A stretch of DNA of 55,115 bases from an uncultured Verrucomicrobiota bacterium (GTDB lineage: Bacteria > Verrucomicrobiota > Verrucomicrobiia > Opitutales > Opitutaceae). Of the stretch, positions 1 through 55,115 are shown piece after piece; the first letter of the stretch is position 1, and the number at the start of each line of letters is the position of its first letter. The translations under genes were made by a program, and so were the position numbers. Where the stretch lies: positions 1-55,115 of the forward strand of contig CAIRBK010000058.1 in the NCBI GenBank assembly GCA_903876795.1, given 5' to 3'. The notes below the pieces were generated by a model. The model was not told the origin of the DNA, did not search any database, and saw nothing but the letters and a program-made list of their open reading frames with translations.

Positions 1-98
1 CACGCCTTCCCGCACTCAAACCACGTGAAATCATGATATTAAACACCTGTTAACCCACGCTTTTTGCGAGTGCACTCACGCTGGCCTCAGCAGGATGA

Positions 99-539
99 TT
101 TAAAATCACATCTGGAAATGAAATTAGGACCTCCCTTAAGACGTCATACGAGTTGCTTTGGGCGGAAGTTCGAAAGCCTGAACGCTCCAACCTCGCGATT
201 CAAAACACGCTGCGGCGCATTCTGGAAAACTACTTCAAGATTCTGGGTGGCATCGAACTGGACCAGCTTTGCGATAAGTTCGACGGACGGGAAAAGATCA
301 TCTGCAAGTCCCTTGCCTCATGGGTGCATGATGGTTCGCACTATGCCCACGACGGCCTCTACGTCTCGATTGATGATTCGATGGTCGAGAACTACCTCAA
401 AGTCTTCAGAGAAATCTTTGTTAAAGAGCGCCAGATCGAGCACTACAAAATGATGATGGGGGATGCGTTTATTGAAGAGCCCGCAGCGGGAGCGCCCGTT
501 GCTACGATTCCAGCCGCAGTCCCTGTAGCAACGCCATAA
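99..539 (+). pseudogene. 3' remnant of an AAA_13-type (COG4694) ATPase gene
   Basis: The frame is open from 99 to the TAA at 537-539. It encodes what looks like only the C-terminal ~130 residues of a large AAA_13 ATPase, a family often found with restriction systems. Recognisable tail elements are SNLAIQNTLRRILENYF, a DGREKIICKSL stretch, WVHDGSHYAHDGLYVSIDDS and the final HYKMMMGDAF. The ATPase core (Walker A, coiled coils) is absent, and the same frame has a TGA at 96 and a TAA at 51, so the gene is broken within this window. The similarity to the family begins around residue KTSYELLW (about 138). A TTG at 153 or an upstream codon could still start translation, but a functional product is unlikely. 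It lies 2 bp before the methyltransferase gene. The family assignment is from memory of its conserved tail. Confidence 0.6.
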
Positions 540-541
540 CC

Positions 542-1891
542 ATGTCGCTCAACAAATCCATCGTCGAAGACGCCGCATCGCAGCGCACCACGCGGCTAGT
601 CCACAAACCGACCGCCATCAGCCTCTTCGCGGGCGCGGGCGGTTGCTCGCTTGGATTCGAGCAAGCGGGTTTCGATGTTCGGTTTGCGACGGACATTGAT
701 CGTGATGCGATGGAGTCCTATCGACGCAACTTTCTCGAAACACCTTGTGAAGTGGCGGATGTTCGCGACCTCGGGCCGGAAATGCTGTTGGATAAAGTCG
801 GACTCCGTTCCGGTGAACTCGACATTCTGCTAGGCGGCCCGCCATGTCAGGGGTTTAGCAGCGCGGGTATGAAGTCGGGCGAGGACCCTCGGAATTCGCT
901 GGTTCGGCACTACGTTCGCCTGCTCGAAGGCATCAAACCCAAATGGTTCGTCATGGAGAATGTCGAGGGGTTGCTGACAAACGATGGCGGGCTGCATGTT
1001 CGAGATGCAGTGGAGGCATTTCTCAACGCAGGTTACGCGGTCAATCTGGAGAAGGTATATGCTCAGGGCTACGGCGTCCCTCAGCGGCGTAAACGGGTGC
1101 TCATCGTGGGGAATCGCATCGGGCATGACTTCGTTTTCCCCAATGCTGTGACTCTGTTTTCGGGGAGCATCTTTCGAAAAGGTGAAATCACATTCTCGAC
1201 GGCGACGAGCGACCTGCCGCCGGCGACCACGGATGCAGGAAAGCCGCTCGCGCACATCGGTCCACCGAAAAACGAATTACAGACCTATCTCCGGGGAGAC
1301 GCGAAGACGGTTACGGATCACTTTTCGACATCGCTCTCGGAAATCCAATTGGAGCGGGTGCGAGGGTTGTCGCCTGGACAGACGATGAAGGACTTGCCGG
1401 AGCATTTGCAACACGAGTCGTTTCGTCGGCGCGCCTTTCGTCGCGTAATGGATGGCACACCCGTTGAACGGCGCGGTGGCGCTCCCTCCGGCCTGAAGCG
1501 TTTCTTTGCGGATGAACCCAGTCTGACCATCACGAGCGCGGCGACGAGGGAGTTTGTCCATCCGACCGAAGACCGATTGCTTACATTGCGGGAGTGCGCC
1601 CGATTGCAGACGTTCCCCGACTCGTTTGTCTTCGCCGGGAACGCTGCCAGCCGCATCCAGCAAATTGGCAATGCCATTCCCCCGATTCTCGCGCGCACGA
1701 TGGCAGAGCATATCTCGAAAGAATACGGCTTTGGCGTGCGCTACAACGGTTCAGTCCATCCGTCGCTTCGTTTTTGCCTGACTCGCTCCGAAGGCATGAG
1801 TCCAGCACTGGCCCGCACCGAGTTCGTGCTCACAGAGTTAGTGAAATCGAAGGAAGAACAACTCGTGTTATTCGAGAAACCAAAAATCTGA
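542..1891 (+). CDS. DNA (cytosine-5-)-methyltransferase of a type II RM system
   Basis: This 449-residue enzyme transfers a methyl group from S-adenosylmethionine to C5 of cytosine, protecting host DNA from the endonuclease encoded next. All the main C5-methylase motifs are visible. The SAM loop SLFAGAGGCSLGFEQAGF is near residues 27-44. GGPPCQGFSSAG carries the catalytic Cys at about 102. FVMENVEG holds the motif VI Glu at about 139. GYGVPQRRKRV is motif VIII near 177-185. The target-recognition region lies between there and motifs IX/X (LTLRECARLQTFPDSF and QIGNAIPP). The ATG at 542 follows the upstream stop by 2 bp, and the stop is 2 bp before the endonuclease ATG, so the two are translated from one message. 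GC content is visibly lower than in the genes after 2940, which points to acquisition by transfer. Sequence specificity cannot be read directly. Confidence 0.93.
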   Translation: MSLNKSIVEDAASQRTTRLVHKPTAISLFAGAGGCSLGFEQAGFDVRFATDIDRDAMESYRRNFLETPCEVADVRDLGPEMLLDKVGLRSGELDILLGGPPCQGFSSAGMKSGEDPRNSLVRHYVRLLEGIKPKWFVMENVEGLLTNDGGLHVRDAVEAFLNAGYAVNLEKVYAQGYGVPQRRKRVLIVGNRIGHDFVFPNAVTLFSGSIFRKGEITFSTATSDLPPATTDAGKPLAHIGPPKNELQTYLRGDAKTVTDHFSTSLSEIQLERVRGLSPGQTMKDLPEHLQHESFRRRAFRRVMDGTPVERRGGAPSGLKRFFADEPSLTITSAATREFVHPTEDRLLTLRECARLQTFPDSFVFAGNAASRIQQIGNAIPPILARTMAEHISKEYGFGVRYNGSVHPSLRFCLTRSEGMSPALARTEFVLTELVKSKEEQLVLFEKPKI

Positions 1892-1893
1892 CC

Positions 1894-2937
1894 ATGCCAA
1901 TCCCCATCGAAATCAAAAAGCTATTTAGTGCTGCACGCATTCTCGGCAGTGGAGACGACCGCGTAACGCTCTCGGAGAACGAGTTGTTTTGCCTGCTTAC
2001 CCAGTGCTGCTACGACCTCTCAATCCAAGCGTCGGTCTCACAACTGCCGCTCCTTTCTGCTCCTGCACCAAGTTCGGATTACTACCGTCTGCCCTTGGCG
2101 TGGTTTCAAACCCCACAAGCCGAATGCCCATCGGCAACCGCGCTGGTGGAGAGTTTGGCGGCGTGCATCGCATACGAACCCGATTTCGGCCTCTATTTCG
2201 CGAATCTCGCCGCGCTCCACAAGCGTCGCCGCAAGTATCAGCGCATCCTGTCCACGCAACCGCGTCCGACGATGAATCAAATCGGTCCTCGAAGTCTCCT
2301 TGAGTTCGGCGGCGTGCATCATGAGCTGCTTGCGGCTTGGCTCGTCTGGCGAAAATGGATTTACGATGTAGACGGACGAGCGGCCCAAGAAACAGGTTAC
2401 CTTTTTGAACCCGTCATCGCGAGCTGTCTTGGTGGTGAAGCGGTTGGGCATAAAAATTCGCCGGTGAAGAGGCTCAACGAGCAAGGGCAGACCACTGACG
2501 AAGGACGCCAGATTGATTGCTACGACGGAGAGAACCAACTGGCTTACGAATTCAAACTGCGCGTCACGATTGCCGCCAGCGGACAGGGGCGCTTTGGCGA
2601 AGAACTATCCTTTCCGGTAGAATGTCGAGCTGCTGGTCTTACGCCGGTTCTCGTGGTGCTCGATCCCACACCTTCGCATCGCCTCACGGAGTTGATCGCC
2701 AAGTTCGCCGTCAACGGAGGCAGGCATTACGTCGGGGCCGATGCTTGGGCACACATGGATTCAAAAGCAGGCAAGACAATGGCCGTATTTCTGGAGAGGT
2801 ATATCCGACCGCCGTTGACGGAAATGGCAACGCACGAGGACACCGGGCCTGAACCTATTCAGCTTTCGTGGTCGCCAGACGAGATACTCGTTCGAGGAAG
2901 TAACGAGAGTATTCGCATCCCCCGCAGGCCCGCATGA
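1894..2937 (+). CDS. Type II restriction endonuclease, ApaLI-like
   Basis: This 347-residue protein is the probable nuclease partner of the upstream methyltransferase. The start is the ATG at 1894, 2 bp after the methylase stop; a longer reading from 1594 would overlap the methylase and is unlikely. A PD-(D/E)xK-type active site is visible: GRQIDCYDGENQLAYEFKLR supplies Asp at about 208, Glu 219 and Lys 221. It is followed by TIAASGQGRFGEELSFP and VLVVLDPTP, which I recall as features of the ApaLI restriction family (known target GTGCAC). The C-terminal part (HYVGADAWAHM) also fits that family. The stop overlaps the next ATG (ATGA at 2934-2937), but that downstream frame is only a truncated hsdM. 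Base composition resembles the methylase and not the flanks. The nuclease role is fairly sure; the ApaLI specificity is inferred. Confidence 0.75.
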   Translation: MPIPIEIKKLFSAARILGSGDDRVTLSENELFCLLTQCCYDLSIQASVSQLPLLSAPAPSSDYYRLPLAWFQTPQAECPSATALVESLAACIAYEPDFGLYFANLAALHKRRRKYQRILSTQPRPTMNQIGPRSLLEFGGVHHELLAAWLVWRKWIYDVDGRAAQETGYLFEPVIASCLGGEAVGHKNSPVKRLNEQGQTTDEGRQIDCYDGENQLAYEFKLRVTIAASGQGRFGEELSFPVECRAAGLTPVLVVLDPTPSHRLTELIAKFAVNGGRHYVGADAWAHMDSKAGKTMAVFLERYIRPPLTEMATHEDTGPEPIQLSWSPDEILVRGSNESIRIPRRPA

Positions 2938-3716
2938 ATATGCTGCTGCACGGGGTGAAGGACACCGAGTTCGAGATCTACCACGGCGACACCCTCACCA
3001 ACGACTGGGACATGCTGCGGGAGACCAACCCGGCCAAGATGCCCAAGTTCGACGCCATCGTCGCGAACCCGCCCTTCAGCCTCCGGTGGGAGCCGACGGA
3101 GGAACTCGGCCAGGACGTGCGCTTCAAGAACCACGGCATCGCCCCCAAGTCCGCCGCCGACTTCGCCTTTCTCCTCCACGGTTTCCACTACCTCAAGGAC
3201 CAGGGCGTCATGGCCATCATCCTGCCCCACGGCGTGCTCTTCCGCGGCGGAGCAGAGGAGCGCATCCGGACCAAGCTGCTCAAGGACGGCCACATCGACA
3301 CCGTCATCGGCCTGCCCGCAAATCTCTTCTACTCGACCGGTATTCCGGTCTGCATTCTCGTCCTCAAGAAGTGCAAGAAGCCCGACGACGTCCTCTTCAT
3401 CAACGCCGCCGAACATTTCGAGAAGGGTAAGCGCCAGAACGTCCTCACCGAGGAACACATAAAAAAAATCGTGGAAACCTACCGCGACCGCCCAGAGAAG
3501 ATCGACCGCTACGCCCGCCGGGTCTCCATGTCCGAGATCGAGAAGGAAGACTACAACCTCAACATCTCCCGCTACATCAGCACGGCGAGCGCCGAGGAAG
3601 AAATCGATCTCACCAAAACCCACGCCGACCTCGTCGCCTTCGAAAGCCAAATCGCCGCCGCCAAGGCCAAGCACAACGCCTTCCTAAGGGAACTCGGCCT
3701 GCCAGCCCTCCCCTGA
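2934..3716 (+). pseudogene. hsdM: Truncated hsdM, type I restriction methylase subunit (3' half)
   Basis: The 260 residues match the C-terminal half of an HsdM N6-adenine methylase. They start at MNMLLHGVKDTEFEIYHGD and contain the catalytic motif IV NPPF in FDAIVANPPFSLRW, then FLLHGFHYLKDQGVMAIILP, GLPANLFYSTGIPVCILVLKK and the tail EKEDYNLNISRYI. Intact family members are about 500 residues, so the N-terminal helical domain and the SAM-binding motif I are missing. Upstream in this frame only about ten codons are open, to a TAA at 2901-2903, and homology seems to resume at ARMNM right after the endonuclease C-terminus. This marks the junction of the inserted type II cassette. No hsdS or hsdR follows. 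The ATGA overlap with the endonuclease stop could allow coupled translation of a dead fragment. High GC, like the chromosome downstream. Confidence 0.85.
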
Positions 3717-3760
3717 ATTTCCTTTCCTCGCCTCGTGTATTTTGTGGTTAAAACAATTCC

Positions 3761-5401
3761 GTGACCTCTCCTCGCTTATCCGCCGCAGTGTTGCGCCCCC
3801 TTGTGCTTTTAACGGTCATCTCGCTCGCCCTCGCCGGCTGCGGGCAACGCGAGACCGCCGTCGAGCGGGGCAACCGCGAACAAGTCCTCCATCGCGGCAT
3901 GGGCCCCGAACCGGCCGACCTCGACCCGCACCTCGCCACCACCGCCAACGACTACACCGTCCTCTCCGCCCTCTTCGAGGGCCTCGTCGCCGAGGACCCG
4001 CAGACGCTCGCCCCCGTCCCGGGCGTCGCCGAACGCTGGGAGATTTCTCCCGACAACCTCACCTACACGTTCCACCTGCGAGCCGACGCCAAGTGGTCCA
4101 ACGGCGAGCCTGTCACCGCCCGCGATTTCCTGCGGTCCTGGCAACGCGTGCTCACCCCGTCGCTCGCCGCCGACAACGCCTCGCTGCTCTACATCGTCCA
4201 AAACGCCGAGGCCTACCACAAGGCCGAGCTGTTCGACTTCGCCCAGGTCGGCTTCGCCGCGCCCGACGACCGCACCGTGCGCATCACCCTTGAGCACCCG
4301 GCTTCCTACTTCTTGTCGCTGCTCCAACACTGGGTCTGGTGGCCGGTTTATCTGCCGGCCTTGGAAAAATCCGGTCCGCCCCATGAGCGCGGCAACCGCT
4401 GGGCCCGCCCGGGCACCTTTGTCGGCAACGGACCGTTCACCCTCAAGGCATGGCGCACCGGGCAGCACATCGATACGGCCAAATCCCTCACCTACTGGGA
4501 CCACGCGGCCGTGAAGCTGAACGGCATCCGCTTTTACCCGATCGAGGACCTCAACGCCGAGGAGCGCGCCTTCCGCTCGGGCCAGCTCCACCTCACCGAT
4601 GCCCTGCCGCTCTCCAAGGTGGACGCCTACCGCGCCGACAACCCCGGGTTGCTCCGCATCGATCCGTATCTGGGAACCTACTACTACACGCTCAACGTCA
4701 ACCGCCCCTTTCTCAACGAACCCAAGGTCCGCCGCGCCCTCGCCCTCGCCGTGGACCGCGCGGGCATCGCGCAAAAAATCCTCCGCGGCGGCCAGACTCC
4801 CGCGCACGCCTTCACCCCGCCCGGCACCGCCGGCTACACGCCCGCCGCCCGCTTCGACACCGATTACAACGAGGCCCGCCGCCTCCTCGCCGAGGCCGGC
4901 TACCCCGGCGGCAAGGGCGCCCCCATCCTGGAGCTGTTGCTCAACACCTCCGACAACCACCGCATCATCGCCGAGGCGGTGCAGGCCGACTGGCGCCGCG
5001 AGCTCGGCCTCGAAATCCGCCTGCTGAACATGGAGGGCAAGAGCGTCCTCGCCGCCCGCCGCGCCGGCGATTTCCAGATTCTCCGCTCCTCGTGGATCGG
5101 CGACTACAACGACCCCGCCACGTTCCTCCATGTGTGGACCGCCGACAGCGGCAACAACTACAGCGGCTGGCGCAAACCCGCCTACGACCAGCTCCTCTTC
5201 CAAGCCGCCCGCACCGCCGACCCCGAGACCCGCCACGATCTGTTCCAGCAGGCCGAGGCCCTCCTCGTGGCCGACGCGCCGTTCATCCCGCTCTACACCT
5301 ACACCCATGTTTTCCTGAAACACCCGGCCGTTCAGGGTTGGTATCCCACGATCCTCGACCACCATCCCTACAAACACGTCTGGCTCGGCTCCGAAAGGTA
5401 G
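3761..5401 (+). CDS. Peptide ABC transporter substrate-binding lipoprotein (OppA/DppA-like, SBP_bac_5)
   Basis: This 546-residue lipoprotein should bind oligopeptides in the periplasm and deliver them to an Opp/Dpp-type permease. The N-terminus is a lipoprotein signal with lipobox LALAGC (Cys about 27). The mature part follows the family pattern: PADLDPHLATTANDY near the start, LFEGLVAEDPQT, VAERWEISPDNLTYTFHLR and AKWSNGEPVTARDF are classic SBP_bac_5 segments. Later FVGNGPFTLKAW and VRRALALAVDRAGI are also typical. The ATG fits a signal peptide beginning. No permease or ATPase genes lie nearby, so it must share a transporter encoded elsewhere. The gene 84 bp downstream is a paralogue of similar length, suggesting tandem duplication. 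The peptide specificity cannot be told. Confidence 0.92.
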   Translation: MTSPRLSAAVLRPLVLLTVISLALAGCGQRETAVERGNREQVLHRGMGPEPADLDPHLATTANDYTVLSALFEGLVAEDPQTLAPVPGVAERWEISPDNLTYTFHLRADAKWSNGEPVTARDFLRSWQRVLTPSLAADNASLLYIVQNAEAYHKAELFDFAQVGFAAPDDRTVRITLEHPASYFLSLLQHWVWWPVYLPALEKSGPPHERGNRWARPGTFVGNGPFTLKAWRTGQHIDTAKSLTYWDHAAVKLNGIRFYPIEDLNAEERAFRSGQLHLTDALPLSKVDAYRADNPGLLRIDPYLGTYYYTLNVNRPFLNEPKVRRALALAVDRAGIAQKILRGGQTPAHAFTPPGTAGYTPAARFDTDYNEARRLLAEAGYPGGKGAPILELLLNTSDNHRIIAEAVQADWRRELGLEIRLLNMEGKSVLAARRAGDFQILRSSWIGDYNDPATFLHVWTADSGNNYSGWRKPAYDQLLFQAARTADPETRHDLFQQAEALLVADAPFIPLYTYTHVFLKHPAVQGWYPTILDHHPYKHVWLGSER

Positions 5402-5403
5402 GA

Positions 5404-5466
5404 GCCTGCTTGCAGGCGATTCAAGGCGCGCACACCGTCCTGCTCTCTCATCGCCCGCAAGCAGGC
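5404..5466. repeat. Imperfect inverted repeat between the two SBP genes
   Basis: Arms GCCTGCTTGCAGGCGAT (5404-5420) and ATCGCCCGCAAGCAGGC (5450-5466) are reverse complements at 16 of 17 positions, with a 29-nt loop. The first arm itself contains a short palindrome, GCCTGC-TT-GCAGGC. The string GCTTGCAGGCGAT recurs at 16016-16028 between ureB and ureC, so this is probably a member of a dispersed intergenic repeat family. There is no T-tract, so it is not a clear terminator. In transcripts it would fold into a strong hairpin. Confidence 0.6.
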
Positions 5467-5485
5467 CCATCCAACCTTCAAACTC

Positions 5486-7114
5486 ATGCTCCGTCGCATC
5501 ACCCTCGTCGCCACCGCCGCCCTGAGCATTCTCGCCGCCGGTTGCTCGAAAAAAGAGCCGGCCGCCGCCTCTCCATCGACCCAACCGGCCGCCACCTCCC
5601 CCAAAATCCTTCGCGTCGGCAACGGCACCGAGCCCCAGGACCTCGACCCCCACGTCGTCACCGGCGTGCCCGAGCACAAAATCATCAGCGCCCTCCTCGA
5701 AGGCCTCGTCACCTACGCGGCCGACGGCTCCATCGCTCCCGGCGTGGCCGAGCGTTGGGAGATTTCGCCCGACGGGCTCACCTACACCTTTCACCTCCGT
5801 GCCAACGCCCGCTGGTCCAATGGCGAGCCGTTCACCTCCCAGGACTTCCTCGGCTCCTTTAAACGCATACTCACCCCGACCATGGGCGCCCAGTATGCCT
5901 ACAAACTCTTTGTCCTCGCCGGCGCGGAGGACTTCAACACCGGCAAACTCACCGATTTTTCCAAGGTCGGCGTCCGCGCGCCCGACACCCGCACCCTCGT
6001 GCTCACGCTCGGCCAACCCGCGCCCTTCCTCCTGGAATCGCTCCTCCACTACGCCTGGTTTCCGGTGCACCTGCCCACCGTGGAGAAATTCGGCGGACTC
6101 GACCGGCCGGGCGGCGCCTGGACCCGCCCCGGCAACTTCGTCGGCAACGGCCCGTTCGTGCTCTCCACCTGGAAACCCAACCAGAAAATCGCCGTCACCC
6201 GCTCGCCCACCTACTGGGACCACGCCGCCGTGAAACTCGACGTCATCGACTTCTACGCCATCGACAACTCCGACAGCGAGGAGCGCCTCTTCCGCACCGG
6301 CGGACTCGACTACTGCTACAGCCTCCCTCTCGGCAAAATCGAAACCTACCGCCGCGACAACCCCGACACCTACCGCCAGGCCCCGTTCTACGGAACCTAT
6401 TTTTATCGCCTCAACGTCACCCGCAAACCCTTCGACGATCGCCGCGTGCGCCGCGCCCTGGCCCTCGCCATCGACCGCGAGTCCATCATCAAAAACATCC
6501 TGCGCGACGCCGGCCAGAAACCCGCGTATAACTACACCCCGCCTTCCCCCAAGTTCACCTCCTCCGCCCGCATCGCCGGCGACCTGGACGAAGCCCGGCG
6601 CCTGCTCGCCGAAGCCGGTTACCCCGAGGGCCGCGGGCTCCCCCCCGTGGAAATCCTCTTCAACACCCTGGAAAGCCACCGCACCATCGCCGAGGCCATC
6701 CAGCAGATGTGGAAGACACGCCTCGGCGTGAACGCCACCCTCCAGAATCAAGAGTGGAAGGTCTACCTCGATACCGTGCAGACGCTCAATTTCCAGGTCG
6801 CCCGCGCCGGCTGGATCGGCGATTTCAGCGACCCGCACACCTTCCTCGACATGTGGGTGACCGGCGGCGGCAACAACCAGACCGGCTGGTCCAACGCCGA
6901 CTACGACCGCATCCTCCGCAGCGCCCTCGGGGCGGGCAACGAAGCCGCGCGCCTGGCCGCCTATCAACAACTCGAGGCGATCCTCGCCGACGAGGTGCCG
7001 GTCATCCCGATTTACTTTTACAGCCGCGTCTACGCCATCAGCCCCCGCGTAAAAAACTGGGCCCCCAGCCCCCTCGACAACCGCGCCTGGAAATGGATCG
7101 ACCTCGCCGACTGA
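5486..7114 (+). CDS. Peptide ABC transporter substrate-binding lipoprotein, paralogue of the preceding gene
   Basis: A 542-residue periplasmic binding lipoprotein of the SBP_bac_5 family. The signal peptide ends in the lipobox ILAAGC with Cys about 20, followed by an Ala/Pro-rich linker before the fold begins at LRVGNGTEPQDLDPHV. Family segments seen are LLEGLVTYAADGSIAPGVAE, WEISPDGLTYTFHLRANARW, FVGNGPFVLSTW and VRRALALAIDRESI. Long stretches are near-identical in register to the upstream lipoprotein (for example PGVAERWEISP, TPTYWDHAAVKL-type blocks, EARRLLAEAGYP), so the pair arose by duplication. Divergence is concentrated in the ligand-cleft parts, which suggests different peptide preferences. 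No permease is adjacent. The end is followed by a region with a strong hairpin (7171-7207). Confidence 0.92.
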   Translation: MLRRITLVATAALSILAAGCSKKEPAAASPSTQPAATSPKILRVGNGTEPQDLDPHVVTGVPEHKIISALLEGLVTYAADGSIAPGVAERWEISPDGLTYTFHLRANARWSNGEPFTSQDFLGSFKRILTPTMGAQYAYKLFVLAGAEDFNTGKLTDFSKVGVRAPDTRTLVLTLGQPAPFLLESLLHYAWFPVHLPTVEKFGGLDRPGGAWTRPGNFVGNGPFVLSTWKPNQKIAVTRSPTYWDHAAVKLDVIDFYAIDNSDSEERLFRTGGLDYCYSLPLGKIETYRRDNPDTYRQAPFYGTYFYRLNVTRKPFDDRRVRRALALAIDRESIIKNILRDAGQKPAYNYTPPSPKFTSSARIAGDLDEARRLLAEAGYPEGRGLPPVEILFNTLESHRTIAEAIQQMWKTRLGVNATLQNQEWKVYLDTVQTLNFQVARAGWIGDFSDPHTFLDMWVTGGGNNQTGWSNADYDRILRSALGAGNEAARLAAYQQLEAILADEVPVIPIYFYSRVYAISPRVKNWAPSPLDNRAWKWIDLAD

Positions 7115-7170
7115 CCCCGCGACGTCGCCTGGCCCCCCCGCCAAAACCGCGGCCATTCCCCCCAGCCACC

Positions 7171-7254
7171 CCGGCAACAACTAACACAACGGGGTAGTTG
7201 TTGCCGGAGTTACACGGCTTGAGCGGGAGGCCGGTTGCGTTATCGCCCCGTTGT
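7171..7254 (+). promoter_or_regulatory. Structured leader upstream of msrB-msrA (hairpin with loop complement)
   Basis: CCGGCAACAAC (7171-7181) and GTTGTTGCCGG (7197-7207) form a perfect 11-bp stem around a 15-nt loop. The loop contains ACAACGGGG (7186-7194), which is exactly complementary to CCCCGTTGT at 7246-7254. The transcript could therefore form a pseudoknot or switch between two pairings. The element lies 55-138 nt before the msrB start. There is no T-tract after the hairpin, so a simple terminator for the SBP gene is less likely. Function is unknown; the pairing itself is visible directly. Confidence 0.45.
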
Positions 7255-7308
7255 TATAAAATGACTGCCTGCAGGAATTTTATCCCGCTCCCACGACTCC
7301 CATCACCC

Positions 7309-7926
7309 ATGAAACGGATATCCCTTCTGTCCTTCGGCATCATCCTTTCGCTCGCCGCGATCTCGGCTCTTTTCTCCCAACCCACCATGAAACCCACTCA
7401 AACCACCGGCGCGGCCGAAGATCCCAACTGCGTTTCCGCCTGCGGCCTCCCCTCCCAAGTCGTCATCGACATGTCGAAGGCCACCGTGCGCCGCACCGAC
7501 GCCGAGTGGAAACAACTCCTCACCCCGCTGCAATTTCGAGTCGCCCGCCAGCAGGGCACCGAGCCCCCCTTCCAAAACACCTTTTGGAACCACCACGAGG
7601 ACGGCGTCTATTTCTCCGTGTGCAGCGACACACCGCTCTTTGACAGCCGCGACAAATTCGACAGCGGCACGGGCTGGCCCAGCTTCACCAAACCCATCGA
7701 GCCGCTCTTCATCGGGGAACACACCGACACCAGCTACGGCATGATTCGCACCGAAGTGCATGTCACCATTGACGGCGCCCACCTCGGCCATGTCTTCCCC
7801 GACGGCCCCGCGCCCACCTACAAACGCTACTGCATCAACTCCGCCTCGCTTCGCTTCATGCCCCGCAAGGACTACGAGGCCTGGGTCGCCAAACAGAAGC
7901 CGCCCGCCCCCAAGCCCGCTCCCTGA
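7309..7926 (+). CDS. msrB: Secreted peptide-methionine (R)-S-oxide reductase MsrB
   Basis: This 205-residue enzyme reduces methionine-R-sulfoxide in oxidised proteins. The ATG at 7309 is chosen because it begins a hydrophobic export signal ([20 protein letters not shown]); the frame is open further upstream but that part lies in the structured leader. The SelR domain follows: [20 protein letters not shown], then [20 protein letters not shown] and [11 protein letters not shown], where the Cys of RYCIN is the catalytic residue. The usual zinc-binding CxxC pairs are not present (only one Cys in [11 protein letters not shown]), so it is a zinc-free form. The stop is 4 bp before msrA, so the two are co-transcribed. 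Export suggests repair of envelope proteins rather than cytosolic ones. Confidence 0.93.
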
Positions 7927-7930
7927 AACC

Positions 7931-8518
7931 ATGGCCACCCGCCTTCTCTCCCTGCCTCTGATCCTCGGCCTGGCTTCGCTGTCCGGCACCGTCCGCGCCG
8001 ACTCCCTGGTCCTCGGCGGCGGCTGCTTCTGGTGCACCGAAGCCGCCTACGAGATCAAACCCGGCGTCAACGCGGTCACCAGCGGCTACGCAGGCGGCTT
8101 CACCGCCAAGCCCACTTACCAACAGATTTCCCGGGAACACACCGGTCATGCCGAAGTGATCAAAATCGACTACGACCCCGCCAAGGTCAGCCTCGATGAA
8201 CTCCTGGCCTTCTTTTGGAAAGTCCACGATCCCACCCAGGTCGGCGGACAAGGCAACGACCTCGGCCCCCAGTATCGCTCGATCATCCTCTACGCCGACG
8301 CCGCCCAAAAAGCCGCCGCCGAAAAGTCCCGGACCGAAGCCGCCAAAACCTTCGCCAAGCCGATCACCACGGAAATCGTTCCCCTCACAACCTTTTGGCA
8401 GGCCGAGGATTACCACCAGGATTACTTCGCCAAAAACCCCAACGCGGGCTACTGCGTCTACGTGATCAAACCCAAGGTCCAAAAGCTCAAGAAGGAACTC
8501 TCCAGCCCCAAGCCCTAG
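7931..8518 (+). CDS. msrA: Secreted peptide-methionine (S)-S-oxide reductase MsrA
   Basis: This 195-residue enzyme reduces methionine-S-sulfoxide, complementing MsrB for the other stereoisomer. A signal peptide (LLSLPLILGLASLSGTVRA) precedes the domain. The active-site motif GGCFWCTEAAY places the catalytic Cys at about 32, almost directly after the signal cleavage region. Other family marks are SGYAGGFTAKPTYQQIS, HTGHAEVIKIDYDP, FFWKVHDPTQ, GPQYRSIILY and FWQAEDYHQDYF. The start at 7931 follows the msrB stop by 4 bp. The pair makes a periplasmic methionine-sulfoxide repair unit, functionally comparable to MsrPQ or to fused MsrAB of other bacteria. Length is normal for MsrA. Confidence 0.95.
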   Translation: MATRLLSLPLILGLASLSGTVRADSLVLGGGCFWCTEAAYEIKPGVNAVTSGYAGGFTAKPTYQQISREHTGHAEVIKIDYDPAKVSLDELLAFFWKVHDPTQVGGQGNDLGPQYRSIILYADAAQKAAAEKSRTEAAKTFAKPITTEIVPLTTFWQAEDYHQDYFAKNPNAGYCVYVIKPKVQKLKKELSSPKP

Positions 8519-8819
8519 CCGGAACCATTCAGTCGATAAGGTCACACGCACCCGTTCGGCTCGATTTGGCGTCTAATACCAATGGCTGGATGGTTTTGGA
8601 CTCGGGTGTGTTTCGGATATAAATGAGGTCGGCGTGAGAGAAGAAGCGGGCTAGGCCTAGACGACCGAAACGGAGGCGACCCAGCGGGTCGTGCCCTCGC
8701 GGTCAACGCCGGCCCAGCCGGCTTATCCTCTCACTCGCAGAGTTCCTCGGCCAGGGTTTTTTCAGAAACACGCGCTAAACGATCTCCAAACCGAAATCGC
8801 TCCGCGATTCCGCTACGTT
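8519..8819. other. Intergenic region without a recognised gene
   Basis: No convincing reading frame is seen here. The stretch has several short hairpins, for example CGACCC-AGC-GGGTCG around 8677-8691 and CCGG-CCCAG-CCGG near 8710, and an imperfect ACGCACCCG / CGGGTGTGT pairing across 8547-8611. It may encode a structured RNA or be an old repeat. It leads into the tandem repeats at 8820. Confidence 0.4.
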
Positions 8820-8906
8820 GGGAATCCGTAGCGGAACGATGAAGCCTTGGGAATCCGTAGCGGAACGGCGGTGCCTTGCGAATCCGTAGCGGAACGGCGG
8901 AGCCGT
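8820..8906 (+). repeat. Three tandem 29-bp repeats upstream of phnD
   Basis: Units are 8820-8848, 8849-8877 and 8878-8906, each built on GAATCCGTAGCGGAACG followed by a variable RNGRNGCC-like part. They are adjacent with no spacers. An inverted copy of the core, TTCCGCTACG, lies just upstream (8808-8817), so the first unit can fold into a hairpin with it. The third unit ends in AACGGCGGAGCCGTT, a further small palindrome. Possibly a dispersed repeat that expanded here, or a multi-site protein-binding array in the phnDCE leader. Confidence 0.75.
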
Positions 8907-9002
8907 TTCGTCCCGATAGTCTTCATCCACACAACCATTAGAATAAAGATGCGATTGAGACTTGCTCTCACAAAAAACCCCGCCATCGGTTTGGTCTCTT
9001 TT

Positions 9003-9941
9003 ATGATCAACATCACTCGCGCCATCCATCATCGCGGTGCCGCCATTTGGGGGACGTTTTGTCTGTTCGCCGTTCTCTCTGCGGGAGCCGCCCCCGAGTC
9101 CGTCCGACCGGTCGCAGATTTGAGTCTGGAAAAAGTCGTGGTCGCGCTGAAGCCCGACAAGAACCCCGAACTCATGTTGCAGGAGAAGCGCGCCCTCGAG
9201 GCCTTTCTCACGCAGACGCTCGGCCGCCCGGCCGAGGTCGTCATCCCCCTCTCCGCCGCGACGATTTTGGAAGGCCTCGCCAACGGCACGATCGACCTCG
9301 GTTATCTGAGCGCCACCGACATGGTCAACGCCCGCGCCCGCCGCATCGGCCACATCCTGCTCGCCGGCGAGTTCGCCGATGGCCGCACCGCCTACGACAG
9401 CTACTGGGTCGTGAAAAAGGACGCACCCTACGAGTCCGTCGCCGACCTGCGCGGCAAGCCCGTCGCCTTCGCCAGCAAGACCAGCACCTCCGGCCTCGTC
9501 ATCCCGCTCCTGGATCTGCGCCAGCGCGGACTGATCGGCGAAGACGGCAACGCCGAGGCCTTCTTCGGCCAGGGCAACCTCTACTACGGCGTCGGCTACG
9601 TCTCGGCCGTCGAGCGCGTCCTGGCCGGTGACGCCGAAGCCGCCGCCGTCAGTTATTACGTCCTCGACCTGGACAAGCATCTCTCGATCACGCAGCGCGG
9701 CCAGCTGCGCAGGTTGCAAAAACAGGGGCCCGTCCCCAGCCACGTCGTCGCCGTGCGCGCTTCGCTCGACGAGGCGGATGTCTCCGCCCTGCGCAACGCC
9801 CTCGCCCGCCTCAACGCCCCCGAGCACGCCGCCTTGCGCGACAAACTCTTTACGACGCGCCTCGTGCCCGTGAACGAAGACGCGCACCTCGCCCCGCTCG
9901 TCGACGGGCTCGCGCTGGTCGCCCGCGCGCTCCGCCAGTGA
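9003..9941 (+). CDS. phnD: Phosphate/phosphonate-type ABC transporter substrate-binding protein (PhnD family)
   Basis: This periplasmic protein of about 312 residues should capture phosphonate, phosphite or a related oxyanion for the PhnCE transporter. The frame is open from 8847, but the ATG at 9003 places a signal peptide (GAAIWGTFCLFAVLSAGAA) close to the N-terminus; the ATG at 8949 is an alternative. The PhnD fold is indicated by VVVALKPDKNPE, LGYLSATDMVNAR, YDSYWVVKKDAPYESVADLRGK, VAFASKTSTSGLVIPLLDL and YYGVGYVSAVERVLAGDAEAA. The stop overlaps the phnC start (GTGA at 9938-9941). Upstream lies the 29-bp tandem repeat array. No C-P lyase, phosphonatase or phosphite dehydrogenase gene is in the window, so the substrate is not determined. 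Confidence 0.88.
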   Translation: MINITRAIHHRGAAIWGTFCLFAVLSAGAAPESVRPVADLSLEKVVVALKPDKNPELMLQEKRALEAFLTQTLGRPAEVVIPLSAATILEGLANGTIDLGYLSATDMVNARARRIGHILLAGEFADGRTAYDSYWVVKKDAPYESVADLRGKPVAFASKTSTSGLVIPLLDLRQRGLIGEDGNAEAFFGQGNLYYGVGYVSAVERVLAGDAEAAAVSYYVLDLDKHLSITQRGQLRRLQKQGPVPSHVVAVRASLDEADVSALRNALARLNAPEHAALRDKLFTTRLVPVNEDAHLAPLVDGLALVARALRQ

Positions 9942-10657
9942 AGCCTGCGGTCGTCGATCTCCCCCATGTCGCCGCCCGTGGTCTCGGCCTGAAGCGAGGC
10001 GACCGCTGGCTGTTCCGCAGCCTCGATCTGAACGTTCCGCGCGGCACGTTTGTCGCCGTGGTCGGCCCCTCCGGCGTGGGCAAATCGAGTTTCCTCACCT
10101 GCCTGGCCGGCCTGATCCCGCCCACCGAGGGCGAAGTGCGGCTGCATGACCGCGCGGGCGTCGGCCACGCGCCCGGCGCCGTGCGCGGCACGACCGGGGT
10201 GATGTTTCAAAACAACCTGCTCGTGCCCACCAGCAGCCTGCTGGCCAACGTCCTTTGCGGCCGCCTCGGACGCCACCCGTGGTGGCGCACGCTGGCCGGT
10301 TTTCCGCGCACCGACCGCGAAGAAGCCTATCGCATCCTCTGCGACCTCGGACTCGGCACCAAGGTCAACCGCTGGGCCTGCGAGACCTCCGGCGGCGAAC
10401 AACAACGCACCGCCATCGCCCGCGCCCTTTTGCAGAAACCCGAGCTCTACCTGGCCGACGAACCCGTCTCCAACCTCGACGCCTACCTCACGGGCCGCGT
10501 GCTCGGCATCCTCCGGCAGGAGGCCGCGCAGCAGGGTCGCACGGTGTTCTGCGTGCTCCACAACGCCGAGCTGGTCGAACGCTTCGCCGACTGGGTGCTG
10601 AGCTTTGACCCCTCCGGCGAAGGCGCGTGGAAACTGCGCAAGCTCACCCACGCATGA
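9938..10657 (+). CDS. phnC: Phosphonate-type ABC transporter ATP-binding protein
   Basis: This 239-residue cytoplasmic ATPase powers the PhnDCE importer. Walker A is VGPSGVGKSS near residues 46-55, the Q-loop region is GVMFQNNLLVPTSSLLANVL, the ABC signature is ETSGGEQQRTAIARALLQ and Walker B is LYLADEPVSNLD, with the H-loop in VFCVLHNAEL. LLANVLCGRLGRHPWWRTL is typical of the PhnC subfamily. Translation starts at GTG 9938, overlapping the phnD stop by 4 bp, and the stop overlaps the phnE ATG (ATGA at 10654-10657). The tight coupling argues for one stoichiometric complex. Confidence 0.93.
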   Translation: MKPAVVDLPHVAARGLGLKRGDRWLFRSLDLNVPRGTFVAVVGPSGVGKSSFLTCLAGLIPPTEGEVRLHDRAGVGHAPGAVRGTTGVMFQNNLLVPTSSLLANVLCGRLGRHPWWRTLAGFPRTDREEAYRILCDLGLGTKVNRWACETSGGEQQRTAIARALLQKPELYLADEPVSNLDAYLTGRVLGILRQEAAQQGRTVFCVLHNAELVERFADWVLSFDPSGEGAWKLRKLTHA

Positions 10658-11514
10658 GCCCCGCCCCCCGCACCTCCGTCCCTCCGTCACCGGCGCCCAC
10701 GCCGCCCGAGCCTCCGCGTTTGCCCGAAGTGCGCTGGTATGAGCGGCTCAACGTGCTCAACGTCTCGCTGCTCATCTTCCTGCTCGCCTGCGTCGCCTCC
10801 ACGCCGGCGCTGCGCGGCTCGGGCCGCGACCTGGATTACGCCGGCAACCTGAAACGGTTCCTCGGCTATTTTTTCCCGCCCGATTTTTCCGTCTGGCCCG
10901 AGACGTTGCGCGCGCTTGGCGAGACGGCCCAGATCGCCGTCATGGCCACCGCCTTCGCCGTGGTGATCGCGCTCCCCTTGGGCGTGGCCGGCGCCCGCAC
11001 CTTGTCTCCCGGCTGGCTCGTGGCGACCGCGCGCATGCTTCTCAACGCCATCCGCACCGTGCCCAGCCTCATCTGGGCGCTGATCGGCGTGGCCATTGTC
11101 GGCGCCAACCCGCTCGCCGGCGTCATCGGGCTCACGTTTTACAGCGTGGGTTATCTGGGGAAGTTTTTCAGCGACGCCTTCGAGTCGGTGGACCTGGAGG
11201 TCGCCCGCGGGCTCCGCGCGATCGGCGCCAGTCGTATCCAGGCGTTCCAGCACGGAGTCTGGCCCCACGCCAAACCGCTCGTGTGGAGCTATGTGCTCTG
11301 GATGATCGAATACAACCTGCGCTCCGCCGCCATCATCGGCTACGTCGGCGCCGGCGGGCTCGGCGTGCAGCTGGCGGGCTACCAGGAGTATTACCAGTGG
11401 GAAAAATTCGCCACCGTGCTGCTCTTCATCCTGGTCCTCGTGACCACGCTCGACCTGCTTGGCGAGTGGATCAGGCGGCGCATCACCCGCAAACTGCCTA
11501 CCGCCGGGTCCTGA
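10654..11514 (+). CDS. phnE: Phosphonate-type ABC transporter permease
   Basis: This 286-residue inner-membrane permease completes the PhnDCE importer. The ATG at 10654 overlaps the phnC stop; the in-frame ATG at 10627 lies inside phnC and is less likely. After a Pro-rich cytoplasmic start come about six hydrophobic segments, including VLNVSLLIFLLACVAST, IAVMATAFAVVIALPLGVAG, LIWALIGVAIVGANPLAGVI and VLLFILVLVTTLDLLG. The EAA coupling loop for the ATPase is visible as VARGLRAIGASRIQAFQHGVWP. PhnE-specific signs are GARTLSPGWLVATARMLLN and RSAAIIGYVGAGGLGVQL. It ends the operon, 44 bp before the convergent ureD stop. Confidence 0.93.
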   Translation: MSPAPRTSVPPSPAPTPPEPPRLPEVRWYERLNVLNVSLLIFLLACVASTPALRGSGRDLDYAGNLKRFLGYFFPPDFSVWPETLRALGETAQIAVMATAFAVVIALPLGVAGARTLSPGWLVATARMLLNAIRTVPSLIWALIGVAIVGANPLAGVIGLTFYSVGYLGKFFSDAFESVDLEVARGLRAIGASRIQAFQHGVWPHAKPLVWSYVLWMIEYNLRSAAIIGYVGAGGLGVQLAGYQEYYQWEKFATVLLFILVLVTTLDLLGEWIRRRITRKLPTAGS

Positions 11515-11558
11515 AAACCGGCGCGCAAGCCGGGGTTGGCTAACAACGGAAGCAACCT

Positions 11559-12392
11559 TCAGAGCTTCCGGGCATCACACTTCAAATGCGGATACACCCC
11601 GGCCAGCGTGCGCCTGATCGCCGCCAGCGTCTTCTTCAGCTTCACGCCGTCGGGCGCGACAAACTTGATGCTCCAGCCGCCGCCGAGGCGGAGTTGGCTC
11701 GCCCCGATCCACACCCCGTCAACCGGCAACGCGTGCAGCGCGTCGCGCCACGCCGGCGAGGTGTCCGCTGACACCCCCGGGGCGATCAGGACCGCGTTGC
11801 CGAAACACGCCTCCTCCCCCGCCCCGGCCAGCGCGGCCAAGGCGCGTAGTCCAGCGCCGTCCTGCTCGAAACGTTCATGCAGCAGCCGCTCGCCGTCGCG
11901 CCGCACGTCGAGTTCCAACACCAGTTTTTTCCACTCCCAGGCCTCGCCGTGGGCGACGCGGCCCGGCAGCAGCAGGTCGGCGTAAAATGCCGCCCCATCC
12001 GCCGCCACGGCCAGCTCCGTGCGCTGGTGAAAAACACTCCCCCGATGCGGCACCACCGGCTCCGGCAGCACTTCCAGCCAGCCACCGCTTTCCACGGTGA
12101 AGCGTTGCGCGCTGTTCGCCTCCCCTTCGCGCATTTTAAAAACCCGGCTCGCACTCGGCGTCGTCAGCAACACGGCCGCGCCGGACGCCACCTCGACCGC
12201 CGACTCCAGCCGGTCGCCCGACAAAATCCCCGCCGTCGGGTTCACCACTTGAACGAGCAGCGTGCGCGTGTCCGCGTCCCAGTAGGGTTTGCTGATGTGG
12301 TAGGGCGCGCGAAACGACTGCGCACCGAGCGCGGTGCGACCGTCGGCCAGCGACTCGGCGCGCAGCGAGAGGTGTCCGTGAAAGGCAGCCAT
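11559..12392 (-). CDS. ureD: Urease accessory protein UreD
   Basis: UreD is the scaffold that binds apo-urease and recruits UreF and UreG for nickel insertion. The start is taken at the ATG at 12392 (MAAFHGHLSLRAES), 4 bp after the ureG stop; a longer frame to 12470 would overlap ureG. The protein is about 277 residues. Family segments are ARTLLVQVVNPTAGILSGDRL near residues 45-65, then LLTTPSASRVFKM, and LEVLPEPVVPHRGSVFHQRT. It is the last gene of the ureABCEFGD cluster and converges with phnE. Confidence 0.9.
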   Translation of the reverse strand: MAAFHGHLSLRAESLADGRTALGAQSFRAPYHISKPYWDADTRTLLVQVVNPTAGILSGDRLESAVEVASGAAVLLTTPSASRVFKMREGEANSAQRFTVESGGWLEVLPEPVVPHRGSVFHQRTELAVAADGAAFYADLLLPGRVAHGEAWEWKKLVLELDVRRDGERLLHERFEQDGAGLRALAALAGAGEEACFGNAVLIAPGVSADTSPAWRDALHALPVDGVWIGASQLRLGGGWSIKFVAPDGVKLKKTLAAIRRTLAGVYPHLKCDARKL

Positions 12393-12396
12393 TACT

Positions 12397-13017
12397 TCAG
12401 GCCCTGGCTTTCCGGGCAAAGAGCACCTCGCGCTCGATCCAGGCGATGACCGCGTCGAGGTTGTGCTCACGCTTCAGGTCGCAAAACATAAACGGCTTCG
12501 TCTCTCGCTGGATCTTCGCGTCGCGGTCCATCACGCCGAGGTCGGCTCCGACGAGCGGAGCCAGGTCGATTTTGTTAATGATGAGCAGATCGCTGTGCCG
12601 GATGGCCGGGCCGCCCTTGCGCGGGATTTTGTCCCCCTCGGCGACGTCGATCACATAGATGAATTGATCGACCAACTCGGGCGAAAAGGTCGCCGTGAGG
12701 TTGTCGCCGCCGCTCTCGACCAGCACCAAGTCCAGGTCGGCAAACTTCGCCTCCAGCGCACGGCACGCCTGTTCGTTCATGGTGGTGTCGTCGCGGATGG
12801 CGGTGTGCGGACACCCGCCGGTCTCCACGCCGGCGATACGCTCGGCGGGCAGCGCGCTGTGCTTGATGAGGAACTGCGCGTCCTCGGAGCAGTAGATGTC
12901 GTTGGTCACGACGGCCATCGAGTAGCGCTCGCGCAACCGCTGGCAGAGCTTGAGGCAGAGCATGGTTTTGCCGGAGCCCACCGGGCCGCCGATGCCGATA
13001 CGAGGAGGACGTGTCAT
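12397..13017 (-). CDS. ureG: Urease accessory GTPase UreG
   Basis: UreG is the SIMIBI-class GTPase that delivers nickel to the urease active site. In its 206 residues the P-loop [13 protein letters not shown] lies near 8-20, the switch I region has [15 protein letters not shown], and the invariant metal-binding Cys-Pro-His is in [14 protein letters not shown]. Also seen are [18 protein letters not shown] and the base-recognition [13 protein letters not shown]. Length and all motifs are standard. It lies 19 bp after ureF and 4 bp before ureD. Confidence 0.97.
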
Positions 13018-13036
13018 GGGATGAAAGGGTCGAAAA

Positions 13037-13756
13037 TCAGGAAATAAACATGCGGCCGTCGGCGGTTTCGTGACGGGCCGCCGCGATGTCGAGCCACGGA
13101 TTAAACCAGCCGATTTCGTCGATGGGCACCACCGACGCCGTCGCGATGATTTCAGGCGCCCGGGCTAGCGCCTCGGTGAGGAGCGTCTGGCTGGCGTTCT
13201 GGCCGATGCGCAGGATTTTCATCGAGGCCGCGAGCAGTCCGCCCAACGACGCATACATCACCCCTGCCAGCACGGCCTCGCGCGGCGCGCCCAGCACGCG
13301 ACCTTCCAGCGCCGCCGACACTGCGGAGGAAAACGGCCAGCCTCGCTCCCCCGCACGGGCGAGATACGCGTGGGCCAGCGGGTGGGCGTGCAGCGTGACC
13401 GCAAGTTCGGCGCGCTGGCGACCGATGTTGTCGGTCGCCGTGCGCGCTTCCTTGGCGCTTTTCAGCGCGTGGGCCAGCACGCAGAGTTCGCCGACTTTCG
13501 CCCAATCGGGCGCCTGCGGATCGAGCGCCGCATAGGCGTGCGCGGCCAGGGGCAACTCCGCCTGACGCAACGCCGGCAGCACCGACAAAAACACAAACTC
13601 CCGCAGCGTCGCCCGGTCGCGGACCATGCCCGCCTGAACAAGACCCTCGAGTCCGAACGAATGCGCATACGCCCCCGTCGGGTAGTAGGAATCGCCGGCT
13701 TGAAGCAGGCCCACGAGCCAGCGTGCGTCAGTGTTGGTGGCTGGGCCCGAGTTCAT
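13037..13756 (-). CDS. ureF: Urease accessory protein UreF
   Basis: UreF bridges UreD and UreG in the urease activation complex and is thought to gate GTP hydrolysis. The 239-residue helical protein shows the family signature [25 protein letters not shown] near residues 17-41 (the classic form is S/P-x-G-x-F/Y-x-H-S-x-G-LE). The C-terminal [21 protein letters not shown] matches the conserved end. The ATG at 13756 lies inside the end of ureE, with a 29-bp overlap in another frame, which implies translational coupling. The next gene is ureG after 19 bp. Confidence 0.9.
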
Positions 13757-14198
13757 CGACGAGAGGGATGGAAACGCTGCGTTTAAAACGTCCCGGACGA
13801 AACACCGCCGTGGTCGGGATAAAATCGACCTGGATGCGGGCCAGCAATTGCCGCGCGGCCGGCTCGTCCGGCGTCAGGAGGCGCGCTGCCTCGGAGGAGA
13901 ATTCCAAATGGAGGTTTCCGACGGCCCAGCCGATCCCGGCGGTCGCCGAGGGCGGCAGGTTGCCCAAGGGGATTTCCAAAACCGGCTCGGGCGCCTGCAC
14001 GATCACATAGCGGGCGGCGGTGGTTTGGTGAACGGTGTCGCCGGGCTGGAGCGGTTTCGCGAGTTGGCAGCCGAACTCGGTGCCATCGACGGCGACGCCG
14101 CGCCAGAGCCGCTTGGCGAGGGTGCGCCGCTCCACGCGCAGCTCAACGGCGGGCAGAGCAAGATCGGGTGCCAAGACCGGAGCCGAGACCAGGATCAT
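13728..14198 (-). CDS. ureE: Urease accessory nickel chaperone UreE
   Basis: UreE binds nickel and passes it to UreG. The 156-residue protein has the N-terminal peptide-binding domain with RRTLAKRLWRGVAVDGTEFG, and the metal-binding domain with AVGNLHLEF, where the His corresponds to the conserved dimer-interface ligand in GNxH. The C-terminus is short and ends in SHQH, a reduced version of the His-rich tail seen in some homologues. It starts 30 bp after ureC and its 3' end overlaps ureF. Sequence is rather divergent, so position in the cluster carries part of the assignment. Confidence 0.87.
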   Translation of the reverse strand: MILVSAPVLAPDLALPAVELRVERRTLAKRLWRGVAVDGTEFGCQLAKPLQPGDTVHQTTAARYVIVQAPEPVLEIPLGNLPPSATAGIGWAVGNLHLEFSSEAARLLTPDEPAARQLLARIQVDFIPTTAVFRPGRFKRSVSIPLVDELGPSHQH

Positions 14199-14228
14199 AC
14201 GGGTAACACCGGAACCGAGCCGCAGACC

Positions 14229-15995
<1,767 letters not shown>

Positions 15996-16015
15996 GGATT
16001 GAAGTGCAGGCGCCA

Positions 16016-16028
16016 GCTTGCAGGCGAT
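16016..16028 (-). repeat. Short copy of the dispersed GCTTGCAGGCGAT repeat inside the urease operon
   Basis: The 13-bp string GCTTGCAGGCGAT in the ureB-ureC spacer is identical to 5408-5420 in the inverted repeat between the peptide-binding genes. Nearby GTGCAGGCGCCAGC and AACAGGCTCGCTCCTGCGC add degenerate arms. The 95-bp spacer is unusually long for this otherwise tight operon. Confidence 0.4.
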
Positions 16029-16090
16029 GGGTGAGTTTAACGACGGCGTGAGGGGTTCATGGCGAACAGGCTCGCTCCTGCGCTTTGGTG

Positions 16091-16408
16091 TCAGAGTTTG
16101 CCGTTGATCTGGGCGTTGAAGCCCCAGACCTCGCGAGTGCCGGCGAGGGCGACGAGTTCAACCTGTTTGGAATCACCCGCCTCGAAACGCACGGCGGTGC
16201 CGGCCGGGATATTGAGGCGGAAACCGCGCGCGGCTTCGCGGTCAAAGCGCAAGGCGGAGTTGGTCTCGTGGAAATGAAAATGCGAACCGACCTGAATGGG
16301 GCGGTCGCCGGTGTTGGCGACCACCAGGGTTTTGGTTTCAAGACCGACGTTGGCTTCGAGGGGAACGGCGTCGGCTGGCGTGATGATTTCTCCGGGGATC
16401 ATGGTCAA
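16091..16408 (-). CDS. ureB: Urease subunit beta
   Basis: UreB is a structural subunit of the urease trimer-of-trimers. Its 105 residues match the family over the full length: MIPGEIITP start, [21 protein letters not shown] in the middle (family signature) and [23 protein letters not shown]-type sequence followed by [14 protein letters not shown]. The ATG overlaps the ureA stop (ATGA at 16405-16408). The separate small subunits show the three-gene bacterial organisation. Confidence 0.97.
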
Positions 16409-16707
16409 CGGATAGGATTGTGGACGGTGACGAGTTTGGTGCCGTCCGGGAAGGTCGCCTCAACCTGCACGTCGTGGATCATCTCGGGCACCCCCTCCAT
16501 GACGTCGGCGCGCTTGAGCAGCGTGGTGCCGTGGCTCATGAGATCGGCGACGCTGCGGCCGTCGCGGGCGCCCTCCATGATCTCGTAGGTGATTATGGCG
16601 ACGGCCTCCGGATAGTTGAGTTTGAGACCGCGGGCCTGCCGGCGGCGGGCCAGATCGGCGGCGGTGACGATGAGGAGCTTTTCGCGTTCGCGGGGGGTCA
16701 GATGCAT
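16405..16707 (-). CDS. ureA: Urease subunit gamma
   Basis: UreA is the 100-residue gamma subunit of urease. [23 protein letters not shown] at the N-terminus, [21 protein letters not shown] and the C-terminal [17 protein letters not shown] are textbook family segments. It is the first structural gene of the urease set, overlapping ureB by 4 bp. Only about 60 bp separates it from urtE, and no terminator is visible in that gap, so urease is probably transcribed together with the urea transporter. Confidence 0.97.
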
Positions 16708-16767
16708 GGCGGAGGAACCGGAGGATTAACCACTAATCGGCGCTGATGAACACTAATGTTCGGAAAA

Positions 16768-17586
16768 TCAGACCTGGAGATGGGCTTTTACCACGTCGTC
16801 GGTGAGCGAAGAGATCGGACCGGAAATGGTGACGACACCACGATCCATGGCATAAAACCGGTCGGCAATCTCGCGGCAGAAATCGACGTATTGCTCCACG
16901 AGAAGAATGGCGAGTTTGCCCTCTGTCTTGAGTTCGGCGATGGCGTGCTGGACCTCTTCGGCGTAGTTGCGGTTGAGACCCTCGACTTTCAGTTTTTTGA
17001 GGGTGTCACCGATCTGGTCGATGATGGAGGGTTGGATGCCCTCGGTGGGCTCGTCGAGGATGAGCAGCTTGGGATTGGTCAACAGGGCGCGACCGATGGC
17101 GAGCTGTTGCTGCTGTCCGCCCGAGAGCACGCCGCCTTTGCGGGAGAGCATCTCTTTCAAAACGGGGAACAGCGTGAACACCCGGTCGAGGGCGTCGCGG
17201 GCGTCGGCGCCCTTACGTCCGTGCACGACCAGGCCGACGCGGAGGTTTTCCTCGATGGTCAGGTGGGGGAAAATGTCGCGGCCCTGAGGGACATAGCCGA
17301 TGCCGGCGCGGGCGCGAGCGTCGATGGAGAGCTTGTCGATGCGCTGGCCGGCCAGCGTGATCGATCCGGCTCGAATGGGGCGGATGCCGGTGATGGAGCG
17401 CAGGGTGGTGGTCTTGCCCACGCCGTTGCGGCCCATCAGGGCGACGAGTTCGCCGGTGCGGACCTCGAGGGTGACGCCGCGCAGGATGCGGGAGCCGCCG
17501 ATGTCGGTCTCGATCTGGGAGACCTGCAAAAGGGGCGCGCGCTGGATGTCGTTGGACACGGGGAGGGAGTCGGTGGCGGTTTGCAT
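16768..17586 (-). CDS. urtE: Urea ABC transporter ATP-binding protein UrtE
   Basis: One of two branched-chain-type (LivF-like) ATPases of the urea importer. The 272-residue protein has Walker A MGRNGVGKTTTL, Q-loop GYVPQGRDIFPHLT, signature LSGGQQQQLAIGRALL, and Walker B LLILDEPTEGIQPSII. The EGIQPSII and QYVDF elements separate UrtE from LivF. An N-terminal stretch of about 18 residues before the domain is extra. It is 13 bp after urtD. Cytoplasmic face of the inner membrane. Confidence 0.95.
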   Translation of the reverse strand: MQTATDSLPVSNDIQRAPLLQVSQIETDIGGSRILRGVTLEVRTGELVALMGRNGVGKTTTLRSITGIRPIRAGSITLAGQRIDKLSIDARARAGIGYVPQGRDIFPHLTIEENLRVGLVVHGRKGADARDALDRVFTLFPVLKEMLSRKGGVLSGGQQQQLAIGRALLTNPKLLILDEPTEGIQPSIIDQIGDTLKKLKVEGLNRNYAEEVQHAIAELKTEGKLAILLVEQYVDFCREIADRFYAMDRGVVTISGPISSLTDDVVKAHLQV

Positions 17587-17599
17587 GGGGGCCTTCGGG

Positions 17600-18367
17600 T
17601 TATTTGCCGCCGCTCTTGCCGCGGCCGAGGTAGACCTCGCGGACCTTGGGGTTGGATTGGACGACGTCGAACTTGCCCTCGCAGAGCACGCTGCCCTGGT
17701 GAAGGACGGTGACCTGGCCGTCGCGGGCGATCTGTTTCACAAAAGTCATGTCGTGCTCGATCACCACGATGCTGTGTTTGCCCGCGAGGGAAACAAGCAG
17801 CTCGCCGGTGCGGTGGGTTTCCTCGTCGGTCATGCCGGCGGCGGGTTCATCGACGAGGAGAATCTTGGGCTCCTGCGCGAGCAACATGCCGATCTCGAGC
17901 CACTGTTTTTCGCCGTGGGCCAACATGCCGGCCTTCCAGTCGCGCTTGCCGTCGAGACGCACGAGCTTGAGCAGCTCGTCGATGCGGTCGCGCTCGGTGG
18001 AAGAGAGACGTTTGAAGATCGAGGCAAACACGCCGCGAGAACCGGCCAGGGAGAGCACGATGTTGTTGTAGACGGTGTGCTCGGTGAACACGGAGGGTGT
18101 CTGAAACTTGCGCCCGATGCCGAGACGATTGATCTCGTATTCGTTCATCGTGGTGAGATCGGTGTCCATGCCGAACTCGATCTTGCCCTTGTCGGGCTTG
18201 GCGCGGCCGGTGATGAGGTCAAAGAAGGTGGATTTGCCCGCGCCGTTGGGGCCGATGACGGTGCGCAGCTCGCCCTCGAAGAGGTAAAAATTGAGATCGG
18301 TGATGGCCTTGAACCCGTCGTAGGTCTTCGAGACGTCCTCGACCGTGAGCATGTATTTGTTGTTCAT
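17600..18367 (-). CDS. urtD: Urea ABC transporter ATP-binding protein UrtD
   Basis: The LivG-like ATPase partner of UrtE. In its 255 residues, LTVEDVSKTYDGFKAITDLN begins the domain, Walker A is IGPNGAGKSTFFDLITGR, the signature region is AHGEKQWLEIGMLLAQ, and Walker B is ILLVDEPAAGMTDEE. FQTPSVFTEHTVYNNI and the AHGEKQWLEIG form are UrtD-type. It lies 6 bp after urtC and 13 bp before urtE. A product-specific feature is RVREVYLGRG-like C-terminal sequence seen in many UrtD proteins. Confidence 0.95.
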   Translation of the reverse strand: MNNKYMLTVEDVSKTYDGFKAITDLNFYLFEGELRTVIGPNGAGKSTFFDLITGRAKPDKGKIEFGMDTDLTTMNEYEINRLGIGRKFQTPSVFTEHTVYNNIVLSLAGSRGVFASIFKRLSSTERDRIDELLKLVRLDGKRDWKAGMLAHGEKQWLEIGMLLAQEPKILLVDEPAAGMTDEETHRTGELLVSLAGKHSIVVIEHDMTFVKQIARDGQVTVLHQGSVLCEGKFDVVQSNPKVREVYLGRGKSGGK

Positions 18368-18373
18368 GGCGAC

Positions 18374-19534
18374 TTAAGCGGAAGGCTTGGATTCGGAGGC
18401 CGGGGGAATGGAAGCCGATGAATCCCCGGAGGACGTCGGTTCGGGCTCTGCGGGCTTTTTCTTAAAACGCTGCCAAAGAGCCTTGAGGCGGGCGGGAATG
18501 CTCACGATGCCGCCGGGCAAGAGGAGCACGACGATCACGAAGAGACCGCCGAGAATGACCAGCCAGTAGTCGGGTGCGGCGCGGGAGGCCCAGCTCTTGA
18601 GCGAGTTGACGCCGATGGCGCCGATGATCGGGCCGACGAGAGTGGCGCGACCGCCAACCGCGCACCACACGACGGCTTCGAGGGATTTGTCGGGCGTCAT
18701 TTCGGACGGGTTGATGATGCCGACCTGAGGCACATAGAGCGCCCCGGCCACGGCCGCGATCAGCGCGGCGACGATGAAGATGAAGAGCTTGAAATGAGCG
18801 GTCGCGTAGCCACTGAACAGCACGCGGTTTTCACCGTCACGGATGGCTCGCTGAACCAGACCAAACTTCGTGTGGCTGAGCAGGCGGAGAGCAACGTAAA
18901 CGACCAACAGCACCAAGGCGGTCGCGATAAAAAGACCGCGCTGGGTCGACGCGTCGCGCAGATCGTAGCCGAGGATGAACTTGAAATCGGTGAACCCGTT
19001 GTTACCGCCCATGAGCATGTCGTTGCGGAAAAACATCAGCGAAGCACCATAGGTGAGCGCCTGCGTGAGGATGGAGAAATACACGCCCTTCACCCGGGAG
19101 CGGAACGCCAAAAAGCCGAACACCAGCGCCAGCAATCCCGGGACCAAGAGCACCATCGCCGAGGCGAAAGGAAAACTGGAAAACGGCACCCAGAACTTGG
19201 GCAAGTCCGTCCACCCAAGGAACACCAGGAAGTCAGGGATCGGTTTCTTGTATTGGCCAAGGTCGCCGATCATGCGCATGAGATACATGCCCATCATGTA
19301 GCCGCCCAAACTGAAGAAAAGCGCCTGGCCGAGGCTGAGGAGGCCGGTGTAGCCCCAGAGCAGGTCCACCGAGATGGCGAGCAGGGCGTAGCAAAGGTAT
19401 TTGCCCCAGAGATTGATGGTGAAGTTGCTGACCGCCCCGTGGGCGTTGAGCAGCGGAAAGATCACGATGAAGAACACCGCGATCACACCGACGGCGATGA
19501 GCTCGATTTTATGGCGTTTGGAAAGGGATGACAT
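18374..19534 (-). CDS. urtC: Urea ABC transporter permease UrtC
   Basis: A LivM-like inner-membrane permease of 386 residues. About ten hydrophobic segments are visible, including [40 protein letters not shown] and [20 protein letters not shown]. Conserved family text is [22 protein letters not shown] and [20 protein letters not shown], with [18 protein letters not shown] close to the end. The C-terminus is a Ser/Pro-rich cytoplasmic tail. It follows urtB after about 59 bp and precedes urtD by 6 bp. Confidence 0.95.
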
Positions 19535-19593
19535 GCGGACGGAGAAATTTGGGTGGAAGGATCGGATACGGGACCTGGTCGCAGGCGGCCGCC

Positions 19594-21309
19594 TCAGTCA
19601 TCGAGGTTGCGACTGCGGGTGACGAACAGTCCCGAGGGACGCCATTGCAGGAAGAGAATGATGGCGACGAGCACCAGGATTTTACCGAGCACAGGATTGA
19701 GCAGAATTTGCTGCAGCGATTGATCGACCAGACCGATGCCGATCGCGCTGTAGATCGTGCCGGCGAGGTTGCCCACGCCGCCCACGACGACGGTCATGAA
19801 GCAATCAACGATGTAATTCTGGCCGAGTGAGGGACCAACGTTGCCGATCTGGCTGATGAAAGCGCCGGCGAGACCGGCCAACCCACTGCCAAGGCCGAAG
19901 GTGAGCATGTTCACCCGCTCGGTGCGCACACCCATGCAGGACGCCATGTTGCGGTTCTGCATGACCGAACGGATCAACAGACCCAGGGGCGTCTTGGTAA
20001 GAATCAGCCACACGCCAAAAACGATCAGCCCTGCGAACCCGATCACAAAGACGCGATTCCAGCCGAAGATGATGTCGTTCACGGTCCAGTTGCCACTGAG
20101 GTAACTCGGACTGCTGACCTGGACGTTGTTGGAGCCGAACATCAACTTCAGGCCCTGCTGAAGCAGCAGCGAAACGCCCCAGGTAGCCAAGAGGCTTTCC
20201 AAAGGACGGCGATAAAGGAAGCGGATGATACTCCGCTCGAGCCCGATGCCGACCAAGGCGGCGGCCAAGAAACTCAACGGCAAAGCGAAGAGGAAGTAAC
20301 TCTGATAAAACACCCCGCTGGCATGAATACCGGGGATCGAGAGACTGAAGCCGAAAAAAGGGATCGTGATGCCGGCACCGAAGACGTTTTCCACGAGATA
20401 GGTCGTGTAGGCTCCCACCGCGATCATCTCGCCGTGCGCCATGTTGATGACGCCCATCAGGCCAAACGTAATGGCCAGGCCGATGGCAACGATGAGCAGG
20501 ATACTGCCCAGGCTTAGTCCGCGGAAAAGCGTGCCGAAGAAATTGATGGTGCTCTTGTGTTTGTCGATCGCGCTCAGGGCGAGTTTGGCGGCGGCGGCAG
20601 TCTGCTTGTCGCCGACTGTCTCGGCATCCCGCATCGCGTTGCGGATCAGGTCGTAACTTGAGAGTGAGTGCAGCTCCTGCAACTCCTTCAACGCGGACAG
20701 CTTAACATTGGCGGCGGGGTCTTTGAGACGAGTCACTGCGATCGCCTCGCGCAAGGATCGCTTCACCGCAGCGTCGTTTTCCATGTCGAGTCGCTTCTGC
20801 AAGGCGGGCAACTTCTCCGCATCCTGACTGAAGCCAATCGTCTGAATTGCTTGCAGGCGTTTTTTGCGATCAGGCGAGGCCACATCGAGCAGGTCCAAAA
20901 CCCCCTTCATCGCCCGGCGCAACGCGGACGTGTGTTCGACAGCGTCCAGGTCGGCCGCAACCAGCCGCAAGGACTTACCATCGGCATCGACCAGAGAAGC
21001 TCCGGTATCCACCCGCACGGCGGCACGCCCATCGTTATCGTCCTTTTCGCCCACCAAGAGCACAGGCACACGAGCCCCCTCGGTGGGTTCATAAAGGTAA
21101 AGCGCGTCCTCACGCCAGGCCTTGAGCAACGGCTCGATGGCGTTATCGCTTTCTCCGGCCAAAGAAGCGACCAGTTGGATTTTCCGCGCATCGTCGGACG
21201 CGAGCATGGCTTCGACCAAAATGCCTCGGGGCGTCGCGGACCAAACCGCAGCGGCGGTAATGAGCCAAAGACAGAATGTGTTTATAAAAAGACGGATGGA
21301 GATACGCAC
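19594..21309 (-). CDS. urtB: Urea ABC transporter permease UrtB
   Basis: A LivH-like permease with the long N-terminal periplasmic extension that is typical of UrtB. The frame is open to 21357, but that point lies inside a terminator hairpin, so I place the start at GTG 21309, giving a signal-like [20 protein letters not shown]; no clear ribosome site decides it. Residues up to about 250 form a helical repeat-like domain ([24 protein letters not shown]). The membrane part has [40 protein letters not shown] and [15 protein letters not shown], all UrtB marks. It begins the distal urtBCDE-ure transcription unit behind the terminator. Confidence 0.93.
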
Positions 21310-21337
21310 AAAGTCAGAAAATTGAGTGGACTGTCTT

Positions 21338-21373
21338 AAAAAAAGGAGCGGCTCCACCCAGGGAGCCGCTCCT
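21338..21373 (-). terminator. Intrinsic terminator between urtA and urtB
   Basis: On the minus strand a 12-bp perfect stem (arms 21362-21373 and 21344-21355) with a 6-nt loop is followed by seven T residues. It lies about 60 bp after the urtA stop and just before urtB. Partial read-through would give many more copies of the binding protein than of the permease and urease. Confidence 0.92.
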
Positions 21374-21433
21374 CCCGAATGAACGGGATTTATAGCACGG
21401 CGTATGCCGTTTGGCCTAAATCCAAGCTAAGTT

Positions 21434-22693
21434 TTACTGAGCCTTGAACTTACCAAGGAGCCAGGGCTCGCCGTAGACGTCCTTGAATTCCTTGAGGATC
21501 TTGAACTGGCCGTCGGCCTTGGTCTCACCGATGAACACATTCTTGGTGAGGTGCATGTTGGACTGGGTGGTGACCTTCCCGCCAGGACCATCGAAGGAAA
21601 GACCGGACTTGAGGGCGGCGCGAACGGCGTCGACGTCAAACGTGCCGGCTTTCTCGACGGCAGCCTTCCAGAGATAGACACCGTTATAGCTGAGCACCAT
21701 GGGCGAGCAGGTTACTCGGCCTTCTTTGACGATGCCAGGGACCTTGGTTTCCTTGAGCCACTTTTTGAAGTTCTTCACGAATTCCTTGTTGGCATCGCTC
21801 TTGATGGACTGGAAGTAGGTCCAGCAACCGAGCTGGCCGACGAGCTGCTTGGCCGGGAGACCACGGAACTCATCCTCGGAGATCGAGAAGGAGACGACCG
21901 GGGCGATTTCGGCAGTTAGGCCGGCGGCGGCGTATTCCTTGAAGAAGGGCACGTTGGTGTCGCCGTTCAGCGTGGAGACGATGGCGGTCTTGCCACCGGC
22001 GGCGAACTGCTTGATTTCAGAGATGATCTGCTGGTAGTCGGTGTGGCCGAAGGGAGTGTATTTACCAGCGGAGATGATCTTGCCGGAATCGTCCTTCTTA
22101 AAACCGCCACCGATGTTCTCGATCGGAACCTTCTTGCTGAGGAGATACTCCAGAAGCACGAGGTTGGTGGTCTGAGGATAGACGTAGTCGGTGCCGATCA
22201 GGTAGAACTTGGTGTAACCCTGCTCGAGGAGATAATCGATGGCCGGAGTGGCCTGCTGATTCACAGCCTCGGCGGTATAGAACACGTTCTGGGACTCTTC
22301 CTGACCCTCGTATTGCACGGGGTAGAAGAGCAGACCGTTGTTCTTTTCGTAAACCGGGAGTACGGACTTGCGCGACACGGAGGTCCAGCAGCCGAAAGTC
22401 ACGGCAACCTTGTCCTCCTCGAGCAATTGCTTGGCCTTCTCGGCAAAGAGGGGCCAGTTGGAAGCCCCGTCAACCACCACCGGCTCGATCTTCTTGCCGA
22501 GCACACCACCCTTGGCATTGATCTCGTCAAAGGTGAAGAGGAGCACATCGCGCAGCGAGGTCTCGCTGATCGCCATCGTGCCGGAGAGAGAGTGTAGCAC
22601 GCCGACCTTGACCGTATCGGCCGCCTTGGCGGAAGCCACCATGGAGCCCAACGCAAGGGCGCCCACAGTTACCAACTGATTAACTTTAAGCAT
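21434..22693 (-). CDS. urtA: Urea ABC transporter substrate-binding protein UrtA
   Basis: Periplasmic urea-binding protein of 419 residues. A signal peptide ([18 protein letters not shown]) precedes the mature start [20 protein letters not shown]. UrtA-specific text includes [58 protein letters not shown], and [19 protein letters not shown] and PVQYEGQE are the usual landmarks of the urea (or short amide, FmdD-like) branch. It has its own promoter candidate (22764-22779) and is followed by a strong terminator. Amide binding instead of urea is possible, but the urease cluster makes urea the likely ligand. Confidence 0.95.
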
Positions 22694-22763
22694 GATTTTT
22701 AACGATTTGGGTTAGATGAACCCGCCATCACCACTTCGGAGACGCGAGGTTTAACCCAAGTTT

Positions 22764-22779
22764 AGCATCCGCCCTGCCA
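22764..22779 (-). promoter_or_regulatory. Sigma-54 (-24/-12) promoter candidate for urtA
   Basis: On the minus strand the sequence TGGCAGGGCGGATGCT has GG and GC dinucleotides exactly 12 bp apart, as in the consensus TGGCACG-N4-TTGCW. The predicted transcription start is near 22753, giving a leader of about 60 nt before the urtA ATG. The porin gene has the same arrangement. RpoN-dependent expression would fit nitrogen control, but no NtrC-type enhancer is evident upstream. Confidence 0.7.
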
Positions 22780-22815
22780 ACTTGAAAAAAACTCAATCAA
22801 ACCAGGGGTATGAAC

Positions 22816-22846
22816 AAAAAAAGGCCGGGGCGTGAGCCCCGGCCTT
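22816..22846 (-). terminator. Intrinsic terminator after the porin gene
   Basis: On the minus strand the 11-bp stem AAGGCCGGGGC / GCCCCGGCCTT (22836-22846 and 22821-22831, 4-nt loop) runs into T residues. It lies 43 bp after the porin stop and upstream of the urtA promoter, separating the two units. Confidence 0.93.
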
Positions 22847-22888
22847 CGAATTAGGATCGTTTTGATTATTTAGCTCTTGGCTAAAGAA

Positions 22889-23863
22889 TTAGAACTTGAA
22901 GAGACCCTGAACAGCGTAGCTGAAGGAGTCAGAGGCCGCAGTGTAATCGGTCTTGGTGATCTCACCCTTCACCGCGAAGTTCTTGGTGATGGTATAGGTG
23001 GAGGCAACGCCGTAGCCAAAGCCATCGGTGGTGCTGGTGTCGCTGCCCTCGTAGCCGGTCAGACGAGCGGCGACGGAGAGGTCGGCGTTGACGGCATAAC
23101 CAACCTGGGTGAGCCAGGAGTAGTCTTCGAAGCTGTCTTCGGTGTGGGCATACTCGGCGGCGAGGGTCACCTTGTCGGTCAGGGCATAGCTGGCCCAGAC
23201 GTTGTAGGTGCTGACGGACGAGGAAGCACCGGCAACATCCTGGTAGCCGGCACCAGCAAACACGGTCAGCTTCTCGATACCGGTGTAGAGGACATAGGCC
23301 TCATAACCCACGTCGTTGGAGAAGTCGCCATCCCCTTCGAAGAACTTGCCGCCAGGACCGGTCTGGGTGTCACGAACGGAGATACCGGTGGAAAACTCCT
23401 TGGTCAGATACTCCACCTTGGCGCCCGTGGCGTAGGGGCTGGCATAGTTGGAGAAGCCGTAGGAGATGAAGGCGTTGTTCGGGCTGTCGAAAGACTCGAA
23501 ACCGAGCCAGCCGAGGTATTTGCCACCGGTCACGGCGATGTCACCAGTCTTGTAGGTAACAAATGCGTCGAGCAGGCCGGCGTCGGCAGAAAGGGCGTTC
23601 GGACCAGACTTTACATTGTAGAGGCTCACCTTGGCGGTGAAGTCCTCGTACTTGCCGTTGAGGGCAACCTTGACGGAGTCGTAAACGCGGCCGCTGTTCA
23701 CCAACTGAAGGTTCTTGGCGGTCGTGCCCTCGGTGTTCACAGCGGAACCGATGGCATAGCCGTCGAGAGACAGGTTTTCGTTGATGGCAACTTCAGCGGA
23801 GGCCGAAGCGGCGATAACCGCGAAAGCGGCGAGGCCGGAGATCTTGGACAGGTGTTTGTTCAT
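22889..23863 (-). CDS. Putative outer-membrane porin of the urea locus
   Basis: A 324-residue exported beta-barrel protein. It has a signal peptide (ISGLAAFAVIAASASAE), then alternating hydrophobic/polar strands with many aromatic girdle residues, for example TFAGAGYQ-, WASYALTDKVTLAAEYAH- and FGYGVASTYTITKNFAVKGE-type strands, and it ends in GLFKF, a terminal Phe as needed for Bam-dependent insertion. Low Cys, high Gly/Ser/Thr/Tyr fit a barrel. I do not recognise a specific family name; TorF/Gcw_chp-type or FmdC-like porins are candidates. It lies directly upstream of urtA, with its own terminator and a sigma-54-type promoter like that of urtA, so a role in admitting urea or short amides is a reasonable inference. 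Confidence 0.75.
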   Translation of the reverse strand: MNKHLSKISGLAAFAVIAASASAEVAINENLSLDGYAIGSAVNTEGTTAKNLQLVNSGRVYDSVKVALNGKYEDFTAKVSLYNVKSGPNALSADAGLLDAFVTYKTGDIAVTGGKYLGWLGFESFDSPNNAFISYGFSNYASPYATGAKVEYLTKEFSTGISVRDTQTGPGGKFFEGDGDFSNDVGYEAYVLYTGIEKLTVFAGAGYQDVAGASSSVSTYNVWASYALTDKVTLAAEYAHTEDSFEDYSWLTQVGYAVNADLSVAARLTGYEGSDTSTTDGFGYGVASTYTITKNFAVKGEITKTDYTAASDSFSYAVQGLFKF

Positions 23864-23939
23864 GTCTTGGGTGTAGTAGTTTTGGTTTGAACGTCGCCGA
23901 ACAGCCTAGTCAGAGACTGCGTGACAACATTCAAATGGG

Positions 23940-23955
23940 AGCACAACACCTGCCA
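23940..23955 (-). promoter_or_regulatory. Sigma-54 (-24/-12) promoter candidate for the porin gene
   Basis: On the minus strand TGGCAGGTGTTGTGCT matches the -24/-12 pattern with correct GG-to-GC spacing. It shares TGGCAGG-N5-TGCT with the urtA promoter candidate. The predicted start near 23928 gives a leader of about 65 nt before the ATG at 23863, almost the same as for urtA. Two matched sites at equal distances make chance less likely. Confidence 0.7.
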
Positions 23956-24055
23956 AGTAAGCCGTCCACACTAAAATTTTACGCAAACAACGCGGTAAAT
24001 TGGACAATTTGTTTCAGCTTGAGTGCTAAAAACACCAGTTGTGCTCAAAATTAAC

Positions 24056-24523
24056 TCAAACAAGGTCTTTTTTGAGCTCATCAAAATTCCCCTGCTCGGC
24101 GGCACGCACAAAACCTTCGGTCACGGTTTTTAATTCCTCCCAGCGACGCCGGATCTGCCTGGCCTCCTCCTTAGTGACCTTGCTGTCAGCCGAGGCCGTG
24201 GCGATCACGGCCAACATATCGGCAAACTCTTGCACGATCTCGTTGGTGAGCGGGATAAGTGACTGCGAGTGAGGCTTGATTTGGGGGTTGGCTATAAAAA
24301 AGCCGCCCGCCCGCTCACAAACCCACTGGGCGATGCGCCGGTCGCTCGTGCTTCTCAGCAACTGGTCGATCCGATCGAGCGGATTGACGGCCCCACTTCC
24401 CGCGTCTTGAGCCGGGGCTTCCGTCCACTTGTAGATCAGGGAAAGTGACAAACCCATGTCCGAGGCGATCTGCTTGGCGCTCGTTTTTTTCAATATCTCC
24501 TTAAGAATCTCGTGCGATTGCAT
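24056..24523 (-). CDS. CII-like helix-turn-helix protein
   Basis: A protein of about 155 residues resembling the phage regulatory protein CII/Cox-type family as it occurs in bacterial chromosomes. The ATG at 24523 (MQSHEILKEILKKTSAKQIAS) is preferred over the frame start at 24574. An HTH is visible at ASDMGLSLSLIYKWTE near residues 20-35, followed by LDRIDQLLRSTSDRRIAQWV and CERAGGFFIANP. The C-terminal part is helical with VTKEEARQIRRRWEELK. It lies head-to-head with sucC and upstream of the porin gene, from which it is separated by the porin promoter. Whether it controls the urea locus is unknown. Confidence 0.7.
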   Translation of the reverse strand: MQSHEILKEILKKTSAKQIASDMGLSLSLIYKWTEAPAQDAGSGAVNPLDRIDQLLRSTSDRRIAQWVCERAGGFFIANPQIKPHSQSLIPLTNEIVQEFADMLAVIATASADSKVTKEEARQIRRRWEELKTVTEGFVRAAEQGNFDELKKDLV

Positions 24524-24657
24524 GAGGCGGCATCGTGCCCGGTCATAAGCCAAACGCAACCCCGCACCTGCCAAGTCTTACAATGCCTAACAATGCGTTG
24601 TTTGCACCGGTTTTTTCGTGCCTTCCCCCCTGTGCTTGTGGCAATCCTTGGCTTCCC

Positions 24658-25839
24658 ATGAACATCCACGAGTATCAGGCCAAGGCACTCTTCGAGAAGT
24701 TTGGAGTGCCGGTTCCCAAGGGCGTCGCCGCCAAGTCGCCCGCCGAATTCGAGTCTGCGCTTGCGCAACTCCCCGACGCACCCGTCGTCGTCAAGTCCCA
24801 GATCCACGCGGGCGGCCGCGGCAAGGGCACCTTCACCGACGGCTTCAAGGGCGGAGTAAAATTCGCCAAGACCAAGGCCGACGCGTTCGATTACGCCAAC
24901 AAGATGTTCAACAACACTCTTGTCACCATCCAGACCGGCCCCGCCGGCCGCAAGGTCCAGACAATCTACTTCACCCACGCCAGCGACATCAAAAAGGAAT
25001 ACTACCTGGCCATCCTCCTCGACCGCGCCTCCTCCAAACCGGTGATCGTCGCCTCCACCGAGGGCGGCGTCGACATCGAGACCGTCGCTCACGACACGCC
25101 GGAAAAAATCTTCAAGATATTCGTCGATCCCGCCTACGGCATCGCCGACTTCCAGGTGCGCGAATTAGTATTCAAACTTGGATTCAACACCGCCGAGGGC
25201 AAGAACGCCGCCAAGCTCATCCGCAACCTCTACGCGATGTTCTGGGAAACAGACGCAGCCATGGTTGAGGTGAACCCGCTCATCACCACGCCCGACGATA
25301 AAGTCCTCGCGCTCGACGCCAAGGTTTCCTTCGACTCCAACGCCCTCTTCCGCCACCCGGAGATCGTCGCCCTTCGCGACCTCAACGAGGAGGACCCCAA
25401 GGAGATCGAGGCCTCGAAATACGAACTGGCCTACATCGCCCTCGACGGAAACATCGCCTGCCTCGTCAACGGCGCCGGCCTGGCCATGTCCACCATGGAC
25501 ATCATCAAGCACTTTGGCGGGAACCCCGCCAACTTCCTCGACGTGGGCGGAGGCGCCTCCAAGGACAAGGTCGTCGCGGCCTTCAAAATCATCCTCGGCG
25601 ACACCAACGTGAAGGGTATCTTTGTGAATATCTTTGGCGGCATCATGGACTGCAACGTAATCGCCGAGGGCATCGTGGAAGCCGTGAAAGAGGTGGGGCT
25701 GAAACTGCCGCTGGTCGTGCGCCTTGAGGGCAACAATGTGGCCGCCGGCAAGGCCACCCTCGCCAAATCCGGCTTGGCGGTCGTCTCCGGCGACACCATG
25801 GCCGACGCCGCCCAAAAAATCGTCAAACTCGTCGCTTAA
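24658..25839 (+). CDS. sucC: Succinate-CoA ligase [ADP-forming] subunit beta
   Basis: With SucD this makes the TCA-cycle enzyme that converts succinyl-CoA to succinate with formation of ATP or GTP. The ATG at 24658 gives the standard start [20 protein letters not shown] and a 393-residue product; the open frame upstream from 24535 is non-homologous. The ATP-grasp fold shows [16 protein letters not shown] near residues 42-57, [13 protein letters not shown], and [19 protein letters not shown] and [14 protein letters not shown] in the ligase domain. [17 protein letters not shown]-type sequence is present. sucD follows after 17 bp. Confidence 0.97.
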
Positions 25840-25856
25840 CCGCCCGCCCACATCCA

Positions 25857-26780
25857 ATGAGCATTCTCATCACTCCCGAAACCAAGATCATGGTTCAAGG
25901 CATCACCGGTGCCTTTGGCGGCAAGCACGCCCAGCTCTCACTCGACTACGGAACACAAGTCGTCGCCGGCGTGACACCGGGCAAGGGCGGCCTGTTCTTC
26001 GAACACGGCGCGCATAAAGTCCCCATATTCAACTCGGTGCACGAAGCCGCCGCCGCCACCGGCGCCACCGTCTCGGTTATATTCGTGCCGCCTCCGTTCG
26101 CCGGCGACGCCATCCTCGAGTGCGTGGACGCCGGACTCGATCTCGCCGTGTGCATCACCGAAGGCATTCCGATCAAGGACATGATCCGTGTGAAGCGCGC
26201 GATGCAGGGCTCCAAGACCCGCCTTATCGGCCCCAACTGCCCCGGCCTGGTCACCCCCGGCACGGGCGAGGGCTCCAAGGGCGGCTGCCGCATCGGCATC
26301 GCCCCCGGCTACATCCACAAAAAGGGCCATGTCGGCATCGTCTCGCGCTCCGGCACCCTGACCTACGAGGCGGTTTTCCAAATCACCTCCAAGGGCCTCG
26401 GCCAGTCCACATCAGTCGGCATCGGCGGCGACCCGGTCAACGGCACCAGCCATCTCGACGTGATCAAGATTTTCAACGCCGACCCCGACACGAAGGGTAT
26501 CATCCTGATCGGTGAAATCGGCGGCAGCGCCGAGGTCGAAGCCGCCCGTTGGATCAAGGCCAACTGCAAAAAGCCGGTCGCCGGCTTCATCGCGGGTGCG
26601 ACCGCCCCCGCCGGACGCCGCATGGGCCACGCCGGCGCCATCGTCGGCGGCGTCGAGGACACGGCCGCCGCCAAGATCGCCGTTTTCAAGGAGTGCGGTA
26701 TCGAAGTTGCAACTACGCCGACCGACATGGCCGACGCGCTCCTGCGCGCCGCCAAGGCCAAGGGAGTCGACCTTGCCTGA
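25857..26780 (+). CDS. sucD: Succinate-CoA ligase subunit alpha
   Basis: The 307-residue alpha subunit binds CoA and carries the phosphorylated His. CoA-binding Rossmann text is VQGITGAFGGKHAQLSLDYG and VAGVTPGKGG; FVPPPFAGDAILECVDAG and LIGPNCPGLVTPG follow. The active-site His lies in RRMGHAGAIVGG near residue 257. GIGGDPVNGTSHLDVIKIF is also standard. It is 17 bp after sucC and is closed by a strong bidirectional terminator. Confidence 0.97.
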   Translation: MSILITPETKIMVQGITGAFGGKHAQLSLDYGTQVVAGVTPGKGGLFFEHGAHKVPIFNSVHEAAAATGATVSVIFVPPPFAGDAILECVDAGLDLAVCITEGIPIKDMIRVKRAMQGSKTRLIGPNCPGLVTPGTGEGSKGGCRIGIAPGYIHKKGHVGIVSRSGTLTYEAVFQITSKGLGQSTSVGIGGDPVNGTSHLDVIKIFNADPDTKGIILIGEIGGSAEVEAARWIKANCKKPVAGFIAGATAPAGRRMGHAGAIVGGVEDTAAAKIAVFKECGIEVATTPTDMADALLRAAKAKGVDLA

Positions 26781-26825
26781 TCTTGATCAAACCGGAGCTC
26801 GCAAGGGAACAACCCTGCGGCACTG

Positions 26826-26868
26826 AAAACCAAAAGGCCGCGCTCAAAAAGCGCGGCCTTTTGGTTTT
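26826..26868. terminator. Bidirectional terminator between sucD and the htrA-like gene
   Basis: A perfect 19-bp stem (26826-26844 and 26850-26868) with a 5-nt loop has A- and T-rich outer ends on both sides, so it can end sucCD transcripts from the left and the protease transcript from the right. Confidence 0.95.
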
Positions 26869-26898
26869 ACCGGGGCAATCTTTGCGGTTTGCCAGCAG

Positions 26899-28323
26899 CT
26901 ACTTCAGGTTGATCGTCACGTAACGCAGCACACCACGATACTGGACGAGCAAGGCGTTTAGCCCCGGCTTCACGGAGGCGGCGGCGGCGGTGACGTCGGC
27001 CACGGGGACACGATTGATCTCCACGATCACCAAGCCGGGCACCAGGATGTTGGCAAAGGGCGAGTTGTCCTCAATCGCGGTGATGACGATGCCGTTTTCC
27101 ACGCGTTGATCGATTTTGAATTGGGCGCGGAGCTCGTCGTCCAAAGTCTTCACCGTGACTCCCGGGATGAAATTGCCGGACGCGGCGGCCTGTTCACCCA
27201 GGGTGCCGAGCTTTATCTTGAAGGTCTTCTCCTTGCCGTCGCGGAGCACAACCACGGCGACCTCGGTGCCGGGCATGACTTGCGACACCAGCAGGCGAAG
27301 AGCCGATTGCGAATCGACCGGTTTGTTATCGATCCGCACGATGATGTCGTTGCGCTTGAGCCCGGCCAGGCCGGCGGGCGCATCCTTGACGACGTTGGTC
27401 ACGACCACGCCCTTGGTCGCGCGATCCACCCCGAGGCTCTCGGCCAGACCGGGATCCAAGTTCTGCCCGCCGACGCCGAGGTAGCCGCGCTGCACCTTGC
27501 CGGTGGTCACGAGACTGTTGAGGATCGATACGGCGAGATTGGTCGGCACGGCGAAACCAATGCCGATGTTACCGCCCGTCGATGAGAGGATCGCGCTGTT
27601 AAGCCCGACGAGGCGGCCCTTGGCGTCAACGAGAGCGCCACCGGAATTGCCCTGGTTGATGGCTGCGTCGGTCTGAATAAAGCTTTGGTAGGGCACCATC
27701 GCCTCCATCTGCTCGTCGGGAATGGTGCGGCCCGTCGCCGAGACGATACCCATGGTCACGGTCTGGCCCACCCCCAGCGGATTGCCCACGGCAAACACAA
27801 CGTCGCCCACGCGAATCCGATCACTGTCCGTTATGGGCACGACCGGCAGGGAATCGCCGTCGATCTTGATCACGGCCACGTCGGTCTTCTCATCGGTGCC
27901 GATCACCTTGGCGATCATCTCGCGGCCGTCGGAGAGGAGTACCTTGAGTTCGTCGGCGCCGGCGACGACGTGGTGATTGGTGAGGATATAGCCGTCGGGC
28001 GAAACGATCACGCCGGAGCCCAGCCCCTTTTCCTCACGCTCGCGTTCGGGCAATCGGCCTCGAAACAACTGCTGGAAGAACGGGTCCACGCGCAACCGCT
28101 CGCGCACGATCTTCGTGGAGTAAACGGAGACGACGGCCTTCTGCACGGGTTCGACCACATCGGCGTAGCTGGTAACCCTACGCCCGCCGCCATCGCCCAA
28201 AGGGGAGCCGTCAAACTTGATGTCGGGCTTGGCCGCAGCGGTTCTCGTCTGAGAATAACCGAATGGGGCCGACAGAGACGCCAACGCAACGACCAAGAGG
28301 AGGGAATGAAGCCGGGTTTTCAT
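26899..28323 (-). CDS. DegP/DegQ-type periplasmic serine protease with two PDZ domains
   Basis: A 474-residue HtrA-family protease and chaperone for envelope quality control. The ATG at 28323 gives a signal peptide (RLHSLLLVVALASLSAPFGYS). The trypsin-like domain has His118 in LTNHHVVAG, Asp148 in KTDVAVIKID and Ser227 in NQGNSGGALVD. Two PDZ domains follow: one with QRGYLGVGGQNLDPGLAESLG and GLKRNDIIVRIDNKPV, the second, more divergent, near the C-terminus with DNSPFANILVPGLVIVEINR. It lies next to the lpxD-skp-bamA envelope genes, which suits outer-membrane protein quality control. Confidence 0.95.
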   Translation of the reverse strand: MKTRLHSLLLVVALASLSAPFGYSQTRTAAAKPDIKFDGSPLGDGGGRRVTSYADVVEPVQKAVVSVYSTKIVRERLRVDPFFQQLFRGRLPEREREEKGLGSGVIVSPDGYILTNHHVVAGADELKVLLSDGREMIAKVIGTDEKTDVAVIKIDGDSLPVVPITDSDRIRVGDVVFAVGNPLGVGQTVTMGIVSATGRTIPDEQMEAMVPYQSFIQTDAAINQGNSGGALVDAKGRLVGLNSAILSSTGGNIGIGFAVPTNLAVSILNSLVTTGKVQRGYLGVGGQNLDPGLAESLGVDRATKGVVVTNVVKDAPAGLAGLKRNDIIVRIDNKPVDSQSALRLLVSQVMPGTEVAVVVLRDGKEKTFKIKLGTLGEQAAASGNFIPGVTVKTLDDELRAQFKIDQRVENGIVITAIEDNSPFANILVPGLVIVEINRVPVADVTAAAASVKPGLNALLVQYRGVLRYVTINLK

Positions 28324-28395
28324 GGGTGGTGAGAGACCAACCCAAGCGCGGCATTGTTCCACCGCAAGCCCGCAGAAAGCGCAGGACCTCAGGGT

Positions 28396-29343
28396 TCAGA
28401 ACCCCTTGATCTTAAACAAACCGGTCACGCTTTCGTTGTTATTGATGCGCACGATGGCATCCCCCATGAGCCCGGCGATGCTGAGCACGCGAATGGGCAG
28501 GCTGCGGGTGTCGATCGGCACGGAATTGGTGGTGATCAACTCGTCGATGTGACCGGCGGCGAGGCGCTCGTAGGCCACCGGACTTAGCAATGCGTGGCTA
28601 ACGGCGGCGCGCACGCTGATGGCACCGCTGGCGCGCATGATCTTGGCGGCGTTGGCCAGAGTGCCGGCGGTCTCGGTGATGTCGTCAACGAGAAGCACGT
28701 CCTTGCCGGCGACGTCGCCAACAACGTTGACAGTCTCGACGGTGGTGGCGTTGGTGCGCTTCTTCCAGACCATGCCGAGTTGCGCCCCGAGGATGCCCGC
28801 GTAGGCGGCGGCCATCTTCATCCCCCCGACATCGGGTGAGACCACGACCATGTTGTCGCCCTTGAACTGCTCAAGGTATTTGAAGAAGACCGGCGAGGCA
28901 AAGAGGTGATCCACGGGAATATCGAAGAATCCCTGGATCTGCTGCGAGTGCAGATCCATCGTGAGGATGCGATTGGCGCCTGAGGCCACGAGCAGATTGG
29001 CCACGAGTTTGGCGGTGATCGGGACGCGCGGCTGGTCCTTGCGATCCTGACGGGCGTAACCGTAAAACGGCATGACGGCGGTGATTCGATGGGCCGAGGC
29101 GCGCTTGGCCGCGTCGATCATGATCAGCAGCTCCATCAAAGATTGGTTGGTGGGCGTGCAGGTGGGCTGGACAATATACACGTCGTAGCCGCGCACGTTC
29201 TCGTTGATTTTCACGAAGGATTCCCCGTCGGGAAAACTGGTCACGGTGGCCTCGCCCAGCGGGACGCCGATGTGTCGGCAAATCTCCTCGGCGAGAGGGC
29301 GATTGGAGTTACCGGAGAAGATCTTCAGGCGCGGCAGGCTCAT
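28396..29343 (-). CDS. prs: Ribose-phosphate pyrophosphokinase
   Basis: Makes phosphoribosyl pyrophosphate from ribose-5-phosphate and ATP for nucleotide, His and Trp synthesis. The 315-residue length is standard. Motifs seen are SFPDGESFVKINENVRG, VMPFYGYARQDRKDQPRVPI in the flexible ATP region, LTMDLHSQQIQGFFDIPVDH, and VVSPDVGGMKMA. The PRPP-binding loop is VLLVDDITETAGTL, with Glu where Asp is more usual. It stands 72 bp after the protease start and before lpxD. Confidence 0.96.
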   Translation of the reverse strand: MSLPRLKIFSGNSNRPLAEEICRHIGVPLGEATVTSFPDGESFVKINENVRGYDVYIVQPTCTPTNQSLMELLIMIDAAKRASAHRITAVMPFYGYARQDRKDQPRVPITAKLVANLLVASGANRILTMDLHSQQIQGFFDIPVDHLFASPVFFKYLEQFKGDNMVVVSPDVGGMKMAAAYAGILGAQLGMVWKKRTNATTVETVNVVGDVAGKDVLLVDDITETAGTLANAAKIMRASGAISVRAAVSHALLSPVAYERLAAGHIDELITTNSVPIDTRSLPIRVLSIAGLMGDAIVRINNNESVTGLFKIKGF

Positions 29344-29373
29344 GTGATTAAAAAATCAAAGTTGTCAGGAATG

Positions 29374-30429
29374 TCACAAAGCGGAAGACTTTTTTAAATC
29401 TTCCAAAGCGCCCTCGACGGCATCCATACGTTTGAAAAGGTCGGGTAGTTTTTTCCGCAGGACATTGATGCGTTGTTCCAGATTGTAGGGCAGGCAAGGC
29501 GAGCCCTTCACGAAGCTGCCCGGCTCCAAATCGGAATTGACCCCCGTCTGCCCATCGGCCTTTGAGCCCTTGCCGATGGTAAGATGGCCCGCCACGCCCG
29601 CCTGCCCGCCGAGCACCACATAATCCTCCAGGGTCGCACTGCCGGAGATGCCGACCTGAGCGCAGACCAAACAGTGCCGGCCGATGATGACGTTATGCCC
29701 GATCTGCACGAGATTATCGATCTTGGTTCCCTCGCCGATCACCGTCCGGCTGAACCGTGCGCGGTCGATGGTGGTATTGGAGCCGATCTCGACATCATTT
29801 TCGATGAGCACGTTGCCCACCTGCGGGACCTTCTCGTGCCGCCCCTGGACAAACTCGTAGCCAAAACCGTCGGAGCCGACGACAACCCCGGGGTGGAGTC
29901 GCACGCGATCCTGGACGACGCACTCGGTGGTGACGGTCACGCGCGGCATGAGCCAGCCGTCGGTACCGATACGGGCATTCCGTCCGATGAAAACATGCGC
30001 CTGCAGATGAGTGCGCTCGCCGATCTCGGCACCTTCCTCAATCACACAAAACGGTCCGATGGTCGCAGAGGCAGCGACCCGCGCCCCCGAGGCGATCACC
30101 GCAGTCGGATGGATTCCGGCGACCGGTTTGGGCCAAAGCAATTGCTCGATGCGTCCGCACAGACGGGCCAGCGCGACGGAGGGTTTTTCAACCCGCAGGA
30201 ATTGCTGGTCGCCGGCCGGCTCGCCCGCGTAATCGGCAGGCACCAGTACGATCGAGGCCTTGGTCGTGGCGACATCGGCCTTGTATTTCGGGTTGCCGAG
30301 AAACGAGAGGTCGCCGGACTGGGCCGCCCCAAGGGAGGCGATCCCCCGAACAGTGACGCCGGTCGAACCGGAACTCGACAAGGGCTGAACGATGGCCGCG
30401 ATTTCGGCCGCGCTAAAGGCAAGCTGCAT
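29374..30429 (-). CDS. lpxD: UDP-3-O-acylglucosamine N-acyltransferase LpxD
   Basis: Adds the second acyl chain in lipid A synthesis. The ATG at 30429 ([16 protein letters not shown]) gives 351 residues; the frame upstream is not conserved. The N-terminal uridine-binding domain ([11 protein letters not shown]) is followed by the left-handed beta-helix of hexapeptide repeats, for example [19 protein letters not shown] and [20 protein letters not shown]. The catalytic His region is [22 protein letters not shown] short C-terminal helix ends the protein. Its presence shows that the organism makes lipid A. It lies downstream of skp and its terminator. Confidence 0.96.
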
Positions 30430-30486
30430 AGCCTGCGGACGGTGAGGGACCTGCCGGTGCAAAGCAAGCCGACCGGCAACAGTCGC

Positions 30487-30516
30487 AAAAAAACCCCGCT
30501 CGAAAAACGAGCGGGG
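30487..30516 (-). terminator. Terminator after skp
   Basis: Stem CCCCGCTCG / CGAGCGGGG (30494-30502 and 30508-30516) with a 5-nt loop, followed on the minus strand by seven T residues. The opposite side also has six A residues, so it could work both ways. It splits skp from lpxD 58 bp further on. Confidence 0.9.
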
Positions 30517-30543
30517 AAAAAATCGAAAGATACGAACTAGGGT

Positions 30544-31233
30544 TTACTTCTTGCTGCCGGGGAAGGAAACCGAGGGAGCATCGGCGGCGGGCTTGGCAGG
30601 CTGCGCGGCAGGCGCGGCGGGTTTGGCGGCCGGCGCGGGAGCAGCGACCGAGGAGGCAGGCCGGTCCTTGTTCACTTCCTTGGCTACCTCTTCGGTGATG
30701 TCATAGGCCGGATCGAAATAAATCAGGCTGGAGACGCCGATCAATGAAGGGCCGGACTTGTCGAGAAGCAGGGTGGCCCCCTTTTTCTTGGCCACCTCGG
30801 TCGCGATCTTGCCGATCTCCTCAAGCAAGAATTGCTTGAAGAGGTTGATGCGCTGCTGCAAGGAGCGCTGAACATTGCTGCGGAAGGAATTAACTTCGGC
30901 CTGCTTGCGCTGGATTTCCTGGCCCTTGGCCTCGAGTTCCTGCTGGGCCTTGGTCTTGGCTTCGGTGGCGAGAGCAGGGTTGTTCAGCTGTTCTTTAAGA
31001 TCATTGAACTGCTTCACCAGGACGTTGCCCTCGTTGTTGAGCTTCTGGAGGTCTTCCTCGGCCTTTTGCTGATCGTCCTTCAGTTTGGCGTTCTGCTCTT
31101 CGGTTTTGTAATGGCCGTCATAGACCTTGGCCAAATCGATCACGTAGACCTTGGGCGCGGGTTGGGCCTGAAGAGCGGCGGCAAAAAAGCCTACGCAAAC
31201 CAAGGCGACGAGGGATTTCAGGGATGTTTTCAT
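30544..31233 (-). CDS. skp: OmpH/Skp-family periplasmic chaperone
   Basis: A 229-residue exported coiled-coil protein that should hold unfolded outer-membrane proteins for BamA. The signal peptide is LVALVCVGFFAAALQA. The mature start KVYVIDLAKVYDGHYKTEE matches Skp (VAVVDLNRV-type), followed by a long Lys/Glu/Gln helix from about 45 to 130 (AKLKDDQQKAEEDLQKLN). LLEEIGKIATEVAKKKGATLLLD is the returning beta part. The C-terminal tail of about 45 residues is Ala/Pro-rich and extra compared with classic Skp. bamA is 30 bp upstream, the usual order. Confidence 0.92.
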   Translation of the reverse strand: MKTSLKSLVALVCVGFFAAALQAQPAPKVYVIDLAKVYDGHYKTEEQNAKLKDDQQKAEEDLQKLNNEGNVLVKQFNDLKEQLNNPALATEAKTKAQQELEAKGQEIQRKQAEVNSFRSNVQRSLQQRINLFKQFLLEEIGKIATEVAKKKGATLLLDKSGPSLIGVSSLIYFDPAYDITEEVAKEVNKDRPASSVAAPAPAAKPAAPAAQPAKPAADAPSVSFPGSKK

Positions 31234-31263
31234 ATTTGTCTGGTTAAGAATCAGAGCGGTGAA

Positions 31264-33615
31264 TCAGAAGCGAGTTCCGAAGGAGAAGTTAAATTGGCCG
31301 CCTCCGTTGGTGTTTTTATCCTTGGTGATGGGAATGCCGTAATCGAGGCTCAAGGGAGCACCGGCGATGAGCAGCCGGAGACCGAAACCGAAGTTGTCAC
31401 TGTAGCCACTGGGATCGAAATCATAGGAGCCGCTGTTGACGAAACCCGCGTCATAAAACACGGCGAAACGCAGAGGATCGACGACCTCCAGGGAGTACTC
31501 GAAACTGGTGAATCCATAGGTCTTGCCGCCGACCGGGACGTTGTTGGAACCGATCGCAACCTTGGGGCCGACCTCGCGGAACTCGAAACCGCGAAGCGTG
31601 TACGGGCCACCCAGATAGAAGCGATCATAGAATGGCACTTGCGTGGAATCGCCGTAAGAATCGACCACACCGGTGCGGCCGAGTACGGCTAGCACCTGGT
31701 TCTGGGTTTCAAAGAGCGGAAAGAATTGGGAGCCCTTGGCTTCGACTTTGTAGTAGTCCACATCGCTGCCCAGCGAGGTGGACGCCACATCGGTGTTCAA
31801 TTCGACGCGGCTGCCGCGCGTGGTGTTGATGAGCTTGTCGCGGGTGTCGCGCAGCAATTGGAAACCCACCTTGGCCACCGCGCTGCTTCCTCTCGGATAG
31901 ATGGTCTCGTAGCCAGCGATAACGTCTTGGATTTCGACGACTTCGTAGCTGTAGGACAACCGTCCCTCCACCAACTCAAAGAGTCGCTTGCGCAGGTAAA
32001 CTTCTGCGCCCGTGCGCAGTTCGGTGTAAACCGAGCTGTTGAATTCGGAACTCGTCCGATACACGGAGAAGCCCAAGGCCAAGCGACGCTGGAAAAGCCA
32101 GGGCTCCTCGAACGACAGGATGGCCTGGCTCGAGCGTGACCCCAACTGAAGTCGCAGGCGGAACTTTTGGCCGTCGCCTTGGAACATCGATCGGCGGTTA
32201 AAAAGGTCGAAATTCGACTGCGTGAGTTCGGCAAAAACCACCGCGCGTTCCAAGGAGCTGAAGCCGGCACCAAAAGTCAGGTTGCCGGTACGACCCTCGC
32301 GCACGGTGATCTTGAGGTTTTTGCGGCCTGGAATGTTGGTGGTCTCCGGGGTAGCGCTGACCTCCTCGAAGAAGCGCGTGTTGTCGAGGATCTGCTTGGA
32401 ATTCTTCATGCGCACCGAATCGAAGACCTCGCCGGGTCCCAGGAACAACTCGCGCACGATGACGGTGCTCTTGCTCTTGGTGTTGCCCTCGATGCGAATG
32501 GACTCGACGTAGAACTTTTCGCTTTCGCGGATGCGGTATTCGACGTCGATGGCACCCGTGGTGAGGTTGGGCTTACGCACGACTTGGACGCGTGTCTCGA
32601 TGTAGCCGTCCCGGCCGTAGGCGTCTTCGAGCGCGGTCTGGTCTTTTTCAATCTTGGAAGGGGTGAAAAGAGTCCCGGTCGTCTGCCTCAAGGCTGTCCT
32701 CAGCTTTTCGGTGGTGATGATCGTATTGCCGCTGAAGGAGATGTCGCCGACTTTGTACTGGCGGCCCTCGATGATGCGAATGGTGAGAACAAGTTTTTTG
32801 GCGCTCGGATAGGCGTAGACCACCTTGTCGGCGGGAACCTCGACATCGAGATAACCGAGCTCGCGGTAATAATCGCGGAGCTTATCCAAGTCGTCCTGGA
32901 ACTGGTCGTCCTTGAAACGCCCGGTGCCCGTGATCCAGGAGAAAATGTTCCACTTTCTGGTTTCGATGGCCTTGCGCAGCTTGCCGGCCTTGACGTGGTC
33001 GTTGCCCACAAAGTTCACCTTGGAGATTTTCACCTTGGCGCCTTCGCTGATTTTGAAGGTCACGGTGCCGAAGCCGGTGGAGCGGTTACGCTCAATCTCG
33101 TAGCTGATCTTGATCTGGTTGTAACCGGACTTCTGGTAATACTCGCGGATCTTGGCGACGTCCTCCTTCACCTGGCGTTCATCGAGCGGCGAGTTGGGCT
33201 TGGTCTTGATCTCCTTGTCCAGACGGCGGCTCTTGACCTTGACGTTGCCGTCATAGCGGACGGTCAGGACGCGATACTTGGGGGTGAGCTCGAAGACGAG
33301 ATTGATGACGCGTTCGGGAAGGATGTCGCGCTTCACCTCGATAAACTCGAACAAACCGGTCCTGTAGAGGGAGCGAATGTCCTGGTCGATGAGAGTCTCG
33401 TCCAGTTCGGTGCCGTCGCGCATCTGCACATTGGCGCGCACCAACTGCTCGTTGACGTTGGCCTGGCCAATGAACTTGAGGGTGACCGTGCCCACCTTGA
33501 AAGGGGCTGGGGCGGCGGACTGGGCATGGGCCGCCCCTCCGGTCACAGCTAGCAAGGCAAGGGCGAGAACGATGCGTACGACCCCAAAGAAGGGGTTACT
33601 GAGTGTAGTTTTCAA
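31264..33615 (-). CDS. bamA: Outer membrane protein assembly factor BamA
   Basis: The 783-residue Omp85 core of the BAM complex, inserting beta-barrels into the outer membrane. A signal peptide (VVRIVLALALLAVTGGAAHA) leads into five POTRA domains to about residue 420; recognisable parts are FIEVKRDILPERVINLVFEL, FVGNDHVKAGKLRKAIETR and VESIRIEGNTKSKSTVIVRE. The barrel includes GRTGVVDSYGDSTQVPFYDR, FYLGGPYTLRGFE (the conserved xRGF of strand lid loop L6) and LRFAVFYDAGFVN, and the chain ends in FGTRF. Its start overlaps the dnaB end by 20 bp. Confidence 0.96.
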   Translation of the reverse strand: MKTTLSNPFFGVVRIVLALALLAVTGGAAHAQSAAPAPFKVGTVTLKFIGQANVNEQLVRANVQMRDGTELDETLIDQDIRSLYRTGLFEFIEVKRDILPERVINLVFELTPKYRVLTVRYDGNVKVKSRRLDKEIKTKPNSPLDERQVKEDVAKIREYYQKSGYNQIKISYEIERNRSTGFGTVTFKISEGAKVKISKVNFVGNDHVKAGKLRKAIETRKWNIFSWITGTGRFKDDQFQDDLDKLRDYYRELGYLDVEVPADKVVYAYPSAKKLVLTIRIIEGRQYKVGDISFSGNTIITTEKLRTALRQTTGTLFTPSKIEKDQTALEDAYGRDGYIETRVQVVRKPNLTTGAIDVEYRIRESEKFYVESIRIEGNTKSKSTVIVRELFLGPGEVFDSVRMKNSKQILDNTRFFEEVSATPETTNIPGRKNLKITVREGRTGNLTFGAGFSSLERAVVFAELTQSNFDLFNRRSMFQGDGQKFRLRLQLGSRSSQAILSFEEPWLFQRRLALGFSVYRTSSEFNSSVYTELRTGAEVYLRKRLFELVEGRLSYSYEVVEIQDVIAGYETIYPRGSSAVAKVGFQLLRDTRDKLINTTRGSRVELNTDVASTSLGSDVDYYKVEAKGSQFFPLFETQNQVLAVLGRTGVVDSYGDSTQVPFYDRFYLGGPYTLRGFEFREVGPKVAIGSNNVPVGGKTYGFTSFEYSLEVVDPLRFAVFYDAGFVNSGSYDFDPSGYSDNFGFGLRLLIAGAPLSLDYGIPITKDKNTNGGGQFNFSFGTRF

Positions 33616-35011
33616 AGCGTGTGATGTCCCGAAGGAACGTAAGTTTCAGTTCTCCTACCGGTCCGTTTCGTTGCTTGGCAACGATTAACTCCGCCGAGTC
33701 GGCGGCGACCTGGAATTTTTCGTCGGCGTCCTTTGGACGGGCGAGCATGAGCACCACGTCGGCGTCCTGCTCGATGGAACCGGATTCACGCAGGTCGGAG
33801 AGCTTGGGCGTGCGGTTTTCTTTTTCTGCGGATCGGTTCAACTGCGACAACACGATCACCGGGACGTCGAGTTCCTTGGCGAGGGCCTTCAGTCCGCGGG
33901 AGATTTCGGCGACCTGTTGCTCACGAGGGGTTTTGGAGTCGGTCGGCGCGAGCAATTGCAGGTAGTCGACCACGATCAGACCGAGCTTGTGGCGGGCCTG
34001 GAGGCGACGGGCCTTGGCGCGCAGTTCCATGATCGTGAGGTGGCTGGAATCGTCGATAAAGATGGGGGCCTTGGAAAACTCGTCGGCGGCGGCGAGCAGC
34101 CGTTGCTGCTCTTCCCCGTTTTTGGAGAGCAGGCCGTCACGCAAAAGTTTCATGTTCACCCGGGCCCGAGCGCACAGCATGCGCAGCGCGAGCTGGGAGG
34201 CACCCATTTCCAGCGAGAAAACCAAAATCGGCACACCCTCCCCTCGCCTGGGCATCGCGGCGGCCTCGGCGAAATTGAGCGCCAACGAGGTTTTGCCCAT
34301 CGAGGGACGGGCTGCGAGGATGATCATTTCCTGGCGCTGGAAGCCGTAGGTGAAAGCATCGAGGTCCTTGAAGCCGGACGACACGCCCGTGAGTTCGCCT
34401 TTCTTCATCATCATCTTGGTGATGACGGCCATGGCCTCGTTGGTCGGGCCCTTCATGTGACGGGCTCCGTCGGACACGCGATCCTGGGTCACCTTGAAGA
34501 TGTCTTGCTCGACCTTGTCCACGAACTCCTCGAGGCCGCCCTCGTAGGCGTAGCAACTCTCGACCGCACCGGTGGCGACCTTGATGAGTTCGCGCAGCAG
34601 ATGGAGCTCGCGGACCTTCTCGATGAAATAAATCGACTGCGCCGTGGTGGGGATGCGGCTGCTGATCTGCGTGAGATAGGCGTAGCCGCCGATCTCGTCG
34701 AGCTGCCGGCTCGTCTTCAATTCCTCGGCGAGGATCTGGAGATCGATGGCCATGCCCTTGTTGTAGAGCTCAACCAGCTTTTCGAAGACGACGCGATTGG
34801 CCGGGGCGTAAAACGCGGCGGCGCTCAGCTTTCCTTCCAGACAACGCGCCACGATGTCGGCGCCGTCGAGGAAGCAGCACGACAGGAGATACTCCTCGGC
34901 CTCGATACTGTGCGGTGGAACGCGGCCTATCACGGCGGTGGGATCGCGCGGTTCACCGTTGTCGCGTTCGCGACGGGGGCGGCGGGAGGTTTTCGGAAAG
35001 TCGTCAGCCAT
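33596..35011 (-). CDS. dnaB: Replicative DNA helicase DnaB
   Basis: The 471-residue hexameric helicase of the replication fork. The ATG at 35011 (MADDFPKTSRRPRR) is preferred over the frame start at 35053. The N-terminal primase-interaction domain begins at PHSIEAEEYLLSCCF. The RecA-like motor has Walker A LAARPSMGKTSLALNF, Walker B LGLIVVDYLQLLAP, LFSLEMGASQLALRML-type H1a sequence and the DnaB element SQLNRSAEKENRTPKLSDLRESGSIEQ in part. No intein is present. The 3' end overlaps bamA by 20 bp, an unusual gene pair. Confidence 0.97.
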   Translation of the reverse strand: MADDFPKTSRRPRRERDNGEPRDPTAVIGRVPPHSIEAEEYLLSCCFLDGADIVARCLEGKLSAAAFYAPANRVVFEKLVELYNKGMAIDLQILAEELKTSRQLDEIGGYAYLTQISSRIPTTAQSIYFIEKVRELHLLRELIKVATGAVESCYAYEGGLEEFVDKVEQDIFKVTQDRVSDGARHMKGPTNEAMAVITKMMMKKGELTGVSSGFKDLDAFTYGFQRQEMIILAARPSMGKTSLALNFAEAAAMPRRGEGVPILVFSLEMGASQLALRMLCARARVNMKLLRDGLLSKNGEEQQRLLAAADEFSKAPIFIDDSSHLTIMELRAKARRLQARHKLGLIVVDYLQLLAPTDSKTPREQQVAEISRGLKALAKELDVPVIVLSQLNRSAEKENRTPKLSDLRESGSIEQDADVVLMLARPKDADEKFQVAADSAELIVAKQRNGPVGELKLTFLRDITRFENYTQ

Positions 35012-35093
35012 GTGGCGGGGGCATGAGGCAAGAGTCTCCCGCGCCATTAGCAATGCCAGGCTCGACCAATTTGTTGGGATTATTCACAGGCGC

Positions 35094-35121
35094 AAAAAAG
35101 CCGCGGTCGGGAGACCGCAGC
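35094..35121 (-). terminator. Terminator after rplI
   Basis: On the minus strand a 9-bp stem (35113-35121 with 35100-35108, one G-U pair, 4-nt loop) is followed by six T residues. It ends the rpsF-ssb-rplI unit 38 bp after the rplI stop and precedes dnaB. Confidence 0.9.
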
Positions 35122-35158
35122 TTGAACGGCGTAAACGTAAGACGGAAAGACGCGGGCC

Positions 35159-35737
35159 TTACTTCTTGCGCTCGCTGCGCTTGGCCTTCTCGGCGCGACG
35201 GGCGGCTTGTTTTTCCAGTGCGGCGTGCTCGGGATATTCCTCCTTGCTGGCCTTGGGAGCCTCGACGGGAGCCTCGACGATCGGGTTTTCTGAAACGACG
35301 TCGAAGGAGACATCGACGGAGACGTCGGCGTGGAGTTTGATCTTCACCTCGTGCTTGCCGAGGGTCTTGACCGGGGTGTGGAGGTGGATCTTCTTCTTGT
35401 CGATCTCAACGCCGGCCTCGACAAATTTCTGATGGAGGTCGGCGGATGTGATCGCGCCGAACATCTTGCCGCCCTCGCCGGTCTTTACGGCGAAAGCGAG
35501 CGAGACCTTGGCGATCTTGTCGGCCAGCGCCCGGGCGCCGCTGAGTTCGGATGCCTCGCGTTCGACGCGGCGCTTCTTCAGCGACTCGACGCGCTTGCGG
35601 TTGGCTTGGGTGAGGGCGACCGCGTATTTCTGGGGAAGCAGAAAGTTGCGGGCGTAACCGGCGCGGACTTTGACCTGGTCGCCTTCGGCGCCCAGACCGT
35701 CAACCGGCTTGAGGAGCAAAACTTCGTTGTGAGCCAT
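35159..35737 (-). CDS. rplI: 50S ribosomal protein L9
   Basis: The N-terminal rRNA-binding domain shows EVLLLKPVDGLGAEGDQVKVRAGYARNFL-type sequence in register with L9, then a connecting helix and the C-terminal domain (AVKTGEGGKMFGAITSADLHQ, KIHLHTPVKTLGKHEVKIKL). At 192 residues it is about 40 longer than the usual 148, because of a charged Ala/Glu/Lys tail after residue 150 ending in ERKK. It is last in the rpsF-ssb-rplI unit; the rpsR gene that commonly sits here is absent. Confidence 0.96.
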   Translation of the reverse strand: MAHNEVLLLKPVDGLGAEGDQVKVRAGYARNFLLPQKYAVALTQANRKRVESLKKRRVEREASELSGARALADKIAKVSLAFAVKTGEGGKMFGAITSADLHQKFVEAGVEIDKKKIHLHTPVKTLGKHEVKIKLHADVSVDVSFDVVSENPIVEAPVEAPKASKEEYPEHAALEKQAARRAEKAKRSERKK

Positions 35738-35791
35738 GATGGGATGTATGTTTGATTTTTGAGTGTTAAGGGATGCGAACGCGGTGCGCGT

Positions 35792-36283
35792 TTAGAACGG
35801 GACGTCCTCGTCGATGTTGTCCTGCGGAGGAGGCACGGGCTTGGAGGGCGTGCGGGGAGGCGGCGTGTGGCGCTCGATGGTCTGGTCAATGCCTTCGTCG
35901 CTGCCCGAAGGGGAGGCGGCGCGGGAAGCGCCGCCGCCTTCGCCGCCTTCGCGGCCGCCGAGGAACTGGAAGTTCTCAAGGACGACCTTCATCTTGCTGC
36001 GTTTCTGACCGGTCGTCTTGTCGTCCCAAGTGTCGAGTTTGAGACGGCCTTCAACGAAGAGCGGACGGCCCTTGGTCAGATACTTGGCGACGGTTTCGCC
36101 CTGTTTGCCCCAGGCCTCGATGTCGACAAAGGTCGTCTCATCGCGGGTGGCCCCCGACTCGTCCTTGAACTGGCGGTTGACCGCGAGGCCGAACTGGCAG
36201 ATGGCCGTGCCCTTTGGCGTGACCCGGAGTTCCGGGTCGCGCGTCAGGTTGCCGATGAGCATTACTTTGTTGAGGGAAGCCAT
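35792..36283 (-). CDS. ssb: Single-stranded DNA-binding protein
   Basis: The 163-residue SSB has the OB fold at residues 1-110 (MASLNKVMLIGNLTRDPELR, FGLAVNRQF, FVDIEAWGKQGETVAKYLTKG, GRLKLDTWDDKTTGQKRSK). A Gly/Pro-rich linker follows and the chain ends in the acidic DEDVPF tip that binds partner proteins. It lies between rpsF and rplI. Confidence 0.96.
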   Translation of the reverse strand: MASLNKVMLIGNLTRDPELRVTPKGTAICQFGLAVNRQFKDESGATRDETTFVDIEAWGKQGETVAKYLTKGRPLFVEGRLKLDTWDDKTTGQKRSKMKVVLENFQFLGGREGGEGGGASRAASPSGSDEGIDQTIERHTPPPRTPSKPVPPPQDNIDEDVPF

Positions 36284-36307
36284 GGGAGCGTTGCGTTCGC
36301 CCGTTGA

Positions 36308-36607
36308 TTAGACGGCCTGGAGGAAGGTGCGATAAACAGTGTTGTTGAGGCGGAGGCGCTCCTTGAGGGCGGCCGGGCCGGAGGCGGGCGCGGTGAACGC
36401 GATCTGGACGTAGGTCGCGCCGGGGAGCTTGGGATCGGTGACGCGCGCGAAATCGCGGCGACCGAGGGTTTCGACGGAGGCGACCTCGCCTTCGACGGCG
36501 ACGATGTCCTTCTTGACGCCGTCAATGATCTGCTCGACGGAGTCTTCCTTGCCGCGGTTGTCGAGGATGAAGGTCGCGCGGTAGTTGCGTTTGTTGGTGA
36601 TGCTCAT
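36308..36607 (-). CDS. rpsF: 30S ribosomal protein S6
   Basis: The 99-residue S6 begins NKRNYRATFILDNRGKEDSVEQ and has the beta-alpha-beta fold with GRRDFARVTDPKLPGATYVQ in the middle. The family is divergent here; the call rests partly on position before ssb and rplI. Its ATG overlaps the pth stop (ATGA at 36604-36607). No acidic tail is present. Confidence 0.88.
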   Translation of the reverse strand: MSITNKRNYRATFILDNRGKEDSVEQIIDGVKKDIVAVEGEVASVETLGRRDFARVTDPKLPGATYVQIAFTAPASGPAALKERLRLNNTVYRTFLQAV

Positions 36608-37188
36608 GTTGAGTCTCTGCGGTTGAGTTGGTTCATGGCCCGGTCGGCACCGTGGTCTAGCACGAAGCGGAGTCCGGACACGTAGCGTTCTAAATTCTGA
36701 TCGATGATGAGTTGTTGAGGGGGCGTGAATTTGCCGAGGACGAAGACCTTGAGGTCCATCTGCGGCGGGTCTTTGGGACCGATGCCGAGGCGGTAACGGA
36801 TGAAGCCGTTGCCGAGTCGCTCCAGAAGGCTGGCCACACCATTGTGGCCGCCGGCGCTGCCGTTTACGCTGACTTTCACGAGACCGAGGTTTATCGTGAG
36901 GTCGTCATAGACGGCGGTGACCGCGTCGCCGGGGATCTTGTAGAACCCCGTCATGGCCTGCACCGCGCGACCGCTTTCGTTCATAAACGTGAGCGGCTTG
37001 GCGAACAGGACCGTGCGGCCAGGCTCGGGGTCCCAGCGGGCGATCTCCGCCTCGAAAGACCGTTGCTTTTGCCAAGCAAGGCCGAGATGGCGGGCGATCG
37101 CCTCGACAACGAGAAAACCCACGTTGTGGCGGGTATTGTCGTATTCGCGACCCGGGTTGCCAAGACCGGCAACAAGCGAGATGGACAT
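36604..37188 (-). CDS. pth: Peptidyl-tRNA hydrolase
   Basis: Recycles tRNA by cleaving peptidyl-tRNA released from stalled ribosomes. In its 194 residues, LVAGLGNPGREYDNTRHNVGF holds the conserved Asn and catalytic His near residue 22, then AKPLTFMNESGRAV and VYDDLTINLGLVKVSVNGSAGGHNGVASL-type text with the substrate-binding Asn. Start ATG at 37188. It precedes and overlaps rpsF by 4 bp and follows rplY by about 60 bp, the usual rplY-pth pairing. Confidence 0.96.
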   Translation of the reverse strand: MSISLVAGLGNPGREYDNTRHNVGFLVVEAIARHLGLAWQKQRSFEAEIARWDPEPGRTVLFAKPLTFMNESGRAVQAMTGFYKIPGDAVTAVYDDLTINLGLVKVSVNGSAGGHNGVASLLERLGNGFIRYRLGIGPKDPPQMDLKVFVLGKFTPPQQLIIDQNLERYVSGLRFVLDHGADRAMNQLNRRDST

Positions 37189-37248
37189 GAATCAAAGAAC
37201 AAACGTCGGGGTCCTCCGCAGTCAAGCGGGGGGCCTGGACGGCGAAAC

Positions 37249-37971
37249 TTATTTCTTGGCGGCGGGAGCTGCGGCGGGCTTGGCGCCGGCGGCGGGAGCG
37301 GCAGCCTTGGCGTCGCCCGCAGGGGCGGCGGCGGGAGCGGCGGCGGCGCCGGCGGCAGGAGTGGCGGCGGCACCGGCGGCAGGAGTGGCCGCGGCGACTT
37401 CGCCCACAGGCTCCACGCAGGAGACGACCGGCTGGCCCTTGGCATCAAGGAAATCGACGCCGGGGAGGGGCTTGAGAGTGCCGACCTTGAACGCCTCGCC
37501 GACCTTCAACTCGGTGACGTCCACCTCGATGACGGGGGGAAGGTCCTTGGGAAAGCAGCGGATGCGAAGGGCATGCGTGGCGATTTCCAACACGCCGCTC
37601 TGATTCTTCACGCCAAAGGACTCGCCGATCACGGAAACCGGCACGCGAATCTCGAGCTTCTCGTCGGCCTTCACTTCCTGAAGGTCGACATGGAGGAACT
37701 TGTCGGTGATGGGATCACGTTGGACCTCTTGCAGGAAGGAGAGTGCCTTGGTGGGCTTGTCCTTGCGGTTGAGCTCGATGAGGAGCGCACGACCGGCGAC
37801 GGACTTGAGAAGGCGGACGAACTCGGGCGCTTCGATTGCGAGCGTCTCCGGGTTGGTGTGCTTTCCGTAGAGGATCGCAGGGATCTGGTTGGCTTTGCGC
37901 ACGCGGCGCGAGGCGGAACGGCCGGTTTGGGCACGGGCCGAGACGTTGAGGATCAGTTGTTGTTTGCTCAT
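37249..37971 (-). CDS. rplY: 50S ribosomal protein L25/general stress protein Ctc
   Basis: The 240-residue protein is of the two-domain Ctc type. The N-terminal 5S-rRNA-binding part is LNVSARAQTGRSASRRVRKA and IPAILYGKHTNPETLAIEAP; the C-terminal beta domain has DFLHVDLQEVKADEKLEIRV-type sequence (KFLHVDLQEVK) and IRCFPKDLPPVIEVDVTEL. After about residue 190 there is an unusual tail of some 45 residues made almost only of Ala, Pro, Gly, Thr and Lys, with TPAAGAAA repeats. It is upstream of pth. Confidence 0.94.
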   Translation of the reverse strand: MSKQQLILNVSARAQTGRSASRRVRKANQIPAILYGKHTNPETLAIEAPEFVRLLKSVAGRALLIELNRKDKPTKALSFLQEVQRDPITDKFLHVDLQEVKADEKLEIRVPVSVIGESFGVKNQSGVLEIATHALRIRCFPKDLPPVIEVDVTELKVGEAFKVGTLKPLPGVDFLDAKGQPVVSCVEPVGEVAAATPAAGAAATPAAGAAAAPAAAPAGDAKAAAPAAGAKPAAAPAAKK

Positions 37972-38151
37972 GGTTTCGTTCCCCCTGTTCCTCCGGGATT
38001 GAAGGCAGGCGTATTAGAAAAGAGGTCGAGAACACCGAAACGCCGAGGCGATGGCAAACAAAACTTTGAAAATCTACCCCAAAAGATAAAACGAGCATTG
38101 ACAACCGCCGCCGGTAAATTGTCTTCCACTCCTCCCTCGCGAGAGGATCAT

Positions 38152-38226
38152 TGCCTGGTAGCTCAGTGGCAGAGCAGGTGACTGTTAATCACTTGGTCGT
38201 AGGTTCGACCCCTACCCGGGCAGCCA
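38152..38226 (+). tRNA. tRNA-Asn (anticodon GTT)
   Basis: A full cloverleaf is visible: acceptor TGCCTGG with CCGGGCA, D-arm with AGCTCAGTGGCAGAGCA, anticodon loop CTGTTAA reading GTT, T-arm GTAGG-TTCGACC-CCTAC, and an encoded CCA end at 38224-38226. A TTGACA lies at 38098-38103, but no well-spaced -10 is clear. The 3' part from 38181 is duplicated at 46598-46643, since the gene is the integration target of the adjacent element. Confidence 0.97.
38181..38226 (+). repeat. attL: 3' half of tRNA-Asn
   Basis: This 46-bp segment runs from the anticodon stem to the CCA end and is repeated at 46598-46643 with two differences (G/A and C/T, 44 of 46 identical). The crossover probably lies in the identical anticodon-loop part ACTGTTAATCACTTGGTC. 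The element supplies the 3' half that keeps the tRNA functional. Confidence 0.92.
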
Positions 38227-38230
38227 TTTA

Positions 38231-38268
38231 CCCCTCAATTACTTATACAAGTTTTTGAGGGGTTTTTT
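38231..38268 (+). terminator. Terminator downstream of tRNA-Asn, element side
   Basis: CCCCTCAA (38231-38238) pairs with TTGAGGGG (38255-38262) and is followed by a run of T. It lies just inside the element, so the island provides a terminator for the interrupted tRNA transcript. Confidence 0.8.
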
Positions 38269-38286
38269 TATGGTCATCTTTTTTTG

Positions 38287-38308
38287 ACTGTCCCGCTACT
38301 GTCCCGCT
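38287..38308 (+). promoter_or_regulatory. Left-end tandem 11-mers, candidate integrase arm sites
   Basis: Two directly adjacent identical copies of ACTGTCCCGCT (38287-38297 and 38298-38308). The same motif in the form ACTGTCCCGTT is found near the right end (46454-46464), next to a degenerate tandem partner and with an inverted copy. Position about 60 bp inside the att core fits arm-type binding by the integrase; an excisionase or phage-encoded activator site is possible too. Confidence 0.55.
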
Positions 38309-38379
38309 TTTCAGACGCTCAATCCTCGGCGCACACGCGATTGACGACACCGCCCCCGAGTCCGAAGGTCTGCCCCAAG

Positions 38380-38556
38380 ATGAGCGAGCGTCCCAAGATC
38401 AAACTGACGGAGGAGCACAAGCGGATGAACGCTCTGGCAGTGAAGTCGCAGGCCAAGCTGGACGCCGACTACAAGACGCGCTACGCGCAGCCGGGCTCGT
38501 TCCAGAAGGCGGCATCGGAGCAGTTCGACCGGATCAGGGCAGCCGTTCAACGCTGA
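38380..38556 (+). CDS. Small hypothetical protein of the island
   Basis: I take the ATG at 38380 (MSERPKIKLTEEHKRMN), giving 58 residues; the frame is open from 38284 but that part overlaps the left-end 11-mers. The product is hydrophilic, rich in Lys, Arg, Ala and Gln, and predicted mostly helical (AVKSQAKLDADYKTRYAQPG). No known family is recognised. A strong purine-rich ribosome site is not evident. It lies alone before a 424-bp non-coding stretch. It could be a small DNA-binding or accessory protein, or not a gene. Confidence 0.4.
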   Translation: MSERPKIKLTEEHKRMNALAVKSQAKLDADYKTRYAQPGSFQKAASEQFDRIRAAVQR

Positions 38557-38980
38557 GTCGCTCCGAACAGGAGCAGGCCCTCACTGAGTGGGCGCGTGAA
38601 AGTAGGCGCGGCGCCGGCGCGGGACCAGTCTCAAGGTAGGTCGAAGAACCTCGGCGAAGCCGGTTCACCCGCCCGCGTAGCAAAAAAACTCGCCCATAAA
38701 AAACTGATAACACAGGAAGACGCCAGAGGGCGACTAAGCGACTCCTAGTCGGACCTGATTTTCTACTTCATAATTTACTGTGGACAAGCGATTTTCGGAT
38801 GGCAGCTCTTCGCACATGGCAGTCGAAAGCCCAAGCGATATTAAGTCACCAATCGCCTCGCGTCGGACGGTGGAGGGTGCCCTGACTGGCGCCCAATTTC
38901 GACCCATTGTCCGGCGTGGGGCACTAACCCAAGCAGTGAAGCCGTAGGACGCTGAAACTGCACCGAAAGGAAAACCAGCC
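38557..38980. other. Non-coding stretch inside the island
   Basis: No convincing gene is seen; the minus-strand frame from 39438 to 38734 runs antisense to the next gene and has poor composition. The A/T-rich part at about 38680-38780 contrasts with its GC-rich surroundings and could hold a promoter or replication origin for the element. A ribosome site AAGGAAAA precedes the ATG at 38981. Confidence 0.4.
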
Positions 38981-39391
38981 ATGCCAGAGAAAGTCGCCCG
39001 CGTAAAACGGGCAGAAGACCCACGCGTCACCCATGCGATTACGCTGATCCGAGCCGTGCTCGAAGAGCAGGCGGAAGCAGTCGCAACAAGCGGTAGCGGC
39101 ATCCCTCGCGTTGAAACTCTCGCGAAGGAGCTGGCCCGTGATCGCAAATACACCACCACGATCATGCTCGCCGTGCTCAATGACGCACCCGTCCCAGTCA
39201 AAGTGTTTTCACCGTGGATGTCATACGCCCGCCTCAACCATCTGGAACGCGCCGGCACGGTGAAGCTGACCCGCAAGAACGGAAAGGTGATGCTGCGCGC
39301 ATCGGAGTTCTTTGAGCTGATCAACCAACTCCCCGAGGACAAGCGCCGGAGCAAATCGAAGAAACCGGAAGGCCAGGAGGACGAACTATGA
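38981..39391 (+). CDS. Hypothetical island protein, possible winged-helix
   Basis: A 136-residue protein with a good ribosome site (AAGGAAAA, about 8 bp upstream). The N-terminal half is helical (HAITLIRAVLEEQAEAVAT). VETLAKELARDRKYTTTIMLAVLN and LNHLERAGTVKLTRKNGKVML look like helices followed by a beta-hairpin wing, so a winged-helix fold is possible but not proven. The C-terminus is strongly charged (DKRRSKSKKPEGQEDEL). Its stop overlaps the next ATG (ATGA at 39388-39391). No family is recognised with certainty. Confidence 0.65.
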   Translation: MPEKVARVKRAEDPRVTHAITLIRAVLEEQAEAVATSGSGIPRVETLAKELARDRKYTTTIMLAVLNDAPVPVKVFSPWMSYARLNHLERAGTVKLTRKNGKVMLRASEFFELINQLPEDKRRSKSKKPEGQEDEL

Positions 39392-39765
39392 GCATTCGCT
39401 TTTACGAAGACGCGCAACGGAATGGGGAGAAGTGCCACAAGCTGCCCGTCGTCAATTGGGTGGCTCGGCAGTTCGAGGAGGAGTTCGGCAACATGCGATC
39501 CGCGGTGCCCGCCTTCATCTCTGATGTTCGAATGGCCGTGGAACTTGGCACACTGACGCCGGACTTGGGTGAAATTCCGTGGGAGTTTGACGCCGGAACC
39601 TCAGCACTGGAAGCCACTCGCTTTCACCGCTACATCGCTCTCCCGCTCGACCTGGACCGCCAGTTTGAGCAACTGGCACGCGCTCACGGCCTGACACCGA
39701 ACGCCGCGCTGTGCTTGCTGATGACGTGGCGTGCACTCCACGGCTGGGTGATACCGGGCCGGTGA
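39388..39765 (+). CDS. Hypothetical island protein, coupled to the preceding gene
   Basis: This 125-residue protein starts with the 4-bp ATGA overlap, so it is co-translated with the gene upstream. The sequence has no signal or membrane segment. LDLDRQFEQLARAHGLTPNAALCLLMTWRALHGW near the C-terminus looks like an alpha-helical recognition-like module, comparable in shape to ribbon-helix-helix or HTH ends, but no family is recognised. Composition is normal for a soluble protein. Confidence 0.6.
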   Translation: MSIRFYEDAQRNGEKCHKLPVVNWVARQFEEEFGNMRSAVPAFISDVRMAVELGTLTPDLGEIPWEFDAGTSALEATRFHRYIALPLDLDRQFEQLARAHGLTPNAALCLLMTWRALHGWVIPGR

Positions 39766-39955
39766 TTCCGCCAAGTATGGGCACCCCTTGTAACGCGCCC
39801 CCGTATCGGCGAGTAGCAGCGGCAACAATCCGAACCTACTTCCCGACTCGCTTCCCCCTGAAATTTCCGCAGGCCACCCCCACCCTAATTTCCAAAAAAA
39901 ATCGGGCTGGGGTTTTTGAAAACTTGCCCTGCCCAAAACTCGGGTTCTCGCTTGC

Positions 39956-40534
39956 GTGATGCTCCAACTGTCCCGACTTGAGCCCCTACCTTGGAACATC
40001 CGGCCTCGGTTGCTGCTCAGGGTTGATACTTGGCTCAACGGGATGCCGCGAATGGTGTATCCCGACATCTCGCACGATGACGGCAAGGCACGGCTCCGGC
40101 CCTACACCGCATGGCCGCGCTGCACTCGCTGGATTTCCTACAAACAAACGCGGTCCGAGAGCGGAGAGCGCGTCTTTGGCTCATGGCGTTTCCGATCCGA
40201 CTGGCTGGCGGAAAAATTGATTATCGGTGCGGCGGCGTCCTACGTTGAGCATTATCTGGACGAGACGCTGATTTGCTGGCTGCGCGACCGGGACAACGCC
40301 GACGAACGTGTCTCCGCGCTTCCTGACAACTGGAACATAGTCGCTCTTTACCTACTGCTCTACGTTGAGAACGGAGACTGCCGGCCTTTCTGCATGACTT
40401 GTGGTCGGAACATTGCCCACGCCGATCTCAGCCTTGAAAATACCGGCGGCCGCAAGGGCGACATTGGCAAGGTTGTCCGCTGCAACCGCGGGCATGTGCT
40501 TCTAGACCAGCGCTGCTTGATCCACATCGACTGA
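39956..40534 (+). CDS. Hypothetical island protein with a zinc-ribbon-like C-terminus
   Basis: About 192 residues from GTG 39956 (or the ATG at 39959). The middle is rich in Trp, Tyr and Arg (AWPRCTRWISYKQTRSE, SWRFRSDWLAEK). The C-terminal part has FCMTCGRNIAHADL with a CxxC pair and VVRCNRGHVLLDQRC with Cys and His, which suggests one bound zinc. A near-copy of the 11-bp end motif (ACTGTCCCGAC) lies at the 5' end of the gene, about 39967. A 190-bp gap precedes it. It converges with 40542-40874. Possible cargo with defence or regulatory role; nothing more can be said. Confidence 0.6.
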   Translation: MMLQLSRLEPLPWNIRPRLLLRVDTWLNGMPRMVYPDISHDDGKARLRPYTAWPRCTRWISYKQTRSESGERVFGSWRFRSDWLAEKLIIGAAASYVEHYLDETLICWLRDRDNADERVSALPDNWNIVALYLLLYVENGDCRPFCMTCGRNIAHADLSLENTGGRKGDIGKVVRCNRGHVLLDQRCLIHID

Positions 40535-40541
40535 CAAAGTT

Positions 40542-40874
40542 TCAGGGCACCGCAGCGCCGCCTGCGCTGGCCGTGGCGAGGCTTTCGGATGCCGGCGCGG
40601 GTGGTGACGGCTCCTCACTGGTGCAGAGCGAGTAATCAGCCACAGGCGCAACCCGTTTGGTCCACGCGAAGACGATCACCCCAGGACCGTCAGGCTGCGC
40701 GTTCCGGGCGGCAGCAGCCTTGGCGTGAACCTCGTGCTCCGAGTATCCGGCCTTCGTTATCATGGCGCGGGCTTGCATCATGCCCCAAGCGGCGCGCTCC
40801 TGTGCATCACAAAAGGCACCGTAGATATCTGCCAGAGCATCTATATTTCCGTTTTTATCAGGTGTCGTTTTCAT
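40542..40874 (-). CDS. Hypothetical island protein
   Basis: A 110-residue protein whose ATG overlaps the stop of the primase-helicase gene (ATGA at 40871-40874), so it is the last gene of the replication module. The N-terminal 60 residues look helical (IDALADIYGAFCDAQERAAW, MMQARAMITKAGYSEHEVHAKA); the C-terminal 25 are Ala/Pro/Ser-rich and probably unstructured. No family is recognised. Confidence 0.5.
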   Translation of the reverse strand: MKTTPDKNGNIDALADIYGAFCDAQERAAWGMMQARAMITKAGYSEHEVHAKAAAARNAQPDGPGVIVFAWTKRVAPVADYSLCTSEEPSPPAPASESLATASAGGAAVP

Positions 40875-42703
40875 CGTAAATAGACGTGCGCAGCCTTGCC
40901 GGGGGCGTCAGCGAATTGCATGGACGGCCCGTGCAGCCACAAATTCCGGAAGGGCTCGACCCCCGTCTTGCGGTTCTTCCAGCACGCAATCGACGCCGAT
41001 GGAGCCGCGAGCAATTCAGGCGGCACCGTGCCGTTGAGGGATTTGGCGCGCGCCTCCTCCAGTTTGGTCTCGCGGTCCTTGTTCCGCCATACCGACCAGC
41101 CGTTATGCACAAGGTCGGTGATTGCTGCGGCACCTCGAATATCCAATTTGCCCGGCGGGTTCTTCTCGTCGTCTTTCTTTCGTGAATGTGCGACAAGGTG
41201 AATGTGGACTTGGTGCTCTGCGGCGAACGACACCACGGCGCTCACAAACTCCCTCTGCCCGTCGTAATCATCCTCCGCGATACCAGCCCGCAAAAGTGAG
41301 TCGATTACGATGCGTCGGATACCGTAGCGGCGAACAGCATAGGCGAAAACCGGCAGGAACTCGCGCCATGGCTTCACTCCCACCACATCGTAGAACCAGA
41401 CGCCGCCACCCAACCAGGCAACCGCTCCGTCTGCCTCTTGGCGGGTGCGAGGCTCGCGCCCCAATGCCATGCGCGCCATCTGCGCGATACTTTGCCGCAC
41501 CGGCATCTCGAAAGAGGCTATGAGCACGCGCTGGGCGGTCTGCGCGAAATCGTGCAGCACGACATGATTGAGGAGCAGGCTTTTCCCGTGACCGCTCCAA
41601 CCGGTCCAGATTGTCACCTCGCCGGGCCGGATGCGCCAGTCAACCCGCCATGGAGTTTCCGAGCCGACGGCATCGCTGGTGGGGTTCATCTCCTCCCACA
41701 GCTCCTCCGCATAATCGGCCGCGCTGCGCAGTTCCACAGGGTCGAGCGTCTTTGCCCGGTCAAGCGCATCATCGAAATCAGGGCCGAGAAACTTTCCGGA
41801 GCACTCGGCCTCGTTGGCGTCCTTGAAACCTGGCAAGATCACGCGGAAGCACCGCTCACGTCCGAGTCGTTGCGCAATGGCCTCAGCACAGGCATGGCCG
41901 GGCTCATCAGCGTCAGTCGCGAGAAATATGCGGTCGAATCGAGCGAGGGCGTCAAAGTCGTGCTCGATCCAATCGAGGTTTTTCACTCCAGACGGGACGG
42001 ACAGCGCCGAGTGCCCCCAACCTGCTACCGTCAGAGCGTCGATCTCGCCTTCGGTGATTACGACATGGCGGGCGTTTTTGCCGATCGCCTGCCAGCCGAA
42101 CAGATGGGGGCGGGAGTCCGCCGTTGCCCAAATAAATTTCTTTCCGTCCTCACCACGCTTCACGGCGAGATACTTCACGAGGTCCACCGCCAACCCGCGG
42201 TTGTCGAATACGGGGAACACACAAGATGCCCCGAACTTTGAGTGCGTCATTTGCTGAACGCGGTAGGCGTCCAGAACTCCGGCATCGAGTTTCCGAGATT
42301 TCGTGAGGTAGTCGAAGACCGGCCCGCCTGTCGTCAGGGGCTCGTGCTGGTCGAGAATCGGTCGGGCGTAGTGCTTGGCCGTGGCCACCGGTCGGAAAGC
42401 CGTCCCGGTGCGCTCGTCCTTGATACCAAGCCAGTCCTTGGCCTGCCGTAGCGCCTCCACGAAGTCCAAGCCACGCACGGACGCCCAGAGATCGAGTAGA
42501 TCACCGCTCTCGCCTGACGAGAAGTCAGACCAGACCCCGGCCTTTGCGCCGTCGAGACGGACCTTGAGAGACTGGCCGGCATCGCCATTGGTCGAGCCTG
42601 CGCACCACTCCGCACCTTGGCGTTTGCCGTTCGGGAGGAGTAGCGCGGCTACCTCTTCGGCCCGTGATGCGAGCAGGGTTTTGATTTCAGAAGCATTTTT
42701 CAT
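40871..42703 (-). CDS. Toprim primase / RecA-type helicase (T7 gp4/Twinkle-like)
   Basis: A 610-residue replication protein of the island. Residues about 215-300 form a Toprim domain with VVITEGEIDALTVAGWGHSAL (catalytic Glu) and FLATDADEPGHACAEAI (Asp-x-Asp). From about 350 a RecA-like helicase has Walker A WTGWSGHGKSLLLNHV, SFEMPVRQSIAQMARM, the Walker B-like IRRIVIDSLLRAG and VHIHLVAHSRK. The N-terminus (GAEWCAGSTNGDAGQSLKVRL, GVWSDFSSGESGDLLDL) resembles the primase head of such proteins, but the usual zinc-finger Cys set is not present. It should open and prime the element's own origin. Both ends overlap neighbours by ATGA, indicating one operon. Confidence 0.88.
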   Translation of the reverse strand: MKNASEIKTLLASRAEEVAALLLPNGKRQGAEWCAGSTNGDAGQSLKVRLDGAKAGVWSDFSSGESGDLLDLWASVRGLDFVEALRQAKDWLGIKDERTGTAFRPVATAKHYARPILDQHEPLTTGGPVFDYLTKSRKLDAGVLDAYRVQQMTHSKFGASCVFPVFDNRGLAVDLVKYLAVKRGEDGKKFIWATADSRPHLFGWQAIGKNARHVVITEGEIDALTVAGWGHSALSVPSGVKNLDWIEHDFDALARFDRIFLATDADEPGHACAEAIAQRLGRERCFRVILPGFKDANEAECSGKFLGPDFDDALDRAKTLDPVELRSAADYAEELWEEMNPTSDAVGSETPWRVDWRIRPGEVTIWTGWSGHGKSLLLNHVVLHDFAQTAQRVLIASFEMPVRQSIAQMARMALGREPRTRQEADGAVAWLGGGVWFYDVVGVKPWREFLPVFAYAVRRYGIRRIVIDSLLRAGIAEDDYDGQREFVSAVVSFAAEHQVHIHLVAHSRKKDDEKNPPGKLDIRGAAAITDLVHNGWSVWRNKDRETKLEEARAKSLNGTVPPELLAAPSASIACWKNRKTGVEPFRNLWLHGPSMQFADAPGKAAHVYLR

Positions 42704-43755
42704 CGGTAAAGCGGGTTAAGACTCCAGTCGGTGCCTGCACTGCCGCTGGCGCCATTCTTGGACTGGTCACAGCGCGCCCAATGTTTAGCCAGGGCTGGAG
42801 CCGTCAGGGCGGCGTCGCGGAAGTGATCGCGGTAATTGGCGGCGCGGCGTTTGATTTCGTCGGCAGTGAGGGAGGGCGTCACCTTCTGGATCTTCGAGAG
42901 GGCAACACCAACGGCGCGGGAAGTATCGGCCGTCAGTTGGAACGGATCGCCGTCGGTGGCGACGGCCAGCGCATCGAACAGCGGATTGCGAGGGCGCACA
43001 GACTCACCATTCCGCGCGAGCTTCGGAGGAACGGAATCGCTTGGGAATAATTCTCCTACACCTCCCGATGGCGGAGCCGGAGGTATGGATTGAATCGTCG
43101 TTTCATCAACCGTCGTTTCATATACCCCCCCTTCACCGGCCGGTCGGTCAACCGAGGGTCGGTTTAGGGTGGGTCGGTTGGCACTATCTGCCGACCCGCC
43201 TTTTTCGGGTGTCGGTGTTGGTTGCTCCGACCTCCTTTTTTCGGGGTTCGGCGTTTCACTGAAATACCTGCGATTCCTAAATTTGCCCCCAGCACCCTGA
43301 TTCTTCTCAAGCCAAGAATACCCGAATTTCTCCAGTTCATGGAGTGCAGAAACCACAGCTTTTTCTCCTTCGTTACTGGCATCTGCGAGACGATCAGCGG
43401 CGTGTTCCCAGTCGGACGGAAGGCTCAGCACAAAGGCCAGTAAGCCACGCGCTCGATAGCTCAAACGACCATCCTGAAGGAGGGTATTGTCGAGGCGGAC
43501 GAAGCGTGATGCCTTCGTCTTCGGTGCGCGCGTGACCCGACTACGCGGTGATGGCTGTGCGGTGTTCGGTGCTGCGGTGCCCTGCTCATTTACCGGATAG
43601 GATGGCACCGGCAGTGGATCCGGAACAACAGACGGCAGTGTTCGTCCAGTTTGTCGTTCAAATGCAGCGCGCATCTCCAGCGGCACCGGCTTGCCATGGG
43701 CTGCAAGGCGCTCAATACCGGCGAGCATTACGGAAGGAAGATCAGCGTTTTTCAT
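42700..43755 (-). CDS. Initiator-like winged-helix replication protein
   Basis: About 351 residues from the ATG at 43755 (MKNADLPSV); the frame is open to 43782. The centre (FVRLDNTLLQDGRLSYRARG, LLAFVLSLPSDWEHAADRLADAS, EGEKAVVSALHELEKFGYSW) is the HTH module found in phage and plasmid replication proteins that loads at an origin. A Pro/Thr/Arg-rich linker (residues about 170-260) leads to a C-terminal helical block (LTADEIKRRAANYRDHF, ALAKHWARCDQS) that may bind the helicase. It ends in ATGA overlap with the primase-helicase, supporting a joint role in replicating the element. Confidence 0.72.
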   Translation of the reverse strand: MKNADLPSVMLAGIERLAAHGKPVPLEMRAAFERQTGRTLPSVVPDPLPVPSYPVNEQGTAAPNTAQPSPRSRVTRAPKTKASRFVRLDNTLLQDGRLSYRARGLLAFVLSLPSDWEHAADRLADASNEGEKAVVSALHELEKFGYSWLEKNQGAGGKFRNRRYFSETPNPEKRRSEQPTPTPEKGGSADSANRPTLNRPSVDRPAGEGGVYETTVDETTIQSIPPAPPSGGVGELFPSDSVPPKLARNGESVRPRNPLFDALAVATDGDPFQLTADTSRAVGVALSKIQKVTPSLTADEIKRRAANYRDHFRDAALTAPALAKHWARCDQSKNGASGSAGTDWSLNPLYR

Positions 43756-43933
43756 CGGTGGCGTGGACTGCACCGCGCTCAATCTCGTCGAGCTGTTCGT
43801 GCAGGCGGGCTAAAGTTTTACGGCGGGATTCAATGGAGGTCGTGATACGTGCCGCCTTGGCCTCCGCCGCACGGACGTCCGCGTCGAGGAATGCAATACG
43901 GCGGCGAAGCTCAGCGGCGTCGGTGGTTGGCAT
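43742..43933 (-). CDS. Small coiled-coil island protein
   Basis: About 63 residues from the ATG at 43933 (MPTTDAAELRRRIAFLDADV). It is almost entirely a heptad-like helix of Ala, Arg, Glu and Leu, so a coiled coil is likely. It overlaps the next gene's start by 14 bp. No known family; a DNA-binding accessory or a replication partner is possible. Confidence 0.5.
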   Translation of the reverse strand: MPTTDAAELRRRIAFLDADVRAAEAKAARITTSIESRRKTLARLHEQLDEIERGAVHATDEKR

Positions 43934-43938
43934 CGGGA

Positions 43939-44154
43939 TCAGTTCCAAACGCCGGGGTTGAGACGCTGGCGCCACCCGATGATACAGAAGACAAGGCCGC
44001 TCAGGGCATCTTCCGAACGGAGGGTTCGCGCCGTGCGAGTCGCCGCCTTTTCAAGGTAACCAAGGAGGCGGGCTACAATGCGACGGATCAGGTTGACCCG
44101 TGAGTCATCTTTTGCACGGTGAAGTGCAGTTACTGGCGGGTGCTCGGCACTCAT
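43939..44154 (-). CDS. Small hypothetical island protein
   Basis: A 71-residue basic protein (RIVARLLGYLEKAATRTARTL), with a short hydrophobic patch LVFCIIGW near the end. It sits 6 bp before the coiled-coil gene's start and about 40 bp after the HTH gene. No family recognised; Arg-rich composition would suit DNA contact. Existence is supported mainly by its place in the tight gene row. Confidence 0.4.
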   Translation of the reverse strand: MSAEHPPVTALHRAKDDSRVNLIRRIVARLLGYLEKAATRTARTLRSEDALSGLVFCIIGWRQRLNPGVWN

Positions 44155-44192
44155 GGCGTTTCTAAGCGTGGGGATATGGGGAACCTGCCTCG

Positions 44193-44426
44193 TTATGCAG
44201 ACACGTCGGTTCCGCCAACACGGGCGCCGGCGACGAAGCGCAGGACCTCGGCGAGGTCGAACAGCACGATGCGAGCATTCAGCTTGTGTGTGCCGAAGTG
44301 ACCGGCAGCGGCCCAGCGGTGAACGGTCTTGGTGCTGACGTTGAGACGCGCAGCAAGGGCGCGGGCCTTGAGGAATTGCGGGCCAGAATCGGCCGCGCCT
44401 TTCACGGGTTCTTTTGCTTTGGTCAT
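44193..44426 (-). CDS. AlpA-like/excisionase HTH_17 DNA-binding protein
   Basis: A 77-residue protein with one MerR-type winged helix: FLKARALAARLNVSTKTVHRW, then AAAGHFGTHKLNARIVLFDLAEVLRFVAG. The pattern of a helix-turn-helix followed by a short beta wing and DLAEVLRF is that of excisionases and AlpA regulators. In phage satellites AlpA controls int and excision, so it is the likely switch of this element. It stands between the unknown gene 44498-45139 and the replication genes. Confidence 0.85.
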   Translation of the reverse strand: MTKAKEPVKGAADSGPQFLKARALAARLNVSTKTVHRWAAAGHFGTHKLNARIVLFDLAEVLRFVAGARVGGTDVSA

Positions 44427-44497
44427 AAAAAGACCAGAAGCGGAAAGACTGAGAATTAGGAGACGCCCGCCGTGAGCATTTCAGAAATGCTCACAAC

Positions 44498-45139
44498 TTA
44501 TTCGATCAGCCCCAACCTTCGCCACTTGCTGAGTTGCTTCCGGAATCCGTCGCTACCTCTGGGCCAATAAACCTCCTCTTTTGCCTCAGCCGCAACCACC
44601 TCGTAGAAATTGGCGTGGCCGCTGGTAACTTTGAGGTCACCTCCGCGGTGTGCTAATTCAGCGAGTCGATATAGAGCGGCAGACAACTCGTGTTTCCTCA
44701 ACTCGTCGGGACTCCGCTCACGGCGGGACCCGCTCGCGGCTGCAACAGCCGGCTCGAACTTAATCTGAGCGGCTGCTCCCTCGGCCAACATCGCCAAGGC
44801 GACAACACTCAACAGGTCCTTCTTGCCACCTGCCAAGGCGCGGAGCTTGCGAGCAGCACAAAGACCATTCGCAGCATGGATCGCTACCCTTGCGCGCGCC
44901 GCTTTAGCGCGGTGGCTCAAGTTCTGTGCGTCATGGGCCAGTCCAAAAAATCGGCCCATGTTGATGTCCGACGCGGACTCATCCCAGCAACCAGCCTCAC
45001 GCAGTGCTCCTATAAATGCCGCCTCAAGCCCGTCGAGACGCTCGGATACAGCCGCAGGCTGAAACAGCGGACTCCGAAAAAGGATCGGGAGCAGAACGCC
45101 ATCGATGCGCTTGAACCTTTTTTCTGCGGCCGTGCTCAT
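44498..45139 (-). CDS. Hypothetical island protein coupled to the integrase
   Basis: A 213-residue protein from the ATG at 45139, which overlaps the integrase stop by 4 bp; the frame open to 45385 is antisense-like and not used. The protein is helical with repeated Ala/Leu/Arg text (RAKAARARVAIHAANGLCAAR, LSVVALAMLAEGAAAQIKF). It contains no membrane segment or known motif. Co-translation with the integrase suggests a role in integration, excision or replication control of the element. Confidence 0.55.
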   Translation of the reverse strand: MSTAAEKRFKRIDGVLLPILFRSPLFQPAAVSERLDGLEAAFIGALREAGCWDESASDINMGRFFGLAHDAQNLSHRAKAARARVAIHAANGLCAARKLRALAGGKKDLLSVVALAMLAEGAAAQIKFEPAVAAASGSRRERSPDELRKHELSAALYRLAELAHRGGDLKVTSGHANFYEVVAAEAKEEVYWPRGSDGFRKQLSKWRRLGLIE

Positions 45140-46500
45140 GCGGTTCCCTCCATCGCCCGCAGTTGAGCGCCGCCGATGCTGACCTCGACCCGCTTCCGCT
45201 TTTCTACGTAGTGCGACGACGTGGTGCGGATGTCCCGGTGGCCGAGGTGCTGGCGGGCGGCCTCGATGCCGTGCGACGATGCGATGAGAGACCCGGACTC
45301 CTTGCGCAGGGAGTGAATCGCCTTCCGGTCCGTGACGCCCTTGCCGCGCAGCCAGGCATTGAGATCCCGCCAAGTGCAATCGCATCGGTAGAAATCGTAA
45401 GTCGCGGTCGGATCGGGGTCGCTCCCTTTCAGGACAAACTCCGACTCGCTCCAGGACTTTAACGACCGCAACACGTCCACGGCCTCCGGCGCCAGATCGA
45501 TCGTGCGGACGGCCTCCTCGGTTTTAGGCTCGAAGAAGGCCGTGCGCCGCACGCTGAGGGTGCCGCCCTCCAGATCAACCTGCGCCCACAGCAGCAAATC
45601 CGCCTCCTTCCGCCGCAGACCGGCCCAAAGGCACAGAAACAGGGCAAGGTATTGATTCGTGTTATCGGCCCGCAAATCGCGTTCCGCGCAGGCCAGCAGC
45701 CACGCCGGATCGATCTCGCTGTGATAACGCGCGGGGCCGGGATCCTTGAGCTTCACCCCGACAAACGGGTTGGCCGGCAGCTTCACCTTGAGCACAGAAA
45801 GCACGTCCTCGGCAAAGAGCGCGCGGACACACCGCATGTAGGACGCCGCCGACCGCTCAGCTGACTTCCGCTTCACCGGATCGGCGCCGGCGCGCGCCAC
45901 GTAGGCATTGCGCCACGCGTTGATCTCTTCCGCGGTGAGGACGTCGAGCGGCTTTCCATCAACCCGCGCAAGCCAGGCCGCCCGCCCGCCGTTGACGTGA
46001 TCGTATTTCGCCCGCTTGGCTTTGGTCTTCAAACCAGTCTCTAGCTTGGCGATGTCGGCAACCATCTTGCGCAGTTTCACCGCATACCGCCGCACGGTCT
46101 TCGCCTTGAGGTGACTACGGGCCTCCACGTCGGCTAAGAACTCACCCACGGTGCAAATTGCGGACTTTGCGAGGGGGCTGGGCTTGAACTTCGGCAGCGT
46201 AGCATCCCACCCCGCCGACACCAGCGACAGGTAAATATCGCGAGCCTTCACCGTGGCGGCGGACTGGTTGGCAGTTTCCAGATTGAACCACACATCACGG
46301 CCCAAATGCCGCATCCGCACAGAGTATTCCGGCGGGATACCGCGCTTGCCGTCGCGAGTGACGAACGGGCGCCGAACGACACGCGTCTTCCAGTAATCTT
46401 GGTGTGTCTTCGAGGCCCGCGATAACGGGACAGTCACCTTTGACATTCCCGTTACTGTCCCGTTTTTTGTGTCCGCTATAGTCTCGTGATGTCCACTCAT
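45136..46500 (-). CDS. int: Site-specific tyrosine recombinase (integrase)
   Basis: A 454-residue phage-type integrase. The N-terminal SAM-like/arm part is rich in basic residues (TRVVRRPFVTRDGKRG). The catalytic domain shows the first Arg in LCLWAGLRRKEADLLLW, the His-x-x-Arg in AIHSLRKESGSL, His in LGHRDIRTTSSHY and the nucleophile Tyr of the same stretch. The start is ATG 46500 or the ATG at 46446; the right-end 11-mers overlap this 5' part. It lies at the right boundary, about 100 bp from attR, as expected for an island integrating into a tRNA gene. Confidence 0.95.
   Translation of the reverse strand: MSGHHETIADTKNGTVTGMSKVTVPLSRASKTHQDYWKTRVVRRPFVTRDGKRGIPPEYSVRMRHLGRDVWFNLETANQSAATVKARDIYLSLVSAGWDATLPKFKPSPLAKSAICTVGEFLADVEARSHLKAKTVRRYAVKLRKMVADIAKLETGLKTKAKRAKYDHVNGGRAAWLARVDGKPLDVLTAEEINAWRNAYVARAGADPVKRKSAERSAASYMRCVRALFAEDVLSVLKVKLPANPFVGVKLKDPGPARYHSEIDPAWLLACAERDLRADNTNQYLALFLCLWAGLRRKEADLLLWAQVDLEGGTLSVRRTAFFEPKTEEAVRTIDLAPEAVDVLRSLKSWSESEFVLKGSDPDPTATYDFYRCDCTWRDLNAWLRGKGVTDRKAIHSLRKESGSLIASSHGIEAARQHLGHRDIRTTSSHYVEKRKRVEVSIGGAQLRAMEGTA
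46424..46464 (-). promoter_or_regulatory. Right-end 11-mers, candidate integrase arm sites
   Basis: ACTGTCCCGTT lies at 46454-46464, preceded directly by the degenerate ACATTCCCGTT (46443-46453), a tandem pair like the one at the left end. An exact inverted copy AACGGGACAGT is at 46424-46434. The sites cover the first codons of int, so binding there could also repress it. Confidence 0.55.
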
Positions 46501-46597
46501 GTCCTAAGTTAGAAATAGATTTCACCTAATTAATCAGGCGAAAAACAGGTAACAGACGCAGACATTGACGGACAACAGAGGACACGCAAAGCAAATA

Positions 46598-46643
46598 ACT
46601 GTTAATCACTTGGTCATAGGTTCGATCCCTACCCGGGCAGCCA
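46598..46643 (+). repeat. attR: displaced 3' half of tRNA-Asn
   Basis: The 46 bp equal the left repeat except for two transitions; the G-to-A change breaks the first T-stem pair, so this copy would not make a sound tRNA 3' half. It marks the right edge of the element. Confidence 0.93.
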
Positions 46644-46654
46644 CTTTAGTTCAC

Positions 46655-46689
46655 AAGCGAACTGGTTAAATCCAGTTCGCTTTGTTTTT
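46655..46689 (+). terminator. Former tRNA-Asn terminator beyond attR
   Basis: AAGCGAACTGG (46655-46665) and CCAGTTCGCTT (46672-46682) form a perfect stem with a 6-nt loop and a T-rich tail on the plus strand. It follows attR directly and is probably the original terminator of the tRNA gene, now separated from it by the island. Confidence 0.85.
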
Positions 46690-46794
46690 GGGCGCATGGT
46701 TCGCGGACAGCTGCCCCTTGGAGACCGGTCTTCCATGTCGTCCCTCGACCACGCGCGAAGTCTGTGAAATCTCCGGGAACACATCAGCCCGGCG

Positions 46795-46812
46795 TTTGTA
46801 ACATGTTACAAA
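46795..46812. repeat. Perfect 18-bp palindrome at the glycosyltransferase stop codon
   Basis: TTTGTAACATGTTACAAA is fully self-complementary and contains the TAA stop (46806-46808) of the glycosyltransferase gene. It looks like an operator-type dyad, without a loop, and not like a terminator. The binding protein is unknown. Confidence 0.5.
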
Positions 46813-47936
46813 ACAGCCGACCGCAATTCGCGCTCAAAGACGTCGAAAATCGCTTCCCACGTGATACCTTCGGCAGTCCTTCGCGCCGCCGCACGGATCG
46901 CCGGCCAATCCGAGCGGCGGGCCAGCAATGTGCTCACGCCGGCGAGGAAAGCCGCCCGATCACCGAAGGCCGCCGTAAAACCATTCACGCCGTCGCGAAC
47001 GTGTTCGCGCGCCGCCGCATAATCGTAGGCCAGCACCACCAGCCCGCTGGCCAGCGCCTCGGTGACGACGTTGCCAAAGGTCTCCGTCACGCTGGGGAAA
47101 ACGAAGAGGTCGGCCGAAGCGTAGTGGGCCGCCAGCTCCTCGCCCCGGAGCATGCCCGCGTAGTGGAAACCCGGATGCGCCTTGGCCAGCGCGGCCCGCT
47201 CGGGACCGTCGCCCACCAGCACGAACTTCGCGCGCGGCTCCGCCCGTCGAAGTTCCAGAAACGCCTCGACGGCCAAAACGAGGTTTTTCTCGGCCGCGAC
47301 CCGGCCCACATGGATCATCACCGGATCGTCCGGCCCCGCGCCCCATGAGGCGCGCAGGGACTCGCGGCGCTTCGCGGGCGAGAACTGTGTGGCGTCCACG
47401 CCGCGGGCCAGCACGGCGAGACGCTCGAAACCGTCGGACTCAAGCTGAGTTTTCAGGTCGGACGCCGGCACCATCGTGCTGCGCGTGCGGTTGTGAAACC
47501 ACTTCAGGTAGTGCAGTGCCAGGTCGCGGCCTAGCGTGAGGCCGTAGTGGCCTCCGTATTGATGGAAGTTGGTGTGGAAACTCGACGTGACCGGCAGCCG
47601 GCAGAGATGCGCCGCCCGCAGCGCGGCCAGGCCCAGGGGCCCTTCGGTGGCGACGTGCACCACGTCGGGCCGGTGCTCCCGCCAGCGCTTTTTGAGCTGC
47701 CCGGTCACGGGCAGGCCCATGCGCAGCGCCCGGTAGAACGGGATGGGCACGCCAGGCACCACATAATCAAGTGCGCCGGCGTCGGTCACCCCCGTGGCGA
47801 GCTCAACCTTCTGGCGCGGACGCACCACCTCGACGGCGTGGCCGCGAGCACGCATCCCGCCGACCAGCCGGCTGAGGGTCATGGCGACGCCATTGACCTC
47901 GGGTGGAAACGTTTCGGTGACGAGAGCGATATTCAT
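46806..47936 (-). CDS. GT4-family glycosyltransferase (MgtA/PimB-like)
   Basis: A 376-residue GT-B glycosyltransferase from the ATG at 47936 (MNIALVTETFPPEVNGVAMTL). The acceptor domain has DVVHVATEGPLGLAALRAAH and SFHTNFHQYGGHYGL; the donor domain has IHVGRVAAEKNLVLAVEAF, FVLVGDGPERAAL and the ExxxxxxxE motif FPSVTETFGNVVTEALASG. These match NDP-sugar alpha-glycosyl transferases such as alpha-mannosyltransferases that act on membrane lipids. Nothing nearby shows the substrate. It is the first chromosomal gene right of the island. Confidence 0.9.
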   Translation of the reverse strand: MNIALVTETFPPEVNGVAMTLSRLVGGMRARGHAVEVVRPRQKVELATGVTDAGALDYVVPGVPIPFYRALRMGLPVTGQLKKRWREHRPDVVHVATEGPLGLAALRAAHLCRLPVTSSFHTNFHQYGGHYGLTLGRDLALHYLKWFHNRTRSTMVPASDLKTQLESDGFERLAVLARGVDATQFSPAKRRESLRASWGAGPDDPVMIHVGRVAAEKNLVLAVEAFLELRRAEPRAKFVLVGDGPERAALAKAHPGFHYAGMLRGEELAAHYASADLFVFPSVTETFGNVVTEALASGLVVLAYDYAAAREHVRDGVNGFTAAFGDRAAFLAGVSTLLARRSDWPAIRAAARRTAEGITWEAIFDVFERELRSAVL

Positions 47937-48020
47937 GCGATCGGCGGGATTCCAAGTAGCACCCGGGCCAAGGGACGGAGGCAACCTTCCGGCCCCGGAA
48001 ACACGTTACGTTTGGACGAC

Positions 48021-48053
48021 AAAAAGCCCTCCGCCGGTCAAGGCGGAGGGCTT
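48021..48053 (-). terminator. Terminator after the FKBP gene
   Basis: A 12-bp stem (48024-48035 and 48042-48053, 6-nt loop) followed on the minus strand by T residues, about 37 bp after the isomerase stop and before the glycosyltransferase start. Confidence 0.92.
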
Positions 48054-48089
48054 GGGGAAAAGCAGAGTCTCGATCAAAAGGAGCCCGGA

Positions 48090-48878
48090 TTACTTGGTCT
48101 CGACGGTCACCGGCTCGGTGGTCACGCTGACGGGCTCGGAGGGGGCGGCAGCGGAGGGAGCCTTGATATCCAGAAGCTCGACCTCAAACACAAGCGTGGC
48201 GGCGGGCGGGATGGTCGGCGGGCGACCCTCTTCGCCGTAGGCTAGCTGGTAGGGGACGTAGAGCTTGATCTTGCCGCCCTTGTTGATCTTTTGCACGCCC
48301 TCGGTCCAGCCGGGGATCACGCCGTTGAGCGGGAACTCGGCCGGCTCGCCGCGTTGCACGGAGCTGTCGAACACGGTGCCATCGACCAGCGTGCCGGTGT
48401 AGTGAACCTTGACGGTGTCAGTGGCCTTGGGATAAGCGCCCGCACCTTCCGTGAGGATCTCGTAATAGAGACCACTGGGCAGCGCGACGACGCCCTTCTT
48501 GTCCTTGATGGTGTCGAAAAACTTGGCGCTGGCATCGTCGCTCTTTTTGCGCTGCTTCGCGGTGTATTCCGCCTGCTTGGCCTGCATGAACTTGTCGAGT
48601 TCGGGCCCGACTTCATCGATCTTGTAGGGAGAATCGGCGCCGGAGGCGGAAGTCTGGATGCCCTTGATGATGGCGGCGGTCTGCTCGGCGTTGAAACCGA
48701 GCTCGCTCAAACCGATGCGGCGCCCGACAAACCAGCCGAAGGTCTCGAGCAACTGTGACTCGGTAAACTTGGGGGCTTCGGCGGCAGGTGCGGCGGCCGG
48801 GGGAGCATCCTGGGCGGTGAGCGCGGCGGCCGTGCCGATGGCGAGCAAGGCGGCCTTGAACTTGGAGATGAATTTCAT
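48090..48878 (-). CDS. Exported FKBP-type peptidyl-prolyl isomerase (FkpA/Mip-like)
   Basis: A 262-residue periplasmic folding helper. The signal peptide is FKAALLAIGTAAALTAQ, followed by an Ala/Pro spacer. Residues about 35-115 are the helical dimerisation arm (ETFGWFVGRRIGLSELGFNAEQ), and the FKBP domain runs from about 130 to 240: GLYYEILTEGAGAYPKATDTVKVHYTG-type text, LVDGTVFDSSVQRGEPAEF and VIPGWTEGVQKINKGGKIKLYVP, with YGEEGRPPTIPPAATLVFEVELL closing it. A Thr/Pro/Val tail ends the chain. Monocistronic with its own terminator. Confidence 0.94.
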   Translation of the reverse strand: MKFISKFKAALLAIGTAAALTAQDAPPAAAPAAEAPKFTESQLLETFGWFVGRRIGLSELGFNAEQTAAIIKGIQTSASGADSPYKIDEVGPELDKFMQAKQAEYTAKQRKKSDDASAKFFDTIKDKKGVVALPSGLYYEILTEGAGAYPKATDTVKVHYTGTLVDGTVFDSSVQRGEPAEFPLNGVIPGWTEGVQKINKGGKIKLYVPYQLAYGEEGRPPTIPPAATLVFEVELLDIKAPSAAAPSEPVSVTTEPVTVETK

Positions 48879-49022
48879 GTGTGGAGGTGAGAACTAGAAA
48901 CGGCCCGATGAAGTTTGTGCCGTTATAGGAAGCAGAATTCGTGTCTGCGGCTTCACGCATTGGCAACTTCTTACTCGTTACTTGTGTAAAACCCCACCCC
49001 CACGCAGCCTTTTTTGCCCCCC

Positions 49023-50948
49023 ATGCATCTCGATCACTTTTGGACAAGCCAGGACGGTCAGATTCTGACCATCAAAAACAATGACGCCCGCACGGTCGGC
49101 CTTACCCTGGCCTTCTGGCCCCGCACGGCGGGGGAACTGGAATTTTTATCCGAACATCTGCCCCAGCTGAATTTCACCGAGCGCAGCACCCTCGCCCGCA
49201 TCGGCATCGAGATGGTCTCCCTGGGCTCGCCCAAACTGGACGGGGGGCGGTTGCTGCTCGAGGCCGAGGCCTTTCTTTACGACGACAGTTTTCCCAACGC
49301 GGGCTATTGGAAAAAACTCCTCCGCCCCGGCGTGCCGGTCGGCCGTCTCTTCTACGCGCCCGAAAATGCCAAACTCTCCACCGCCGAGATCTGGGACGCC
49401 GTTCAGGCCAATCGTCTCAAGCTCCCCAACACAATCAGCATCGACCGGCTTGGGCGCGTGTTTCTGACGCCGCACCACGTCCGCTACACCCTGAGCCAAC
49501 GCCTCAAGCGCCCCGATTTCGAGCGCTTGGTCGGCGGCGACGCCGGCCGCGGCTACCTCGACAAGGTCCAGGTCCGCCACGAGACCAACCTGCTCACGAT
49601 AGGCCCGCGCTCCGGCGTGCTCACCAGCTGCTCGATGTATCTCAAGGAGCACTATGTCCTGCTCAACCGCGGAGAAGGCAACTTCGGCATCCACACCAGC
49701 GCCGTCCTGCTCGATCCCGTGAAGACTTTCGGCACGAACATCATGCTGGAAATCTACAACACCGGCACCCAGCCCGTGGTGAACCCGATGGTGTCGGTCG
49801 AGATCTTCAAGGCCCCGCCCGCAGCCATCTCCGGCAACACCGACGCCGATCCGGTCTTTAAATCGCTCCGTCGCCGCCGCACCCGTCTCCTCACCACCGC
49901 CACCGACCTGTTCGCCTGCATCGACGCCCATCCGCCCAGGACCGCTCCCGAGGCCAAGCCCCGCACCCGCATCTCGGTGCGCGGCCAGAGCGCGCTCATG
50001 GAGAACTTCAGCCTCTTCCTGCACACCAACGGCGGCGCCACTCCCAAGCCCGACGAGCTTCAGACCTGCGGCTACCGCACCTTGGTCGAGGCCCTTGCCG
50101 CCGCCCCGGCCGACACCGACACGCTGCTCATCGACTTCTTCCCCAACCTCCTTGAGCACACCGAGCTGCTCACCCACCTGCCGGAGTTGAAACTGCGCCG
50201 GATCATCTTCCGCCAGCCGTCGCGCACGCACGGTTTCTTTCTTTCCAACAACGCCCACGGCCGCCTGCAAAATTACCACGACCTCGGCATCGACATCTAC
50301 TGGTTCAACACCGCGATGGGCGACCTCTACCGCCACATCTACAAAAAGAACCACGGCTTTTTCGTGCGCGAGGAACTCGGCCGCGTCTTCCAGGAATCGA
50401 CCATCCTCGCCTTCTACGGCTCCGCCGCCGGACTCGACCAGAACGACACCGATCGCATCTCCGGCCTCATCGACAAGCTCACCGGCTTCATCGGCCCCAA
50501 CGTCGGCGTGCTCACCGGGGGCGGCGGCGGCGTCATGCGCCTGGCCACCGATCAGGCCCGCGCCAAGGGCGCCCTCACCGGCGCCTGCTTCCTCGAACTC
50601 GAAGCCCAGCCACCCGAGCTCGGCGTCGACTTTTTCAACACGTTCCAGGAAACCGCCCGCCACTACCGCCAAAAATGGTTCGAGGTCGCCGATTTCTGCG
50701 TCTTCAACGTCGGCGGCGTGGGCACCCTTGAGGAGGTCGGCATCGAGCTCTGCAATCTTAAGCTCGGCATCCGCCCCCGCACTCCCTACGTCTTCTTCAA
50801 CTCCGCCTACTGGACCGACCTGCGACGCCAGCTCACCTCCATGGTCCAGTCGAAGCGCACCCCGGCCTGGATGCTCGACTACATCCTCTTCACCGACGAC
50901 CCCGACGAGGTCGTGTCCTTCTACCGCAAGACCCTCCAGGTGCTTTAA
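49023..50948 (+). CDS. Large protein with C-terminal LOG/lysine-decarboxylase-like Rossmann domain
   Basis: A 641-residue protein (ATG 49023; TTG 49014 is an alternative). From about residue 430 it carries a LOG-type nucleotide-binding fold: FYGSAAGLDQNDTDRISGLI, VGVLTGGGGGVMRLATDQA and FNVGGVGTLEEVGIELCNLK, where GGxGTxxE is the family signature, although the first Pro is replaced by Asn-Val. The N-terminal 400 residues are unlike normal LOG proteins (about 190 residues). Residues about 200-260 (GIHTSAVLLDPVKTFGTN, IMLEIYNTGTQPVVNPMV) faintly recall dCTP deaminase/dUTPase folds. Phosphoribohydrolase activity on nucleotides is a guess. No partner is adjacent except purD. Confidence 0.75.
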   Translation: MHLDHFWTSQDGQILTIKNNDARTVGLTLAFWPRTAGELEFLSEHLPQLNFTERSTLARIGIEMVSLGSPKLDGGRLLLEAEAFLYDDSFPNAGYWKKLLRPGVPVGRLFYAPENAKLSTAEIWDAVQANRLKLPNTISIDRLGRVFLTPHHVRYTLSQRLKRPDFERLVGGDAGRGYLDKVQVRHETNLLTIGPRSGVLTSCSMYLKEHYVLLNRGEGNFGIHTSAVLLDPVKTFGTNIMLEIYNTGTQPVVNPMVSVEIFKAPPAAISGNTDADPVFKSLRRRRTRLLTTATDLFACIDAHPPRTAPEAKPRTRISVRGQSALMENFSLFLHTNGGATPKPDELQTCGYRTLVEALAAAPADTDTLLIDFFPNLLEHTELLTHLPELKLRRIIFRQPSRTHGFFLSNNAHGRLQNYHDLGIDIYWFNTAMGDLYRHIYKKNHGFFVREELGRVFQESTILAFYGSAAGLDQNDTDRISGLIDKLTGFIGPNVGVLTGGGGGVMRLATDQARAKGALTGACFLELEAQPPELGVDFFNTFQETARHYRQKWFEVADFCVFNVGGVGTLEEVGIELCNLKLGIRPRTPYVFFNSAYWTDLRRQLTSMVQSKRTPAWMLDYILFTDDPDEVVSFYRKTLQVL

Positions 50949-50954
50949 ATCCTG

Positions 50955-50990
50955 CTCTTTCCTCTTCCTCTTTCTCTTTCTCCTCCCTTC
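50955..50990 (+). promoter_or_regulatory. Uninterrupted 36-nt pyrimidine tract before purD
   Basis: The coding strand has only C and T from 50955 to 50990, and pyrimidine-rich text continues into the gene. There is no Shine-Dalgarno sequence before the GTG at 51000. The tract could recruit ribosomal protein S1, or form triplex DNA. Confidence 0.5.
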
Positions 50991-50999
50991 GCTGCTTCC

Positions 51000-52313
51000 G
51001 TGTCTTCCGCTCCTTCCGAGTCCACCCCACTTCCCAAAAACGTCCTCATCGTCGGTGCCGGCGGCCGCGAGCACACGCTCGTCAAAACCGTGCTCGCCTC
51101 CCCGGCCCGCCCACGCGTGATCGCCGCGCCGGGCAACGCCGGCATCGCCGCCGAGGTCCCGACCTTCCCGGTCGCCGCCGACGACATCCCCGGCCTGGTC
51201 GCCCTCGCCCGTCGCGAACAAATCGACTTCGTCATCGTCGGCCCCGAGGTCCCGCTCTCGCTCGGCCTCGTTGACGCCCTCGCCGCCGCCGGCATCCCCG
51301 CTTACGGCCCCAAGGCCGACGGCGCCCGCCTCGAAGCCTCCAAGGTCTTCACCAAAAAAATCCTCCTCAAGTACGGCATCCCCACCGCCGCCTCCGGCAT
51401 CTTCACCGAGATCGAACCCGCCCTCGCCTACCTGCGCTCGCGCGGCGCCCCCATAGTCATCAAGGCCGACGGTCTCGCCGCCGGCAAAGGCGTGGTCGTC
51501 GCCCAGTCCCTCGCCGAGGCCGAGGCCGCCGCCACCGACATGCTCTCGGGCAACAAATTCGGCGCCGCCGGCAGCCAGATCCTCGTCGAGGACTGCCTCG
51601 TCGGCGAAGAGACGTCCATCCTCGTGGTCACTTCGGGACGCGACTACGTGATCCTGCCGACTTCCCAGGACCACAAACGCATCGGCGACGGCGACACCGG
51701 CCCGAACACCGGCGGCATGGGCACCTACTCGCCCGCCGACGTGGTCACCCCCGAACTGCTCGTCCGCATCGACCGCGAGATCGTCAAGCCTTCCGTCGAT
51801 GCCATCGCCGACGAGGGCATCGATTTCCGCGGCACGCTCTTCATCGGCATCATGCTCACGCCCCAGGGCCCGAGCGTGCTGGAATACAACACCCGCTTCG
51901 GCGACCCCGAGACCCAGGTCGTCCTCCCCCGGCTCGACACCGACGTGCTCGCCCTGCTCTGGGCCGCCGCCCGGGGCACGCTCGGCGAGGTCAAACCACT
52001 CGTGAAAATCAAACCCGACCACGCGATCTGCGTCGTCATCGCCGCCCGGGGCTACCCCGACGCCTACCCGAAGGGCGACGCCATCACCTTCCCGCCCGCG
52101 CTGCCGGACAACGTCCAGATCATCCATGCCGGCACTGCCAAAAACGCCGCCGGCCAGGTCGTCACCGCCGGGGGCCGCGTCCTCGGCGTGACCGCGCTCG
52201 CCCACACGCTCCGCGCGGCCGCCGATTCCGCCTACGCCGTCTGCGAACAGATCGAGTGCGCCACCAAGGTATACCGCCGCGACATCGGCGCCAAACAGCT
52301 CAACCGCCGATGA
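51000..52313 (+). CDS. purD: Phosphoribosylamine-glycine ligase
   Basis: Second step of purine synthesis, joining glycine to phosphoribosylamine with ATP. The 437-residue protein starts at GTG 51000. VLIVGAGGREHTLVKTVLAS opens the fold; the ATP-grasp part has SKVFTKKILLKYGIPTA, VIKADGLAAGKGVVVAQSL and GEETSILVVTSG, and the metal site VLEYNTRFGDPETQVVLPRL. QDHKRIGDGDTGPNTGGMG is the family signature. A C-terminal domain with VLGVTALAHTLRAAADSAY is complete. Next to it the small exported protein overlaps by 4 bp. Confidence 0.96.
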   Translation: MSSAPSESTPLPKNVLIVGAGGREHTLVKTVLASPARPRVIAAPGNAGIAAEVPTFPVAADDIPGLVALARREQIDFVIVGPEVPLSLGLVDALAAAGIPAYGPKADGARLEASKVFTKKILLKYGIPTAASGIFTEIEPALAYLRSRGAPIVIKADGLAAGKGVVVAQSLAEAEAAATDMLSGNKFGAAGSQILVEDCLVGEETSILVVTSGRDYVILPTSQDHKRIGDGDTGPNTGGMGTYSPADVVTPELLVRIDREIVKPSVDAIADEGIDFRGTLFIGIMLTPQGPSVLEYNTRFGDPETQVVLPRLDTDVLALLWAAARGTLGEVKPLVKIKPDHAICVVIAARGYPDAYPKGDAITFPPALPDNVQIIHAGTAKNAAGQVVTAGGRVLGVTALAHTLRAAADSAYAVCEQIECATKVYRRDIGAKQLNRR

Positions 52314-52921
52314 AACGCCTCGGCCTGCTGCTCGCGTTCACCGTCTGGCTCGGCGCCGGCCTGCCCGCCGCCGAGCTGGCGCCGGGCCTTGCCTACCTGA
52401 GGCCGGACCGCGAGCCCCCCGGAGAACTCGGCGCCGCCGGCCACCGCGCCGTCGTGCTCGATCTCCGCGCCCGCGAAAACCCGTTGTCCGCAGCCTGGAT
52501 CGACGCCCTGCGCGGCGCGGCCGGCCCGACTCAGCCGCTTATCCTCGCCCTCGTCTCGCCGGAAACCCCCGCGCATGTGCTCCAACCGCTGGATGGACTC
52601 CCTCGCTGCATCCGCCTGGGGCGCGACGGCTCCCCCACCCCTCCCGATGTCGTCGTGAAAATCGCTCCGGAGGCCGACCGCGCCGCCCTCGACGCGCTCG
52701 CCCAAGGCACATCCCCTGCGGAGCTGGCCTCGCAGAAAATCAGCAAAACCCGCCACGACGAGACCACCCTCGTGCGTGACCGCAACGCCACGCCCGCCGA
52801 TAACCCCGACAAAGACCCGGCCGACCGGTCCCCCGCCGCCGAAAAACCGGCCGTGCTGGACGCCGTGCTCCAGCGCGCCGTGCAGGTTTACCAGGGCCTG
52901 CTCGTCCTGGGCAAAGTCTAG
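52310..52921 (+). CDS. Exported hypothetical protein
   Basis: A 203-residue protein with a signal peptide (LGLLLAFTVWLGAGLPAAE) whose ATG overlaps the purD stop (52310-52313). The middle part looks like an alpha/beta fold (HRAVVLDLRARENPLSAAWI, QPLILALVSPETPAHVLQPL), which might be a rhodanese- or sensor-like domain, but no family is recognised. The C-terminus is Asp/Pro-rich. It is presumably periplasmic and co-translated with purD. Confidence 0.6.
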   Translation: MKRLGLLLAFTVWLGAGLPAAELAPGLAYLRPDREPPGELGAAGHRAVVLDLRARENPLSAAWIDALRGAAGPTQPLILALVSPETPAHVLQPLDGLPRCIRLGRDGSPTPPDVVVKIAPEADRAALDALAQGTSPAELASQKISKTRHDETTLVRDRNATPADNPDKDPADRSPAAEKPAVLDAVLQRAVQVYQGLLVLGKV

Positions 52922-52981
52922 ACGGCTCCATCGCGGGGTTGCCTTTCACCCCAAACGCTATCCCTTCCCCTTACCCTTCGC

Positions 52982-53467
52982 ATGGCCAACCCCGGAACCA
53001 TCGTCACCGTTTGCACCGCCAACATCTGTCGCAGCCCCATGGCCGAAGCCCTGCTCCGCCACGCCTTGCGCGCCCAACCGGAGCCGCTCAAATCGTGGAA
53101 AGTCGTTTCCGCCGGCGTGGCCGCGCGACCCGGCGATCGCGTGTCGGAAAACTCGGTGACCGCCCTGAAAAAAGTGGGCCTGGACATCAAGGCACACACC
53201 AGCCAGCCGCTCACCCGCAAATTGATCGAGGACGCCGTGGCGATTCTCTGCATGACCGAGAGCCACCGGGCGATGATCCAGATCGGCTTCGATCCGGCCC
53301 CGCGCAACGTCTACCTCTTCCGCGAATTCATGCCGCGCGCCGCCGACAAGGAAATCGGGGACCCCTTCGGCGGTTCGCTGGCCGAATACGAGGCCTGCCG
53401 CGACGAGATGGTCGAGGCCATCCCGTCGCTCGTCGAGTTTCTCAAGGAACTGGCCGGGAAACGATAA
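52982..53467 (+). CDS. Low-molecular-weight protein-tyrosine phosphatase
   Basis: A 161-residue phosphatase. The P-loop VCTANICRSPMAEALLR has the CX5R motif with nucleophile Cys11 and Arg17. The general acid Asp is in IGDPFGGSLAEYEAC near residue 125. ILCMTESHRAMIQ is also family-typical. Homologues include Wzb-type regulators of exopolysaccharide kinases and arginine phosphatases (YwlE-like); the sequence alone does not decide. About 60 bp after the hypothetical gene. Confidence 0.9.
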   Translation: MANPGTIVTVCTANICRSPMAEALLRHALRAQPEPLKSWKVVSAGVAARPGDRVSENSVTALKKVGLDIKAHTSQPLTRKLIEDAVAILCMTESHRAMIQIGFDPAPRNVYLFREFMPRAADKEIGDPFGGSLAEYEACRDEMVEAIPSLVEFLKELAGKR

Positions 53468-53572
53468 TCCGCGCAACCGAATAACCCCGGCCCTCCGCAA
53501 ACACCACCGGGCGGGCTTTTCGCGTCGCAGCCGTCACCGCAGACGGGCCTCAGCCGCCCTCCCTGTCCGACG

Positions 53573-54361
53573 TCAAAGTCCGACTTCGCGGAGGCGCTGG
53601 ATGTGGTGGGCGGGGATGCGCGCCTCCACGCCCGGCGTGGTTCTCAGCCGCACGGCCCCGCTCGTATCAATGCCCAGAAAATGTCCGCAGGTGGCCGCAA
53701 GCGTGACCCCCCGGGCCGGCTCCAAAATCACCGCGCGAGGCTCGCCCCAGGACGACGCCAACAAGCGGGCGAATCCCGCCAGGTGCCGGCAGCCGAACTC
53801 CTCGTGCGCCCGGCGGATCGCCCGCAGAAGCGCGGCGGCCAGCGCGGGTTTTTCCGGCAGGGACTCGCCGCCGGGGAGATCGGAGATACGCCCGGCGCAG
53901 CCACCCAGGGCGTAATCGACCAGCCAGGGGCGGTTGGTGATGTTGAGCCCGAGGCCGACCAGCAGGGTGCGCGGGCCGCCTTGCTCGACGAGGATGCCCC
54001 CGACCTTGGCGTAGCCCGCCATGAGGTCGTTGGGCCAGCGCAGCCGCAGCCCGGCGACGCCGAGAGCCAGCAGCTCCTCGCGCACCGCCCAGCCCACCGC
54101 GAGGGCAAATCCCCGCGCGGCCAGCGCGTCGCCCGCGTAGGGCAGCACCGCCGTGAGGTAGAGCCCTCCCGGGTCGGAGACAAACACCCGGTCGGCCTGG
54201 CCGCGGCCGGAGGTCTGCTCGTCGGCCCACACCGCCGACCAGGCGGGCAGCGGGCGCGCGAGTTCCTGGGTGGAGACGACGCGCCCGCGATGCTCGATCA
54301 CCCAGTCGGGCAAAGGAGCGTGGTCCGGCGCCTGCGTGGAGAGTAAGGGCGCGGAGGTCAT
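53573..54361 (-). CDS. birA: Biotin--[acetyl-CoA-carboxylase] ligase
   Basis: A 262-residue ligase that attaches biotin to carrier lysines. The catalytic domain has WADEQTSGRGQADRVFVSD, where GRG is the biotinoyl-AMP loop in a shortened form, LRLRWPNDLMAGYAKVGGIL and LLVGLGLNITNRPW. The C-terminal SH3-like domain has RLRTTPGVEARIPAHHIQRL. No N-terminal HTH is present, so it is not a repressor. It is next to the OadG-like subunit and the biotin carrier, its probable substrate. Confidence 0.92.
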   Translation of the reverse strand: MTSAPLLSTQAPDHAPLPDWVIEHRGRVVSTQELARPLPAWSAVWADEQTSGRGQADRVFVSDPGGLYLTAVLPYAGDALAARGFALAVGWAVREELLALGVAGLRLRWPNDLMAGYAKVGGILVEQGGPRTLLVGLGLNITNRPWLVDYALGGCAGRISDLPGGESLPEKPALAAALLRAIRRAHEEFGCRHLAGFARLLASSWGEPRAVILEPARGVTLAATCGHFLGIDTSGAVRLRTTPGVEARIPAHHIQRLREVGL

Positions 54362-54373
54362 GGCGGGATCGGG

Positions 54374-54823
54374 TCAACGAATCTGGTGCGACGCAAAAAT
54401 CTGCCGGCGTCCGTCCTGCGCCCAGTCCTGGCTGGCGACCGGGATGATGGCGCTGATGCGATACGCGCCCTGCACGGAGAGCTTCACGGCGGCGGCGATG
54501 ACCGCCACCAACTCGACGGGGAGCTCGGCCTCGGGCGCGGCCACCGCCGGCGCGGGCGCCGGAGCGGGCGCGCTCGCCGGGACGGCGGGTGCCGGCGGGG
54601 CGGTTTCCCTGGACGGCGCGGGTGCGCGGCCCAGCCGGACGAGTTCGTCGTCGAGCGTGCGCACCCTGGCCGCCAGGCGGCTCACCTGGAGGCCGAGCAC
54701 CAGGACGGCCGCGGCCAGCAGGCCGAGAGCGAGGCAGACGAGCGCGGCGTCGGATGAAAACCCGGGCTCATCGGCGGAGGCCAGAGCGACCGGGAACAAC
54801 GCGGGGAGAGAAATGGCGATCAT
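54374..54823 (-). CDS. OadG-like membrane subunit of a biotin-dependent decarboxylase
   Basis: A 149-residue protein with one N-terminal membrane helix (AALVCLALGLLAAAVLVLGLQV) and an Ala/Pro linker of about 50 residues. The C-terminal block LPVELVAVIAAAVKLSVQG and SQDWAQDGRRQIFASHQIR matches the end of the gamma/OadG subunits of Na+-pumping oxaloacetate or methylmalonyl-CoA decarboxylases, whose tail reads WAQEGRRQIFxSH in many species. A short spacer (38 bp) follows from the biotin carrier gene. Confidence 0.8.
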   Translation of the reverse strand: MIAISLPALFPVALASADEPGFSSDAALVCLALGLLAAAVLVLGLQVSRLAARVRTLDDELVRLGRAPAPSRETAPPAPAVPASAPAPAPAPAVAAPEAELPVELVAVIAAAVKLSVQGAYRISAIIPVASQDWAQDGRRQIFASHQIR

Positions 54824-54861
54824 GGCGATGGAAGGGATGGCTCGCGGCGGGCGGGCGGGGT

Positions 54862-55115
54862 TCAGGCCAACGTGACCAACGAGGCGCCCTCCTCGACGGC
54901 GTCGCCGGGGGCGACGAGCACGGCGGTGACCTTGCCCGCCTTGGGGGCGTAGACGAAAGTGTTCATCTTCATGGCCTCAAGGGTGAGCAATTGCGCGCCC
55001 TCGGCCACGTCCTGGCCGGGTTGCACATCGACCGAGACGACTTTGCCGGAGAGCGGGCTGGGCACGCCGCCCGAGGCGGCGCCGGCGGCGGGGCGCGGCG
55101 CGGCGGCGGGCGCGG
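54862..55115 (-). CDS. Biotin carboxyl carrier domain protein (5' end cut by the window)
   Basis: The visible 84 residues form a biotinyl/lipoyl domain: PSPLSGKVVSVDVQPGQDVA, LLTLEAMKMNTFVYAPKAGK and VEEGASLVTLA. The Lys of EAMKM is biotinylated. The frame is open beyond the window edge with an Ala/Pro-rich linker (AAPRPAAGAASGG), so the start lies outside. With the OadG-like subunit and birA next to it, it probably belongs to a Na+-translocating decarboxylase as a separate carrier or as the tail of an alpha subunit. Confidence 0.85.
   Translation of the reverse strand, partial: APAAAPRPAAGAASGGVPSPLSGKVVSVDVQPGQDVAEGAQLLTLEAMKMNTFVYAPKAGKVTAVLVAPGDAVEEGASLVTLA

Follow-up and report, generated by a model that had tools for sequence, protein, structure and literature searches.

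What kind of mobile element occupies a tRNA-Asn gene in an uncultured member of the Opitutaceae, and by what means might it spread? The window analysed, 55,115 nucleotides of contig CAIRBK010000058.1, carries in that gene a tyrosine-integrase element, here called E1, with 8,417 bp between its att copies. The initial annotation had described a satellite-like island on the plan of phage-inducible chromosomal islands (PICIs) in a probably verrucomicrobial chromosome. The host assignment holds, as Geminisphaera colitermitum TAV2, a member of the Opitutaceae, is among the sources of named loci from the same family. We regard E1 as an intact-looking element of a new Opitutaceae family, most likely a minimal phage satellite in the manner of the phage-inducible chromosomal minimalist islands (PICMIs) described for Vibrionaceae in PMC10803314, and give this reading a probability of about one half.

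Boundaries and insertion site of E1

The tRNA gene is intact according to ARAGORN, with an Rfam tRNA score of 65.9 bits, and 8,417 bp downstream its 3′ part is found again, as a 61-nt repeat of 89% identity (38169-38229 and 46586-46646). The runner-up among widely spaced repeat pairs in an 11-kb scan measured 27 nt at 78%. The 46-nt att repeats proposed earlier are borne out: 44 of the 46 core positions (38181-38226 and 46598-46643) are identical, and the repeats are thus genuine, yet imperfect. Boundary features are as follows.

38152..38226, + strand: tRNA-Asn(GTT), intact (ARAGORN, Rfam); the left att copy, 38181-38226, is formed by its final 46 nt
38287..38308, + strand: 11-nt unit ACTGTCCCGCT repeated in tandem; probably arm sites of the integrase
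46424..46464, inside the 5′ end of int: AACGGGACAGTCAC / GTTACTGTCCCGTT as an inverted pair; again probably arm sites of the integrase
46598..46643, + strand: right att copy, 44/46 identical to the left copy

The flanks were compared with related genomes. On the left, rplY adjoins tRNA-Asn in all 11 genus mates with an rplY match (G178 gave none), and a doublet resembling the ACTGTCCCGCT repeat lies 3′ of tRNA-Asn in 3 of 11. Neither a second att copy nor a match to an E1 protein was found 3′ of tRNA-Asn in nine mates, over stretches of 19.9 kb in six and 4.6-13.6 kb in three; in the other two the contig stops 20 and about 265 bp past the tRNA gene. On the right, the order PPIase-glycosyltransferase is conserved in 5/5 loci compared, with a tRNA gene within the stretch in 0/5. 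The two flanks of E1 were thus not found joined as an empty site among the genus mates and right-flank loci compared.

Gene content

Eleven genes lie between the att copies, and their reading frames are open.

38380..38556, +: orf1, 58 aa, no family; 43/58 identical in E2 (see below)
38981..39391, +: u1, 136 aa, no family; 48/133 identical in E2
39388..39765, +: u2, 125 aa; 4-nt overlap with u1; 108/125 identical in E2
39956..40534, +: zn, 192 aa; C-terminus Cys/His-rich by eye; 151/158 identical in E2
40542..40874, -: sm, 110 aa, without a convincing family; shares 4 nt with the primase-helicase gene
40871..42703, -: phage-type Toprim primase-helicase; overlaps the initiator gene by 4 nt
42700..43782, -: replication-initiator-like protein (phrog_4707, 5.1e-19)
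43742..43975, -: cc, a small protein that looks coiled-coil-like by eye; conserved in E2 and G035
44193..44426, -: AlpA/excisionase-like HTH_17 protein (HTH_17, 1.1e-6; phrog_66, 1e-7)
44498..45139, -: u3, 213 aa, no family; its start lies in the ATGA at the int stop
45136..46500, -: tyrosine integrase (int), 454 aa (Pfam Phage_integrase, 1.6e-10; phrog_1, 5.5e-29)

Pfam and PHROGs profiles confirmed the integrase, AlpA-like, initiator-like and Toprim-helicase genes that had been read from the sequence; the primase-helicase matched phrog_239 (5.5e-94), Toprim_2 (8.9e-9) and AAA_25 (3.5e-12). Four-nucleotide overlaps join u1/u2, initiator/primase-helicase, primase-helicase/sm and int/u3. Across 23 loci, the integrase gene shares 4 nt with an ORF of 190 aa or longer in seven, with shorter ORFs only in nine, and with none in seven. 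Single-sequence AlphaFold models of zn and u2 (mean pLDDT 28.9 and 49.8) were too poor for use. Iterons were sought in the initiator gene: E1 has three 10-mers, a count reached in 2/40 codon shuffles, and no signal with 12-mers (39/40).

Ten E1 proteins were compared with Pfam, PHROGs, NCBIfam and PADLOC, and the eleventh, orf1, with Pfam and PHROGs. Nothing recognisable as a virion, lysis, relaxase or partition gene emerged from these scans, in line with the original description of an element without virion, conjugation or partition genes. Capsid or tail homology among its ORFs, which would have spoken against a satellite, was looked for and none was recognised; nor were the capsid, portal, terminase and lysis genes expected of a prophage (Pfam, PHROGs). 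The same held for terS, sid, a ppi-like gene, a capsid-remodelling gene and a cos or pac site in E1. A TraI_TIGR match of the primase N-terminus was discounted (58 residues, 2.1e-7; score 28.8 bits, cut-off 929.85), and profile searches recognised no relaxase among the E1 proteins. Matches to a small-terminase PHROG (0.0087) and to Pfam Phage_terminase (0.072) were likewise discounted, as they covered the AlpA HTH only. PADLOC labelled the Toprim region DRT-associated DnaG-like (8.8e-12), the AlpA HTH mad1 (1.2e-7) and the ATPase mad8 (0.0044).

Sister elements and module exchange

The initial annotation had proposed seeking the same gene row at other tRNA genes. A second element of the same genome, E2, lies in tRNA-Arg; it is 8.7 kb long, with att copies 8,676 bp apart, and has the circular gene order of E1 at nearly equal size. 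Its integrase is different, and a DnaC-like loader and an ERCC4 nuclease replace the primase-helicase, while the block common to both elements is 36-96% identical. Integrase and replication modules have been exchanged between E1 and E2 around this common block. As E2 has the same circular plan in the same genome, E1 is no isolated remnant.

Ratios of dN/dS between E1 and E2 indicate that u2 (0.21) and zn (0.08) are under purifying selection; those of orf1 (0.94) and u1 (0.72) point to little constraint. The zn gene is frameshifted in E2. Iterons were not found in the E2 initiator gene (count reached in 40/40 codon shuffles).

A third relative, E3, is located in another genus. Its initiator gene contains a 21-bp unit repeated 3.4 times (12-mer count reached in 2/40 codon shuffles); none of the iteron counts for E1, E2 or E3 is taken as evidence. 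A 119-aa E3 gene considered as AlpA has no family in Pfam or PHROGs, and AlpA is therefore not claimed for E3. The E1, E2 and E3 rows stand outside complete prophages, which answers the possibility raised at the outset that the row is always embedded in them.

A scan of genome contigs with the E1 integrase gave 7 loci. One genome, G053, has a split integrase of this subfamily as well as two PM2-like capsid matches, one above and one below the cut-off. This integrase subfamily is also found at tRNA-Asn and tRNA-Phe, on islands of 5.9 to 16.2 kb. The larger integrase-AlpA islands, of 15.8 and 16.2 kb, may simply be defence islands. That of G064 (15.8 kb, sister integrase, perfect tRNA-Asn repeats) carries hsdR, hsdS, hsdM and a reverse transcriptase; these type I restriction genes and the reverse transcriptase are likely defence cargo.

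Comparison with known satellites

The account of PICMIs in PMC10803314 gives a 6.1-kb prototype and a 6.7-kb mean, a model in which int, alpA and prim are mandatory, and for PICMI115 the order int, iolg, alpA, up1, prim with an ATGA overlap at int; an int-overlapping gene occurs in 21 of 35 published subfamilies, ATGA being the commonest overlap. E1 has int, an ATGA-overlapping gene, AlpA, a small gene and the replication genes in the same order, is likewise small (8.4 kb against 6.1-6.7 kb), and like the PICMIs of that account shows no recognised terS, sid or ppi homologue. The three mandatory genes are thus co-located in E1, matched by function and order rather than sequence homology. By position, u3, which starts on the int stop at ATGA, would be the counterpart of iolg. 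PICMIs may also carry defence genes (PMC10803314), as the G064 island likely does. PICMIs are, moreover, induced by a helper phage and packaged in concatemeric form. In that report, however, they all sit at fis, with a maximum of one per genome, and complete examples come only from Vibrio, whereas E1 lies in tRNA-Asn and has a sister, E2 in tRNA-Arg, in the same genome; E1 also differs from them, as there described, in its separate initiator and in the orf1-u1-u2-zn block without family matches.

Gram-negative PICIs, as described in PMC6092414, share with E1 an integrase at one end, an AlpA-type regulator, a pri/rep module and the lack of structural and lytic genes. E1 is, however, 8,417 bp long against about 15 kb, the typical size given there for Gram-positive PICIs, and terS, a helper cos or pac site and a PICI-exclusive gene were not found in it. 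PICIs are further characterised by induction, interference and packaging that depend on a phage, and by att sites that prophages never use. Of the first proposal, then, the plan of integrase, AlpA-like and replication genes without virion genes stands. The PICI label is not earned, for want of a PICI-exclusive gene, terS and a cos/pac site.

P4-like satellites have a fused alpha replication protein and sid/psu/delta genes, whereas the initiator and primase-helicase of E1 are separate phage-type proteins and profile searches recognised no sid/psu/delta-like gene. The likeness, on the description in PMC6092414, lies in the integrase, the AlpA-like protein and a replication protein. With the Vinavirales (PM2-like) prophages of Verrucomicrobia, as reported in PMC9502842, E1 is linked by one distant u2 homologue beside a capsid gene, but E1 has neither a capsid nor a packaging-ATPase gene. 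On architecture, we judge PICMI a closer match to E1 than PICI; E1 should not be filed as either.

Candidate helper phages and more distant relatives

Two phage types are co-resident in the genome: Mu-like prophage genes on contig C54 and a PM2-like tailless-phage contig, C70. The PF03354 profile had no match in this genome, and phrog_2 matched one place, on C54. As phrog_2 also matches 13/14 control genomes, the C54 genes were checked individually; they gave Terminase_6N (1.2e-19) and Portal_Mu (5.3e-65) as well as PHROG terminase and portal families. Comparison of E1 with C70 and C54 gave no shared DNA at E <= 0.01.

On C70, a distant u2 homologue lies directly upstream of the PM2-type capsid gene, scoring 25.9 bits against the u2 model, compared with 19.2 bits for a probable shadow ORF. 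u2 and capsid were seen as neighbours only here: in eight other genomes, nine capsid loci gave no u2 match, and the sole E1 or E2 matches there involved the E2 integrase (28%) and 40 residues of sm. The integrase subfamily occurs in 4/9 genomes with a PM2-like capsid and in 20/243 others (one-sided p 0.006; 3/8 and p 0.028 when the window's own genome is left out), in a post hoc test whose p ignores relatedness and genome size. PM2 itself has a genome of roughly 10 kb, and Vibrio relatives measure 10.6-15.1 kb.

The named relatives closest to the E1 primase-helicase are temperate-type Pseudomonas phages (43-45% identity). Viral contigs scanned with this protein gave two, at 39-40% only, and scans with zn, int, u2, the initiator, the 215-aa E2 gene and the C70 capsid gave no relative; these scans are low in power because they require exact short peptides. 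The primase-helicase scan of genome contigs gave no match, nor did tblastn of phage records with zn, u2, u1, u3 or the 215-aa E2 gene. Plasmid records contained no zn match, while 326 of them hold a relative of the primase-helicase; the best matches are records of 37-52 kb, which, to guess from size, may be phage-plasmids. Two of three class-level relatives look like isolated initiator-primase remnants. Only the relative in G309 (35-37%) has a phage-like neighbourhood, and the capsid-side genes there are weakly supported: a terminase and portal assigned by eye were not upheld, as neither PHROGs nor Pfam matches a 645-aa gene and a 765-aa gene has only SU10_portal (3.9e-4, below the Pfam cut-off) and no PHROG.

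Weighing the explanations

Several observations argue for a satellite: the PICMI115-like order and overlap, E2 with its equal plan and nearly equal size, phage-type replication proteins, constraint on u2 and zn, the want of recognised virion and conjugation genes, the likely defence cargo of G064 and the co-resident helper candidates. Others weigh against it, namely that terS, sid, ppi, cos and pac are missing from what was recognised, that C70 and C54 share no DNA with E1, that viral contigs gave no close relative, and that the fis site and single copy of PICMIs are not seen here. The larger subfamily islands may serve only for defence, constraint on orf1 and u1 is slight, the zn frame is broken in E2 and an empty site was not found. 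A rival reading is a helper-free genomic island or integrative plasmid-like element, excising and replicating with its own initiator and primase-helicase and moving by transformation, generalised transduction or conjugation in trans (with an oriT that went unrecognised), with u1, u2 and zn as regulators or cargo. The unrecognised packaging gene, the 5.9-16.2-kb spread of subfamily islands, one with restriction genes as in ordinary defence islands, and the 326 plasmid records are consistent with such an element, but E1 has no recognised relaxase, zn is unmatched among plasmids and the best plasmid matches may be phage-plasmids; we consider it rather unlikely.

That E1 is a prophage in decay, deprived of virion genes but retaining those for integration and replication, is improbable. 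The Pseudomonas phage relatives, the class-level remnants and the broken zn of E2 point that way, but independent decay would not yield two elements so alike in plan, size and common block with different modules, u2 and zn were under purifying selection, and the frames of E1 are open with several 4-nt overlaps. A long shot is that a tailless PM2-like (double-jelly-roll) Opitutaceae phage, and not a tailed one, is the helper on which E1 and E2 depend as satellites. Circles of 8.4-8.7 kb would have room in a capsid meant for about 10 kb, so that capsid remodelling would be unneeded, and u2 would link the elements to the late programme of this helper. Verrucomicrobial Vinavirales are reported in PMC9502842 without the usual regulators P15/P16 and TR_Z1, and a protein of the u2 type could therefore take their place. 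The C70 neighbourhood and the co-occurrence of integrase subfamily and capsid speak for this, whereas the neighbourhood is single, the nine other capsid loci are without u2, a probable shadow ORF scores 19.2 bits with the u2 model against 25.9 for C70, and E1 has no DNA in common with C70.

For E1 as a minimal satellite, we infer the following course of induction, excision, replication and packaging. The element would rest in tRNA-Asn until a signal from an infecting or induced phage raised AlpA; AlpA, integrase and the int-overlapping u3 would excise a circle via the CTGTCC arm sites, the cc-initiator-primase/helicase operon would replicate it, and a helper capsid would export it. Since a capsid-remodelling gene was not found, we propose packaging as a concatemer or headful, or that E1 simply fits a small capsid.

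Implications

A full-text search of the open-licence PMC literature gave no paper on point for phage satellites in Verrucomicrobiota, and none among the matches listed concerned, by title or abstract, a tailless icosahedral dsDNA phage with a satellite. The minimal plan of int, overlapping gene, AlpA and primase would, if E1 is a satellite, occur far outside Vibrionaceae, and one genome would hold two sister elements together with two candidate helper types. The PM2 link, if true, would make E1 a satellite of a tailless icosahedral dsDNA phage. E1 and E2 show the trading of integrase and helicase modules while one block stays, and because the orf1-u1-u2-zn block was kept through that exchange, it is the place to seek an unknown hijacking function.

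An integrated element at tRNA-Asn

The source genome comprises 3.57 Mb in 103 contigs, one of which (C58) is the window; Geminisphaera colitermitum TAV2 (Opitutaceae, Verrucomicrobiota) is among the named loci of its family. The 46-nt att repeats proposed in the initial annotation are present, as the last 46 nt of tRNA-Asn recur 8,417 bp away with 44/46 identity. Between the att copies, 11 frames were accepted as genes of the element, E1.

Features of E1
38152-38226: tRNA-Asn, intact
38287-38308: CTGTCCCG, tandem copies
46424-46464: CTGTCCCG, inverted pair
+ strand: orf1, u1, u2, zn
(-) strand: sm, primase-helicase, initiator, cc, AlpA-like, u3, integrase

Family matches named an integrase, an AlpA-like protein, an initiator and a primase-helicase, the set originally described. 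The other 7 of 11 lack a convincing family. The claim that virion and partition genes are missing also held, as none were recognised among E1 proteins, nor were lysis or relaxase genes.

CTGTCCCG occurs five times in the 55-kb window, and at least five times in 16/100 shuffles. Four of the five copies lie at the two E1 ends; the rate expected for four of five random sites within 440 bp, a span picked after the sites were seen, is near 2e-8. A similar doublet lies 3′ of tRNA-Asn in 3/11 genus mates (G117, G548 and G190; just 20 nt are visible in G150), and in G190 one also adjoins a sister integrase. We read the terminal copies as putative integrase arm sites.

The DNA 3′ of tRNA-Asn varies among the genus genomes read (L053-L061), with restriction genes in G190, indicating a variable site. 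Repeats in a 12-nt register, alanine-rich when translated, occupy 37258-37408 of the window, in the C-terminal coding part of an rplY-like gene.

A sister element in the same genome

A 95% partner of zn on contig C92 marked a second element, E2.

Features of E2
35061-35136 (-): tRNA-Arg
about 26377-26414 and 35053-35090: 38-nt repeat (97%), copies 8,676 bp apart

Identity between E1 and E2 was 43/58 for orf1, 48/133 for u1, 108/125 for u2, 151/158 for zn residues 35-192, 61% over 79 for cc and 73% over 48 residues at the initiator start. The zn gene of E2 carries a frameshift. Values of dN/dS, each from a single pair with few sites, were 0.08 (zn), 0.21 (u2), 0.39 (cc), 0.72 (u1) and 0.94 (orf1). 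The integrase and HTH_17 protein of E2 differ from those of E1, and E2 encodes an ERCC4 nuclease and a DnaC-like loader where E1 has the primase-helicase. On circular maps of both, orf1-u1-u2-zn converge on the replication operon and the att site lies between the AlpA-like end and orf1, with the integrase on opposite sides of att.

Relatives of the primase-helicase and integrase

Primase-helicase matches (E <= 1e-3) were found in 26/200 family genomes, own included, the only strong one (69%) being in G179. This relative, E3, has the order integrase, a gene that overlaps int by 4 nt, 119-aa gene without family, coiled-coil-like gene, initiator (phrog_1032, 2.2e-7) and primase-helicase. A tRNA-3′-like sequence was seen by eye upstream of int; the contig stops at the other side. 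The E3 initiator gene (L038, 2839-3714(-)) contains a 21-bp repeat (3.4 copies, gene positions 422-492), which we take to be a possible lambda-type origin; no clear counterpart was found in E1 or E2. At class level (E <= 1e-25), 4/384 genomes matched, own included: G309 has a phage-like neighbourhood with weakly supported capsid-side genes, and the remaining two look like isolated remnants.

Relatives of the E1 integrase (E <= 1e-30) occur in 51/252 family genomes, own included. Among 21 places examined (20 of these plus G190), a relative of E1 AlpA lies near the integrase in seven, and four have paired tRNA ends.

Integrase islands with paired tRNA ends
G064: tRNA-Asn, 15.8 kb
G125: tRNA-Phe, 10.8 kb
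G588: tRNA-Asn, 5.9 kb
G122: tRNA-Asn, 16.2 kb

Together with E2 at tRNA-Arg, these islands of the integrase subfamily at tRNA-Asn and tRNA-Phe answer the suggested search for related rows at other tRNA genes. In G190, a 46-nt tRNA-Asn fragment (97.8%) adjoins an integrase (77%) and an AlpA relative, followed by a BT4734-type primase-like gene; hsdM lies 3′ of tRNA-Asn, but on a different contig from the sister integrase. The G064 island carries a BT4734-type gene and the row hsdR-reverse transcriptase-hsdS-hsdM (L105:6621-16366), possibly a combined defence cargo.

G035 has an E1-type integrase gene and an AlpA relative with, downstream of both, the gene for a 944-aa DUF499 protein (1.5e-30; L103:11118-13952). 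G117 has a truncated relative of the E1 integrase in a ~2-kb stretch (L073:9380-11500) between tRNA-Met and its 3′-end copy, flanked on both sides by CTGTCC repeats and probably a remnant.

Candidate helper phages

Two other contigs of the source genome carry phage genes.

Phage genes on contigs C54 and C70
C54 (L176:6593-9841 and onward): Mu-like prophage genes, including large terminase (Terminase_6N) and Mu-type portal (Portal_Mu)
C70 (4,759 bp; L147:1-4759), 2775-3617(-): PM2-type double-jelly-roll capsid gene

Beyond the Mu-like genes, C54 holds long, unrelated-looking ORFs of 1,035-1,064 aa, possibly a defence locus. The C70 capsid matched P2_N (7.8e-26), P2_C (1.7e-16), phrog_8536 (1.2e-18) and, in PDB, PM2 P2 (E 0.0024), and we regard C70 as a fragment of a PM2-like tailless phage. 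Small C70 ORFs have membrane-like stretches by eye, and genes 546-1469 and 3-542, both on the - strand, have near-identical protein beginnings.

The gene directly upstream of the C70 capsid gene encodes a homologue of u2 (30% across 101 aa). Its u2 HMM E value for the genome is 1.6e-5. It scored 25.9 bits, and among 8,558 shuffled ORFs the highest score was 8.9; at another place, however, what is probably a shadow ORF scored 19.2 bits. PM2-like capsids matched in 15/252 family genomes at E <= 1e-3, nine above the Pfam cut-off. Eight other genomes contributed nine capsid loci, and the complete match table for these shows neither a u2 match nor an E1-type replication gene. Integrase and capsid co-occur across genomes above expectation, by a post hoc, uncorrected statistic. 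Vinavirales prophages of Verrucomicrobia are already described in the literature (PMC9502842).

Comparison with PICMI115 and classification

In E1, the u3 start codon and the int stop codon overlap in ATGA; u3 had no match in the phage collection. ORFs of 190 aa or more overlap int by 4 nt at 7/23 loci (E1, E3, G190, G035, G128 with GTG, G032 and G122); at nine only shorter ORFs do so, and at seven none does. In the published description (PMC10803314), excision of PICMI115 requires alpA and iolg, which overlaps int by ATGA, full replication requires prim, and homologues of terS, sid and ppi were likewise not found. Of the published plans encountered, that of PICMI115 is the nearest to E1, a likeness in gene function and order that includes the ATGA overlap.

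The best single reading, at a probability of about one half, makes E1 a phage satellite: its plan resembles that of PICMIs, its replication genes are of phage type, it lacks transfer genes and its size is close to that of E2. The proposal of a PICI-like satellite stands as to the satellite at that strength, but not as to the PICI label; E1 should not be classed as a PICI or a PICMI. There is good support for E1 being mobile and belonging to a coherent family of elements that exchange modules.
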